Below the pieces are notes generated by a model. That model made no database searches, was not told where the DNA came from, and was given only the letters and a program-made list of their open reading frames with translations. 64,000 nucleotides of DNA. It comes from Sordaria brevicollis (lineage: Eukaryota > Ascomycota > Sordariomycetes > Sordariales > Sordariaceae). Where the stretch lies: the NCBI GenBank assembly GCA_033439795.1, contig JAUTDP010000003.1, positions 2,728,001 through 2,792,000 of the forward strand, read 5' to 3'. Every line of letters begins with the position of its first letter. The first letter of the stretch is position 1. Of the stretch, positions 1 through 64,000 are shown piece by piece. The position numbers were made by a program, and so were the translations under genes.

Positions 1-1
1 C

Positions 2-698
2 CACACTGTTGCCAGGAGGATAGCAACTGCTCCATCCGTCGCTCCAGTCTCCAAAACGCAATGGCACACAAGACGATCAGCGCAACCCACCAGCCAGTCG
101 AGCCAGCGTCTGCGTCTCTTCACGACATCGGCTCCGCGCAAGGCAACACACACGTTGTTCAATCCCCAAAATGACGAGGATGGAAACGAGATGGTGCTGG
201 AAATCACAGAGCGGGCGGCGAAGGTACGTTTTGTCCTAGAGGCGGATTACGCCAGTGACGGGAAACACCACCTAACTAAAAATGTGTTTGCCTGCGCAAC
301 AGCGTCTCTCAGAAATCATGACCAAAGACTCCAACCCTTACCTCGCGCTGCGCATCCAAGTTGAATCTGGCGGCTGCCACGGTTTTCAATATCTCATGAA
401 GCTGGTCACCCTCCCGTCGCAACTTCCCGAACTGCCCGTCTCCGAGGAGGCCGCTGAGGGATCAGAGATCCGCGAAGACGACACGATATTCACGTATTAC
501 CCTGATGGCGGCCCAGCGCCGTCATCTTCCGATCTGACGGTACCCAAGATTATTCTGGATGGGCCGTCGCTGGAGCTGCTTAAGGGTAGCAAGGTGGACT
601 TCACCATGGAGTTGATCGGTTCCCAGTTCAAGATCGTGGACAACCCGTTAGCTACCAGCAGCTGCGGCTGTGGTACGAGCTTCGATATCAAGGTCTGA
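2..698 (+). CDS. ISA2: ISA2-like mitochondrial A-type Fe-S assembly protein, 5' partial
   Basis: Two exons, <2..223 and 303..698, around a 79-nt intron (GTACGT donor, CTAACT branch point, CAACAG acceptor). Splicing joins ITERAAK to RLSEIMTK and rebuilds the start of the HesB/IscA domain. The reading frame is open to the left edge with no in-frame ATG, so the start codon lies outside the window. The first ~60 visible residues are basic and rich in Ser/Thr, ending RLRLFTTSAPRKA, as expected for a mitochondrial presequence. Three conserved cysteines are present: one in ESGGCHGF and the CGC pair in SSCGCGTSF near the C-terminus. Family knowledge: Isa2 acts with Isa1 and Iba57 in the matrix to make [4Fe-4S] clusters for aconitase-like enzymes and for biotin and lipoate synthases. 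The motif spacing and short acidic insertion fit Isa2 better than Isa1, but that split is my judgement. Confidence 0.88.
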
Positions 699-1094
699 GG
701 GAAAGGGACGTTGGATCAAGAATCTCCGGTGATAACTGTAATGTTACGTGACTATCTTGAATAGCAGGCATGATCTATTGGGTATTGCATATTACAAAGG
801 AAAAAGGGCGTTTGCTTTTTTTCACCAATGCATATCACTGTACAAAATGCGATCACGAGCGGGAGCAATTTGTAGACCTGGAAACTTTTTATAGCATTTG
901 GGTCGAGTCAAGGCCAGTTACGGAGCAGGCTAGGATCACGAATCCACCGGGGAACCAGATTGTGTGATCGGAAAACGACAAAGTTGCATTGATTCCCTTC
1001 CGGCCTTTATGGCTTCCCAATTAACGCCGAACACCATGCATCCGTAACGACCAAGACAAGTCTCGTATTATCTCAACGAAGCCCCAAGATGCGC
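699..1094. other. intergenic, convergent 3' ends of ISA2 and RPL7
   Basis: About 400 bp between two converging genes. A 65-codon open frame at 770..967 has an ATG and one CxxC, but no recognisable domain, and it sits where both 3' UTRs should lie. I treat it as chance. Confidence 0.6.
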
Positions 1095-2565
1095 TTAGTT
1101 CATCTGGCGGATGAGAGCGTTAATGTGCTCCTCGCGGTTGCCGAGGTCACCACCCTCAATGAAGTGCTTGAACTTGCGGGTGCGGAAGCCACCAGTGGGG
1201 TTGGAGAGCTTGAAGGGCCAGAGGAAGTTGGAGGCCTGCTTGAAGTTGGGGCCGACGGTGTAGATCTCGTGGATGAGATCCTCCATGCAGATGATGCCGT
1301 ACTTGCCGAGGTTCTCCTCAATGATGGAGTTGTCGGTGAGGGCAACGCGCTGCTTGTTGACCTTGCCGTATCCGCGCTTGTAGATGAGCTCCTTGACGGA
1401 CTTGAGGTTGGGGTAGCCGTAGGCAACCCAGGGCTCGACGATCTTGATCATCTCAGCGGTAGCCTTGGTAACGCGGACGAAGACACCGTTGTTGATCTGG
1501 AGAAGACGGAGGAGCTGGAGGATCTTGCGGGGCTTGGGGGGGATCTTGTTGATACCCTTGATGCGGATCAAGAAGATGAGCTTGGCCTCAGCGGGGATGT
1601 GGAAAGAGCCATCCTGCTTGGCGGCGCGGGCAAGGCGGACCTTCTCGCGCTCGACGTCGCGGTACTCCTTGACGTAGGTCTCGGCGCGCTTGAAGATGAC
1701 GCCACGCTTCTCCTTGTTGGCCTATTTGATACAGTCAGCAACGTGTCCAGAACGCTAGAAGGCAGTTCAAATAGTGCATTGATGAGGTGTGTTGTCAGAC
1801 CCGAAAGATGGTTAATTTAGCAACAGCATCGGCGAACCTAGTCGCTAGGGTATGTTGTGCATCATGATGACCTCTGGAATAGGGGAAGCTCGATCGACGG
1901 TAATACTCACAGCCTTCTTCTTCTCGATCTCGGCCTGGCGCTCAGCGCGGGCCTTCTCCTGAGACTTGCGCTTCTTCAGGAGGGTCTCAGGGACCAGGAC
2001 ATCGTTCTTGGTGGGGACGGAACTAAACATATCAGATTAGTACGAGGTCCAGCATACCAGAGGTATGTGGTAGAGCGCCGGTGGAGAACTGCTGCTCAAG
2101 TGCGGCATTCTCTCGTGGCTGACTCGATTGATAGCTTGGTGTAGCTTGGAGAGATACGCTCAGCATTTTCAGCGTGAGGATCACACAGCCAGGCACGACC
2201 GGGACAGCAAGTGCCCGAAAATGTGGGCAAGCTGTGAAGGAGAAAGCAAAGACTCGAGATTTTACACTCGCGTCCATGTTTTCCTGTCGCAGCTGCGATG
2301 GATTTAAGGGAGAAGGCCAGAGACCTTCAACCCCAACACCCCACGAGACATCTCTCAGTCTGCAAGCCCTGGTCGGTCCAAGGCCTGGAGGAAAGAGGGA
2401 GAATCATGAGAGGGATCGAGCTGGGGCGATGGCTGCTCTGCGAGAAGACAGGCCAAAGACACCCAGTGAGAGGACCACGACTATCCGCAGATTGTTCCTG
2501 GAACACGCGACGATACCATTCCTCTGGCGTCAAGGGGAAGGATCGGGGTTGGCATACGTAGACAT
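1095..2565 (-). CDS. RPL7: 60S ribosomal protein L7 (uL30)
   Basis: Three exons: 2565..2558, 2022..1911 and 1721..1095, giving 248 aa (yeast L7 is 244). Exon 1 is only 8 nt (ATGTCTAC) before a GTATGC donor. It is supported because exon 2 is preceded by a TACTAAT branch point and TTTAG, and because joining gives [20 protein letters not shown], a typical fungal L7 start. Intron 1 is 535 nt and intron 2 is 189 nt with a C/D snoRNA inside. The protein has the basic N-terminal helix (residues 20-60), then the L30 fold with [33 protein letters not shown], the [16 protein letters not shown] segment and the C-terminal [18 protein letters not shown]. It is a structural protein of the large subunit. 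It shares a 336-bp divergent promoter with RPS14. An alternative start at 2030 would skip exon 1, but the ATG there lies inside the likely acceptor. Confidence 0.95.
1784..1874 (-). ncRNA. box C/D snoRNA in RPL7 intron 2, predicted guide for 25S 2'-O-methylation
   Basis: Inside the 189-nt intron, on the sense strand of RPL7. A box C-like ATGATGC (1865..1859; last base differs from RTGATGA) and a box D CTGA (1798..1795) are flanked by a possible 5-bp stem, GAGGT (1874..1870) with ACCTC (1788..1784). Immediately upstream of box D the RNA reads ACCATCTTTCGGGT, complementary to the conserved large-subunit rRNA stretch ACCCGAAAGATGGT. By the D+5 rule the target is the G of ACCCG, which I equate with yeast 25S Gm805 (snR39b). 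From memory, yeast RPL7A and RPL7B introns carry snR39 and snR59 for the neighbouring Am807, so position and target region are both conserved. The box D', box C' and second guide are unclear. Confidence 0.8.
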
Positions 2566-2901
2566 GGTGCCGGTGGTCGATCTGCGACGATGCCAGAATT
2601 CGATGTCGAAGTACGAGCGAAAGAGCAAAAGAAGGCGTTGATCGATTTGTTAAGTAGGGCCTGCGAAATTTTGAGAAGAGTGGGGCCGCACGGGGCTCCT
2701 CCGCCAAGGGGATTTAGGGTTTGTCCGAAAGATTTGGTGAATGTGCTCCGCTTTCTGCCACCTTCTCCCGCCAAATTCGATAGGGCATTCTCAACCGCAC
2801 GAAGTCGAACTACCCCCGCCGAATTTTCACGCTGGAATCTGGAGATCGTCCACTTGACAGTATCAACACCACAAGTCCAAGACACCAGATCAACCGTCAA
2901 G
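2566..2901. promoter_or_regulatory. divergent promoter of RPL7 and RPS14 with a telobox-like site
   Basis: 336 bp separate the two start codons. It contains TTAGGGTTT at 2714..2722 (AAACCCTAA on the other strand), the telobox type of sequence seen in ribosomal-protein promoters and bound by Tbf1-like factors in several fungi. CT-rich stretches lead to the RPS14 ATG. The regulatory role is inferred from position and sequence only. Confidence 0.55.
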
Positions 2902-3710
<809 letters not shown>

Positions 3711-5535
3711 TTTATCAGAGAGTGGCTGCCTGGCTTCTGGGCGGAAAGGAAAAAACGGTTATCATCTGGTTTTCTCTGTGGCGTTGACAACTACGAGGAG
3801 AACGGCCTTAGTTTGCCTGGTCTCCATATGATCTGGCTTGTCACATGTTGCTTTTGGCACAACTGCAGCAGATGAATATAGATGGGAGTCAAAAAACCCC
3901 CTTCGCTGCCATCGGCAGCTCAGATCGCAGCCTGGCTTCGCGTGTGTCTCAAGCGATCAATGTCATGTATACTTGGTTTCGTGATTGCTTTTGACGTGTT
4001 GTCCTTGTACAGCTCCATGTAGACTTTCTCCCAGGCAGCAGGCGTTGTTCTTTGCCTTTCATGTTAACCTTGCCCCTCAACCACTGCTCGATGGTGTCTC
4101 TACGTCGTTGCCCATCATTGTAACGTACCTATATCTCCTGCCTCCAGTACCCCGGACGTCATTTCTGTCGTCGCCCAACTATGTTGATCACGTAGTCGCT
4201 TACCTCTCATGTCCTCACCGCTATCTGGCCCAAGCAATTATTGCACGCTGTTCTGAAATTGTCCTGACCTTTCGTTATCATTTATGACGTATATTCATCC
4301 GCGTCAGGCATCCACACCTGATTCTTAACACTCAACAGATGATATTGGGTAGTTGTCAACTCAGAATCGTGGGTTCTTTGCTTCCAGCGCCTACTTTAAG
4401 CTGAAGACGTGCCTTACTTCTCATCCTGCCATTCGCTCAAGCATTTACTCAACTCATCTATGGATCACTATAGCCCGCGAATAAGCTCCCGAGGCAGGAC
4501 ATAGACAACACCTTTGCCGTCCTCTTAATACTGTACAGCCTGACAGAAGTGTTCGACCATAATAGGAACAACGCCTAGGGTGGCTCGGAGTATATTGTCT
4601 GGATCTTAGCAATCCCAGGTCAGGTTGGCGCCCGGGCGGTCATATCAAACAGATCACCGGTTTATCACAAGGGCTTCATATGATCTGGGGCGTATCGTTT
4701 CATTCTTTTCGAGTCAGGTTTGGTATCTTGGGTATCTTAGATTCCCTCTTGCGAAAGCTGGAGAAACTGGCAGGGCTCAACGGTTTTCGACGGCTAGCCG
4801 ACTTATATCACCATTGTATCTAGGCGTGGTTAAGATAGAATTACGGGAAAGGCTCGCTCGGAGCGACTAGGCTGGCTCTACCAAGAGAACGCTGGGCACC
4901 TCTAAGGAAGCTTCTTTCAGAATAATTGGCTTATATATGTCGTACTTGGCCTGCTGTTTGCTATTATCTCATGTCTGGATACTTTTTGGCTGCTTAAACT
5001 AAGCGCTTGCGGCCTTGTCATGATGTCTTGTAAACTTCAAAGTGGCGCCTATTTTGTGCTCCTAGCCGGTGACGTCTTGGCCTGATGGCGAAGACTTTCT
5101 CGTTCAAACATGATCCTTGCTCACAGCTTCGGTGTTGTGACCTTAGTTGATAGAGAAGCGTTCAACATAGGTTTTGACAATCCTTATGAAAGCGCTCATT
5201 TGAAGCCCGGTATAAGATTACTTGTGGCAACCTGATATACATCATACTGATACACCCCTCATGTCCATACGAATCAAGATTTCAAGTGACAAACTGACGC
5301 ATCATGAAGAGAAGACCAAACGCGCAATTTTGAGTGAAGCTATGCCCGAACCAAAAACACAAATTAAACCGAAAGAACCTATGATTCTAGACTAAACTTT
5401 ACGCTGGGTCTAACCATGGGGCAACACATTCATGGGGAGATAGCACCATTAAAAGACCTGGGGAATTGCTTTTTTAGTCACACACCAAAGCCCAATGCAA
5501 AACGAAAACCACCAATTTCCCTATTCCATAGAGCT
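3711..5535. other. intergenic, convergent RPS14 and eIF3c
   Basis: 1.8 kb between converging genes. The longest frames (for example 100 codons at 3985..4287) have no recognisable domain, and no tRNA or repeat was recognised. The part nearest each gene will be 3' UTR. Confidence 0.6.
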
Positions 5536-8306
5536 TTAACCACGGACAGCATTACCCAGAGCACCACCGGTGAACTGTGTGCCACCGGCCTGCCGTTGAG
5601 GGTTACCGCCCGTCCTCGCGCCACCTCTGCCGCCGCGCTGGCCACCACCACGCTGGCCGCCGCCACGGTTGTCCTTCCTGGAGAAGGCATTGGCAGAGCC
5701 CTGTGTCTTCTGCTCGAGCGTGCGCTCGTTGGTCTCGATGAGGGAGCTGGCCTTGTCGGAGAGAGTGAGGGCCAAGCTCTGGAGACGGCTGAGCTCGACA
5801 CCCTTGCGAAAGATGACAGTCTCGGTGACCTGGTCGAGAGCAGCCGCGAGCTCCTCGTGGCTGATCATCTTGCTGACGACAGCAGAGACCTTGCGAGAGT
5901 CGAGCTCAAACATGGCGCTGAGGGTCGCAATGGCGAGAGTGTCGTAGAAAGGAGCATAGGTGAAGAGGTAGGTGCGGAGGCCCTCCTCCTGGATCTGCTT
6001 GGCGAGCATGGTCTTGATATCCTCGGTGTTCGGCATCAAGTCCCAGATCTTGATGCTGTGGATAAAGTCAGTAGCCTTCTTCCACTCACCAGCAGCAAGA
6101 GCCTTGGAAGCCTGCATGACGTGGTCCCTGGTGTTCTCCGGGGGACCGGTGAAGATCTGACGCTCGTGGTACTCGAGCATACGGCGGTAGGTCTTGCTGA
6201 TGATTCTCTTCTTCACATCGGGCGAAGAACCGGTCTGGGCGAGCAGAGGAATCTCGAGGAGCATGCTGCAGGTGAGGTAGACGCACTCAAGGAGCTCGAG
6301 GTTGATGTGCATGTGGAAGGGAAGCTGGCGTTGCTTCTCAAGGCGCTCCTGCTCGGGAGTGACCTGGCTGTAACGCTGAATCATGACACCCTGAGCAAGA
6401 AGCTCCTTTTGACGGCCACTGCCGCAAATTTCCTGGAGAGTGTTCTGGGCGTCGTAGACAAGACCCTTGCGGAAAGCGCAAAGGCCGACCTGGACGAGGG
6501 TGCGGTTGTAGAGAATCTGGGTGGCGATATCGAAGTTGGCGATAGTCTCCTGAAGATGGGAAGTGAGCATCAAGTCGCGAGACTTGTAGTACTCGTCGTG
6601 CAGAGCCAAGAAGTAAATCTGGCAAAGCATGGCACGAGCGCGGATAATGCCCTCGCTGTTCTCGAACAGGTAGTTGGAGAGGATGTTGATGAGCTTGCCA
6701 GCATCGCCGGACTGGCTGCGGGGGGTGATCTCGGAATCGGCCTCAGCAGAAACCTGCTTCCACGCGTTCTCCTCGAGGATCTTGACAACTTGGGCGGGCT
6801 AAAGAGTATCATTAGCACGGGCGGGCTGAGCATTTCACATGGAATTTTGCACATACCTTGTAGTAGACATGGTCCAGACGCCTCTGGATGATGCGGTTCA
6901 AGCTCTCCTGGGGAACCTCGAGGGAAGCATCCTTGCGGAGCTGCTCGTAGTAGAGAAGACCACGGAAGATGGTGTTGTAGAGAGAGCCCTCATCGGTCAG
7001 CCTGTCGATGTACTCGGAGGTGTGGGGGTCGATGGCCTGGAGCGAGCGGGTAAGCTCGTCATCGAGACGCTCAATGAGCGAGACAATGCTGCCGGGGACC
7101 TTGAGATACTTCTCGCCCTCAGCAATGGTGGGGAGCTTCTCATCATCATCCCACTCCTCAGCACCCTCAACAACAACGTGGTCCTTCTCCTTCTCGAGGA
7201 TCTCCAAGAGAGAGGCAAGATCACGCTCAGCGGCCTTCCACTGGTCCAAGGGCATCTGGGCGGCGCCACCAGCACCGAGATCGAAGCGGGCGGAAATAAG
7301 GGTCTGGAGGACACGGATCTTCTGGTAAGGGGTGATGGGGACGACCTTGTTGAGGGTCTCCATAACCTTGATCTGCTCGAGGCGGTCGGTGTTCTTCTTG
7401 CCGCGAGACTCGATGATGGTGCGGAGGTGCTTGAGGATGCTCTCGGGGGTGTACTGAACGACCTTGCCGCGCGAATCGACCGTAGAGAAGCCCTTGTCGT
7501 CCTCCTCCTGCTGCTCGGCGCTGACGACGGGAGCCTCGAACCTGACCTTGGGAGCGGCCTTGGGCGCGGGGACCTCCTCATCCGACTCCATGAAAGCATC
7601 GGAATCCTTCCTGTAGGCATCGATCTGGGACTGGTACTCCTTGTTGTTCTTGCGGATGCGCTGCTTGACGGCGTTGAGACCACGGGCATTTGTCGCGTTC
7701 ATCTTCTTGGGCGTGACCTTTTGCTTGGCGAGAGTCTCGTTCATAAAGTCCTCCAGGTCGGCAATGGCCTTGATGTAGGACTTGGGCGCCTTGCTGCCAT
7801 CTTGGAGCTTGACGACCTGACGGTTGAGCTTGTCGAACTCTGGATGGGGTAAGGGAAGTAAGCATCAATGCAGGACGGGGACATATCGAGGGCGCAGATA
7901 TGTTGGTAGCAGGATAGGATATATACGAACCATTGGCGATCAGACTCCAGTCGTTAATCTTCTGGCCGTTCTGGATCTGGCTGATGGTAGACTCGAGTTC
8001 GTCGAAGCGCTTGTCCTTGGCGCTCTTGACCTTGGTGGTGGCCTCATCGTCGCTTTGCTCGTCCTCGTCCTCCTCAGACTCGTCGTCGCTCTGCAAGAAA
8101 CGAGAGGCGCCCTTCTTCTTGGGACCCTCATCCTCGTCCTCCGAAGATTCCTCCTCGGACTCATCCTCATCAGACTCCTCCTCAGAGGAGGACTCATCCT
8201 CAACCTGAGCCTTCTCCTCCTCCTCCTCCTCCGAAGTGTAGACGTCCTCCTCCTCGGAGCTGCTGTCGGTGGAGCTGTCGTCACCGCCGCGGAAGAAACG
8301 AGACAT
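5536..8306 (-). CDS. NIP1: translation initiation factor eIF3 subunit c (NIP1)
   Basis: Exons 8306..7931, 7839..6857 and 6798..5536 give 873 aa. Introns are 91 nt (7840..7930) and 58 nt (6799..6856). The start [20 protein letters not shown] is the conserved eIF3c N-terminus; a very acidic Ser/Glu/Asp region covers about residues 9-100. It is followed by the conserved helical block (residues about 130-560) with [20 protein letters not shown] and [20 protein letters not shown]. The C-terminal part carries the PCI domain, with [12 protein letters not shown] and [26 protein letters not shown]. The extreme C-terminus is RGG-rich. Family role: a core eIF3 subunit that contacts eIF1 and eIF5 through its N-terminus and places the 43S complex on mRNA in the cytoplasm. 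A long open frame on the opposite strand (5416..6891) is a codon-bias shadow. Confidence 0.97.
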
Positions 8307-9755
8307 GGTTGCGGTCTCTGTTCGATGGACTCGGGGTAAATATGCGGGTTCCGGGGGTATGGGCGCGAGGCAGAAGTCCGGGTTGCCGGTATGGGTACTT
8401 CTTGGAGTGGTGGGCGGAAGTGGTGATGGTCCGGATGGTTTGGCAAAGCAAAACCCGGCTGCGAGCGAGGCGGACAGAGGGGTCAAAGAATTAATTTTCA
8501 CTGAATGGCCGTTTTGGTGGGGGCGATTTGGGGCTTAGCGAGGCGAGCGGAGCTGTTTGGGCCTCAAGCGCTGTAATGATTGGGTATGACTCAATCCGAG
8601 CAAGGGGTGTGGGGGAAAGGAGACGTGCTCCGGGGGGTAAAGAGGCTGAACTTTTAGGTGTCGGCTTGTACCTGCTTCCACTTGGAGATCAGAGTTCCAG
8701 ACGGTCCAGATGAGGTCTGAACCTTGCAGCTGTTCGCATGAGGGAGCTGTCAACTTGGACCGAAGCGGCGGGTTCTTATTTCCCAGCGTGAGAGCGGAGT
8801 GAGGGAACAATATCAAGCTTTGCTTTGTCCAGCCTCACGATGGGATTCACCACCTGTTGTTTTGGTACTTGGGCGCAAACAGCCAGCTAGCTCGTGCCCC
8901 ACCTTCAAGTATCAAATACCTGTACCGATTTGTTTTGCCAAACTCGCTTATTTGCATGTCCAGAGGTGCTGCCACTCTGCCAAGACAGTTATGCTACGTA
9001 ACGGGGGTCGCGTATTGAAAGTTACAGTCCGTAACGAAACACGTTTCGCCACGAAATCTGGATGGGGGTGGAAAGCTCCAACAGTTCAGGTTGGAGTTCC
9101 ATTACGTTAACAGCGGACGCTACCTTACCTGGGCTGCCTCTAGGCTGCAGCTGCCAGCAAGCACCTTCTGCAACAGCGAAGAGTCCCGCTGCCAGGTTCC
9201 CCGTTTGAGCGCGTCAAGACCTGGGACATTCCGCCCCGGCCTCTGAACTTTATCGACCGCCCACGCCGCCACGGCATCTGGATCCCGTCCCGCCCATCGC
9301 GAGGCTGTTCAAGATTTTCGTAACGAGGCGAACCTGCCAACCTCCACGCCAGCCAGCATCCTGGCGTCACCACCAAATCTCAAACATCACAACCAAAACA
9401 TCCACGACCCCATTCTCAGCCTGATCGATCATCGCCGCGATTTTGGTGCGAGGTCGACCCACGCCCGCTTTCACCCAATATCAATGGGAATTTAAAATTT
9501 GCCGGTCATTTTTTTTTTTTATCTTGTCTTCAGCAAAGACAGGCTTTGGGACGACACACGCGCACTGTAAACCGCCATCGCGCGGACAGGCGACATCTAC
9601 GAATCTCCAAGCCCGCCATCTATCTCGTTGCCACCGCCTATTAACATACGGCTTCTACGACGACAACGACAACGACGACGAGGACGACGACACCTTCGAC
9701 GAAAAATAACCGTATAACGACAATCAACAACGCATCATAGAGAAAAGATCGAATC
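8307..9755. other. divergent intergenic region of eIF3c and PRP8
   Basis: 1.45 kb shared upstream region. It holds a T-run (9510..9519) and, in the presumed PRP8 5' UTR, a GAC/AAC trinucleotide tract (about 9656..9690). A 266-nt open frame ending at 9709 runs through that tract but starts with TTG and is not called. No other feature is supported. Confidence 0.6.
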
Positions 9756-12700
9756 ATGTCTTATCCACCACCACCTCCTCCCCCTCCCGGCTGGGGCGCT
9801 CCTCCGCCGCCATCAGCTCCTCCTCCACCGCCGCCTCCGTCCTCACTCCCACCTCCTCCTGCCATCCCGGCACCGCCGCCGCCTGGGTTCTTCCCACCTA
9901 CCGATCCTCATGTCGCCAAGTTCGCCCAGAAGAAGAAGGAATGGCTTCGCATGCAGAGGAATCGCTTCGGCGAGAAGAGGAAGGGCGGGTTCGTCGAGAC
10001 GGAAAAGGCCGATATGCCCCCAGAGCACTTGCGGAAGATCGTTAAGGATATCGGAGATGTCTCGCAGAAGAAGTACACCAGTGACAAGCGTAGCTATCTC
10101 GGTGCGCTCAAGTTCATGCCCCATGCTGTGCTGAAGCTGCTCGAGAACATGCCCATGCCTTGGGAGGCTGCTAGAGAAGTCAAGGTTCTCTACCACGTCA
10201 ACGGCTGTCTGACCCTTGTGAACGAGATACCGAGAGTCATCGAGCCCGTCTTCTTTGCACAGTGGGCTAGTATGTGGACGGTAATGCGCAAGGAAAAGAG
10301 CGATCGCCGACTGTTCAAGCGCATGCGATTCCCGCCTTTCGACGACGAAGAGCCGCCTCTGTCCTGGTCCGAGAACATCGAGGATGTCGAGCCGCTCGAG
10401 CCTATTCAGATGGAGTTGGATGAGGACGAAGAAGCAGCGATCTACGAATGGTTCTACGACCACCAGCCGCTTCTCGACACGCCCCATGTTAATGGGCCCA
10501 GCTACAAGAAGTGGAACCTTACCCTGCCGCAAATGGCAAGCTTGTACCGTCTTAGCAGGCCGTTGGTGTCTGAAGTTGTCGATAAGAACTACTACTACCT
10601 CTTCGAGCTCAAGAGCTTCCTCACAGCAAAGGCCTTGAATGTGGCGTTACCGGGCGGGCCTCGTTTCGAGCCACTGTACAAGGACATCGACCCCAACGAT
10701 GAAGATTTTGGCGAGTTCAACGCTATGGATCGCATCATTTTCAGAAACCCTATCCGAACCGAGTGTCGTGTGGCTTATCCCCATCTTTACAATGCACTTC
10801 CCAGGAGCGTTCACTTGTCAGTCCACTCACACCCTCAAGTTGTCTATACGCGAACAGAAGACTACAACCTACCCGCCTTCTATTTCGACACGAGCATCAA
10901 TCCGATCTCTTCGAGAGCCGTTGCGCCCAAGAACCTCACGGTCAGCCATGAGGATGAGCTTTTCGGTCCTGGCAACATTGAGGAGCCAGAGGAGGAGGCG
11001 TTTGAGTTGCCTGTTGGCGTCGACCCCTTCATGGCCGACGAAGAGCTGTATACGGAGGAGACGGCATCCGCCATTGAGCTCTGGTGGGCACCATTCCCCT
11101 TCGACCGCCGCTCTGGACGTATGGTTCGTGCCCAAGACGTACCTCTCGTAAAGCATTGGTATTTGGAGCACTGCCCGCCCAAGCAGCCCGTCAAGGTGCG
11201 CGTCTCGTACCAGAAGCTACTCAAGACCTACGTCCTCAATGAGCTGCATAAGAAGCAACCAAAGTCTCTTCAGAAACAAAACCTGCTTCGCACTCTAAAA
11301 GCGACAAAGTTCTTCCAGCAGACAACAATTGACTGGGTTGAGGCTGGTCTGCAAGTCTGCCGGCAGGGTTTCAACATGCTCAACCTGCTTATCCACCGCA
11401 AGAACCTGACATATCTTCATCTGGACTACAACTTCAACCTGAAGCCCGTCAAGACGTTGACGACCAAGGAGAGAAAGAAGTCAAGATTCGGAAATGCCTT
11501 CCATCTCATGCGTGAAATTTTGCGCTTGACCAAGCTCATTGTCGATGCCCAGGTACAGTACCGTCTTGGCAACATTGATGCTTTCCAGCTTGCCGATGGT
11601 ATTCTGTACGCCTTCAACCACGTCGGACAGTTGACCGGTATGTATCGCTACAAGTACAAGTTGATGCACCAGATCCGTTCCTGCAAGGATCTCAAGCATC
11701 TTATCTACTATCGCTTCAACGCTGGCCCGGTTGGTAAGGGTCCAGGCTGTGGTTTCTGGGCTCCGGCATGGCGTGTGTGGCTCTTCTTCATGCGTGGTAT
11801 CATTCCCCTTCTCGAAAGATGGCTCGGCAACCTGCTCTCCCGTCAGTTCGAGGGTCGTCACAGCAAGGGAGTTGCGAAGACCGTCACCAAGCAGCGTGTC
11901 GAATCCCACTTCGATCTCGAGCTTCGTGCTTCCGTCATGGCTGATTTGCTGGACATGATGCCAGAAGGTATCAAGCAGAGCAAGGTGAACACGGTTCTTC
12001 AGCATCTTTCAGAGGCATGGAGGTGCTGGAAGAGTAACATTCCTTGGAAGGTTCCTGGACTTCCTGCCGCTATTGAGAACATCATTCTCCGTTACGTCAA
12101 GTCCAAGGCCGATTGGTGGATTTCAGTCGCTCATTACAACCGTGAGCGTATTCGTCGTGGTGCCACGGTCGACAAGACCGTTGCCAAGAAGAACGTTGGC
12201 CGCCTCACGCGTTTGTGGCTCAAGGCTGAGCAGGAACGCCAGCACAACCACATGAAGGATGGCCCTTACGTCTCTTCCGAAGAGGCTGTTGCCATCTACA
12301 CCACTACGGTGCACTGGCTCGAGTCGAGAAAGTTCTCTCCTATCCCCTTCCCCAGTGTGTCTTACAAACATGACACCAAGATACTCATCTTGGCGTTGGA
12401 GCGTTTGCGGGAGGCTTACTCGACCAAGGGAAGATTGAACCAGAGTCAGCGTGAGGAATTGGCTTTGATCGAGCAGGCATATGACAGCCCGGGCACTACG
12501 CTCGAGCGTATCAAACGCTTCCTACTCACCCAAAGAGCTTTCAAGGAAGTCGGCATCGACATGAACGACAACTATAGCACTATCAACCCGGTTTACGATA
12601 TTGAGCCCATCGAGAAGATCAGCGATGCTTACCTCGATCAGTACTTGTGGTATCAAGCCGACCAGCGTCATCTGTTCCCTGCTTGGATCAAGCCTTCCGA

Positions 12701-15700
12701 TTCGGAGGTGCCACCTTTGCTTGTGTACAAGTGGGCTCAAGGCATTAACAACCTCGACAAGGTTTGGGAGACCTCGAACGGCGAGTGCAATGTCATGATT
12801 GAGACGCAGCTCTCCAAGGTCTACGAGAAGATTGAGCTAACCCTGCTCAACTCGCTCCTTCGTTTGATCATGGACCACAACCTGGCGGATTACATCACGG
12901 CCAAGAACAACGTCACTTTAACCTACAAGGACATGAACCATGTCAACAGCTATGGTATGATTCGTGGCCTGCAGTTCTCAGCCTTCGTTTTCCAGTACTA
13001 TGGTCTCATCCTTGATCTCCTGTTGCTTGGCCCGCAGCGTGCTAGCGAGATCGCTGGTCCTCCTCATGCTCCCAATGACTTCCTCCAGTTCAAGGACCGC
13101 GAGACCGAAACAAGACACCCGATCAGGCTGTACACCAGGTACATCGACAAGATCTGGGTGTTCTTGAGGTTCACGGCGGATGAATCTCGCGACCTGATCC
13201 AGCGATTCTTGACGGAGCAGCCCGATCCCAACTTCGAGAATGTGATTGGTTACAAGAGCAAGAAGTGCTGGCCCAGGGATTCGCGTATGCGTCTCATGCG
13301 ACACGACGTCAACCTTGGACGAGCCGTGTTCTGGGATCTCAAGAACCGCCTCCCTAGATCCGTGACGACTATCGAATGGGAAGACACCTTCGCCAGCGTG
13401 TACAGCAGAGACAATCCGAACTTGCTGTTTTCCATGTGCGGTTTCGAAGTGCGCATCTTGCCCAAGATTCGCAACCAGAACGATGAGTTCCCGGTCAAGG
13501 ACAGCGTCTGGTCACTGGTTGATAACACGACCAAGGAACGCACGGCTCACGCCTTCCTACAAGTCACCGAAGAAGACATTCAGAAATTCAACAACAGGAT
13601 TCGTCAAATCCTGATGTCTTCTGGCTCAACCACATTTACCAAGATTGCCAACAAGTGGAACACAGCGCTGATTGCCCTCTTCACTTACTATCGTGAGGCT
13701 GCTGTTTCGACTGTCAACTTGCTTGACACTATTGTCAAGTGTGAGACCAAGATCCAGACTCGTGTCAAGATTGGTCTCAACTCCAAGATGCCTTCTCGTT
13801 TCCCTCCTGCCGTCTTCTACACTCCTAAGGAGCTCGGTGGCTTGGGTATGATTTCCGGTTCGCACATCCTCATCCCTACCAGCGACAAGCGTTGGTCTAA
13901 GCAGACGGACCTTGGAGTCACCCATTACCGTGCGGGTATGTCGCACGATGAGGAAACACTGATCCCCAACATTTTCCGCTACATCATCCCGTGGGAAGCC
14001 GAGTTCATTGACTCCCAGCGTGTGTGGACGGAATATTCGCAGAAGCGTCTTGAAGCCAACCAGCAGAACCGCAGATTGACCCTAGAGGATCTGGAGGACA
14101 GCTGGGATCGTGGTCTGCCGCGTATCAACACTCTTTTCCAAAAGGACCGCAGCACGTTGAGCTTCGACAAGGGTTTCCGTGCTCGTGCCGAGTTCAAGAT
14201 TTATCAGCTGATGAAGAGCAACCCCTTCTGGTGGACAAGTCAGCGACACGATGGTAAACTCTGGAACCTCAACGCATACCGTACTGATGTCATCCAGGCT
14301 CTGGGTGGTGTCGAGACCATCTTGGAGCATACCTTGTTCAAGGCAACTGGTTTCCCATCTTGGGAAGGTCTCTTCTGGGAGAAGGCCAGTGGTTTCGAGG
14401 AGTCGATGAAGTTCAAGAAGTTGACAAATGCCCAGAGGAGCGGTAAGTTTGGCCTTCGATTTCCCTGCTTTGAAGTAATAATCATGTTTGCATCATATAC
14501 TGACTCGTGACTTGTGCAGGTCTCAACCAAATTCCTAACCGTCGTTTCACACTTTGGTGGTCGCCCACTATCAACAGAGCCAACGTCTACGTCGGTTTCC
14601 AAGTCCAGTTGGATCTTACTGGTATCTTCTTGCACGGCAAAATTCCCACCCTCAAGATCTCCCTGATCCAGATCTTCCGTGCCCATTTGTGGCAGAAGAT
14701 CCACGAGTCGGTCGTTATGGATCTTTGCCAGGTGTTTGATCAGGAACTGGAGGCTCTGAGCATCGAATCAGTCCAGAAGGAAACTATTCATCCCAGAAAG
14801 TCTTACAAGATGAACAGCTCCTGCGCGGATATTCAGCTCTTTGCCAGCCACAAGTGGAACGTTACTCGCCCGTCGCTCCTTTTCGATACCAAGGATGTGA
14901 TCGAGTCTACCACGACGAACAAGTTCTGGATTGACGTCCAGCTCCGCTATGGTGACTACGACTCCCACGATATTGAAAGATACGTCAGAGCCAAGTATCT
15001 CGACTACACCACCGACAGCATGAGTCTTTACCCATCACCCACCGGTTTGATGATCGGTATCGATCTGGCTTACAACCTGTACTCCGCGTACGGCCAATAC
15101 TTCCCAGGCTTGAAGCTCTTGATTCAGCAGGCTATGGGTAAGATCATGAAGGCCAATCCTGCTCTCTATGTCCTCCGTGAGCGTATCCGCAAGGGTCTTC
15201 AGCTCTACGCATCTGAGAGCAACCAGGAGTTCTTGAACTCGCAGAACTATTCTGAGTTGTTCAGCAACCAGACTCAGCTCTTCATCGATGATACCAACGT
15301 GTATCGTGTTACCATCCACAAGACCTTCGAAGGTAACTTGACGACCAAGCCGATCAACGGTGCCATCTTCATCTTCAACCCCCGTACCGGCCAGTTGTTC
15401 TTGAAGATCATTCACACCAGCGTCTGGGCCGGCCAAAAGCGTTTGGGACAGTTGGCCAAATGGAAGACCGCCGAAGAAGTTGCTGCCCTTATCAGATCGC
15501 TACCTGTTGAAGAGCAGCCCAAGCAGCTCATTGTCACCAGAAAGGGTCTGTTGGATCCCTTGGAAGTCAACTTGCTTGACTTCCCCAACATCTCCATCCG
15601 TGCGTCCGAGCTGCAGCTTCCTTTCCAGGCCGCCATGAAGGTCGAGAAGCTGGGTGACATGATTCTACGTGCCACCGAGCCGCAGATGGTTCTGTTCAAC

Positions 15701-16957
15701 CTTTATGACGAGTGGCTGAAGAGCATCTCTTCCTACACCGCGTTCTCCCGTCTTATCCTTATCCTGCGTGCCCTGCACGTCAATCAGGACAAGACGAAGC
15801 TCATTCTGCGTCCCGACAAGACTGTCATCACGCAGGATCATCACATCTGGCCCTCGCTCTCTGATGAGGACTGGATCAAGGTTGAAACGCAGCTCCGCGA
15901 TCTCATTCTCAACGACTATGGCAAGAAGAACAATGTCAACGTGTCTAGCTTGACCAGCAGTGAAGTCCGTGATATTATTCTCGGTATGGAGATCTCGGCT
16001 CCCTCGCTGCAGAGACAGCAGGCGGCGGAGATTGAGAAGCAGCAGCAAGAGCAGCAGCAGCTTACCGCCGTCACCACCAAGACGCAGAACGTGCACGGCG
16101 AGGAGATCATTGTCACCACCACTTCACAGTTCGAACAGCAAACGTTCGCGTCCAAGACTGAGTGGCGTACCAGAGCCATCGCCACCTCCAACCTGCGCAC
16201 CAGGGCTAACAACATGTACGTGTCGCCTGTGGATAGTGACCTGGACGACGTGACGTACGTCATGCCCAAGAACATCCTCAAGCGCTTCATCGCCATTGCC
16301 GATCTCCGCGTCCAAGTCGCCGGTTACCTCTACGGCGCTTCGCCCGCCGACAACGACCAGGTCAAGGAGATCAAGTGCATCGTCATGGTTCCCCAGATCG
16401 GTGGCCTACGCAACGTCCAGCTGCCGCACCAGCTTCCCCAGCACGAGTACCTCAAGGACATGGAGCCGCTCGGTATCATCCACACGCAGTCGGGCAACGA
16501 GCTGCCGTACATGTCGGCCATGGACGTCACGGAGCACGCGCGCCTGCTCGATGCCCACCCGAACTGGGACAAGCAGAACACGCTCACCATCGCCGTGTCC
16601 TTCACGCCTGGTAGTGTGTCTTTGTCCGCTTGGGCGCTCACGCCCCAGGGCTTCAAGTGGGGCGTGGAGAACAAGGACGTGGCCAGCGACCAGCCGCAAG
16701 GGTTCACGACCAGCATGGGTGAGAAGCGCCAGCTTCTGCTTAGCGAGAAGTTCCGGGGCTTCTTCCTCGTGCCAGACGGTGGCAAGTGGAACTATAGCTT
16801 CATGGGCAGCGCGTTTGGCGGCTTGGAGAAGAAGCCGGTCCATGTCAAGTTGGACACGCCGCTGCCGTTCTACAGCGATCAGCACAGACCCATTCACTTC
16901 TCGAGCTTCAACGAGTTGGAGGACATTTGGGTGGATAGGCAAGATAACTTTGCTTAA
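9756..16957 (+). CDS. PRP8: pre-mRNA splicing factor PRP8 (U5 snRNP)
   Basis: Exons 9756..14442 and 14520..16957 give 2374 aa, the expected PRP8 size. The single 77-nt intron has a GTAAGT donor and a GCAG acceptor and joins QRSG to [13 protein letters not shown]. Order: a proline-rich N-terminus (residues 3-45), the PRO8NT and PROCN blocks, the RT-like and linker core, the endonuclease-like region, an RNase H-like domain (about residues 1760-2020, with [19 protein letters not shown]), and a C-terminal Jab1/MPN domain (about 2125-2360, with [19 protein letters not shown]). The degenerate metal site (HTQSGNE) is normal for PRP8. Role: the scaffold at the spliceosome active site, contacting U5 and U6 and controlling Brr2. 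There is no intein, although many fungi carry one here. Its partner AAR2 is encoded at 55.2-56.8 kb. Confidence 0.99.
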
Positions 16958-19900
16958 ACGGCTAGTGCAACGGCGTGTACACGGTATCTTGGTGAAGAGA
17001 GAGTAGTAGAGGGGACGAAGCAGAGTTTGTTGGCTCAAGTCCACGATCAAAGAGGAGGAGTGTACAAGGAAAGTGTACCATTTGCTTTCATCACCCATAT
17101 TTTTGCACGGCGTTTTTGCATTTGAGGCTAGGCCGTCTCACAAATATGTATTTAACAAAAGCGTGTTTGAACAGTTCACGACATGGATAAAGGCAGGATG
17201 TCGTTTGGTTTGGACTCGGAAATAGTGGTTAGTGTTTAAAACGATGAGCATGTATTTTCTAGCTACGCAAACGTTATTGACATGTGATAATCTTGCCAAA
17301 GGTCTTTGGGATCCCATGTATGTGAACACGACGGGAATCCAACAGAACGGGCAATGCGAAATGACATACCATTCAGACTTCCCAACTTCCCAGGCACCGG
17401 GAAACAGAATAGCCGTTCTGGAGTTCCCTTCCGGGTACGTTACCTCTTCCCCTATCAACAAGCTCGACTCTTAAGGCTAAGCCTTTGCACACTGCAGAAG
17501 AAGCGGCGTTGGCGAGAGATTACGTTTCATGCGTCTATGCATTGGCCGATGTGTCTTCGGTCTACTGCAGGTCAAGCGAGGCTAAGCGCGGACATTTCCC
17601 CAAGGCTGGAGCGAGGGTGTATTCAGATGGAGGGGTAGAAGGAAGTGTTGTCGGGACCAACAAGGGACATGGCCTGGGGAGCCTGGTTACAAGGCAGATT
17701 AGCTATGAATAGGAAAGAGAACGAAGATACCCTGCCTGCTTTCTTGTTTCCCAATTGTGGGATGTGGGATGCGGATGACATGGGAGGCCATCGCCGGGAA
17801 GGAAGGTGAAATTGGGAAGCGGATAAGCGGGGGGAGCTGGTCAAGACCCCTGAGGTACCTCTGCCTTGGGATGGGATGGATCGCGGATGGGGGGTGCTGG
17901 CCTTGGACACTCCTGGCCAAAATCGGAAAGTTCCCATTCCCAAACCATCTGGGCCGATCCAAATGGGCCGACGCAGATTCCGATTGCCATGCATCGGGTT
18001 TTGCATTGAAAGAACGACAGACTAGCAACGTCCGCCAAGATCCGGACTGACTTTGTCTAGAAACGTCGTCCGTGATCCGAAATTGTCACGGCAGATTCCG
18101 GGCCCATTCCAGCGGAGGCAGCGGAGTTCTTGTGCTGTCTTGTCATCTCTTCCTCAAGATTAGCTTTGCGATCGGTCCGCATGCCGGAGGAGAGACGGAC
18201 GACTTTCGCGCGGGAGCCTCGGATATCCCTCCGTGGGACATTTGACCGTTTGCTCGTTTCCCCACGATGTGGAATTACGGATTGCGTCCAATCTTGGCCT
18301 AAATAGGCAAGCCGCGGGTTCTGGGTTGGGCCGGGTGAGCAAGAGATGTGGAAGCAGGCTGCGAATGAATTGAGAAGTGAACTTGGAGACCCGGATATGG
18401 TCGTTGCACAAAGTCGGTCGGTCTCTGCGTGTACTGCAAGCTCTTGGGGGGCCGTGCATTAGCAAGATCATATGCAGGTACGAGATGTCAATGCAGACTG
18501 ACCTGATGTTCTGCAACCCTCCCCCAAGCCACCCTTCCATCGAGTCGTCTCAGCTCAACAGCCTCACCATATTCGAAGTCCCTTTTCCGGTGGCATTCGC
18601 TTGCGATATGTTTTGGAAGCATCATGGAAGCGCCAAAGAAGGTGTCTTTGAATATGGTTGTGGTCCCGGATCAACAAGTAAATCAATGCCGTTGCGTCGA
18701 TCATTTGGCACACGGTGGTGGGGGTAATGGTCCCGATTGAAAAAAAGACAAAAATAGCAACAAAAGCAGGTCATGGTGATGGCGGTTTGGGAGTGTTGGA
18801 TGGTGACGGGAAGCTGTTCCAACTTGGAATTTCCAAGTGAGGTTGACGGTGACATTGTTCAAGAGCTTAGAAGGGCATTTGGAGAGCTGGAGTTGTATTG
18901 GGAGGGGCATCCGACAATGACGCAGTTTCAAGGGGAAGGAAGTAGCTGCTCGGTTGCGACTACCTCTACGACTATCATCCACACATCGTGGAGGGTTTGG
19001 CGCTTTGGGGAAGGAGCGGAAAGAACCAGGTCGGACTCGGAACAGGAACTATGGTAGACGGCAACAACGGCTGGACAACTTGAAGCGAGGATTTTCAGTT
19101 GGGAACTTCTCCTTGGCACCTTCCCTGGTTATACTCAACGACGCTGAGAAGGAGGAAGGAGGCAGGAAGAAGCATCACATCAACTGGCTGCAATGGTCAA
19201 AATCGAACGAGGTGAAAACTCTTCACCTTAATCTCTCAGCTCGCACTTCCAGGGCACTCCATGGGCCACAATTCAGCTGGATTGGGAATCAATGAGCTCA
19301 GTTGAACCTAGGTAACATGAGCCTTGCTGTTGAGTTGTCGGGTATCAATTTCGTCTTGCTTTTCTCACTGTTCACCACTGCACTATCCCAACATCCCCAG
19401 TTCGACGTTTGACACTAACAGCAAAATAACTTTTAGCCCACCCATTCGAAACCTCTTGGCCTCGAGCTGTTTGTTAGCGACAGAGCCCCAGGAGCAAACT
19501 CCGTTGCCAAGTTGGGAATAGTTCAGGTTGTATCGAGATCCCCTACCCTTCTCTCACCGCCGTCGCCGCAATCCCTCACCTTGCTTCAAACCCATTGTCA
19601 GTACCACTGTCATCGACTGAGGTGCTCGCTACTGCCTAGGTATCATGAACTTGTGGACAACATTGCCAGAGAAACTAACGATTGTTGAGAACAGGAACAT
19701 CAGCATCAACAGCTTGTTCAATGGCGGCAGGATCATCAATGTCCAAGACAACGATATCCTCTCTGCCACTAGCTAAGAGCTCACCCCGGCCCGCGCTAGA
19801 AGGCAGCTTTGTCTCCTTCTAGAAAACTTCCGAAATCACGCTCATCTTGCCTTTGCGCGTAGCATAATGCAGCCTTTAATTGCAAGGTTTGAATGAAACA

Positions 19901-22544
19901 CGTTTCCTTCATGCGCGCACCTTGGCCACACTTCTTTCGGTCTACACTCTACACCGTCCGACACCTCCTCCATGGCAGCCTCCCCGTGGCATCTACCCCC
20001 CCTCCCCACTCCAACACCATCGCGACTATGTTGCCAAGTATCGCTCTTTTCCGGCCTGCATACTGCTTGCTGCCTTGCCCTGTCCATTGCACCTCTTCTC
20101 ACTTCGGTCTTACTTTGATCAACAAGAAGCTGACAATTGGCTAGTTTGCGGTAGCTTCCAGCCTCGGCTCCTTCGTCATCGAGGCAGCATTGACGACGCC
20201 CAACAATCGCAATTTTGGAGTTCCCGGGCCTTAACCTGTTCAAGCACGTCACCTGGCCATGTGGAAAGCGATCACCATCATGGCATAATCCAAGTGGTTG
20301 CTACGAGATATTACCGTTTGCCAATCGGGCATCTCCTCGCAAGGCCTAGCCCACGACATCGCGTCAAAGTTGCGCGTTTGGCGCGTCTGGAAACTCATCC
20401 ATGACCGTCATGATCGCACGCAACGACCAGGCTCAGCAACCCGGCAAGGTCACCAAGCTGACAGGACCTGGCCCTAGTCCGCCAAAGCTTCCTCGTTTCC
20501 CAAGATGAAGCTCTCTCAGCTCCCGCAGTGGACTTCCTCTCGATTCAATGCACGTCTTTGGCGGACTAGTACCTCCTTCTGGGAATGAGGCATGTGCCTT
20601 TGCCCTCCTATAATGCGGCTACGTTTCTGGCGGCAGCTTCATCAAACCTTTCCCATTCTCACGGGCGCCACATATTGATGGGCAAAAGAGGCACAGACCG
20701 TGGCTACCTTGGACTATTCCATACCCTGTCGAAATCATTTTGTCCAGTTTGGAAGCCCTGCCAGACCGCCTGCGGCAGCTCTCTGGTCTCCTTGGGATTT
20801 GGGTCACATCAGACATCTCAAATTATATGGCTCAGACTTCTCGCTGGCAGGGCCACTGCATATTTTCCTCGCTTTACAGCCTTTCCTTTGCCCTTGCTCG
20901 GCAATCCAGCATTGGTACCTACCTTAATCATGTGTGGATGCTACCCCTTCTCCAAGGCGTCTTTACCCCGGCGCCCTATCGTATGTCAGGGCACCGATCG
21001 TTTCGTGCATCTGATATAGCTTACCCCCGTCATAATATCTTTCCCTTTTCAGAAACCATGGAATTTCCCACTCCTCAATGCTCTCTCCGCTTGCCACCCA
21101 CGGCACTCCACCACATCCAGAACTGGTCATCCCCCAGCAGGAGCCAAGTCATGCTGTCGTTATCATGTTCCTGCTTTGGTACATCCGAGTGACTTCTTCT
21201 GGCTTTCCTGGAGAGGCAAGGTACCTTGACCGCACTGTTCATTGCAGGCATTTGCGCCCACCTCCCTGGCTGCGTACCTACCCTGAGTCCAGAGGTGGTG
21301 GACTCGGCCCAGATTGCCACCCCTCCCGGCAAACTCCCCTCCCGCTCGCCATCGTCTGTCTTCTTGCTTCGTCTTGCCAGTGTAAGAATCTCGTTACCGA
21401 CTTTCCTTGCGAGTCGGGTGCCGCTACTGCCCCTTGGTTTCCCGCAGAGAAGATAGATGCTACCAGTAAGCCCCTCACTCGCTTTATGCCTTGCTGCTTC
21501 CCAGCCGCATGGCAGGGCTTGTTTCATACCGTACATTGTCGAGCCCGATGTTTTGTCTCTTTCTATGCGTTTTTCAGGCTTCGTTTTCTTTGGATCGTCA
21601 AGTTCACTGCAACATCTGAATCGAGTTAGAGCGCCCGGGGGGTTCTTGGACCTCGATAATTAGTTCTGCCGGTAACCCTGTCCAGCAATCTGAGCTACGA
21701 GCTGTCATACCCGCTCGGTGCATCAAGTCCTGAGGCCGGGGTTCTGTTCTATATCCGGCAGACAGTCCATGGCATAAGATCCTCAAATTATGCCACCGTC
21801 ATCGGTCGTCGAACCCGACGTGAGCTCCACATCCCAAGCTACAATTACGTCTCGTACTTATCGTTGCTTGTATGCTTATTTTCTTGAATTAAGAGGCGGG
21901 CCACGTCCATATATCCACTCCGTCTCCGTCCCTCCAAGCCAGCCTGCCCTTGCTTCTCTGCTCAGTGCCAAACACCACCAGATATATCACGGTCGTTACC
22001 CGCAGTTATTCCCTTCCTCTGTATTGATTCTGCTTTTCCTTTATCGCCACGTCAAGTCGACCAACAAAGAGGGGTTCGTTCTTTTTGGAAGCCAGGCTGA
22101 ACTGGGAGGGTCGACAAACTACACACCAAGTGCCAGTATCCACAGAAAACGGGCATACAAGTTTCAGCACGCGATGAGCTTACGAGGGAGGAAGTGTTAA
22201 GAGTGCCGTCATCGTCTAGCCAGCCTATCCAAGAACCAACCAACCGTCTCAACCCATAAAGACAAAGATATACCCCTGCGCCCGTCGCCTTTCTATCACC
22301 ACCGACTCGTTCACGAAGCCTTCGCTTAAGTATATGCGGTCTACAGTTATATCGATATCAGTCTCTTATCAACTAGACTCAACCACATCCCACAAGATCA
22401 ACTTGCGATATCTGAGGCCCTCCTCAGATCATATTCTTTTACGCCACACTCATTCCCCAAGTAGCCCTACGGGGCTCAATCTCACCAAATTCTCTCCATT
22501 CAGAACCCGGCGACCAGCCAGAGCGGTTCGCTCTGGCGGACCTC
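16958..22544. other. 5.6-kb non-coding stretch between PRP8 and the Myb/SANT gene
   Basis: No frame shows a recognisable domain; the longest candidates (19880..20404, 21078..21629) are low-complexity, lack splice support and have no internal consistency. From about 19.3 kb onward the plus strand is rich in C and T with few A/G runs, which resembles a long promoter and 5' leader of the downstream gene. No tRNA, snoRNA or repeat family was recognised. Confidence 0.5.
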
Positions 22545-23597
22545 ATGCATAGCAGTCACGCTGGCGGGCAATTACCGAGTAGGTCCGGACTACCATGTCG
22601 ACTATTCGTCACAGGAGCCGCATACGGCCGAGCAGAGCCAGGCTCCGCACTCCTATGAAGCACACCACCACCGAGCCTCTCTTCAACATGCGGCCCCTCC
22701 GAGCTTGCACGAATCGCCCACTCACCAGACGCATCACGGTCTGTCCCAGCACTACGCCCAGCATCATCCTCATCCGATCCTCACAGATCCAGGTCACATG
22801 GGCGGGCATCCTGGCGCAAGACACATGGGTCATTCCGGACCGCCTCACTTTGGCGGGCAAGGTCCCTCGCCACACTCTGTAGTTGCGCCGCTTTACCCGT
22901 CTTTGACTCACAACCCTGGGCACGGTGGTGGCCTGAAACGGCAACGGCCCGAAGACCTTGACCTCACAATTCCCGGCATTTCAGGCCTTGAGCACAATGA
23001 TCTGGACCCCATGCAACAGTCGTCGTTGGGAGCAGCCTACGCACAAGCAGCAGCTGCTCCGCCTCAGCATCATCATCACCGCCTACCAGACACTGGCCCG
23101 CCAAACAAGCTTCTGAGGCGGGAAGGAGAAAGTAGCGGTGGTGGTGGAGCTCCCAGTGTTGTTGGACAAGCAGGAATGCCGCCTCCAGCTCCCAGACCAA
23201 GGGGTCCCAAACTCAAATTTACGCCAGAAGACGATCAGTTATTGATTGACCTGAAGGAGAACAAAAGCTTGACTTGGAAGCAAATTGCGGACTTTTTCCC
23301 GGGAAGATCTTCCGGAACTCTTCAGGTGCGGTACTGTACAAAGTTGAAGGCGAAAACAACACAATGGACAGATGAAACGGTAAGTCTGATAGAGTCCCAT
23401 CTCCATCCGTCAGAGTGACGACTGTACTTTGTGGGACTTTTCTAACTATTCTTCATACGCAGGACCAAAAGCTCAAAACGGCACTGCAAGACTACGAAAA
23501 TGAGAAGTGGAGAATCGTTGCCAATAAAGTTGGCACAGGGTTTACTCCAGTCGCATGTCGCGAAAGAGCGGCGCAGTTGATGGGAGAGAACTTATAG
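22545..23597 (+). CDS. Myb/SANT-domain DNA-binding protein, apparent frameshift near the start
   Basis: Coding sequence runs to 23379, then an 83-nt intron (23380..23462), then 23463..23597. The frame that encodes the domains is open from about 22470 but has no ATG until 22799. An ATG at 22545 (MHSSHAGG) is in another frame and would join perfectly to the coding frame (NYRVGPDYHVDYSSQ) if one G of the GGG at 22566..22568 were absent. The N-terminal half is rich in His, Pro, Gln and Gly. Two SANT/Myb repeats follow: LKFTPEDDQLLIDLKENK..WKQIADFFPGRSSGTLQVRY and the second, TQWTDETDQKLKTALQDYENEKWRIVANKVG, which spans the intron. It is probably a nuclear regulator; I cannot name the orthologue. 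Confidence is high for the domain part and moderate for the start. Confidence 0.75.
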
Positions 23598-26500
23598 CAA
23601 TCAATGTCCCCACCGGGAGTTTCGGCTTCTGTGTCAGGGGACACCGTCTACTCCTCACAACTTCAGTGAGCAGCACACCGTAGTGCACAAAATTCACCAA
23701 GTCAATAACCCACGCGCAACGTCAAAAACCGGACCAATATCCAACGACAATTAACTTGACAGCGTGAACTTTGGGCCACGAAAACCGGTCGAGCCACACC
23801 AAACGAATCTCAATCACGAAATGCTCTCCGTGGGTTGAGAGTGGACGATCCAAAAGGTAGCCTGTTTCGCCGCTACCCCTACTCAGAGACACTCGGAGTT
23901 AGGAAGACGAACAAAAATTGTCAAACATTCTTGCCTCTTACACCTGTTAATTTCCCTACCGCCCCACTCTTCTTTCAACAGCTTCACCTAATCTTTAGTT
24001 CTTGTTGGCTTGAATCACTAGGTTGCATCACCGTTTGTGGAGGTTTCATTCTTTGAGAGGGCGGCATTATACACCAAGATACCCCATATACAACAAGTAT
24101 TATTTTTTGCCTTCCACGTTTAGTATTGTTTCCTTATCTCCTATTGCGGTGTGCTGGGTCTTGCGTTTGTGTTTTTCTTTCCATAGAAGGCGGCTTGGTG
24201 GGATCGGGATTTGGAAAAGGACGGCCATTATACAACGATACCCAGCCGCTTTGCTACCATGCAGGCTTTCACGACCGAAGTTGATGATGACGACATACAC
24301 AAAATTCAGATGGGCCCTCGACATGCGGTCGTGGTGGAACAGGGCATGGTGAATGGTTTCTACTTCTGTTGTTTCAAGCAAAGCCTTCAACTCGGATATG
24401 GCTGCGAAACGGAGATGAACACCTGGGCGAGCCGATAATTGCTTGAGCGCGATGTCATGAACAAAGCCGGCAAGCACTTGTCGACTCTTCCCTTGGAGTT
24501 CATTTCGCACAGGGAGAACTGGGTTGGGATGGGGAAGGCTCTCTGTGGAGAGGGCGTACACACCGACCATGCTTACAAGCTCACACCGTCGAACTTGTAC
24601 ATATCTTTTCTTTATTTGTCACATCCCGCGATACCCAGCACAATGCAACAATCGCTTCCCATTTCTTTGTGTATTGCTTTTCCTCTGTCTCTATTTTCCA
24701 CCCCCAAAAAAAAACCTTATTTGCTTTTACAATCTTCATGTTTATACCTTAATTTTTCTTTGGGTCTCTGACCGTTGTGTTTAATGTTTAACTGGGCTGG
24801 CCCTTTCGGGTTTGTCCTTCACCTTTGCGAAGCTTACTGCAATTCACGGTGTGATTGGTGTTGAGAGTTGCCCAAGGTACGCTGCGTCTGACCGCGGATA
24901 CTCTAATTGTAACACAATGATGTATCATATTGCGGGCCGTTGAGCATGAGGGTGAGAAAGAGGAGGATGCCAAGTGGACGCTATCCTCACGGTGCGTAAC
25001 TGACCGGCCGCTATGAAGATGGGATCCCAATCAACAATTGGCATTGTGTGGTCATTGTGTGGTTGATTTCTTGGCTGCCGAGCCAGTTACCTTGCCACCT
25101 TCCTATTCTGCGACGAGGCGTCTTCAGAGGCGTTGGATAAATGAGTTGACCGCAATCTTGAACCACAAGATTGTGGTCATCTTAGCCGGTTCTCTTGTCA
25201 GCCTGTCAGGTCTCTGGGTAGTGAGGTCCCCTACCCAGCAAAACAAGAACGCGATTGTGAAAAATGGTCTGATCTTTATTTCATTCTTGGATCAAAGCAC
25301 AGGCACCGTTACATCGCCCATCGACGGGTGCCCCTAGTGTAAGTACAATACTCTCTCAATGGCTGTCATGTGCCGTTGACGCCATTGTTGCAACTCTAGG
25401 AGCACGGAGATTGAAGATGCCCTGTCCCCAGAAGCCAAGACTCCGTGGCCCATGTCCGATGTTCCATCATCGACCGTTGACGATGATCGGTCGTATCGAC
25501 AACGGTCATAGCAAGTACAACGCTAGCATCGATTCAGGATTTCGAAAAGGTTCGCCAGTTCGTCGGTCAGTCAGTACGCTCGATTGGCTCTTTATTTCGC
25601 TCGGTTGTTCGGTTCGGTTCGGTAGGGTCGTCTAAAACGGTCGCGGATCCGCCTGACGAAAGGGGTTTAAACCAACGTGCTGGGTTCGCGTCAAGGCAGG
25701 AAATATTTGAGTTGACGAAGATCCTTCCTCCAAGGGGTCGAAACGTGCCGTTGCCTGAACTGTGCAGATTTGCTATTGCTTCAGACCGGAGCTTTGAGAA
25801 CAGGAATTGCTATCTCTGGCCTGAAAAAGATTGGTTATTGCCATGAGCGCAAATCGATGATATCCGTTTCACAAGATGATGTTCTCCGACTCTCGTCTCA
25901 TCTGTCCCTGTCCGTTGTCATTGTCGAATTTCTGATTCGCCTCCACCAAATTTGTGGTTAACGACTTCTATCTCACCCTTCTAATGATGCTAATGAGCTT
26001 TGCGCAATGACTTCAGCCTTCTCGACGGCTCAACGATCGGCAAGCAAGATACCGGAGCTGAAGACAAAAATTTCTGGTTAAACATTTAGAGCTCTCATCG
26101 AGCCTTTGGCATACGAGTGGAGATCATCTCGTATGTTGGCCGCCATCGATATCTGAACCAGAAAGAGCATCTCACTGCCAAGACTTTACCGCTCCCCCAT
26201 GCTGTCGCCATATCAATGGAACCTTCCATGTTGCGGACACTTCGGTACTTGCCTATGAAGCAAATCGCCCAAGTATCTTTTGGAATCCAGTATCCCTCCT
26301 CTATCTCTCGGCCGCTCTACCTGACGTATACATGCACTTGCTGAGATACTTGAATGGTTCCCCCACTCCGGACACTGTACTTCAAGCACATCCCTGGGAT
26401 TTATTTGAGACGTTGCCTGCTTTGCAAATACCCTGGCCTAAATCACGGCGGCTTGTGCTTTAAAACGTCACTTTGTCAGTCGTTGCTTTCTCTCACCTCA

Positions 26501-26666
26501 TCTCTCCCCCTCCGGTCTCTCTCATTTGTCCAAAACAGCTCTGCCTAACGTTGGAGGCATTGAGGCTTCGGAATCACGGCGAGCGAGGTTTCGGGTCGAG
26601 ACAAACCGCCCGCCACACCACGCTATCTGGTAGGCTGCACTAAAATAGCGCTTCAAGTTAAGCGGG
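23598..26666. other. gene-poor stretch downstream of the Myb/SANT gene
   Basis: No supported gene. Short frames (for example 24100..24570 on the minus strand, 156 codons) show no domain. The first few hundred bases should include the 3' UTR of the Myb/SANT gene. Confidence 0.5.
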
Positions 26667-26679
26667 GGATGACTTTGCG

Positions 26680-26728
26680 GAAACTTTATCGGGCAAGACT
26701 CCATCTCTTATTCGGCAAGACTTTGGAA
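26680..26728 (+). repeat. left terminal inverted repeat of the MITE-like element
   Basis: Pairs with 27065..27017. It contains CGGGCAAGACTCC and CGGCAAGACTT, two related sub-motifs that are both present in the other arm. Confidence 0.72.
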
Positions 26729-26897
26729 CCCCCAAAGTATTCAACTTCAAACTGCCATAGCTCTACCAAAAGATGAGTTTGAAATGCGCTTTCTTTTTGA
26801 GGAACTCCTCAAATTCAACAACATGCACAAACACCTTTCAAATACTTCTTATATCAAAGAAAAGCAAATGCCATCTTTGGTACAAAATGATATTATC

Positions 26898-26929
26898 ATT
26901 TTCAAGATGGTTTATTTTCAAGATGGTTT
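26898..26929 (+). repeat. perfect 16-bp tandem duplication inside the MITE-like element
   Basis: ATTTTCAAGATGGTTT occurs at 26898..26913 and again at 26914..26929 without any mismatch, which suggests a recent slip or duplication. Confidence 0.85.
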
Positions 26930-27016
26930 TGGCTCAACTTGGGTAGGCCTCAATATTGCTCAAGCCAATCAAAAAAGGCCTTAGAAGGGGTGCGACGTCT
27001 TCATTGGTCAACTAGC

Positions 27017-27065
27017 TTCGAAGTCTTGCCGGATACAATTTTGGAGCCTTGCCCGATAAAGTTTC
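27017..27065 (-). repeat. right terminal inverted repeat of the MITE-like element
   Basis: Reverse complement of the left arm: 18 identical bases from the outer end, then about 80 percent identity by eye. Confidence 0.72.
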
Positions 27066-27076
27066 GGATGACTTTG

Positions 27077-30000
27077 GGGACTAAAAGAAACGGCGGTTGC
27101 CAAGTCGGCCCTTCGCTTCCCCTAGCATTTGTCGCCTAGACGATCTTGACGAATCTCTTTTGCAATGGAGCTTCAATGCGGAGTGAGGAGAGTCCTACAG
27201 TATGCAACGGTCGTTCGTCGGTCTAGCGACTAACCGAACGTGCTCACACTGAGTTCAACGCAGTATGGTCTCTGTCTCTCTTTTCTTTTGTTCGGAAGTT
27301 TAAGCCTTTAGCGTCATCATGGGATGCAAAAAGTCCCCGCCGAATAACGACTTACAAGGTAGCTTTGAATCTCGGACTTGCTCCACTTTTGATGTCGGTC
27401 GTTCATGGCTCATCACCTTTCTGTCAGCCTGTGCGAATACTCAGTACCAAGGTCAAAGACTTTCAAAAGGGAACATCGTCGGTCGGTTCTTGGGTGCTAG
27501 AGGAGGTACATAGCTGACTAATAAGATCCAAACATCTAACACCCCGCTCCTTCACGTTGTAGCCAGAGCCCAGGGAAGAATGTCCTCGTTGGACGGAGAG
27601 GAAAGATGCGGAGGGAGACAGGGAGAGAACCAACCACCGACAGACAGTCTTAATGATCATGACGGAAGCTACCGAGTGCCGACTTGCAATATAAAATGTC
27701 CAAGACCTTCCCGCCCTTTCCAGGCCCTACATAAACCAACTTTGGTATTTCTCAAACCAACGGCACTTCTGAAACATGGCCAGTATCCAATAGCGTGAGA
27801 TCCCCTCCTTGAGGTTCCCTTGTTACCAACAAGTTGTAGACAGGGCTGCCATTGATGTTGAGGACTTTGGTCTCACGGGTCTGATCTTCCCTTAGACGCG
27901 GGGAAAGCATGTCTCTTGTCTTTTGACATGAAGTTCGGTGCTGGTGACGTATAGTCCAATTAACATTGGTGTGGGCGCAAGGATTTTAGTAGTGTGTCGG
28001 AAGTTAATGGACTGGATGCGAGTTGCCCATTCTCTACCTTTCTTCGAAAATTGCTTTCACTGCTGTGATAGCGTGCTTCCTTATCCACGATGTATATACA
28101 CACTTGGTCGATACTCTTCAGAGTAGTCTACTTATTTCGACCCTGAGGGTAATAATACAAGGGCTAGGATCTTGCGGAGAGATAGACGGTGATACGGTAA
28201 GTATGGTGCCCTGCCTCACCTTCCCTGTGGCGTAGCAGTCGTCGATGTCACGTACCTACCTAGCTGGCCGGTTTCGCCCATCTCGTCGCTCGTTGGGCTC
28301 CCATTGCAGAGAGTATAAAGCGAGAACTCTCCCTTCTTCTCGGCTTGTGTGCCCCGAAGCGGGTAGTGCTGTAGTGCCGTAATGTTGTAATGGGATGTAG
28401 TGTAGCGTAGTAGGCCCGCTTGACAATCCCATATACCATTTCTCTGATGTCACGCAGCACATTGTGAAGCTGTGTGTACCTATACTGGTACTTGAATAGG
28501 GTCCCGACTTTGGTCTTGACTTGGGAATGGGGGTGAGAACGAGCTCATGTTCAAATGAGCGAGGGCATCTAGACAGACAGGGCAAGGCAGTATATCTAGG
28601 TCGGGCGGCCTCTGTGCCTTCATAGTCACATCTGTGACAAGGAAGTTTGGTGCCTGTTTAAAGCTTTGATTTTTCTCGCCGAGTGAGCCCTACCGAATAT
28701 CATGTCGATCCCGCGGTTCCTGGCAGTAGTATGCCTGCTTGCCTAATCTGTCCTTCATTAACTTCTCTTTGTGAGAGTAAGAAAAAACGAGAACTAGAGG
28801 GGACACAGAAGGGGAAGTTTTCTTCACGCATGATGGCCTAGCTAACCTTACCTATTCCAACTAAGCTGGCATTCCTGCTGTCCGCGTAGGATCATGGTTG
28901 TCTCCTGCAAGATGCATGGCTCGAATGTACCTACCAAGATGGAGAAGGGATTGAGAGAGTGGCCGAAAAGAGTCACCCAGTTCGCCCTTTATGAACAACT
29001 GTCTGCGGGATCCACCCATCCGGCCCGAAATGATTCCAGTGTCACTCTCCCCTCCAGAGCCGAATGCCACCCAAATGGACGGAGTCTCCGAACGAGGCTC
29101 GGCCAGCAATACCCGCTGTACGACGCTGTAGTCGAGGATCCCAAGTCCTTGATGTTCCACTCCCTCCTCGCAAAAGACAATTTCGGAGAAGAAGCTCGGT
29201 TCCTTTGCGGTCCACAAACAGAAAACGATGAGAGTTCGGGGCTTTTTTGCGCCAGGCCTTCCTTTTCATGACTTGCATATCCAGGCTTGCCCAGAGAAAA
29301 ACGGTACTCGCACCAAGCGAAGCAGCTTCAGTACGACCACAGACGGAGATGGGCCCAATCGGAGATTAAGCATCCAAATCTGGACAAGTTATTGGTTCTT
29401 GCCTCTTCAAAGCCTTCTTCCCGCGCTTTGCTCCGTCTTGCCTGCACCTTCTTCTCTTCCTGGCGGTGATGATTATTGTACGATTTTAACCAGAGAGTCG
29501 GCGAAATCCCAGCGAGGCTCGAAAGAAATCGTGACGTGCTACCGAATCGAACGCGGAACCTCTTCGTGAACCGACCGGGGTACGGAGCACTAAAGAGACC
29601 CTAAGTGAGGCCAGTTGAGTAATCTGGGCTCTAGGAGATCCTGTCAACTCAGCCCAGATTGGTCCTTTATCAAGGGCAAGCGCGGCCAGCGCAGGTCTGG
29701 TCCAGATTTCGTCCGGCGGTGCAGTGTTTGCCCTCTGCGAAGGAAGGCACGGGGGTGGACTGTCCGGTGGTTACGACGGTCCTTGGCAGGCACCGGACCA
29801 CGACCGGCGAAAGAGACGAAGCCAACCGCACACGGGGATGGACGACCGTTAGGAGAATGACCTGCATGGCTCACATGGGCATCGCAGGTTTGCTTTCTCC
29901 CCTTCGTCCGTCACGCTAAAGACGCACGACACAATGCAGAACCATGGGCCACTAGCCTCAGGGACGATCAAGCAGAAAAGGAAACGATGACGAGATGGCG

Positions 30001-31161
30001 CGACGACCTATGGGCTTTCCGCCCCAACACAGCGTCGACTAACGACTATCTCTGACACTCGACGACAACATAGCGGAGGAGGAGAAAGACGGAGAACAGA
30101 AAGTGTGAACGGGGACGACATAAAAGGGAAAGAGCGGGGAAAGCATATCATATCGAAACGCACGGGCATAAAATCGACGAGAAGGGACAGAGACGACAAG
30201 GCAAAACTAGAGGATAGCGAAAGGATTGGGAAAGATGGATTCGGGAATGCGACGGATGGCTGTGTGATGATGGACGATGGGTCCCGCACTTGCTACTCGC
30301 TACCTTCGCTGTCCAGTTCTGCAATAATGGTGTGTTTTATACCGCGCGAAACCCGGCTCATATCAACCATTCTAATACGGCATATCGGCCCTGCTTTAAG
30401 GCTCCGCCGTCCAACGCACCCGAACCATCCAGTCACTCGCCCAGTCCGAACGCACGTACAGACGAGGCACACGGACGCACGCCCCAGCAAAGGATAGGAT
30501 GAGCTGAGGAAAAGGATTCGATTCGATGGGAGCGGCGATACATGGAGGATACCTGCGCGCCGCGGAGGGTTACAGGATTCGTTCGGATTCGGAAAGTTGG
30601 CATGAAAGCAGGTGCGAAAGCCAAAATTTTGTTGGATGGATGCTCGAAGAGTGGTGGTGCCGCTCCCCTCCCCGCTTTCCGCAGCTTCCTACCACGCCGT
30701 GTGCCCGCTCCTTGGGACTGATGCATGTGACGAAGCGGGTAAGAGCAGAGGAGAAAATGATGATGACAAGCTTGACACTGTGAGGGATCTGGAACAGAGC
30801 TCCCGGAGCAGCACCAGATGCGGAAAAGCAGTGATTCAAAAATGGACGGTCAGCGGGTAGGCAAGGCTCTTTGCACCCGAGCAGGATTGTCTCAGTGGCA
30901 GCACCCTTCCCATTGGATAACAACTGTCGCCGCTTGATGAAGCACGCGCCTCAGCTTAGTGAGCAACGTTTCGGCTTCTGGGAAAGCTGGTACCGTCAAT
31001 GCTTCAGGTCGGCGTGCCGTCCCTGTGACTACTACCGAGAGCCTGCCGACTGGCGAATGTAGCTCGTGCTCGACGACAAATGTCAGAGGCTGATGCTTGG
31101 GACTTCATCAACGCTGTGGGGAAACTCGGCATGAGACGGCCTTCTCCTTGACACAAGGCAT
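27077..31161. other. gene-poor stretch downstream of the ketopantoate-reductase-like gene
   Basis: 4.1 kb without a convincing gene. Frames around 28861..29271 on both strands overlap and have no domain. Between about 30050 and 30260 the plus strand is strongly purine-rich. ACCTACC motifs occur at 28253..28262 and 28928..28935. Confidence 0.5.
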
Positions 31162-32490
31162 TTATTTCTTGCCGAAGTAAGCCTCCAGGAGAGCTTGTTC
31201 CCCAGAAACACCAGATTCCACAAGCTCACAGAGCTTCTTATGGTTGGGCGCTTCCAAGTCAAGGAAGTCTGCCATCTGTACCAACCAACCATTGAACTCC
31301 CGGACTTCAGTTTGCTTCCCAGCCAAAACATCCTGGCACATGGAGCTCCTGTTCTCCTTTACTTTTTCTCCAACACGTTGCAGCATTGCGTTCAGTCGGG
31401 CAGCCGAGAAACGCTCTACAAGCGCTTCCTTGCTCAAGTCAGCATCGGGAACGGACTCGACGCCAGTGAGGATATCTTGGCTGCTCGGATGTTGGGCCAA
31501 AGCCTGAAGTATTTGACTGGCCTCGTCAACCAGCATGTCCATAAGTTTCTTCAACTCGGGTGCTGGCTGCTCAAAAAGGTGACCGTTCATGCAACGAATA
31601 ACGGCTGTCAATGGGTTGATAAGGGAGTTGATGATGAGCTTCTCCAGTTGAAGAACCCACAGTGCGTTGCGCGGCACTTTGCGAGCTTCCAGCTCAGATG
31701 CTCTGATGATTTGCTCCATGAGATATTCTGATTTGCTTGTTGTATCCGGATTGGGGAGCACTAAACCCATGGCAATATCAGCGGGAGCCGCATGGACACT
31801 CTTGAAGGTTCCGAGAGAATACACGCCGTGAGTTGTCACACACACCAGCCAATTCGGATGTTGCTTAGGCGGGAAGCGATGCTCATTGTATATGGCCCCG
31901 TAGGGTGGCCACAACTTGTTCATGCCATTCTGAACAAAACCGACAGTCGAGTTCCCATCGAGATAGCGCCGCAACCTGTCTACCTGGGGCAGAGCATCCG
32001 GCGCCTTGGTGGCAACCAAGAGATTCGCAATCTTGGCTCCGTCACAGACCTCCCTCACGGGCCCATGTGCTGGTGGTTCTTCTGTCCACCACTCTACATT
32101 GAAGGAAGATATCTTCTCGGTTTCCCCTCGCCGCGTCAGCTCGATACCTGGCTCAGAAACCCAGTGCTCTAACAGGCTTTTCCGGTGAAGGACAAGTGTC
32201 ACTGGGACTGGTTGCCTTAGCTTTGCCAGGGAATTGGCGTAGAGTCTCCCGAGGTTACCAATGCCCACAATGAAGATACGCTTTTGAAGGTCCTTTGGCG
32301 CTGCCGACTTGGCTTGTCCATCTCCAGAGCTGTTTGGCAAGTTCTCAGGGGTCCAGGCATAGAGCTTGGGCGCAGCTGAGCTGCTTTGAGTAATGTCGTG
32401 AAGCCATGGAGGCATTGTCACACCGTTCTTGGGGGCGGATTGCGAGAGGAGGCGCGTTGTCGTCGACATGTTTCTAAGAAACCGAGCCAT
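31162..32490 (-). CDS. 2-dehydropantoate 2-reductase-like protein, probably mitochondrial
   Basis: Single exon, 442 aa from the start MARFLRNMSTTTRLLSQ; an upstream in-frame ATG at 32592 would add a hydrophobic stretch and seems less likely. The N-terminus is basic and rich in Ser/Thr, as for mitochondrial import. After a linker comes the NAD(P)-binding motif FIVGIGNLGRLYANSLAKL (about residues 72-90), then VTLVLHRKSLLEHW and LLVATKAPDALPQVDRLRRYL. The C-terminal ApbA/PanE helical domain contains the lysine and asparagine region LEKLIINSLINPLTAVIRCMNG. Family reaction: NADPH-dependent reduction of ketopantoate to pantoate for coenzyme A synthesis; yeast Pan5 is a similar protein. Fungi have several paralogues of uncertain substrate, so the exact reaction is not proved. 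It is divergent from RAD26. Confidence 0.85.
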   Translation of the reverse strand: MARFLRNMSTTTRLLSQSAPKNGVTMPPWLHDITQSSSAAPKLYAWTPENLPNSSGDGQAKSAAPKDLQKRIFIVGIGNLGRLYANSLAKLRQPVPVTLVLHRKSLLEHWVSEPGIELTRRGETEKISSFNVEWWTEEPPAHGPVREVCDGAKIANLLVATKAPDALPQVDRLRRYLDGNSTVGFVQNGMNKLWPPYGAIYNEHRFPPKQHPNWLVCVTTHGVYSLGTFKSVHAAPADIAMGLVLPNPDTTSKSEYLMEQIIRASELEARKVPRNALWVLQLEKLIINSLINPLTAVIRCMNGHLFEQPAPELKKLMDMLVDEASQILQALAQHPSSQDILTGVESVPDADLSKEALVERFSAARLNAMLQRVGEKVKENRSSMCQDVLAGKQTEVREFNGWLVQMADFLDLEAPNHKKLCELVESGVSGEQALLEAYFGKK

Positions 32491-33417
32491 ACCACCGAGA
32501 ACTACTGATCGAACAAGAAAATGATTGTTAACTAGAGGTATGATTATAATGACGGAAGACAAATGATATGGGAGTCCCGAACGCCGAGCCAAAGGCCAAA
32601 AGAGATGGAATGGGCAAGAAGCAAACGAGGCAAAGAAGAGGAAAATAGAAGAAAGAGCGTTTACTCCGTGACCATGTGTACCTACCTACAGTAAGCGTGA
32701 GTGAAAACAGAGCAAGTACTCCACGCTCCCGAGTCTGCAATACCTCTTGTTGATTTGGTGAACGTTGATACGATGGCGCGCAGTCGCGATATCGGGATGC
32801 TTAGTCAGCACCCCCCCCCCCCCCCCCCCCCCCCCCCCTTCTTTTGAGTTGTGCACTTTATGAAAGTCACATGACAACGTGTCGGTACGCCGCCAAAAGC
32901 AGAGGATCGCCAACGCTTCCGCGAACCCTAAACCTGCAATGCGTCATCGAGGCTAGGGTTGATCATTTGCGCCTGCCATTTGCCGCAAGTGAAGCCTATC
33001 GTAGCAGGAGCGATGAAATAAGCACTCTGCCGAACAGGCAACAAACGGCAGCCGCGATCTGGAGAATCTGCGGTCTGATTTTTCATCGCAACAATCGTCA
33101 CTGCGCTCGAAAGGCTCCGCTGAAATCCATCCCGTCATCCCGCTCTTTCTTTACTTATGTGCCACTGGTCGTTTCCGCCTGGATTTGTATTACTTTACAC
33201 CAGAGAGAGCTCACCTACCTCTAGGCATCCCAGTGGGCACCCGTCATCAACCTTGACCACACCCATCTTTCTCGCTTCTTTGTCACTAAAGAGTCAACAA
33301 GGTTCCCAGCCATTTCCGAGTCCATAGACAGCTGGCAATCACAAGCGTTGTTTCATTTGCTATTCCTCCCTTCTCTCCTGTCGCTCTAGTCAACGGCATT
33401 GCATTTTCTCTTCCACA
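32491..33417. promoter_or_regulatory. divergent upstream region of the reductase-like gene and RAD26
   Basis: 927 bp. It contains TACCTACCTA (32679..32688), the 28-base C-run, and an inverted pair of telobox-like sites: AACCCTAAACC (32924..32934) and CTAGGGTT (32953..32960). The regulatory meaning is inferred. Confidence 0.45.
32811..32838 (+). repeat. homopolymer of 28 C
   Basis: An uninterrupted C-run between CAGCA and TTCTTTTGAG. Such a run is unstable on copying and could form i-motif or G-quadruplex structures; its assembled length may also be unreliable. Confidence 0.95.
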
Positions 33418-36400
33418 ATGGACGTTGATACAACCAACCTGTCGGGGACACCCGAGTCCTTGCCCGAGTCGAAGGCCAACGTCGAACAGCCAGACGCAAT
33501 GCAGCCCGACAATGGAAACTCGACCGCTAATACACCAAGTGCGCCCGAGGCCGACGGGCTTGACGAGGAGGCTGCGCTCAAGAATTTGACCGAAAATGTC
33601 CGAGACCAAGACGATTTGGAACGTGATATTACCCTACAGGCCAGCCGTGCCTTGATCGAAGCCGAGGACAAGAGAGATCAGAAGCGCATCGAAAAGGCCG
33701 AGGCGACTCGTGCCAGACTCGAAAATCAAAAGAGAACACAGCAACAGAAACTACGGCCGGGCATCACGAATCCGACCGCACGGCTACGCATACAACAAGA
33801 GATAGCGCGAATCGACGCCGAAATCGAACTTTGCGACAAAGACATTGCCGATTTCCGTGCCCGTATCGAACAGCGCAACCAGCAGGGCGACACGGACACA
33901 CTGGCTCCGGCCGCTGGCAAAAGACTTCCCAACGAGACCCAGCGAGAGTATCTCATTCGAACGGGAAAGATTACGCCGTTTGCCAAATTTGGTGGACCCA
34001 GACCTGCCGATGTTGAAGGTGACCTCGCCAATGCGATTGTCGATGCGGAAGATGAGGCTGTCGCCGAAGAGTTGGAAGAAAAGCAAGATGAGGGCCCTCG
34101 TTCTCACCAGAATCTTCGTCTCCCTGGTTTTGCTGAGGAAAGCGAGGTCGCTACAGCGGCTGCTGCAGACGAATTTTCTCTACGACCCCGAAAAAGGCGT
34201 AGGGTCCAGCCGGCACCCGAATCCGAAGATGAGTTTGTGCCGGAAGGTTCTGGTTCCGAAGCGGCTTCTCCTGAGGTTGATGCCTCCGACGATTACGATG
34301 ATTATGATATGACAGATACCACGCCCAAGAAGCGGAAGAAAGCGGCTAGAGAAGCTGATGCCGATGATAAGGTTGATCTAAGCGGCATCGATGATGGCAA
34401 CGAAAAAGTATACCAAGCAAGGTTAAAAGACTGGGTAGAGCGCAGGAGCAATGCACGACGAGCTCGTCAACAGAGACTCGGCCAGCCAGTTGAGAGAGAT
34501 GATGGGGTAGAAGAATGGTTTAAGCCGTCACCAGATCAACCTGACCACCGGTTCGAGAACGGTCTCAAGCTGCCAGGCGACATTTACCCTTCTCTCTTCG
34601 ACTACCAAAAGACTGGCGTGCAGTGGCTAGCCGAGCTGTACGCACAGCAAGTTGGAGGTATAGTTGGAGACGAGATGGGGTTAGGCAAAACTGGTATGCT
34701 CTCTGCGGTGTCATCTAACGGTCATCTTTGCTGACGGATTTAGTGCAACTGATTTCGTTCGTCGCCGCGTTACACTACAGCCGAAAGCTCGACAAGCCAG
34801 TCATCGTGGTCGCCCCGGCAACAGTCCTGCGTCAATGGGTAAATGAGTTTCACCGGTGGTGGCCACCACTTCGAGTATCCATCCTCCACTCCTCTGGCAG
34901 CGGAATGCTCAATGTCCGCAACGAAGGAGTGCTTGATGACAGGGAGGATGACTATGGCAAGAGAAAACCGAAGAAGTCCAGCAGAGCTGCAAAAAACATT
35001 GTCGACCGTGTTGTCAAGCATGGCCATGTGCTGGTTACAACTTATGCCGGTCTGCAGACGTACGGTGATGTACTGATTCCGGTTGACTGGGGCTATGCTG
35101 TCCTGGATGAAGGGCATAAGATCAGGAACCCGAACACAGCAATAACCATCTACTGTAAGGAGCTTCGGACGCCTAACCGCGTGATTCTTTCCGGCACGCC
35201 GATGCAGAACAATCTGACGGAGCTTTGGTCGCTCTTTGACTTCATCTACCCCATGCGGCTGGGTACTTTGGTCTCCTTCCGGAATCAATTCGAAATCCCA
35301 ATCAAACTTGGTGGTTATGCCAACGCCACAAACCTTCAGATCATGACTGCTCAGAAATGTGCAGAGACGTTGAAGGAGACCATCAGCCCCTACCTCCTTC
35401 AGCGGCTCAAAGTAGACGTAGCTGCTGATCTACCCAAGAAGAGCGAACAGGTCTTGTTCTGCAAGCTGTCCAAGCCACAGCGCGAAGCATACGAGCTCTT
35501 CCTCAAGTCAGAGGATATGACTGCCATTCTTAACAGAACACGCCAGTCTCTCTATGGTATCGATATCTTGCGCAAAATCTGCAATCATCCCGATCTCCTC
35601 GATCCGCGGCTCAGAGACGACCCCTCCTATAAATGGGGCAGTACCAGCAAGTCAGGGAAAATGGCAGTTGTCAAGTCATTGCTGCCGATGTGGAAGCGTC
35701 TTGGTCATAAAACTCTGCTGTTCTGTCAAGGTACGCAAATGCTGGACATCATCGAGGCATTTGTAAGGCGCCAAGACGGCATCAACTACTTGCGCATGGA
35801 TGGCAAGACCCCCGTCAAAGACCGCCAGACGCTTGTTGACCAGTTCAATCATAACCCGGACCTACACGTCTTCCTGTTAACCACCAAGGTCGGCGGTCTC
35901 GGCACTAACCTAACGGGAGCTAACCGGGTCATCATCTTCGACCCCGACTGGAACCCATCAACAGATGTCCAAGCCAGAGAACGTGCCTGGCGATTGGGAC
36001 AAAAGAAGGAAGTCACTATATACCGGCTGATGACAGCTGGGACCATCGAAGAGAAGATCTACCATCGCCAAATCTTCAAACAGTTTTTGTCCAACAAAGT
36101 GTTAAAGGACCCAAAGCAGCAAACCTCGTTCAATCTAAACGACCTACATGATCTGTTCAGCTTGAGCTCGTATGAGGACGACAAGACCGAAACAGCGGAG
36201 CTGTTCAAGGGCACTGAAGTCAAACGCCTGCCTGCGGGACCCAAGGAGATAGTGTTGCCCGGTAACGACGTGCCAGTTCTCAGGGCCCCTGGAGGGAGCA
36301 GGTCAGTGGAAGTCAAGGACGAGCCCACAAGCGAGGATGAAACTGGCGATCTTCGTCACATTGATGGCGTCGCAGGATTGGAGACTTTCAAGGACGATGG

Positions 36401-36986
36401 ACCAGTCCCTGCACCAAACGAGGAAGACCGCTTGATGGAAGGCATATTTGCTCGTTCTGTTCACAGCGCGCTCGAGCACGACGAGATTATGAATGGCAAA
36501 AAGCCCACGGTTAGGGCAGACCGCCGAATCCTCCAAGCAGAGGCAGACCGTGTTGCTGCCCAAGCAGCCTTGGCTCTCCGTCGTGCAGGCGAGCAAGCCA
36601 GAAACGTGCCCATAGGCACGGTCACTTGGACTGGCGAGTACGGCGAAGCTGGTCGTCCGATGGTCCGTCGTGAACGTGGAGGACCCAGCTCAACAGGGGG
36701 TCGGGGTACCACGGGTGGCGCAGGTTCGTCGAGAGCTTCGAGACCAGCAACACCGTCTGACAACAGAAACATGAAGGCGGAGGACTTTGAAAGAATGATT
36801 CCGGCGTTCATTAAGCGGCATGGAGGCAAGGTCCCTTCAAAGTCGCTCGTTGATCATTTCAACCACTACTGTACGGGGGCAAGACAGGCGGATATGTTCA
36901 AGGTTGCCTTGGAGAAGGTGGCCAGGTTGGACAAGAAGGGTTCGAGCATGCGGGGCATATGGACTGTTCGTCCGGAGTATCAGTGA
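33418..36986 (+). CDS. RAD26: RAD26/CSB (ERCC6) SNF2-family ATPase
   Basis: Exons 33418..34693 and 34744..36986 give 1172 aa. The 50-nt intron splits the Walker A motif: GDEMGLGKT (residues 417-425) then VQLISFVAAL. The N-terminal 400 residues are charged with a coiled-coil segment (about 85-155), the KRRRVQP and KKRKKAAR nuclear signals and acidic patches. The SNF2 motor shows VIVVAPATVLRQWVNEFHRWWP, DEGH (about 547-550) in VLDEGHKIRNPNTAI, ILSGTPMQNNLTELWSLFDF, then the C-lobe with LRMDGKTPVKDRQTLVDQFN, LLTTKVGGLGTNLTGANRVI and RAWRLGQKKEVTIYRL. A C-terminal winged-helix-like segment (KAEDFERMIPAFIKRHGGKVPSKSLVDHF) is also typical of CSB. Role: binds stalled RNA polymerase II and starts transcription-coupled nucleotide excision repair. 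Confidence 0.96.
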
Positions 36987-37421
36987 TGATATATCGGATA
37001 ACACACTAATGAGGTCCCAATTGAGAGCTAGAGGAGATGGGAAGGCTTTTGATCTTGATCTTGGCAAGACGGAGTTGAATATTTACCAACTTCCATTGGC
37101 ATGATATGGCTTACAAGGCGGTCTTCGGTAGATTATGGAGGATACCAACGGGATATGGCTGGGGCTTTATCACATCTTAGAAGGGAAAGGGAGATTTCTC
37201 ATGTTTAAGATTCGTTGTTTTATGATACCAACATTCGTAGTAAAAAAGCAAGCGTTCACGTTCGACTCGCCCATTTACATTATGTACCAATCGCATGGAG
37301 CAATGTTTGTAAGGATTTGTCAGCCATTTTTTCCAGTAGTCTAAGTGTCTTCGAAGCTCAGGCATACACAACCATACCTCGCTATCTAGTAAACAACTTC
37401 ACAAACCTCAACATCTTTAAC
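36987..37421. other. short intergenic region, RAD26 to the hemerythrin gene
   Basis: 435 bp between two tandem genes. It should hold the RAD26 3' UTR and the next promoter. No specific element was recognised. Confidence 0.5.
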
Positions 37422-38180
37422 ATGACACCGAGCACACCTGACAGCCCCGAAGCGAGCGGAGCAGGCAATGTCGTTACTACTCTGGATGCAGTGTCCAACG
37501 CCGGCAATGAGGCTGGTCCGATGCTACCGCCACTCTCACCGGAAGACTTTAAAGTATACAACCGACTGGCCGAGCAGATGGACTACTTTGTAAGTGCCCA
37601 CTTTCTTCGAAATCAATAATATCGCATCATTTATTATTCACCGAATGAACAGCACAATCACTTTCGATCGATGTGGAATACGCTCTACACAGCCTGTATC
37701 CAGGACAACAGCCAAGGCCCAGCGAAACTGAGCGAGCGCCAACTCATTGAAGAAGGCCTTCGACTCGCTCGCTACCTGGAAGCTCATCACTCTATTGAAG
37801 AGACCTACATTTTCCCTCTACTAGCGGAGAAGATGCCACAATTCCGAGCGGCCGTATATGCCCATGATCATCATGATCATCATCACCCTCGTCAAAGCAG
37901 GACGAAACAAGAAGGCCTTGAAGAGGACGTGGCAGAAGCAGCAAACTGCGAACTGATCCAACAACACCGCGCCATCCATATAGGCATGGAACAGTTTGAG
38001 AAATACTTGAGGGATTGCAGGAGCAAGAAGGCCGAGTTTAGTCTGCCCGTGCTAAAGGAAAAGATGGATTCGTGGGGCGACGTGTTGCTGAAGCATTTGG
38101 ATCAGGAGGTGGAGGAGTTGGGGGCTGAGAACATGAGGGCAGTTTGGAGTCGGGAGGAGATGATGAGGTTCCCTATGTGA
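37422..38180 (+). CDS. hemerythrin HHE-domain protein
   Basis: Exons 37422..37589 and 37653..38180 give 231 aa; the 63-nt intron joins MDYF to HNHFRSMW, restoring the first metal-ligand motif. The domain is a four-helix bundle. Likely ligands are His57 or His59 in HNHF, His101/His102 and Glu105/Glu106 in EAHHSIEETYIFPLL, His161/His165 in QQHRAIHIGME, and His204 with Glu208/Glu211 in LLKHLDQEVEEL. Between helices 2 and 3 lies a His-rich insertion, AHDHHDHHHP (residues 126-135). No signal peptide or membrane segment is seen, so it is probably cytosolic. Family members bind a di-iron centre and O2 or NO, or sense iron or redox state; the role of fungal ones is mostly unknown. The start follows a TTTAAC context and no upstream in-frame ATG was preferred. 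Confidence 0.85.
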
Positions 38181-39529
38181 TAATGATTTGACTCTTTTCG
38201 TGAGATTCAACTTTCCCAGACCGTTAAAAAGGCAGGATGCCAGGATTAGACGGGGATGAGCTCGAAAATTGGGGAAACGTGTCGGTGTCTTGGGTCGTGA
38301 TTGAGAACTGTTTCATGACATGGAGATGGTGGTTTGATGAATTTGTTGCCACTCTCTGTGTACATCCTTGCCGTCCACGGAAGTGACGGGAGAAGTGGCT
38401 GCTCTTGATATCACCAGTTGGGAAAATGGATGACAATGGAATACCTGGGATCATGTTTGCATCATAATAATCTAGAAATAGGGACTGCTATATAGTAGAA
38501 CGCGTGATGAGGAGATAGACTCTCCTCTCCTATTCTCTTTGGCAGGTGAACGATGATGGTTGCCCAACAACCGTGATGCCAAAACATAAAACACAGAGGC
38601 AGGGATGACCACTGCCAAGCACAACCCAGAGAATGCGAGAACCCTCTTGGGCAAAGCGGAGTCGGTGAAGCAGGTGACGCTAGGCAGTTGAGGTACACTT
38701 CTGCCTGATTGGCGAGGCCAGCTGTGCCTTATCGTGCTTATCGCGCTTATCTAGGCTTATCAAGCACTAAAAGAATGCGCAGGCCCGCCAAGTGTTGCCA
38801 GTCGGCCCCCGGTTCTTTGTGTGGCAGACCTCCCCTAACAATTTTGAGGACAGGTACGGCAAGGTTCCCGTGTCTGCTGTGGTCCCCTCATCCGTCTTCG
38901 CTGTAGCGACTACCCAGTGAAGGGAAGGACGAAAAAAAAAATATTTTCTGGGGCACTGCACTCCGTCGCAACAAGCAAGGGACGCGTTGCGCCTTCCGCC
39001 TACAATTAAAAAAGGAAGACTTTTTTTTTTCCCTGGAGGCGAGTCTGGCTCAAGAAAGGATCCGCATCCCACATCCACATCCTCTATCCACTACTGCACT
39101 GCACAGCGGAACCCACCAATCCTCCATCGACATCTCCCTTTGGTCAGGCTAGGTTCTTTCCCATACCTTACGTGACGGGTCCTTGTCCAGTGCCCCAGAA
39201 GTTTTTTCGTCAAGACTTCCGTCCAGAAAAACTTGCACCTGGCCCTTCGCAGCAGCCTTTTTCTTCCTTCCTTCACCCACCCTCCATCTCCAATTCTCCC
39301 CATCCCGCTTAACCAGTTGGACTGCTTACTTGTAACCACTTCACGTGTGTCGTTTGGTTCTTGTCTCTAGACGTCTTGTCTCTTCCGACGTCGTTTTTCC
39401 CCCAACAAACGATACCCTTACGCCCTCAAGCCTTTATTGTTTGCTCGTCGTTTCGGTCTGCAACTCTGCAACCTCAACCACAACAACAACCGATTTTCAT
39501 CCAACAACTCCTCTAAACAACCAGCAAAC
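38181..39529. other. intergenic, upstream of DBP2
   Basis: 1.35 kb. Near the gene it becomes pyrimidine-rich with CAAC repeats (about 39460-39520), typical of a highly expressed fungal 5' leader. Short A-runs and T-runs occur at 38932..38940 and 39020..39029. No gene was recognised. Confidence 0.55.
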
Positions 39530-41984
<2,455 letters not shown>

Positions 41985-42976
41985 AGCGCCACTTGAAGCG
42001 AAACAGCACATGCCGATTGGCCCTCCCGGTCCAATCCGTTGTCGCCATGCCATTCCATACGACGAATGGCCCATTTCAGCGGCAATCTCGACCTCGAACA
42101 TGATCACGGCGTTTTAGTAGAGGATACGGTCTAGAGGTTGGTTTTATTGCTTTTAGACGCACACAGGTGTCTGTTTCCACCTTGACGTCTAGGTGGTATG
42201 GGTGTGGCTTTGTTCTTTTTTTCTCATATTCCCTTATTGTCATGATTGCGGGTTGCTATTTTCACTGAGGTCAGCCGGGGTTCAAAAATTTCCTTTTTAT
42301 TTTCCGGAAAGTCAACATCAACAGGTCATGTTGCACCACACCTGCACTTGCAGATCATCAACCTGTCCAGGTCAAGATGGCCGGGTTTTTACACCCTTAC
42401 CCATATTACGTCGTGTCGTTGCTCTGGCAAGGCATTATATGACTTATGACGACGGCTTATCATTCGAGGTTTGAACAAGGGATTTCATCTCTCTTGTTTC
42501 CCTAACAGGACGGGCACGACTCGCCTCATCCTCGTTGATTTATGATGATCTTACCGCAGACTTGTGGTAGCAGTCGATAGCTACTATCCTCAGCTTTCCG
42601 TGTTGTACAGTAGGAAGAGGGTTCTATTAAGCATCATGGTCTGGATGATTTATTGGAAGGATCTGTCCAGTCTACAACGAGAGTCAGATAAACAAGCGCT
42701 TTTATGCTTGCGCCCCTGGGCGCTGCAAGACTAACGTTAGCCAGCTACATGGGACGTTTGCAGTAACTGTCAGCGAGAGGAGAGCGAGAAAAGAACTGTT
42801 TAGATCAGAGATACCCTTTAAGCTTAGATGGGAAAGAACATTTACGCTATAGAGGTCTCTGTCCTAGCTCGCTGTCGCTGTGACGTGATTGTGACTGGAT
42901 GTCTGAGGCCTACAGTTGACATTGTTGTTATAAAGTTTTGCTGTGATAATTCGAAAAAAGAAAAAAAGAAAAAAAA

Positions 42977-43007
<31 letters not shown>

Positions 43008-43599
43008 TCGGTGACCCTTATGACGTGATTGAGAATCCAAGCAGCCAGCTGCTGGACCTCTCCTTCCTCCTTTACATACCCATCCTAGTTGTACCTCAAA
43101 ATAATACAAAGATGAACATTGCGATGTCACATGTGTCTAATGAAATCTACATTATCGTTGCACATCCGCCGAGCATTTCCCATACTGTCTCCCATCCGGC
43201 ACTGCTCAAAGACTTGTAACAAAATGCTTGATACGACTTGTGTCAAATCCTAGGGCGAATGAAGGGGTCCTTTCCCTACGGATCTCGAGAGCACGACTGG
43301 CATCAGGATCCTTGTGTTTAGCTTGGAACATGAGTGACCATCGGATCATCACGTGGCTCTGGGGATTCCGTTGGGGAAGGGTTGATGGCTAGATGTTCAG
43401 TTGTGGTTGTAGTGAGGAAGGAGCGATTCGAGGCAGGCATATCACGAGCATGTCAACGGGCGGCAGGTGCGATGGACACTGTTTGACGGTACCGTAGTCA
43501 CAGATTCTGCTCTCTGGTTTCTTACTGCGGGTAATATTTTACTTCCTTCTTCTTCCTACGACTCGAGTCATGTACGGCAAACACTTAGTTTCGGAGAAT
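41985..43599. other. intergenic, convergent DBP2 and the HET-domain gene
   Basis: 1.6 kb without a recognised gene. It contains the A-rich tract at 42954..43007. Both 3' UTRs should lie here. Confidence 0.55.
42954..43007 (+). repeat. A-rich tract with interspersed G
   Basis: About 54 bases of A runs broken by single G, with one uninterrupted run of about 27 A. It could be a microsatellite or the relic of a retroposed poly(A) tail; no retroposon body was recognised upstream of it. Confidence 0.85.
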
Positions 43600-46362
43600 T
43601 CAGACAAGGGTGACTGGGCCCCAGCGATTCCTATCCACCACTCCCCGATCTCCATCTTCGAACGTGTGAAGGTTCTGGAGATGACAAGCAAAAGCTGGAC
43701 CGACGACTCTGTACTTGCCACTATCCCCCGTCTTCCGCAGTATCATCGGCTGGCCAACACCATCAATCAGGCATATCTGATCTCCCCTCTCTACTCCTCT
43801 CGGTCCTTTGCCAACAAACCCGTCGTCCGATATGAACAAACTGGCAGTTCCCGCATAAACACGGCATATGTACTCGGTAAATCTGCGCGCTTGAAACTCC
43901 CAATCGGACAACGCCAGATCAATTAGCTCATACCTAGAGGCATTATCATAGCCAGATGCTGCCAGAATCTTATGCCATCTCCCAAAATCCTCCTCGATCC
44001 ATTCTTCTGGTGATGACTGATGCAATGGTCGTAGTACCATAGACATCACAGATGGCCTGTAATCGCACCGGTACGTTTGCCGCCCACACAACTTGACCAC
44101 TTCTCGCCGCCACTCATCTACAGTGCCGAGGGAGTCACGCCATACAGACTCAATGCCGTTGATCTGCTCTCCACAACCTATAGGCCGTGAAGCGTAACTT
44201 ATTTCTCCGACGAATAGTCCTCTGACAACGATCTCGGTGTCCGAAACCCACTTGACCAAGTCCGGAGAGCCTGGCCTTGACAGATCTTCGATTCGGCTAT
44301 AAAGGGCATCTTCCCTCACCCAATGAAGCTTCTCCGATCCCCAGTTCGGCACCCAGCTTGGAGCCCCCGGCAACACCGCCCCTTTTACGTCACACAAAAG
44401 AGCAATATACGATGGTTCCCGCTTTACCAACTCGACATATAGTTCGTGGTACACCTTTCCGAGCATTTTTCCGTAGTCAGGCGGGGGAACCATCACGCCC
44501 AAACGCTCCAGGACGCCATGCGTAGCGAAGGACTTGTCGTGAGCTTCCTGGGCTTTGCGGTTTCTGAGGACTTGGGCAATGGCGACCAAACCGCTGGCAG
44601 CATCAACCTCGGGCCGCGCATCATGTGATCCTATGGTTGGATAGCCAATGGCAAGGGAGACGTAAATGATGAACGGAACAAAATTGAACACGAGAAGGAG
44701 CGCTGCAATTCCAAACATGACAAAATGGAACTTAATGGTCTTGAAATGGCCATCTCCAACGGGGTCATCGCCAAAAGGGTCATCCTCAAAAGGATCTTCA
44801 GATCTGAGAGGACTTGATCCCGCTATTGCGATGGCGCAGAAGAGTGATAGGATGAACCCGACATAAGGAGCCAGAACGACGAGCCGAAGTATGGTCCATA
44901 ACTTCCGAATGCCAAATTGACCTTCGTATTCGTCGACGGAAGAGAAATTAGGAGAGCCTGGATTCCGTGTGTTGTTGTTGCCGCCGTTCTGTTGTTCTGA
45001 ACCATTCGTATCCAACTTGGGCGCGCTGCGAAATGCTCGTCCATTCCAGCCTGTGGGACGAGAAACCGTTCTCCAAACCTGGAAAAGGCTCGCCCATCGC
45101 TGTGATATTACTGATGTTTTCCTCAGAGATGCCTGAACACAGTTTTCCCACTCGCCTTCCAACTCGCTCATATTTCTGATGTCTTTTGACATCTTTGTCC
45201 AGCCCTCGAACAGGTAGTACCGCATCGTACGCAATCCAGCGGGCCCGCCGCCGGTGCTGCTGCCCGCAAAAGATGGTTTCATCTGGTCGAGACAGTCTAG
45301 TCCTTGTTGCAGTTGCGCCCAGCTGATGGCTTCATCTCCACAGACAATGACGGGATTACTCGCCAGCACAACTTCCTGGAAGGTCCATGCTCTTTCCATC
45401 CACTCCCTATCCAGCAAACAAGCAATATCTTCCGAAGACCCCGACCCCAGCGGCAGTCCACCCTTTCCGGTGCCCCCGCATGCGCTGAATAAATACCGTG
45501 GCATTCCCAAAAGGTAGCGCCAGTACGTCCGCAAAAAGACCAGGACCATGCTCTTGGCCAGCTGAGCTTTGTAATAAACCATCGACCTCGGACTTCCTCC
45601 GGCCGCGTACATGTGCTCTTCAATCCACGGCACCCCGATAGGTTCGATCCTCAACCCAGCCGCTTGTTTGAGAGTTTGCACCGCCCTCGTGGTCCTCTCG
45701 TTGCCTTGGCCAAGCCATACCCATACGGTTCTCGCCCACGTGTACACCTCCGCCATCAGCGCGATCTGACCGGCTTTTTCCGTGTCGTCGGCCTGGTTGA
45801 TGCAGACGGCGTCTACCCAGATGGTGAGCGGGCAAGCACTACGACCCCACGAGCGCACATAGTGCCGTTTTCGAAGAGCAAGGAGCGCGTCGCGCCCGTT
45901 TTTGGTGATGGGGATGTTGCAGGATCCGTTACATCGGATGGTGTCAACGACAGGAGAAGAGTATGGGCCCCAGGTGTAGGAGAGGGCAGTGAAAGCAGGG
46001 AACTCGGAGAGGTGGACGATGCGGAGGGTACCGCTTAGAGGTGCAGCGTCTGATCCTGGGGAAGAGGGTGCTGGGTCGATGTCTAGAACGCGGATGGATT
46101 TGGCGGATGGGTTTAGGGGAAGGTAGGAATAGAGTTGTTGAGGTGTGAATTGGATCTCTTCTGGGGTTCGAGGGCCGCCATCTTGAAAGTTGCTGGAGGA
46201 GTCACTCACGTCGTCGTGGTAGGGCTCCACGTCGTCGTGAACGGTCAAGAGACTGATGCGGTCGTGGTCATGGTCGTGGTCGTGGTTGGGAGGCCTTATG
46301 GTGCCGGAAATCGGTGCTACGGTATCTTGGAGTTTGCCGAGCAGTGTTCTGATGGCTTCCAT
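43600..46362 (-). CDS. HET-domain protein with two membrane segments
   Basis: Single exon, 920 aa. The HET domain covers about residues 120-350: FTALSYTWG (124-132), IWVDAVCINQADDTEKAGQIALM (181-203), RTVWVWLG (211-218) and REWMERAWTFQEVVLASNPVIVCGDEAISW (319-348). Two hydrophobic segments follow, about 488-515 and 545-575, separated by an acidic repeat (DPFEDDPFGDDPVGD, 523-537). A His/Asp-rich stretch (HDHDHDHD) lies near residues 27-34. The C-terminal 300 residues have no domain I recognise; a glycine-lined segment near the C-terminus matches the end region common to HET proteins. Family knowledge: HET domains are TIR-like effectors of fungal non-self recognition and trigger cell death after incompatible fusion. 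No WD or NACHT partner domain is present and no partner gene is adjacent. There is no intron, and the start is the first ATG in the frame. Confidence 0.92.
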   Translation of the reverse strand: MEAIRTLLGKLQDTVAPISGTIRPPNHDHDHDHDRISLLTVHDDVEPYHDDVSDSSSNFQDGGPRTPEEIQFTPQQLYSYLPLNPSAKSIRVLDIDPAPSSPGSDAAPLSGTLRIVHLSEFPAFTALSYTWGPYSSPVVDTIRCNGSCNIPITKNGRDALLALRKRHYVRSWGRSACPLTIWVDAVCINQADDTEKAGQIALMAEVYTWARTVWVWLGQGNERTTRAVQTLKQAAGLRIEPIGVPWIEEHMYAAGGSPRSMVYYKAQLAKSMVLVFLRTYWRYLLGMPRYLFSACGGTGKGGLPLGSGSSEDIACLLDREWMERAWTFQEVVLASNPVIVCGDEAISWAQLQQGLDCLDQMKPSFAGSSTGGGPAGLRTMRYYLFEGWTKMSKDIRNMSELEGEWENCVQASLRKTSVISQRWASLFQVWRTVSRPTGWNGRAFRSAPKLDTNGSEQQNGGNNNTRNPGSPNFSSVDEYEGQFGIRKLWTILRLVVLAPYVGFILSLFCAIAIAGSSPLRSEDPFEDDPFGDDPVGDGHFKTIKFHFVMFGIAALLLVFNFVPFIIYVSLAIGYPTIGSHDARPEVDAASGLVAIAQVLRNRKAQEAHDKSFATHGVLERLGVMVPPPDYGKMLGKVYHELYVELVKREPSYIALLCDVKGAVLPGAPSWVPNWGSEKLHWVREDALYSRIEDLSRPGSPDLVKWVSDTEIVVRGLFVGEISYASRPIGCGEQINGIESVWRDSLGTVDEWRREVVKLCGRQTYRCDYRPSVMSMVLRPLHQSSPEEWIEEDFGRWHKILAASGYDNASRYELIDLALSDWEFQARRFTEYICRVYAGTASLFISDDGFVGKGPRGVERGDQICLIDGVGQPMILRKTGDSGKYRVVGPAFACHLQNLHTFEDGDRGVVDRNRWGPVTLV

Positions 46363-47013
46363 GCTGGAAAAGGTTCATTACGCTGAGATAACTTTTGAAC
46401 TATGGAATAGTAAAAAATGCTGAAGCCTCCGGTTTGCCCTCAAGGCCAAGATTGAGATGAGTGAGATCTTAGTGTGTTGATTTGTTACACTAGGAGCCAA
46501 TGTTACAGGGGCCATCATTGATGCACCGCCGCAGCTCAGCCTCCCACAAACTGGTTGGTTCAACCACATTCGAGTTGATGAACTGTCATTGCTCAAAGAC
46601 TAGTCTCATCCGAGCTTGTTTGGCATCTTATAGTTTTTGCAGAATTGACCATGAAGTGTCCCAACACGGTAAGCTAAACAGTTTCACCGATGCTGGGAGA
46701 TACCATTTGCTTGCCGGTACACTGCACTCCGGCGTGCGCTAGCAGCAATGAAGATCGAGAAAATAATATATATAAATCTCTGGGGTCTACGTACTTTGTG
46801 TCATGATATTATTTACAATTAATCTTGGTGAGCCTGTTATCTATCAGCTGGTCAGGCGTTGGCAGACAACGTAGGGTTTGTGTTCCCATGCGAACGAGGT
46901 GGCGCCGTGGCGGCCACTATAGCTGCTATTTGTCGATTTTACCTTTATGTGCTTCTTCAGGTCAGATGCCTCCCATCTATCGGACAGTCAGTGATCATCA
47001 AGTGTGAAGTCAC
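46363..47013. other. intergenic, upstream of the HET-domain gene
   Basis: 650 bp between tandem minus-strand genes: promoter of the HET gene and 3' UTR of the Cys/His-rich gene. No specific element was recognised. Confidence 0.5.
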
Positions 47014-48900
47014 TCAAAGCTTGGGAGGCTCTTCGCCTTGTTTGGGATAAGCAGGGGTTACCGGCTGCATTTCAACAGCCAGACAAACGTCAGGAGTGCC
47101 GAGCTCCGCTGCCTCCTCAGTGATAGCAACACCCTCGAGGAGCGTGATCGGCTTGAAACTCAAGGAAACCGTTGTTTCCTCGTCTTTCTCGGCGCCTGCA
47201 ATTAGTTTCGGAGGGTTTTGCCCTCTTCCAAGCTCGGACTGGGAACGATGCCGCCTAAGGCTCGAATTCGTCCGCAAGGAGCTAGTACCGAAGAATTTTA
47301 CCTCGTCCAGGTCGGCTTGAGGAAGGGGTGTAGTGCAAGCCTCAACGTATGCCTTACTCATCAAATTTGGGATATGACTAGGGTTGTACTGCTCTTCGGT
47401 CTGAATAGAAGTCTCATCTTCGTTCAGCATCTCGACATCAGCCTTGGGATTTAAGCTCCCAATGTCTTCTTGACGCTCTGACGATGGCGAAGCGGTAACC
47501 GATGAGAAGACGATATCCCTCATTATCGGATTGACTTTGAGTGAAACCGGACTGTGACATGGTTAGTTGGGATAGGCAGGTGACAGTGGGGGAGACTAGA
47601 TACAAACCTGCGCCCATTGCAGACAATGAAGTAGCTACCGAGATCAGTGAATGTCTTTGTTTCATTGCCACCATCCTCCGGTGTGCATAGGGGTGTCGGT
47701 GGAGGAGTCCACGGAGGACGAACATAAAAACTGCTTGTAAATAAACCCATCGAGTACACGGTGTCAGACCGATTGGTCGGCAACCCAGTCATAAGCTGTG
47801 AATTCCCAGGCGTCCCAAGCAAACCAGGGCAATATGGTGGTCTCGGTGTGACCTTGATCCTGTCGTCGGGGGTACCATCATGCCCAGCGGCCTCAGGGTA
47901 CCGGTCGGCCAGATCTAGAGCCTGATGGATTTGTTGGGAGGATCGAGCGCCATGCGAATGGACCTCATGACGGTTGATGGGCTGTTTTGACTTGATGTTA
48001 GACAACAAACCAATGCGTTTGGGGTTGATATACAGCATACCAAAGAAACAGGCCGGTAGCCAATGTTGCGCACAATGTCAGCCTTCACGTAGGGTCTTGA
48101 CTGCAGCTTGCTAAAGCCATAGCCAACAGCCACGGTTGGCCGAATATCGTCGTTGGCGACAGCATCGATGCTAATGTGATTCTTCTCGGTAGCGCTAGGG
48201 TGGCAGCTATGGCAAACAATGAAGGTGCACTCCGTTTCGCGACTCGGTATCCATGGCTGGTTGTCATCAGGGAACCTCTTTTTGGCATGCTCATGGCCTG
48301 AGTGGCAAGATCGTCGGCGTTCTTTGGAAATGGTGTCCTTGACCTTCAGCATGATTGAAGTTAGCAAACTGAGCATCGATTTGGCGTGCTCGTGGCAAAA
48401 GTAAGCAAAACGTACATTCTCGCGCTGGCTCAGTATCTTTCGAATCTGGGACGGAGTATAAGATGCCATCTGTTCGGGAGTAATTTCGTTTAGAAAGCTG
48501 TAATCCTCACGGCGAACATCCGGGCCATGCTTTCCAAGAGTCATCTTCTCAGCAAAAGCACAGCCGAGATCGTCAAAAGCTACAGGAATTCCGCGGGCCC
48601 TTCTGGCCATAATTATGGCATCGCGATCGACAATGCACCTGTAGAGCCAACCAAAAGGGCCCTTCCTTTTGCATTTATCACATCTGTCATGCGTAGAGTA
48701 GAAGCAAGTCATGACAGAATGTAGGCACCTGACCTTCGTCCTGCTTTTTGAAGGATGTTGAGAGTAGGTGGAAAAGTCCGATAAGGGGACGGGCAAAGGC
48801 GGAAGCGGCTTTCCCATACCGGGCTCTTCCATTGCCTCAGCGATATGTCTGGGTGTTCGAAGACGGATAGGAAGCTGTCGAGGGGGTCCGGGTCAGCCAT
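47014..48900 (-). CDS. unrecognised Cys/His-rich fungal protein, probable 5' frameshift
   Basis: Exons 48832..48041, 47981..47608 and 47551..47014 give 567 aa from the ATG at 48832. Introns are 59 and 56 nt with CTAAC branch points. An ATG at 48900 starts another frame (MADPDPLDSFLSVFEHPDI) that would run straight into the main frame if two bases of ATAT (48843..48846) were absent, so the original start is probably 48900. Numbering from 48832, the N-terminal third has C36, C43, C51 and C54 (CDKCKRKGPFGW) and C66, then CHEH (147-150), CHSGHEH (177-183) and C203, C208 and C211 (CTFIVCHSCH), which may bind zinc. The rest is polar and probably disordered, with Pro/Ser-rich parts. I recognise no family; fungal proteins of this look are usually annotated as hypothetical. 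No signal peptide or membrane segment was seen. Confidence 0.75.
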
Positions 48901-51400
48901 GATGTCGGCGGGGAAGAACAGGTGCTGGCGCGGTCGCAGCCGCAGTCGCAAGTCAATGGCAGTCCGGTGGGAGTTTTTGGTGACGGATGGCGGTAGCAAA
49001 GATCGTCATGAGCTCTCTGGCAATGCAAAAAGAAGTTTTTGGACCCCGGATCACCAGCCCGACTACAAACCGCCGCGAGATTTGCAAGACGATACCATCG
49101 GGGGCGCCGAGAGGCGAGTGTCGCGGGGGGAAGATGGCGAGCAGGCCGGAAACCGAAGTGAACCCACGAGTGGTGCCCGTGTCGAAAGCTCGCGGACCTC
49201 GGGGGCAGCAAGAACGGATGAAAGAGTTGGATGCCCACATCCTGCGTCCAACATCAAATGCAGCCAGACGGCTCGTGGTGCAGTTATCGCTTTCGGCGTC
49301 TTTCAGTGGAATGCGAAAAGTACTCTCATCAACGGCGCAGATGAGACGAGATCGAAATCCACTCATGCAGTGCAGTACTCTAACACCTGCGAAAGGCTTG
49401 CTTGAAACGAACTGTACAGTACAACTGGAAGGAGCGTTGGCTGGCCTCGTTCCCAAACCGGGCATGCAGTTCATCGCGCCTTCCTGAACCATCGCCATAT
49501 CTGTCCAGAGCCGCCGAGTTGTTCCGATCCGTCCGGTCTTGGAGGTATTGCCCTGCATGCCGCGAAAATTGGAGTCGACCAGCTCCCGCCCAGCAAACGG
49601 CACGCTTTATCTCACTTCAACCTGCACCATCCAACAGACCGGCTCTCTGCACTGAACCTCCGGCTGTTTCGCAACGACGATCGCTTCTGCACTGCCTTTC
49701 GAAACCAACGCGACGGTTCCGACTAGAAACTTTGCTCTTTGGCTGCGCGACACAACCACAACAATTCGGGGTCGCCTTCGTATGATATCCCATTCCAGGT
49801 TTTCGACGTTGATACGGCACTTGCCAGACCTCAACCCCCTTCACCATATCCCACCAATTTCGCTCTAGCTGCTAACGGCCTCGTCTCCAGATCATCTCCG
49901 GTTCCCGAAGCCAGCTGTCGATTCCAATGGCGTGGGTTCCTGTCATCGCCATGTGTCGTCGGACATTTGCTGGTCTGTCCAACGGGAAGAAAGGAACCTG
50001 ATATCTAATCTGCCAATGCGGCTCAAAATCATGTCATGCCTTCTCTTCCCCTGGCTGCCCTGCCATTTGCCGGCTTGGACTCAGGGGAACATGACACTTT
50101 CCGATCTGTGGAGAACCGAGAGCCAACAGGGACAGAAGCAGTCGATGACGGCAGCAGATCCTGGCCCCGGCGAGCCCAGCGCCCTAGCGCCGCAAAGAAG
50201 CAGCAAAGAAAGTCAAAGGCCCATCACGACCAATGAGACGTCCTCACGGCCGGCCGGCGATGGAAGGCTGCATCGTGGACCAGCACACTCGCAGAGACAG
50301 AAAGGGACACGGCGACAGGGATGTCACTTAGACGAACGCTAGCGAACACTGGGGGCGGGTCAATGATCTGTGCGGCCCCGGTCTGTTTCTCTTCTGGGCT
50401 GCGAAACGAAATGGTACCTCGGCCGATTGGGTAAACAAACCAATCACGTCGTCGTCGTACCCCGGGAGGCCTAGATTTCAGGTCCCCACAACAGAGCTGT
50501 GCAGCCGCGATGGACCTCTGAGAGCTCGAGCTCGGGCAGCTCAGCGCTCCAGTCCCTGTCTTGGAAGCCACCCGGGGGAGCCACGGGGGGTCGATATTGG
50601 GAGCGACACGGCCGCGACCTGCCAAACGCAGAGAGATCCCTCGCAAGTCGCAAGCCCTCAGCTCCTGGTCAGCTCCTGGGCCGGGGACCTGGGCGCAAGC
50701 TGGTCGCAAGCTGGGGCTGGTCAGCTCCTGTTTACCAACCTCCTCGTAAAGGCCTTCAAGACTCTCAATTTGCTATTTCCCCCTTCCCTCGAACCACCCC
50801 CCGGATCGCGCCAGTTGCCAAACCCTGACCCTCTTTCACTCTTTTTTGCTTCCGGTTCTAGCGGTCCCAATCGACAAGACTCGTGCTGTTTTGTTGTCCT
50901 CCCCACCTGTTGCTGCTCTGCGTACATCCCATCGCCGGTGAGTTTGCTGTTCTTTTTGATACTCACGGAGAAGCCCTTTTGGAACCCGAACAGAAAAATG
51001 TCCCAAACAGTCGGTGACGGACCCGGACGGCGCGGGCTAGGGGCCTAAACGGGGCGTCATTGCGGAGCATTGGCAGCTCGCATTATCCACTCCGAAGGTC
51101 CCCCAAAAGTCCCAACCTCCAGCGAAAGCCTCCAGTTTCCCCGGCCGGATGCCCCGTACACACAGACAGAAATCCGTCCCAACCGCTCCGGGCGCGACCG
51201 TCGCATCACGGCGAATTGTCCGCGCCCGCCGACTCGCACTAACATCCATCTTTCTTCTGTCATCGGTGTCTGCCTGTACCGTACCGGCGCCGCTGCTGCC
51301 ATATACCCGTGCGCCTCCGCTGACCACTGCCCTTCCTCAGCAGGCTTGACGAGTCCCAACTATTAGATGTCGATTTGACCGCCGCCACCATCCTCTCACC
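48901..51400. other. divergent upstream region of the Cys/His-rich gene and the WSC-like gene
   Basis: 2.5 kb. A 216-codon minus-strand frame (48953..49603) and a 161-codon one (50224..50709) have no domain and atypical composition; both are left uncalled. The second half is GC-rich and contains short repeats of AGCTCCTG and GCAAGCTGG near 50660..50730. Confidence 0.5.
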
Positions 51401-52531
51401 ATGTCGGTAAAAGAACACCACAGCACTGTTGGTGCCATCGCCGAGGCTGTTGCCGAAGCCGCCCACGGTGATCTGCCCGGTACCAAGGGCCACCATCCCA
51501 TTTCGGCCGTCATTGGTACCGCGATCACCGGCGGCAGGGCAAATGCTGGCACCAAGGGCTATCTGGCTGTACGTCATCCCGTCATTTCCTCCTCCATATG
51601 CGCGCCCTAGATGCGCTTATGCGACAACAACATGAAGCCGAATAGGTACAGGGGAAGGTTGTTACGAAGGGCTCATGGTATCATGGCGATGGATACTGAC
51701 CTCATCATCCATCCAGGCCTACCTCAAGCAGCTGGAGTCCAACCCTCTCCGCACCAAGATGCTCACTGCCGGTACCTTAGCAGGTAGTCAAGAGCTGCTC
51801 GCCTCCTGGCTCGCCAAGGATCGCAACAAGAATGGCAACTACTTCACGGCTCGCGTCCCCAAGATGGCCACCTACGGCGCCCTTGTTAGCGCCCCCTTGG
51901 GCCACTTCCTCATCTGGATCCTCCAGAAGATGTTCCAGAACCGCAAGAGCTTGAGAGCCAAGGTCCTCCAGATTCTTGTCAGCAACTTGATTGTACGTCA
52001 ACGGAATTCCTACGCCGTGAACTTAGCTAATTTGTTTTCTCCCACGTCTAGGTTGCCCCGATTCAGAACTCGGTATACCTTGTGGCCATGGCCATCATTG
52101 CCGGCGCCAAGACTTGGAAGCAAGTTCAGGCTACCGTCCGTGTCGGCTTCTGGAAGGTCATGAAGGTCAGCTGGCTCTCGTCGCCCCTTTGCTTGGCCTT
52201 TGCCCAGAAGTTCTTGCCTGAGGCCGCCTGGATGCCCTTCTTCAACCTAGTTTCCTTCTTCATCGGTACGTACATCAACTACGTTACCAAGAAGAAGCGC
52301 CTCGCCGCTTTGCGCAGGAAGCACTTCGGCGACGGTGCTCACGGCGATCACAGACACGATCGTGAGCGTGAGCGTGATCGTGAGCGCGAGCGTCATAGCA
52401 GCCCCCCTCATGGCCATGGCCCTTCGCATGGCGGCCGTCCCATCAACCCTACTCTCGGCAGCCATCACGGAGGCGGTCCCGTCCCGCCTCCTCAGGACTA
52501 CCCGTCTCTTGGCCAGAACCCCCATTACTAA
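51401..52531 (+). CDS. wsc: Mpv17/PMP22-family peroxisomal membrane protein, probable WSC
   Basis: Exons 51401..51568, 51717..51992 and 52052..52531 give 307 aa. Introns are 148 and 59 nt. The core has the Mpv17/PMP22 pattern: YLKQLESNPLRTKMLTAGTL at the first helix, VPKMATYGALVSAPLGHFLI, then VGFWKVMKVSWLSSPLCLAFAQKFLP and WMPFFNLVSFFIGTYINYVTKKKR, with about four membrane segments. Unusual additions are an N-terminal ~55-residue His/Ala/Gly region and a C-terminal tail with RERERDRERER and His/Pro/Gly-rich sequence. From memory, the N. crassa Woronin sorting complex protein WSC is of this family, about this length and has such a tail. Role of WSC: it assembles in the peroxisome membrane around nascent HEX-1 crystals and helps Woronin bodies bud and segregate. 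The alternative is an ordinary PMP22-like protein. Confidence 0.8.
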
Positions 52532-53454
52532 GCGCAAACGCATTACCGGGGCCAGTTTGATTTATGGTGATGGACACCAAATTCGAGCTGCGAAAGTATC
52601 GTGACTGCCATGTAAACACATCGCCCCGGGATTACCCTTGATATATGATACCAACAATGAGAGCGGGGTGCTCATTATACCACCATTCGTGCCAGCCCGC
52701 CAGGTAGGCCCAGCACAACAATACAGGTACAACCCAGCCACACACATAAAGCGACACTAATACAACGGATTTCCTGACGAGACGAGTATGTGTAGATGAT
52801 GAAGTCTTAGGGTTGTACACTGGAAGCGGGGGAGAAGTAAGGAAAGAAACGAGGTCTTTTTGGATACTGGCTTCTTTGATATCTTTTTGCAAGGCGCGGG
52901 GAAAAGCCGGAGCAAGTTGGATATTGCGTGTGAATGTATTATCTCTCTGTTACTACGTACGCTTATTTAACGATGGATACCTAATTGTGTCACCGAGATC
53001 TGGCTTTTGTTGTGCATATGCTCTTGCCTTAATCACCAGTTTATCTTTTCATTATCAGTAGCTATCGGCTGGAGAAAGCATGATGGGATGATGTCATGAG
53101 GATGCCAACACCACGCGCTCCTCTCGGGACCAGTTGTACCGTAGCCCAGCTATGTCCGTATGAACCCCGTGGTAACGTCTTTCTTCGGCTTTGAACTATC
53201 TTGCCGGACACAGGGTATCGTGCCTTTCTCCATGTTCGGGTTGCGAGACATTGCTGGAGCGCCTGCCTGAGACACGCCTTTACGTTGTTCATGCCCTTTC
53301 CACTGTTCACGATCAAAGAGCGCCAGTGGCCCCATGGTCGTTTGATCAACGCTCTGACATCGCTGCGTAAAATGAGCAGCCTGGTACCCACCAAGACTAC
53401 CCGCATCGCTATTCTAGCTCGACTCGTGCTGATGCTATCTTCACTCGACGCCTC
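52532..53454. other. intergenic, convergent WSC-like gene and SNF8
   Basis: 920 bp holding the two 3' UTRs. No gene or repeat was recognised. Confidence 0.55.
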
Positions 53455-54381
53455 TCAGTCAAAGCCTTCCAAGGGGAGATCCCCTTCCAGCATGAATCCA
53501 GGACTCCAGTACTCCCACTCGATACCCTGCTTATCGACCCAGAGCATACCCTCGCCAACGAGATCCTCTAGTGCCGTTTGTGCTCGCGCTCTTGTCCATC
53601 GCAGGTTATCCATTAGCATGGACACGCTGACGTAGCCCAGCACCTGGGCAGCCTCTAGCACGGCGCTCTGGTCTGTGTTCAGCTCTTTGGGCACGGATCT
53701 GATATACTGCTTGCTTCCGACCTTGATGACTGAGTATGCTGACCCCAGAGGCTTGAGTGTCCCTACTGCGCGAAGGATATCATCCCTGGTTTAAATCTAG
53801 AGTTAGCATCGCCGTTCTTTTTCATCGAAACACACGCCCACACTCTTCATCAAGAGCAACCTCAAAAACGAAGAAAAAAAGAGAAGAGAAGAGATGACCT
53901 ACTCAGTAACGCCCTGCACCCCCATCCCCTCCACCCTCCCCCTTACCACCCGCTCCCTCACCATCCCCACCTCAATCAACCCGCCGTTCTCCCCCCTCGT
54001 TTCGCCACAAACCTCCACCACCCTCACCGCCAACTCAAAATAAAAATCATTCACCGTCCGCCCCAGCAGCTGCGCCCACATACTATCCCCTCCCTTTCCT
54101 CCTCCTCCTTTGGCGTCATGATTACTAGCCAAAAGCGGATCCACACCAATAGCGGCGCACATGCGCGCAAACTGCGCGCGAAAGGAAGGGTTGGATTTGA
54201 TGTCTTTGGCGTGCGTGGCGGCGAATTGTTGCAAGAGAGAACGGAAGACGGAGAGTTGGGTTTCGAGAGCGGAGGCTTGGGAGGAGCGTAGGGCGGAGCC
54301 GTGCGTGGCGTATTGGGCGGAGGTGAGGCGTGAGCGGTCGAAGGCAGCGAGGCCGACTGCTTTGTTTTTGCGGTGGGACAT
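53455..54381 (-). CDS. VPS22: ESCRT-II subunit SNF8/VPS22
   Basis: Exons 54381..53903 and 53785..53455 give 269 aa (yeast Snf8 is about 230). The 117-nt intron splits the codon for E in [18 protein letters not shown]. The start [15 protein letters not shown] is close to the conserved EAP30/Snf8 N-terminus (R..VG..A). Next comes the helical [45 protein letters not shown], a Gly-rich insertion GGGGKGG, and two winged helices; the second has [38 protein letters not shown]. The end EYWSPGFM matches the family. Role: on endosomes it joins Vps25 and Vps36 in ESCRT-II for sorting of ubiquitinated cargo into multivesicular bodies. Confidence 0.95.
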
Positions 54382-55172
54382 TTTGGGACTATGAGTGGCT
54401 ATGTGGGTGGCGAATTGCCTTTGGTGGTTGTGAAGACCGGCTTTTGTCTTCAGTGATGTGTGAAAGAGTGAGGGAGGTGCGTGTTCTGGTGGCCGGCGAT
54501 GAGGTAGGTAGGTGTGCGGTGATTGACTGATGGATTGGAAAGTGCCGAGGCCTGTTGGTTGTCGAGGTTGTGGAAGATCTGAGAGTGTAGTCGAGAATGA
54601 GATGAAGATGGAGGTTGAAAGCGGAGAGTTGAGGTTGATGTCGGGTGGACGAAGTCGGAGTGGGATCCGGGGAAGCGGGTGGAGGTGATGGCGTGCATGT
54701 GGCAGGTGGGGCGCATGAGGAGACCCTTCCCCGTCCCGTCACCGGGATTGCGAAGTTCTATCGTGACGTGTTTTGCATGGTTACGCTTCAGTTTGTACTC
54801 TTTCCTATTTTCGACTGGACATCGAAATGACGATGAACTTGCTTTTGATCCCGTCTATTTTGATCGTTCGATATTTCGAACTTTGAACCGGTGATATAAG
54901 ACCGTCAAATACGGAACAACCCCATTTCTCAATTCCACTAATGCACATTGTTTTTCACACTAACGTACATATGCAAACATGAGACCATCTGGGCAGATGG
55001 GGACGGGTATTTAAGCGGATGGTTTCGCACGTTTTTTTTTTTGAGATTTTTCCTTTCTCTCTTTCCTCGGACCCATCAAATTATCGGTTCCTAGTCCTGT
55101 TGGATCTCAACCAGGCTCTCACCCCGCCAAAGGTCCTTTGGATGCAAACCTGGATGCAAGTGGCTCGCCTCC
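54382..55172. other. intergenic, SNF8 promoter and AAR2 3' UTR
   Basis: 790 bp. AGGTAGGTAGGT lies at 54502..54513. No gene was recognised. Confidence 0.5.
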
Positions 55173-56762
55173 TCAATCATTGAACGAAACCAGTCCGACC
55201 TCCCTTCCATGTTCATCCAGATCAACTACAACCGGCATATCGTCATCATCGTCTTCATCCTCGCCTATCTCGTCCTTCCGTTGAGCCTCCTCAGCCTGTG
55301 CATTTTTCTTGGATCCCAGGTCCCATCCCCGAGTGAACAACCACGCCTCCAGTTCACCAAAAATGACCCTTGTGGTCGACTGCTCAACCGTGACCGCATC
55401 ACCAAGCCCATTCAACACTTCCTCAAGCTTCCTGGCATATGTAGCCAATGCCGTCCTCAACCGCCGCCTGTGTTGAAGGTTGAAGAGGTAGATGGGTCTA
55501 TCCGGACTTGGCCCAATGGTGTGCTCACTACGACCTTTCTCCTGCTCTTCCTCGGACGTGGACTCGATATAATCCTCTGTGTAGACTATCTGCGCGTGCA
55601 GTGTCCTAATCAGCTCAACAGTGAGAACCGGATATGACAGAACAAGACGATATGACCGCAAAATGATCTTGAGGACAAGATCCCACCATTGCTCCATGCA
55701 CGCGTGGTTGCCCAGGTGGGTGCCTGTTAGGAACGTGAACTGTAGCTCGGCAATAATATTAGACGGATCAAAACTGAAGTCGGTAGTGCGAAGAAGGGCC
55801 AGAACTCGATCGGTGGTGTCTTCGACAACGTCTCGTCTGGCCGGATCGGAGTCGAGAAGTTTGAGGTCTTTGAAGTCTTGGCCGAAAAGGAAGTGGAACT
55901 CGTTGGATTGAACCGACTTGTACTGGGTCCGGTATGCTTCACCAGCCGCACCATCGGCCGAATCGACTAGCCAGGCGTCAACCGACTTCTTTCCAGTAAT
56001 TCGGGTTAGGAATGGCTTGGATATGGCGTGGGTTAGCTGCTGCCACATCTTGGCCGCATTGGTGATGAAGGATGGCTCGTTCCGGCCAGCAATCGAAAAC
56101 GGCATCGGCTGGGAGGTTTTGGCAGCACTTCCCTTGGATCCACCTCGCATGTCGTACGGCTTCAGCTTAGGGTATACGGACTCGAGTCTCTCGGCCTGTT
56201 GTTGTTCGGCGGCTTGGTTTGGAAGGCTAGAAAGAACCTCGTTGTACTGGTCCCATTGCTTCACGTACACTCGGCCGTTCTGCTCCTCGGCAATATACCA
56301 GTATCCGTTTCGGGATGTGGCACCCGGTTGCTGAACCCACAGAAAATGAGTACCTGCGGGTATGTCACGGAAACCGAGAAGGCTTTCGCTGGTGGTTACG
56401 GCCATGTCGTCATGACCCACGATGAACTCCTGGGGGAGCGATAATAGCAAGAAGACATCTCCGTGGTCAAGACAGCTGCTTGACTGTGCCAATGATGGCA
56501 TGTCATGGTCCGACTCATCGCCTCTGGCAACGGAACTCATGTTGGTGGATGGAATGGCGCGAGGTTCTGGTCGCTGGAGGTCTGGGCTTGTTGAAGGAGT
56601 CCGATATTGGAGGAACCTCTGAGATTCGGGAAGCTGGATGATTGGCTGCAGCAATGAAGGGGTGGGGCCGCTATCACTGCCTGCCGACTCCGGGGTCCCC
56701 GGCCGGAAGTGTTTGCACAATGATCTCGTCCACGCTTTTGGTCCATCTTTATATTTTTCCAC
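55173..56762 (-). CDS. AAR2: AAR2, U5 snRNP assembly factor
   Basis: Single exon, 529 aa. After an N-terminal extension of about 100 low-complexity residues, the AAR2 N-terminal domain begins with GDVFLLLSLPQEFIVGHD, followed by LLGFRDIPAGTHFLWVQ, the conserved GF.G...IP.G.HF pattern. The C-terminal helical domain is seen in IIAELQFTFLTGTHLGNHACMEQWWDLVLKIILRS, with YPVLTVELIRTLHAQIVYTEDY. The tail is acidic (DEIGEDEDDDDDM). Role: Aar2 holds Prp8 (RNase H and Jab1 domains) in the cytoplasmic U5 precursor and is released after phosphorylation so that Brr2 can bind. Human AAR2 is about 384 residues, so this one is long because of its N-terminal extension and linkers. A second in-frame ATG (MSSVARGDE) lies near residue 75 and could be the real start. 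Confidence 0.87.
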   Translation of the reverse strand: MEKYKDGPKAWTRSLCKHFRPGTPESAGSDSGPTPSLLQPIIQLPESQRFLQYRTPSTSPDLQRPEPRAIPSTNMSSVARGDESDHDMPSLAQSSSCLDHGDVFLLLSLPQEFIVGHDDMAVTTSESLLGFRDIPAGTHFLWVQQPGATSRNGYWYIAEEQNGRVYVKQWDQYNEVLSSLPNQAAEQQQAERLESVYPKLKPYDMRGGSKGSAAKTSQPMPFSIAGRNEPSFITNAAKMWQQLTHAISKPFLTRITGKKSVDAWLVDSADGAAGEAYRTQYKSVQSNEFHFLFGQDFKDLKLLDSDPARRDVVEDTTDRVLALLRTTDFSFDPSNIIAELQFTFLTGTHLGNHACMEQWWDLVLKIILRSYRLVLSYPVLTVELIRTLHAQIVYTEDYIESTSEEEQEKGRSEHTIGPSPDRPIYLFNLQHRRRLRTALATYARKLEEVLNGLGDAVTVEQSTTRVIFGELEAWLFTRGWDLGSKKNAQAEEAQRKDEIGEDEDDDDDMPVVVDLDEHGREVGLVSFND

Positions 56763-59444
56763 GACGACAACACATCTGGAAACTTAAGCAGCTCAACACG
56801 ACACACGATAGACTCCATACCCGAGAAGTAACATATTGACCAAACATTCAATCGGAAGCCTCCTCAACATCTCAAACTCGTGTCGCGTGGGTGAGACGGG
56901 ATTGTCACTTCTGCTCTCTTAGTCTCTGATCAATCACCACAAACATACATCTCATCGAATTCGCATCCACAATAACGGCAATCGAAGTCACTCTCATCAC
57001 ATTTCGTTCGAATATGGACTTGGGGCCCGCGACAGCCCAATGCTTGAAAAGATTTTGCTGATGAGTGGGGAGGCTAAAATACAGTGTGCTCCTGAACGAC
57101 CTGTGAAAAACAGGGCGGATTGGCCGTAGGGCTTAGTGCCTTAGGGCTGAATCGCTGATGTTCCCCGTCAACCAACCTCAACCGCGACTTTAGCGCCATC
57201 GTGGTCTCCACCTATGAACCGCAAGTGGAATTTGTTTCCAGACGGATGACGACTTGAACTGAGACTAGAATTTACGAAAGAGAGGCTTCCCATTCAATTA
57301 TTGCCGTATCAAATGTTTACCAAAATTGAGGGGTGACAGGTGGACCAGCAACCCAGAAAACTTCTAGTGTCCTCGCCGGGTCGCTTGCTGATGACACTTT
57401 TACCCATTTCACTTATCCCGTGCAGTTGAGATTTGTCTGGAGGACTATTGACATTGTTTCTAAGCTTCGGTCTGAAAACTCTCTATTCGAAAGTTCTATG
57501 CTGACTTATCGTTACGAAGTATTTTTACCATAGCCCTCAAGCGCGAAGTGCAAGACCTCGTGTGCCAACAGTCACTTCCCTGTACCGGTGTACCAAACAC
57601 TGTTGGTCGTAATTCTTAGAGGTTTGCCACACAGTCTGTATGTATCAGCTCCCGACTCTACATGAATTTTAGATACACATACTTACTGTGTGCAGGTACG
57701 ACCGGGCAGAGAAACCAGCTGCACTGTAACCCGAGCCGACATTACCACCCTTCGCATGACCGGTCTACTGTCAGGGGTTCCCTGGAAGTAGAAGACTGGT
57801 TCTGGCTGTGTAGCCATGGTCGTCAGCCACGGGAGCAGTTCTGTTCCATTGCACCGGGAGAGACCGGCCACCCGGCCATGTTGTCTGTCTCTCTCCGCCT
57901 ACAGTACTGTGTTAGGTGATTCCGTCCCCTGTGGCTGTTCGGAGAAGCTCCCGATATGTCGTGTTACTGTGACCCTAGGGAGGAGCAAAAAGCTGCGAGT
58001 ACTAGGGTAGATGGACTGGAAACTCTGTGGATTTGATGGTAAACCAGTCGGTTCTTCTGATGAGCCCCCCGCTCGTACATGTCCATTTGGTGAGATTGTT
58101 CTTGGATGATGGTGTTGCTTTGTTTCTTCCAGTGGTCTGAATATGTGGCTCGGATCAGGTTGGCTTTGACTTCTGGACTGAAATGACATCTTGGAAACCA
58201 AGTGTCATTGATGTTCACTAATGAATAAAATTGAATCCATTACCTTTGGTTGCCATTAGCTTTCCTTATCTAGCCAACGTCTTTACACGCCTTCAGGGCG
58301 TCTATCCCACGCAAGCCAACTCAGCCACAGGTTGCGGACTCTCTTCCACCCACGTGGGAACGAAAACCAAGCAGTAATGTTTCGCAAACTTTAAATCCAC
58401 AATTCGCTAATTCTGTTTCCTCCAACCAAATCGACTTCCACCGAACCACGCGGAGTGACAATGCCGATATGGGCGAGTTGCACATGCGTGCGTGTTTTCC
58501 GGTTTAGCCAGCGAATTACAACAAGCCATCTATCTATCCCTCATTGCTGTGCTTTCGAAAAGTTGTCCAAGTCAAGTCAGACGTGACACAGTGGCTCGTA
58601 TCTCGGGGCTATCTTTCTTCATGCTGTACTCGTCCGTCTGCGGACGGACGGAATTCGTCCCTTGTCTAAGTATGCTTTTAGCGCACTTCCTCACTTTTAC
58701 TAATGGCTGGTTGTTGTTTGATGTCCTTATCCTTGTCAGTCTTTCTTGTCTAGATGGAAAACTCTTTGAAATCTCTCTGAGGGCTAGGTGAATGCGTGCA
58801 TTTCTCGAATCATAACTGTCAACCAGTTCACTGGTTCGCCGTTCGGCTCAATGCCTGTCTTGTTCAAATAATGATATATATTTTTTTTTCCTTCTTTTGA
58901 AAAGTGTGTCTTTATCACAGTCGTCAATTTGTACCTTCAGCCGCGCTGTTATCACCAACATGTCACATTTATCGCAGAAAGATACGAGCCGGCAACCGCG
59001 GAAGAAGAACCACCCGGCACGCTCCGAAGAAACCGAAGAGTGGACCGTAAAAGTTAGTAGCGCCTGCCATGTCGATGCAGTTCAATAATTCCACAAAAAA
59101 ATTAAGAGCGATGGAACACTAGCTACACGAAAGTGTGGTTGCACAGACCATAAACTTTGAGGGTTCAGGTAGGTACCTATCATTTGAACTTGAAGTTGAC
59201 GCTAAAACATCCCAACAACCAACATGTTTTCATACCCGAACCTCAACAGGCGCCGGCGCCGGGCGGGAGCTAATTTGGCGATCGATATTGTTGATGGACA
59301 CTAATTCTTGACTAGTGCGCGGACGCTAAATCGGACCAAACATTCAGGTTGATCGCGTGGAAATTTGGGAATAAACTTAAATGTGACTGCATGAGTCGTT
59401 TAGCGGTAGATACCTACCTTTCTCTTTTACGTACGTCCGTCCTG

Positions 59445-59446
59445 AA

Positions 59447-59477
<31 letters not shown>

Positions 59478-59483
59478 AAAAAA
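59445..59483 (+). repeat. A-rich tract with interspersed G
   Basis: About 39 bases of A runs separated by single G. It resembles the tract at 42954..43007. Confidence 0.85.
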
Positions 59484-62336
59484 GGTTCAGGTACCTGCTT
59501 TTGTTACAGCCTGGGGTACATTAGGTTGTGCATACTACAGATGTTTGGAATTTGGAGAGTCGTTGTTAGAGCTTGGGGAGACTTTCAACTCGGGTAACAT
59601 CTTGACGTCAGAAAATTGAAATAAATCGTTTCTTTCTTCAGTCTTTGGACAGCGTATGTGTATCCATCGTCTACTGCTCTCTTGTATCCATCTTCGAATA
59701 CTTAAGAGTTCTGTTGGCCGGCCGTGTAGTTCATGGGGAGGTCCTCCCTTGTAGCTACGTAACACTAACATGCAAGCCAAGCAACGTCGACAGGAAAGGT
59801 GAAACCCATCTGCATGGATGCCACGGATGAGTACTCTAGCAGCCGTACGTGTTAGCCAGGTACCTTACCATCCGTTACAGGCTTTCTTTCTTTCTGAGAG
59901 ACTCTGCCCTTTTCTCAGCCTAGGGTAATCATCCATCCTTGACTTTCTTTTCTCTTTTCCTTGTCTTTCAAGAATCCCGTGGCGACTGAACGATAATTCG
60001 GTTGTCTTGTCAGTATGCATGGCGGCAGAAAGCAACCGGATTTTAAAGTTCATGCGGGAATAATGCAGACATAGGGGGCACGCATGGCAAAAAAGCGAGG
60101 TTTGCAATTCTGTTGTTTTGCTGCTCTCCGCAAAGATGCTCCCCGAATTTAGTGCCCGCTGATACCTTCCGATGCAGACACAAGAGACTGATGGTGCTGA
60201 GCCTTGTAAGCTGTAAGGTACAGGCTAATGCTACCCCAATATCAAATAGTTGACGCTAAAGAAAAGGATGGGGTTTAAAGATGTAAGGTTAGATAGGCAT
60301 GTAAGCTCAAGTACGGTATGTGGGGTAGTTATGAGATAGCTATGAAGTCAATCTTACGCGAAAACTTTATCATTGTCGCTTTTCCTTCGTCCGTACCGCT
60401 CCAACTGCACTTCTGGGGCTGTGATGAACAAGCGTGACATGAGTGTAAGGGTCGAACCACTAGAAGACTTTGAGTGTAACTTTGAATGCACTGAATTGAA
60501 GATGAGGAGGAGAAAGCTACATCTTTGTGGACCGGGGAGACCTCCAGTCTTATATTCCTTAGGGCATCCCATGTACCAGGCGTACCTGCGCCACACTCTG
60601 GGATGCGGTTGCGGTACTTGTGTCGCTCTGGTTATCCAACCATGGAAGGTATTGTAAACAGCAAGTCAGGTACCGCCCATACATGGGCAAGTATTCTCGG
60701 CTAGGTAGAGGTAGGTAGATGCCGAGGCTGTGAAAAATACCTAGGAAATCAGATGATGAGGGTCAGGTCAATTGAGTTCGTGAACGAGAAATGAGAGAGT
60801 GGCATCACATTGGGATTCGAAGAATGAAAACTCACCTGGTAATGAAAGTTGGAGCCCGGAGGATACTAGCGTGTTCCAAAATCTCATATAATACTTAGGT
60901 TAGTTCCCGCTTTGCTCGTCCGTCCGTCGTCGCCGCCGCCACCTCCGTCGTTGCTGGCTTGGGCTTGGATGCTGCTACCGCTTCCCGTCCCTTGGGACTC
61001 CTTGAGACTGGACCACCAGATCCGACCGACGGACCCTTCCCACTTCTTTCTCGCTTCTGTGCCATCATCCCACCATCTTACCACGTGTTAACTAACTGAA
61101 CCCAACTAGTGTACCGCTGCTACGGTACGCTATTCTTGCCGTGGTTTAGTTCCCGTGCTTAGGGCTTGTGTGTCAATGCAATGGTACGTACCAGAGAAAG
61201 AAGACGGGAACCATTGACGACGAGCTTGGATCCATGACGACGTAGATCTTGGTGCCGTATGACTCTGCTTGGTGATGAAACGGATATGTCTTAAATGGTT
61301 CGCCTCCACAAAAGTTCGGTTCGAGAAATGCTCTTGTTAATTCTAGAGCACGTTTCTTATCGTCAGCAACTGTGTTCTCTCTTCGTGTTCACGCGTTCTG
61401 TTCACCTGGTGGCTATTCGGACACCGTACGAGACACTAGGGTCCAGTATATGCAGCGATGCTGTCTTGCATTCCCCCCAACTCGATGGATGGCCACAGGG
61501 GATAGGGCAGGGGGGTTCGGAACTGCGGGCTTGGGACGAAGTCAGCCCATTCAGCGATGAGTGGTACAAGGGAGGCGACGGCCGGGTTTGCTAGAGTCAC
61601 AAGAAGGATTCACACACTCAGTTAATTAGTATTCACTGGCACTCCCAGCCTAACCTGAACCAAAATGTTCCGCATCTTTTCTCGAAAGCAAAGAATGGAC
61701 TCGGATACCTACCTTTAACCAGGCCCCCTGTATGCACGTCATATGGTCAATATTTTTGATCCAGTCTTCCGCTGAGCCTCAAGAGCCTCCTCACCTTAAA
61801 AGGTCTATAAGGATCTTTGACATGCACAGGTCATGAGGCTGCATAATCAGGTGATAACATGCAGTCAAGAGAGAAAGGAGCAAGCTCGGGGTATGAACAT
61901 CACTATTACTCTCTACTACGCACTTCTATCAATTCTTTTTGTCCTTTTTTAAGGAACTGACAACGTACTGGTATCGTCGCCTTTCGTTTTATAACGCTCC
62001 ACCTCCCGCTCCCCATGCACCCTCTAACATGCAAAGCCAAATGAGACCCCGAAAGCCAGTATAAAATGAAAATGGTATAGTGCCAGGAAAATGCATAGCA
62101 AGGGGATTTCTTCATACACCAGCCCCATAAACCGATATTACACCAGCCCTTCGCACAATGCTCGAGTTGCCTCATCCATCGTAACACTCTCCTTCTCTTA
62201 TAATCCAAACACTGACCAAATACAGCAAATGCAGCGTACCAATATCATAACAGCATACAGAATAGTTCTGGATATTTTCCTCAACGCCTTAAAACCTCAA
62301 CGCCTCCGGAGGGCCAGGATCAATTCGTGTCGTTCA

Positions 62337-62383
62337 CGCGCGCGCGCGCGCGCACACACACACACTCTCTCTCTCTCTCTCTC
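62337..62383 (+). repeat. compound dinucleotide repeat (CG)n-(CA)n-(CT)n
   Basis: About eight CG units, then about six CA units, then about nine to ten CT units without a break, in or near the 3' UTR of the CON7-like gene. The alternating CG/CA part can adopt Z-DNA. Confidence 0.9.
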
Positions 62384-62420
62384 GCTTTGAATCTTGGTCA
62401 TACACTTCAAGAGTAAACAG

Positions 62421-63660
62421 TTAAGCCTGTCCATTGGCATCTGATTATGTTAGCATTCGTTTCGTCAGAAAGATGACACTGTTTGGCACTTACGTTGGGC
62501 GGTGCTATAACCATTGGGGTGATAGGGGGAACCAGAGCCGGGAGGGTAGTTCTGGTAAGCGGGACCGTTGTATTCCGGAAGAGGATACTGCGAGACTGGC
62601 GTGTTGGAGCCAATTGGTGGAAGTTGAACGGCACCCCTCGAGGCATACGAGTTGTTCTCGGTACTCTGTGTTGTTTGGGTTGTAGAAGCTGCGCGCGCGC
62701 GTTCCTCGGCGGCCTTGCGTTGCGCTTCCTCCTCCTTCTTGCGAGCCTTCCACTCCTTGCGAATCTCCTTGAACTCTACAAAGCGGAACCAAATATTAGC
62801 AACAGGTTCCCAGCGCCAATGGCTTTACAGGTCGAGCATACCTTCAGGAGTCCGCTTTGTGCCGTGCGACTGCATCGTGACGTGCGCGTTCAGATGGTTG
62901 AGGGTACCGTACGCCTTCTCGCAGCCATTCCATCCGCACTTGTACATGCGCTCGATTTCCTCGAAGCGTCGGCGTGGTCGCTTATGTTGAGTGGAGCCGG
63001 GGATAGGGACGAATGAATAAACCTGCTTTAACTTGTCGATTAGACCCAATTGTTTGCTACATCCAACTCAATGGAAGACTGCGTACCTGGTTTTGCCGAG
63101 TTTGAGCGGGAGCGGGAGAATGTGTAGGTGGGAAGACGGGATGCCCCTGCATGGGACCGTTTTGCTGATATGCACCCCAGTTGGGACGGGGCTGAGCATA
63201 AAGTTCGGCACCAGGAGCGCTGTGCTGGTATGGGCTGGTGACATCGGGAGGAGGAGGCGCGTAAGATGAGTAGGCGGGATGTGGGTAGGCATGTCCAGGA
63301 CCCGACATGCTGTTGGATGAAGGTACGCCATTGCTAGGATGGCTCTGGGAGGAGCGATATCCCATCATCGTGTCCGGAAAACTGGCACTTCCACGGTGTC
63401 CCGCGTACGAGTATTCAGAGGCGGGGGTACCAGAGGGGGCCGGATAGGGCTGGCCGGGGGCAGGGGCGGCTGGGTAGACGGAAGGGCGGCCTTCTTGCTG
63501 TGTTGTGTAAGGTACAGGACCGGGTGCTTGCTCTGCGACAGACGAGGCTTAGTGAGTGAAGACAGCAGGAGACCAGGCAAGGCAAGAACACACCTGAGTG
63601 AGAGTACTCGGGGGGAGTCCGGTCCGTGTTATTTGTCGTGCTGTTGGTATGGTGTGACAT
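62421..63660 (-). CDS. con7: CON7-like C2H2 zinc-finger transcription factor
   Basis: Five exons, 63660..63594, 63532..63087, 63022..62842, 62775..62494 and 62440..62421, give 331 aa; the last exon is only 20 nt and ends ANGQA. Introns are 61, 64, 66 and 53 nt. The first half is Pro/Tyr/Ser/Gln-rich (SYAPPPPDVTSPYQ). A single C2H2 finger lies at about residues 198-224, C200-X4-C205-X12-H218-X5-H224, in ERMYKCGWNGCEKAYGTLNH, preceded by the basic KRPRRRFEE and followed by a long basic/acidic helix (FKEIRKEWKARKKEEE). This combination matches Magnaporthe Con7p, which controls conidium shape, appressorium formation and cell-wall genes. The equivalent role here is inferred. The start is MSHHTNSTTNN; an upstream in-frame ATG at 63702 would add 14 residues. 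Confidence 0.88.
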
Positions 63661-64000
63661 GTTGGGTAGACTTGGCTCGGGATGGAGGTTCCCACGTCCC
63701 AAACTTATAATAAAGGCCGGACAGCTATAGCGCGAGGCTAACGATACGGGGCAAGAACCGCTAAGAAGAGCGGACAGCTATGGCCGGACCACACCACCAA
63801 AGAGGAAGCCGGACACTAGCAAGGGGTGCCGGTGGACTAGAAGCCTGGGCCAAGTCGAAAAAAGAGACGGCGGGCGATCTAACAGATGCAGGTTGGCCGT
63901 CCGTCGTGGGTATATCTCACTGGACAGCAAGTAAATGAGAAGGAAGACAACGGTATTCGTTGCGTAACTCTCGCAAGGGGTTTCTGGGCTGCCGCTTTTT
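63661..64000. promoter_or_regulatory. upstream region of the CON7-like gene, cut by the window edge
   Basis: 340 bp that should hold the 5' UTR and the start of the promoter. It contains an imperfect direct repeat: GCGGACAGCTATGG (63770..63783) and GCCGGACAGCTATAG (63716..63730). Confidence 0.5.

What the first reader, a model, noticed from the sequence alone, without database searches (positions are those of the whole stretch)
1722..1910. RPL7 intron 2 hosts a C/D snoRNA for a conserved 25S rRNA site
The sequence next to box D is complementary over 14 bases to the large-subunit rRNA stretch ACCCGAAAGATGGT. By the D+5 rule it targets the G of ACCCG (yeast Gm805 as I recall it). Yeast RPL7A/RPL7B introns host snR39/snR59 for Am807, two bases away. 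So the host gene is conserved while the predicted methylation site differs by two bases, which would be a shift of guide specificity inside a conserved locus. Box C has one non-consensus base.
Basis: partly seen in the sequence, partly recalled or inferred. Interest (0 to 1): 0.75.

Follow-up and report, generated by a model that had tools for sequence, protein, structure and literature searches.

The report
Methylation-guide snoRNA in RPL7 intron
An intron of the ribosomal protein gene RPL7 in a Sordaria fungus carries what looks like an ordinary small guide RNA that directs one methyl group onto the large ribosomal RNA; the host intron, the RNA family and the predicted site were already described in related fungi, so the gene is probably real but not surprising.

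Summary
Intron 2 of RPL7 (1910..1722, minus strand) in Sordaria brevicollis contains a box C/D snoRNA-like sequence. Box D is CTGA (1798-1795). The 14 nt before it are perfectly complementary to 28S ACCCGAAAGATGGT, and D+5 points to the G, equivalent to yeast Gm805. The guide-plus-D pattern occurs once in the 53 Mb assembly, here. Two Rfam snoRNA models align over it on the right strand, both below cut-off.

The 'shift of guide specificity' is not supported. A Gm805-type intronic guide is already listed for the close relative Neurospora crassa (CD47, Gm785), and C/D snoRNAs in the conserved RPL7 intron are reported across fungi. Rfam's snR39 consensus has the same guide-to-box-D spacing as this RNA, so the two-base difference rests on the published A807 label of yeast snR39/snR59; I could not read the yeast sequences themselves.

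Left open: who guides A807 here. Among the perfect 10-11 nt matches that I examined, none has a canonical CTGA in the A807 register; a degenerate or mismatched guide would have escaped. Verdict: probably a real gene, new member of a known family, low interest.

The parts
1095..2565 (-). RPL7 (uL30) host gene: exon 1 2565-2558, intron 1 2557-2023, exon 2 2022-1911, intron 2 1910-1722, exon 3 1721-1095; 248 aa
1722..1910 (-). RPL7 intron 2, 189 nt, GTGAGT...TAG, phase 0, host of the snoRNA
   Evidence: intron position conserved in fungi per PMC8476143
1793..1867 (-). inferred mature C/D snoRNA, about 75 nt; ends not known
   Evidence: inference from boxes and the 75-nt length of N. crassa CD47
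1859..1865 (-). box C ATGATGC (6/7; last base off consensus); overlapping alternative ATCATGA 1868-1862
   Evidence: the Tetrahymena TtnuCD19 consensus has the same AUGAUGC
1799..1812 (-). guide ACCATCTTTCGGGT, 14 of 14 pairs with LSU ACCCGAAAGATGGT; D+5 is C1803 opposite the G
   Evidence: LSU stretch
1795..1798 (-). box D CTGA
1870..1874 (-). 5' arm GAGGT of a possible 5-bp external stem
   Evidence: (duplex -7.5 kcal/mol); no control was run
1784..1788 (-). 3' arm ACCTC of the possible external stem
1734..1738 (-). branch-site-like CTGAC upstream of the 3' splice site
   Evidence: the branch-site consensus is recalled

Best explanation
It is an intron-encoded box C/D snoRNA of the kind that fungal RPL7 genes carry in this intron, most probably the orthologue of Neurospora crassa CD47. 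After splicing and debranching of RPL7 intron 2 the RNA is trimmed to about 75 nt and binds the standard C/D proteins; its 14-nt guide pairs with 28S ACCCGAAAGATGGT and directs 2'-O-methylation of the G (yeast Gm805 equivalent). Shown here: host gene, intron, boxes, perfect pairing, uniqueness in the assembly, alignment to Rfam snoRNA models. Inferred: expression, trimming, protein binding, methylation, and identity with CD47.
For: Guide abutting CTGA with 14/14 pairing. One genome-wide occurrence of the pattern, 0 of the reversed control. Rfam snR39 (21.5 bits) and TtnuCD19 (24.0 bits) align over guide and box D on the right strand; the only RF01197 match in the genome is here. Location in the RPL7 intron whose position is kept in 82% of fungi and which holds C/D snoRNAs in the species shown there (passages of PMC8476143). 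N. crassa CD47: intronic, 75 nt, chromosome III, box D guide for 26S Gm785, labelled homologue of snR39b (Table 1 of PMC2780460); N. crassa RPL7 is 99% identical and its longest contig is 5,274,802 bases, which I recall as chromosome III. 45 nt from the 5' splice site to box C, in the 41-60 nt range given as typical for N. crassa.
Against: Both Rfam scores are far below gathering (21.5 of 40, 24.0 of 70), and RF01197 gives sub-cut-off matches in 8 of 14 control genomes too. A 6/7 box C is common in shuffles. No expression or methylation data. The text I read does not name the CD47 host gene, and its table footnote says asterisked genes such as CD47 were annotated but not detected experimentally, although the row itself lists N and R. 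snR39/snR59 orthologues were not found in three Candida-clade species by another group (PMC5033589), so the gene is not universal in fungi.
Confidence: 0.9

Rival explanations
1. Guide-specificity shift: the ancestral RPL7-intron snoRNA directed Am807, as yeast snR39/snR59 are said to do, and the Sordariales copy moved by two bases to Gm805.
For: Catalogue labels: yeast snR39/snR59 Am807, snR39b Gm805. No entry for the A807-equivalent site in the N. crassa table, and no good A807-register guide among those examined in this genome.
Against: The Rfam snR39 consensus has the same one-base spacer before box D and by D+5 also points at G805. Without the yeast sequences no direction of change can be claimed, and N. 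crassa already has the Gm805-type RNA.
Confidence: 0.15
2. Dual guide: the single RNA serves both G805 and A807, the second by a relaxed register or another box.
For: Only one good guide to this stretch was found. One guide element serving two sites two bases apart is predicted for N. crassa CD27 (Table 1 and Results of PMC2780460).
Against: No box-D-like sequence stands two bases upstream of CTGA here (the four bases would be GTCT), so D+5 on A807 is not provided by this anatomy (sequence).
Confidence: 0.06
3. Chance complementarity in an intron, with no RNA made.
For: Rfam scores are sub-threshold; box C is weak by itself; no expression data.
Against: The pattern is found once in 53 Mb with 0 reversed controls, and it falls in the very intron reported to hold such RNAs in other fungi.
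Confidence: 0.03

Closest known systems
Neurospora crassa CD47 (26S Gm785), PMC2780460 Table 1
   Same: Intronic box C/D RNA, box D guide, same site (numbers in that table run 20 below yeast, e.g. Am797 for Am817), about the same length, sister genus
   Different: Pairing given as 16/0 against 14 here; host gene not named in the text read; its sequence not seen
Yeast snR39/snR59 (RPL7A/RPL7B intron 2), Rfam RF01197
   Same: Same host gene and second intron, same guide, same spacing to box D in the Rfam consensus
   Different: Published target label Am807; this RNA scores 21.5 against a gathering score of 40
Yeast snR39b / vertebrate SNORD2, Rfam RF01299
   Same: Same predicted site Gm805/Gm1509; consensus CAUCUUUCGGG-A-CUGA
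   Different: That element lies early in the 69-position SNORD2 model (D' side, recalled); chicken copy hosted by EIF4A2; the RF01299 model does not report the window locus in this genome
Tetrahymena TtnuCD19, Rfam RF02295
   Same: Box C AUGAUGC, guide ACCAUCUUUCGGG, one spacer base, CUGA
   Different: Middle part unlike; 24.0 of 70 bits; very distant organism

Membership tests
Box C/D snoRNA | Box D CUGA near the 3' end | tested here: met
   CTGA 1798-1795
Box C/D snoRNA | Box C RUGAUGA near the 5' end | tested here: inconclusive
   6/7 match, two overlapping candidates; 662 of 5000 shuffles reach 6/7
Box C/D snoRNA | Guide of 10-21 nt just upstream of box D or D', complementary to rRNA | tested here: met
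   14 of 14 pairs; length range as stated in PMC2780460
Box C/D snoRNA | Terminal or external stem bringing C and D together | tested here: inconclusive
   5 bp GAGGT/ACCTC at a distance from both boxes, no control run
Box C/D snoRNA | Stable small RNA bound by C/D core proteins | not testable with these tools
   no RNA data
RPL7-intron snoRNA lineage (snR39/snR59-like, RF01197) | Location in the conserved RPL7 intron | tested here: met
   second intron of RPL7; yeast snoRNAs are in the second intron. Exact equivalence of the junction is from recall
RPL7-intron snoRNA lineage (snR39/snR59-like, RF01197) | Rfam RF01197 gathering score of 40 bits | tested here: not met
   21.5 bits; so I do not file it as an RF01197 member by score
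Gm805 guides (snR39b, SNORD2, CD47) | D+5 opposite G805 with perfect guide | tested here: met
   C1803 opposite the G
Gm805 guides (snR39b, SNORD2, CD47) | Sequence match to RF01299 (SNORD2) | tested here: not met
   window locus not reported; the one match elsewhere lacks an intact guide
Am807 guides (U32/U51; snR39/snR59 by label) | Box D placed so that D+5 is A807 | tested here: not met
   box D is two bases too far downstream for A807

The most novel reading that the evidence does not exclude
Within one orthologous, seldom-lost intron the guide register differs by two bases between lineages (Gm805 in Sordariales, Am807 in budding yeast), and the Sordariales lack a separate Am807 guide, so that the rRNA methylation pattern changed by moving box D rather than the antisense element.
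Probability: 0.15. Interest if true: 0.45.

Novelty: new member of a known kind. Interest (0 to 1): 0.17.

Why it matters
It places one snoRNA gene in a fungal window where a standard Rfam scan at gathering thresholds finds nothing. It also leaves a checkable loose end: by the D+5 rule Rfam's snR39 consensus points at G805, while yeast snR39/snR59 are catalogued as Am807 guides, and no guide for the A807-equivalent site is listed for N. crassa or was found here among the near-perfect guides examined.

Tried and rejected
Other guides for the same rRNA stretch in this genome. Read: 13 of 13 hits of CATCTTTCGGN{0,5}TGA (12 sites, two overlap; 6 hits for the reversed control), 10 of 10 hits of CCATCTTTCGN{0,4}TGA (4 control hits), and 30 of 31 hits of ACCATCTTTCG (32 control hits; one hit had no locus; identical sites merged). 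CTGA in the G805 register occurs at the window site and at C27:940146 only. I rejected the C27 site: box C 5/7, and its CTGA lies in a hairpin GCCTGA...TCAGGC (by eye). CTGA in the A807 register: none. Three of four letters in that register: L032 and L033 (ATGA), L050 (TTGA), L056 (CCGA), L077 (CTGT), with box C at 5, 4, 5, 4 and 5 of 7. Rfam at E<=1 found nothing in the 10 loci given to it (L032 and L033 were not among them). D' guides with mismatches were not searched.

RF01299 has one weak match elsewhere (C22, 20.7 bits of 37, no intact guide), and gives matches in 12 of 14 control genomes: noise. RF01197 does so in 8 of 14: its score alone proves little.

Relatives in other collections: 1 pattern hit in viral contigs and 18 in genome contigs; tblastn of RPL7 against these 19 loci gave nothing better than E=1, so they were dropped as chance. 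RPL7 in viral contigs: no relative. Folding the whole intron was uninformative. A second guide at D' was not assessed for want of the species' rRNA.

Literature: 9 searches were answered. A search for antisense-probe letters, to learn the yeast spacing, gave one paper on mammalian snoRNAs (listing only). 'The fungal snoRNAome' (Canzler et al. 2018) is not held. Of a paper on snoRNAs that modify multiple sites, a term search found none of my terms.

Full report
What the window is. The window lies in a 53 Mb assembly at C21:2728001-2792000. Its RPL7 protein is identical to one named Sordaria brevicollis whose contig is 4,355,803 bases long (P0001), the length of C21, so I take the species to be S. 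brevicollis. The N. crassa RPL7 is 99% identical (P0006).

The host gene. On the minus strand three exons (2565-2558, 2022-1911, 1721-1095) join to a 248-aa uL30/RPL7. Intron 2 is 1910..1722, GTGAGT...TAG, phase 0 between EKKKA and ANKEKR, with a branch-site-like CTGAC at 1738-1734. By recall, yeast RPL7A intron 2 interrupts the equivalent junction. A published survey, of which I saw passages, says that the RPL7 intron position is kept in 82% of fungi and that the introns of eight intron-poor species, Sporothrix schenckii among them, encode box C/D snoRNAs (PMC8476143). Against universality: another group found no snR39 or snR59 orthologue in three Candida-clade species (passage of PMC5033589).

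The RNA. Box D CTGA is at 1798-1795. The 14 bases before it pair without mismatch with ACCCGAAAGATGGT (duplex -24.6 kcal/mol). That rRNA stretch stands in the Rfam eukaryotic LSU consensus and in a 28S-derived fragment of this genome (C1:1065063; LSU match 35.6 bits, gathering 50). I did not find the complete rDNA: an 18S start lies near the end of contig C18 and another in C23, and none of the six other rDNA landmarks that I tried lies in the stretches fetched around them. Counting from box D, +5 is C1803, opposite the G of ACCCG, yeast G805. Box C is ATGATGC at 1865-1859 or the overlapping ATCATGA at 1868-1862. I prefer the first because the Tetrahymena family TtnuCD19 has the same AUGAUGC, and because, as I recall the C/D kink-turn, bases 3 to 6 of box C pair with box D and the last does not. 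The C-to-D span is then 71 nt. A 5-bp GAGGT/ACCTC pairing could close the ends (no control).

Is it more than chance? ACCATCTTTCGGN{0,4}CTGA is found once on both strands of the genome, here; the reversed control is not found. A 6/7 box C at a suitable distance is common (662 of 5000 shuffles), so the weight lies on guide, box D and location. The whole intron folds worse than most shuffles (197 of 200 fold at least as well). In Rfam nothing reaches gathering in the window; at relaxed thresholds snR39 RF01197 (21.5 bits) and TtnuCD19 (24.0 bits) align over it on the right strand. RF01197's only reported match in the genome is this one, but the same model gives sub-cut-off matches in 8 of 14 control genomes.

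Comparison with what is known. In yeast, snR39 and snR59 sit in the second introns of RPL7A and RPL7B and are listed as guides for A807 (passages of PMC5295604, and PMC2806949); snR39b is listed for Gm805 (table passage of PMC5199042). The two sites and their separate guides are also listed for chicken, human and plant (table passage of PMC2653536) and for Entamoeba and others (table passage of PMC3542256). In N. crassa, Table 1 of PMC2780460 (I read its sections 3, 4 and 8) lists CD47: 75 nt, chromosome III, intronic, box D guide, 26S Gm785, homologue of snR39b. Numbers in that table run 20 below yeast (Am797 and Gm888 for the snR60 homologue, against Am817 and Gm908), so Gm785 is Gm805. The CD47 row says northern and reverse transcription, but the footnote says that asterisked genes were annotated and not detected by experiment; I cannot resolve that. 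The N. crassa RPL7 protein has a longest contig of 5,274,802 bases, which I recall as chromosome III. CD47 is therefore most probably the N. crassa copy of this RNA, but its host gene is not named in the text that I read. In Fusarium graminearum the level of an intronic SnR39 falls when the debranching enzyme gene is deleted (passages of PMC9606315; host not named there).

The claimed shift. The Rfam snR39 consensus reads ACCAUCUUUCGGGGCUGA and aligns to this RNA without a gap from guide through box D. The one-base spacer is the same as in SNORD2 (UUUCGGGACUGA) and TtnuCD19. By D+5 the snR39 model also points at G805. Hoeppner and Poole list SnR39/59 as RF01197 with the A site and SnR39B as RF01299 with the G site (table passage of PMC3511168; their yeast numbers are 2 lower). 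Either individual yeast sequences differ from the consensus, or the A807 label does not follow from D+5. I could not read a yeast sequence, so a shift is not shown, and the only sequence evidence at hand makes it less likely.

What about A807 here? Of the guide-like matches that I read (13 of 13, 10 of 10 and 30 of 31 hits of three patterns), none has CTGA in the A807 register; five have three of its four letters there, with box C at 4 or 5 of 7. The N. crassa table has no entry at the equivalent A787. This is suggestive only: the N. crassa list is called not exhaustive by its authors (abstract), and D' guides with mismatches would escape these patterns.

Verdict. It is most probably a snoRNA gene of a known kind, in a known host intron, with a predicted target already listed for a sister genus. 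The evolutionary twist is unproven.

Noticed in passing
Rfam RF01197 consensus as printed: By D+5 the snR39 consensus (UUUCGGGG-CUGA) points at G805, although snR39/snR59 are catalogued as Am807 guides; either single yeast sequences differ from the consensus or the label does not follow from the rule.
   Followed up: partly
window about 1847-1836 (-), aligned to RF01197: The inner stretch AGCGACUAG resembles AGUGACUAG of the snR39 consensus, so something beyond the main guide may be kept (a D' element?).
   Followed up: no
window 2565 (-) and 2902-3710 (+): RPL7 is head to head with another ribosomal protein-like gene ([28 protein letters not shown]..., RPS14/uS11 by recall), start codons about 340 bases apart.
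   Followed up: no
L001 (G000:C1:1065063): A degenerate 28S-derived fragment of roughly 150 bases outside any rDNA array keeps the target stretch intact; complete rDNA was not found in the stretches fetched.
   Followed up: partly
L034/L053 (G000:C27:940146-940162, minus strand): A second CCATCTTTCGGG-C-CTGA in the G805 register, with a poor box C and its CTGA inside a small hairpin; probably chance.
   Followed up: partly
window 282-698 (+): A reading frame ending SCGCGTSFDIKV looks like an iron-sulphur assembly (HesB/IscA-like) protein; label recalled, not tested.
   Followed up: no
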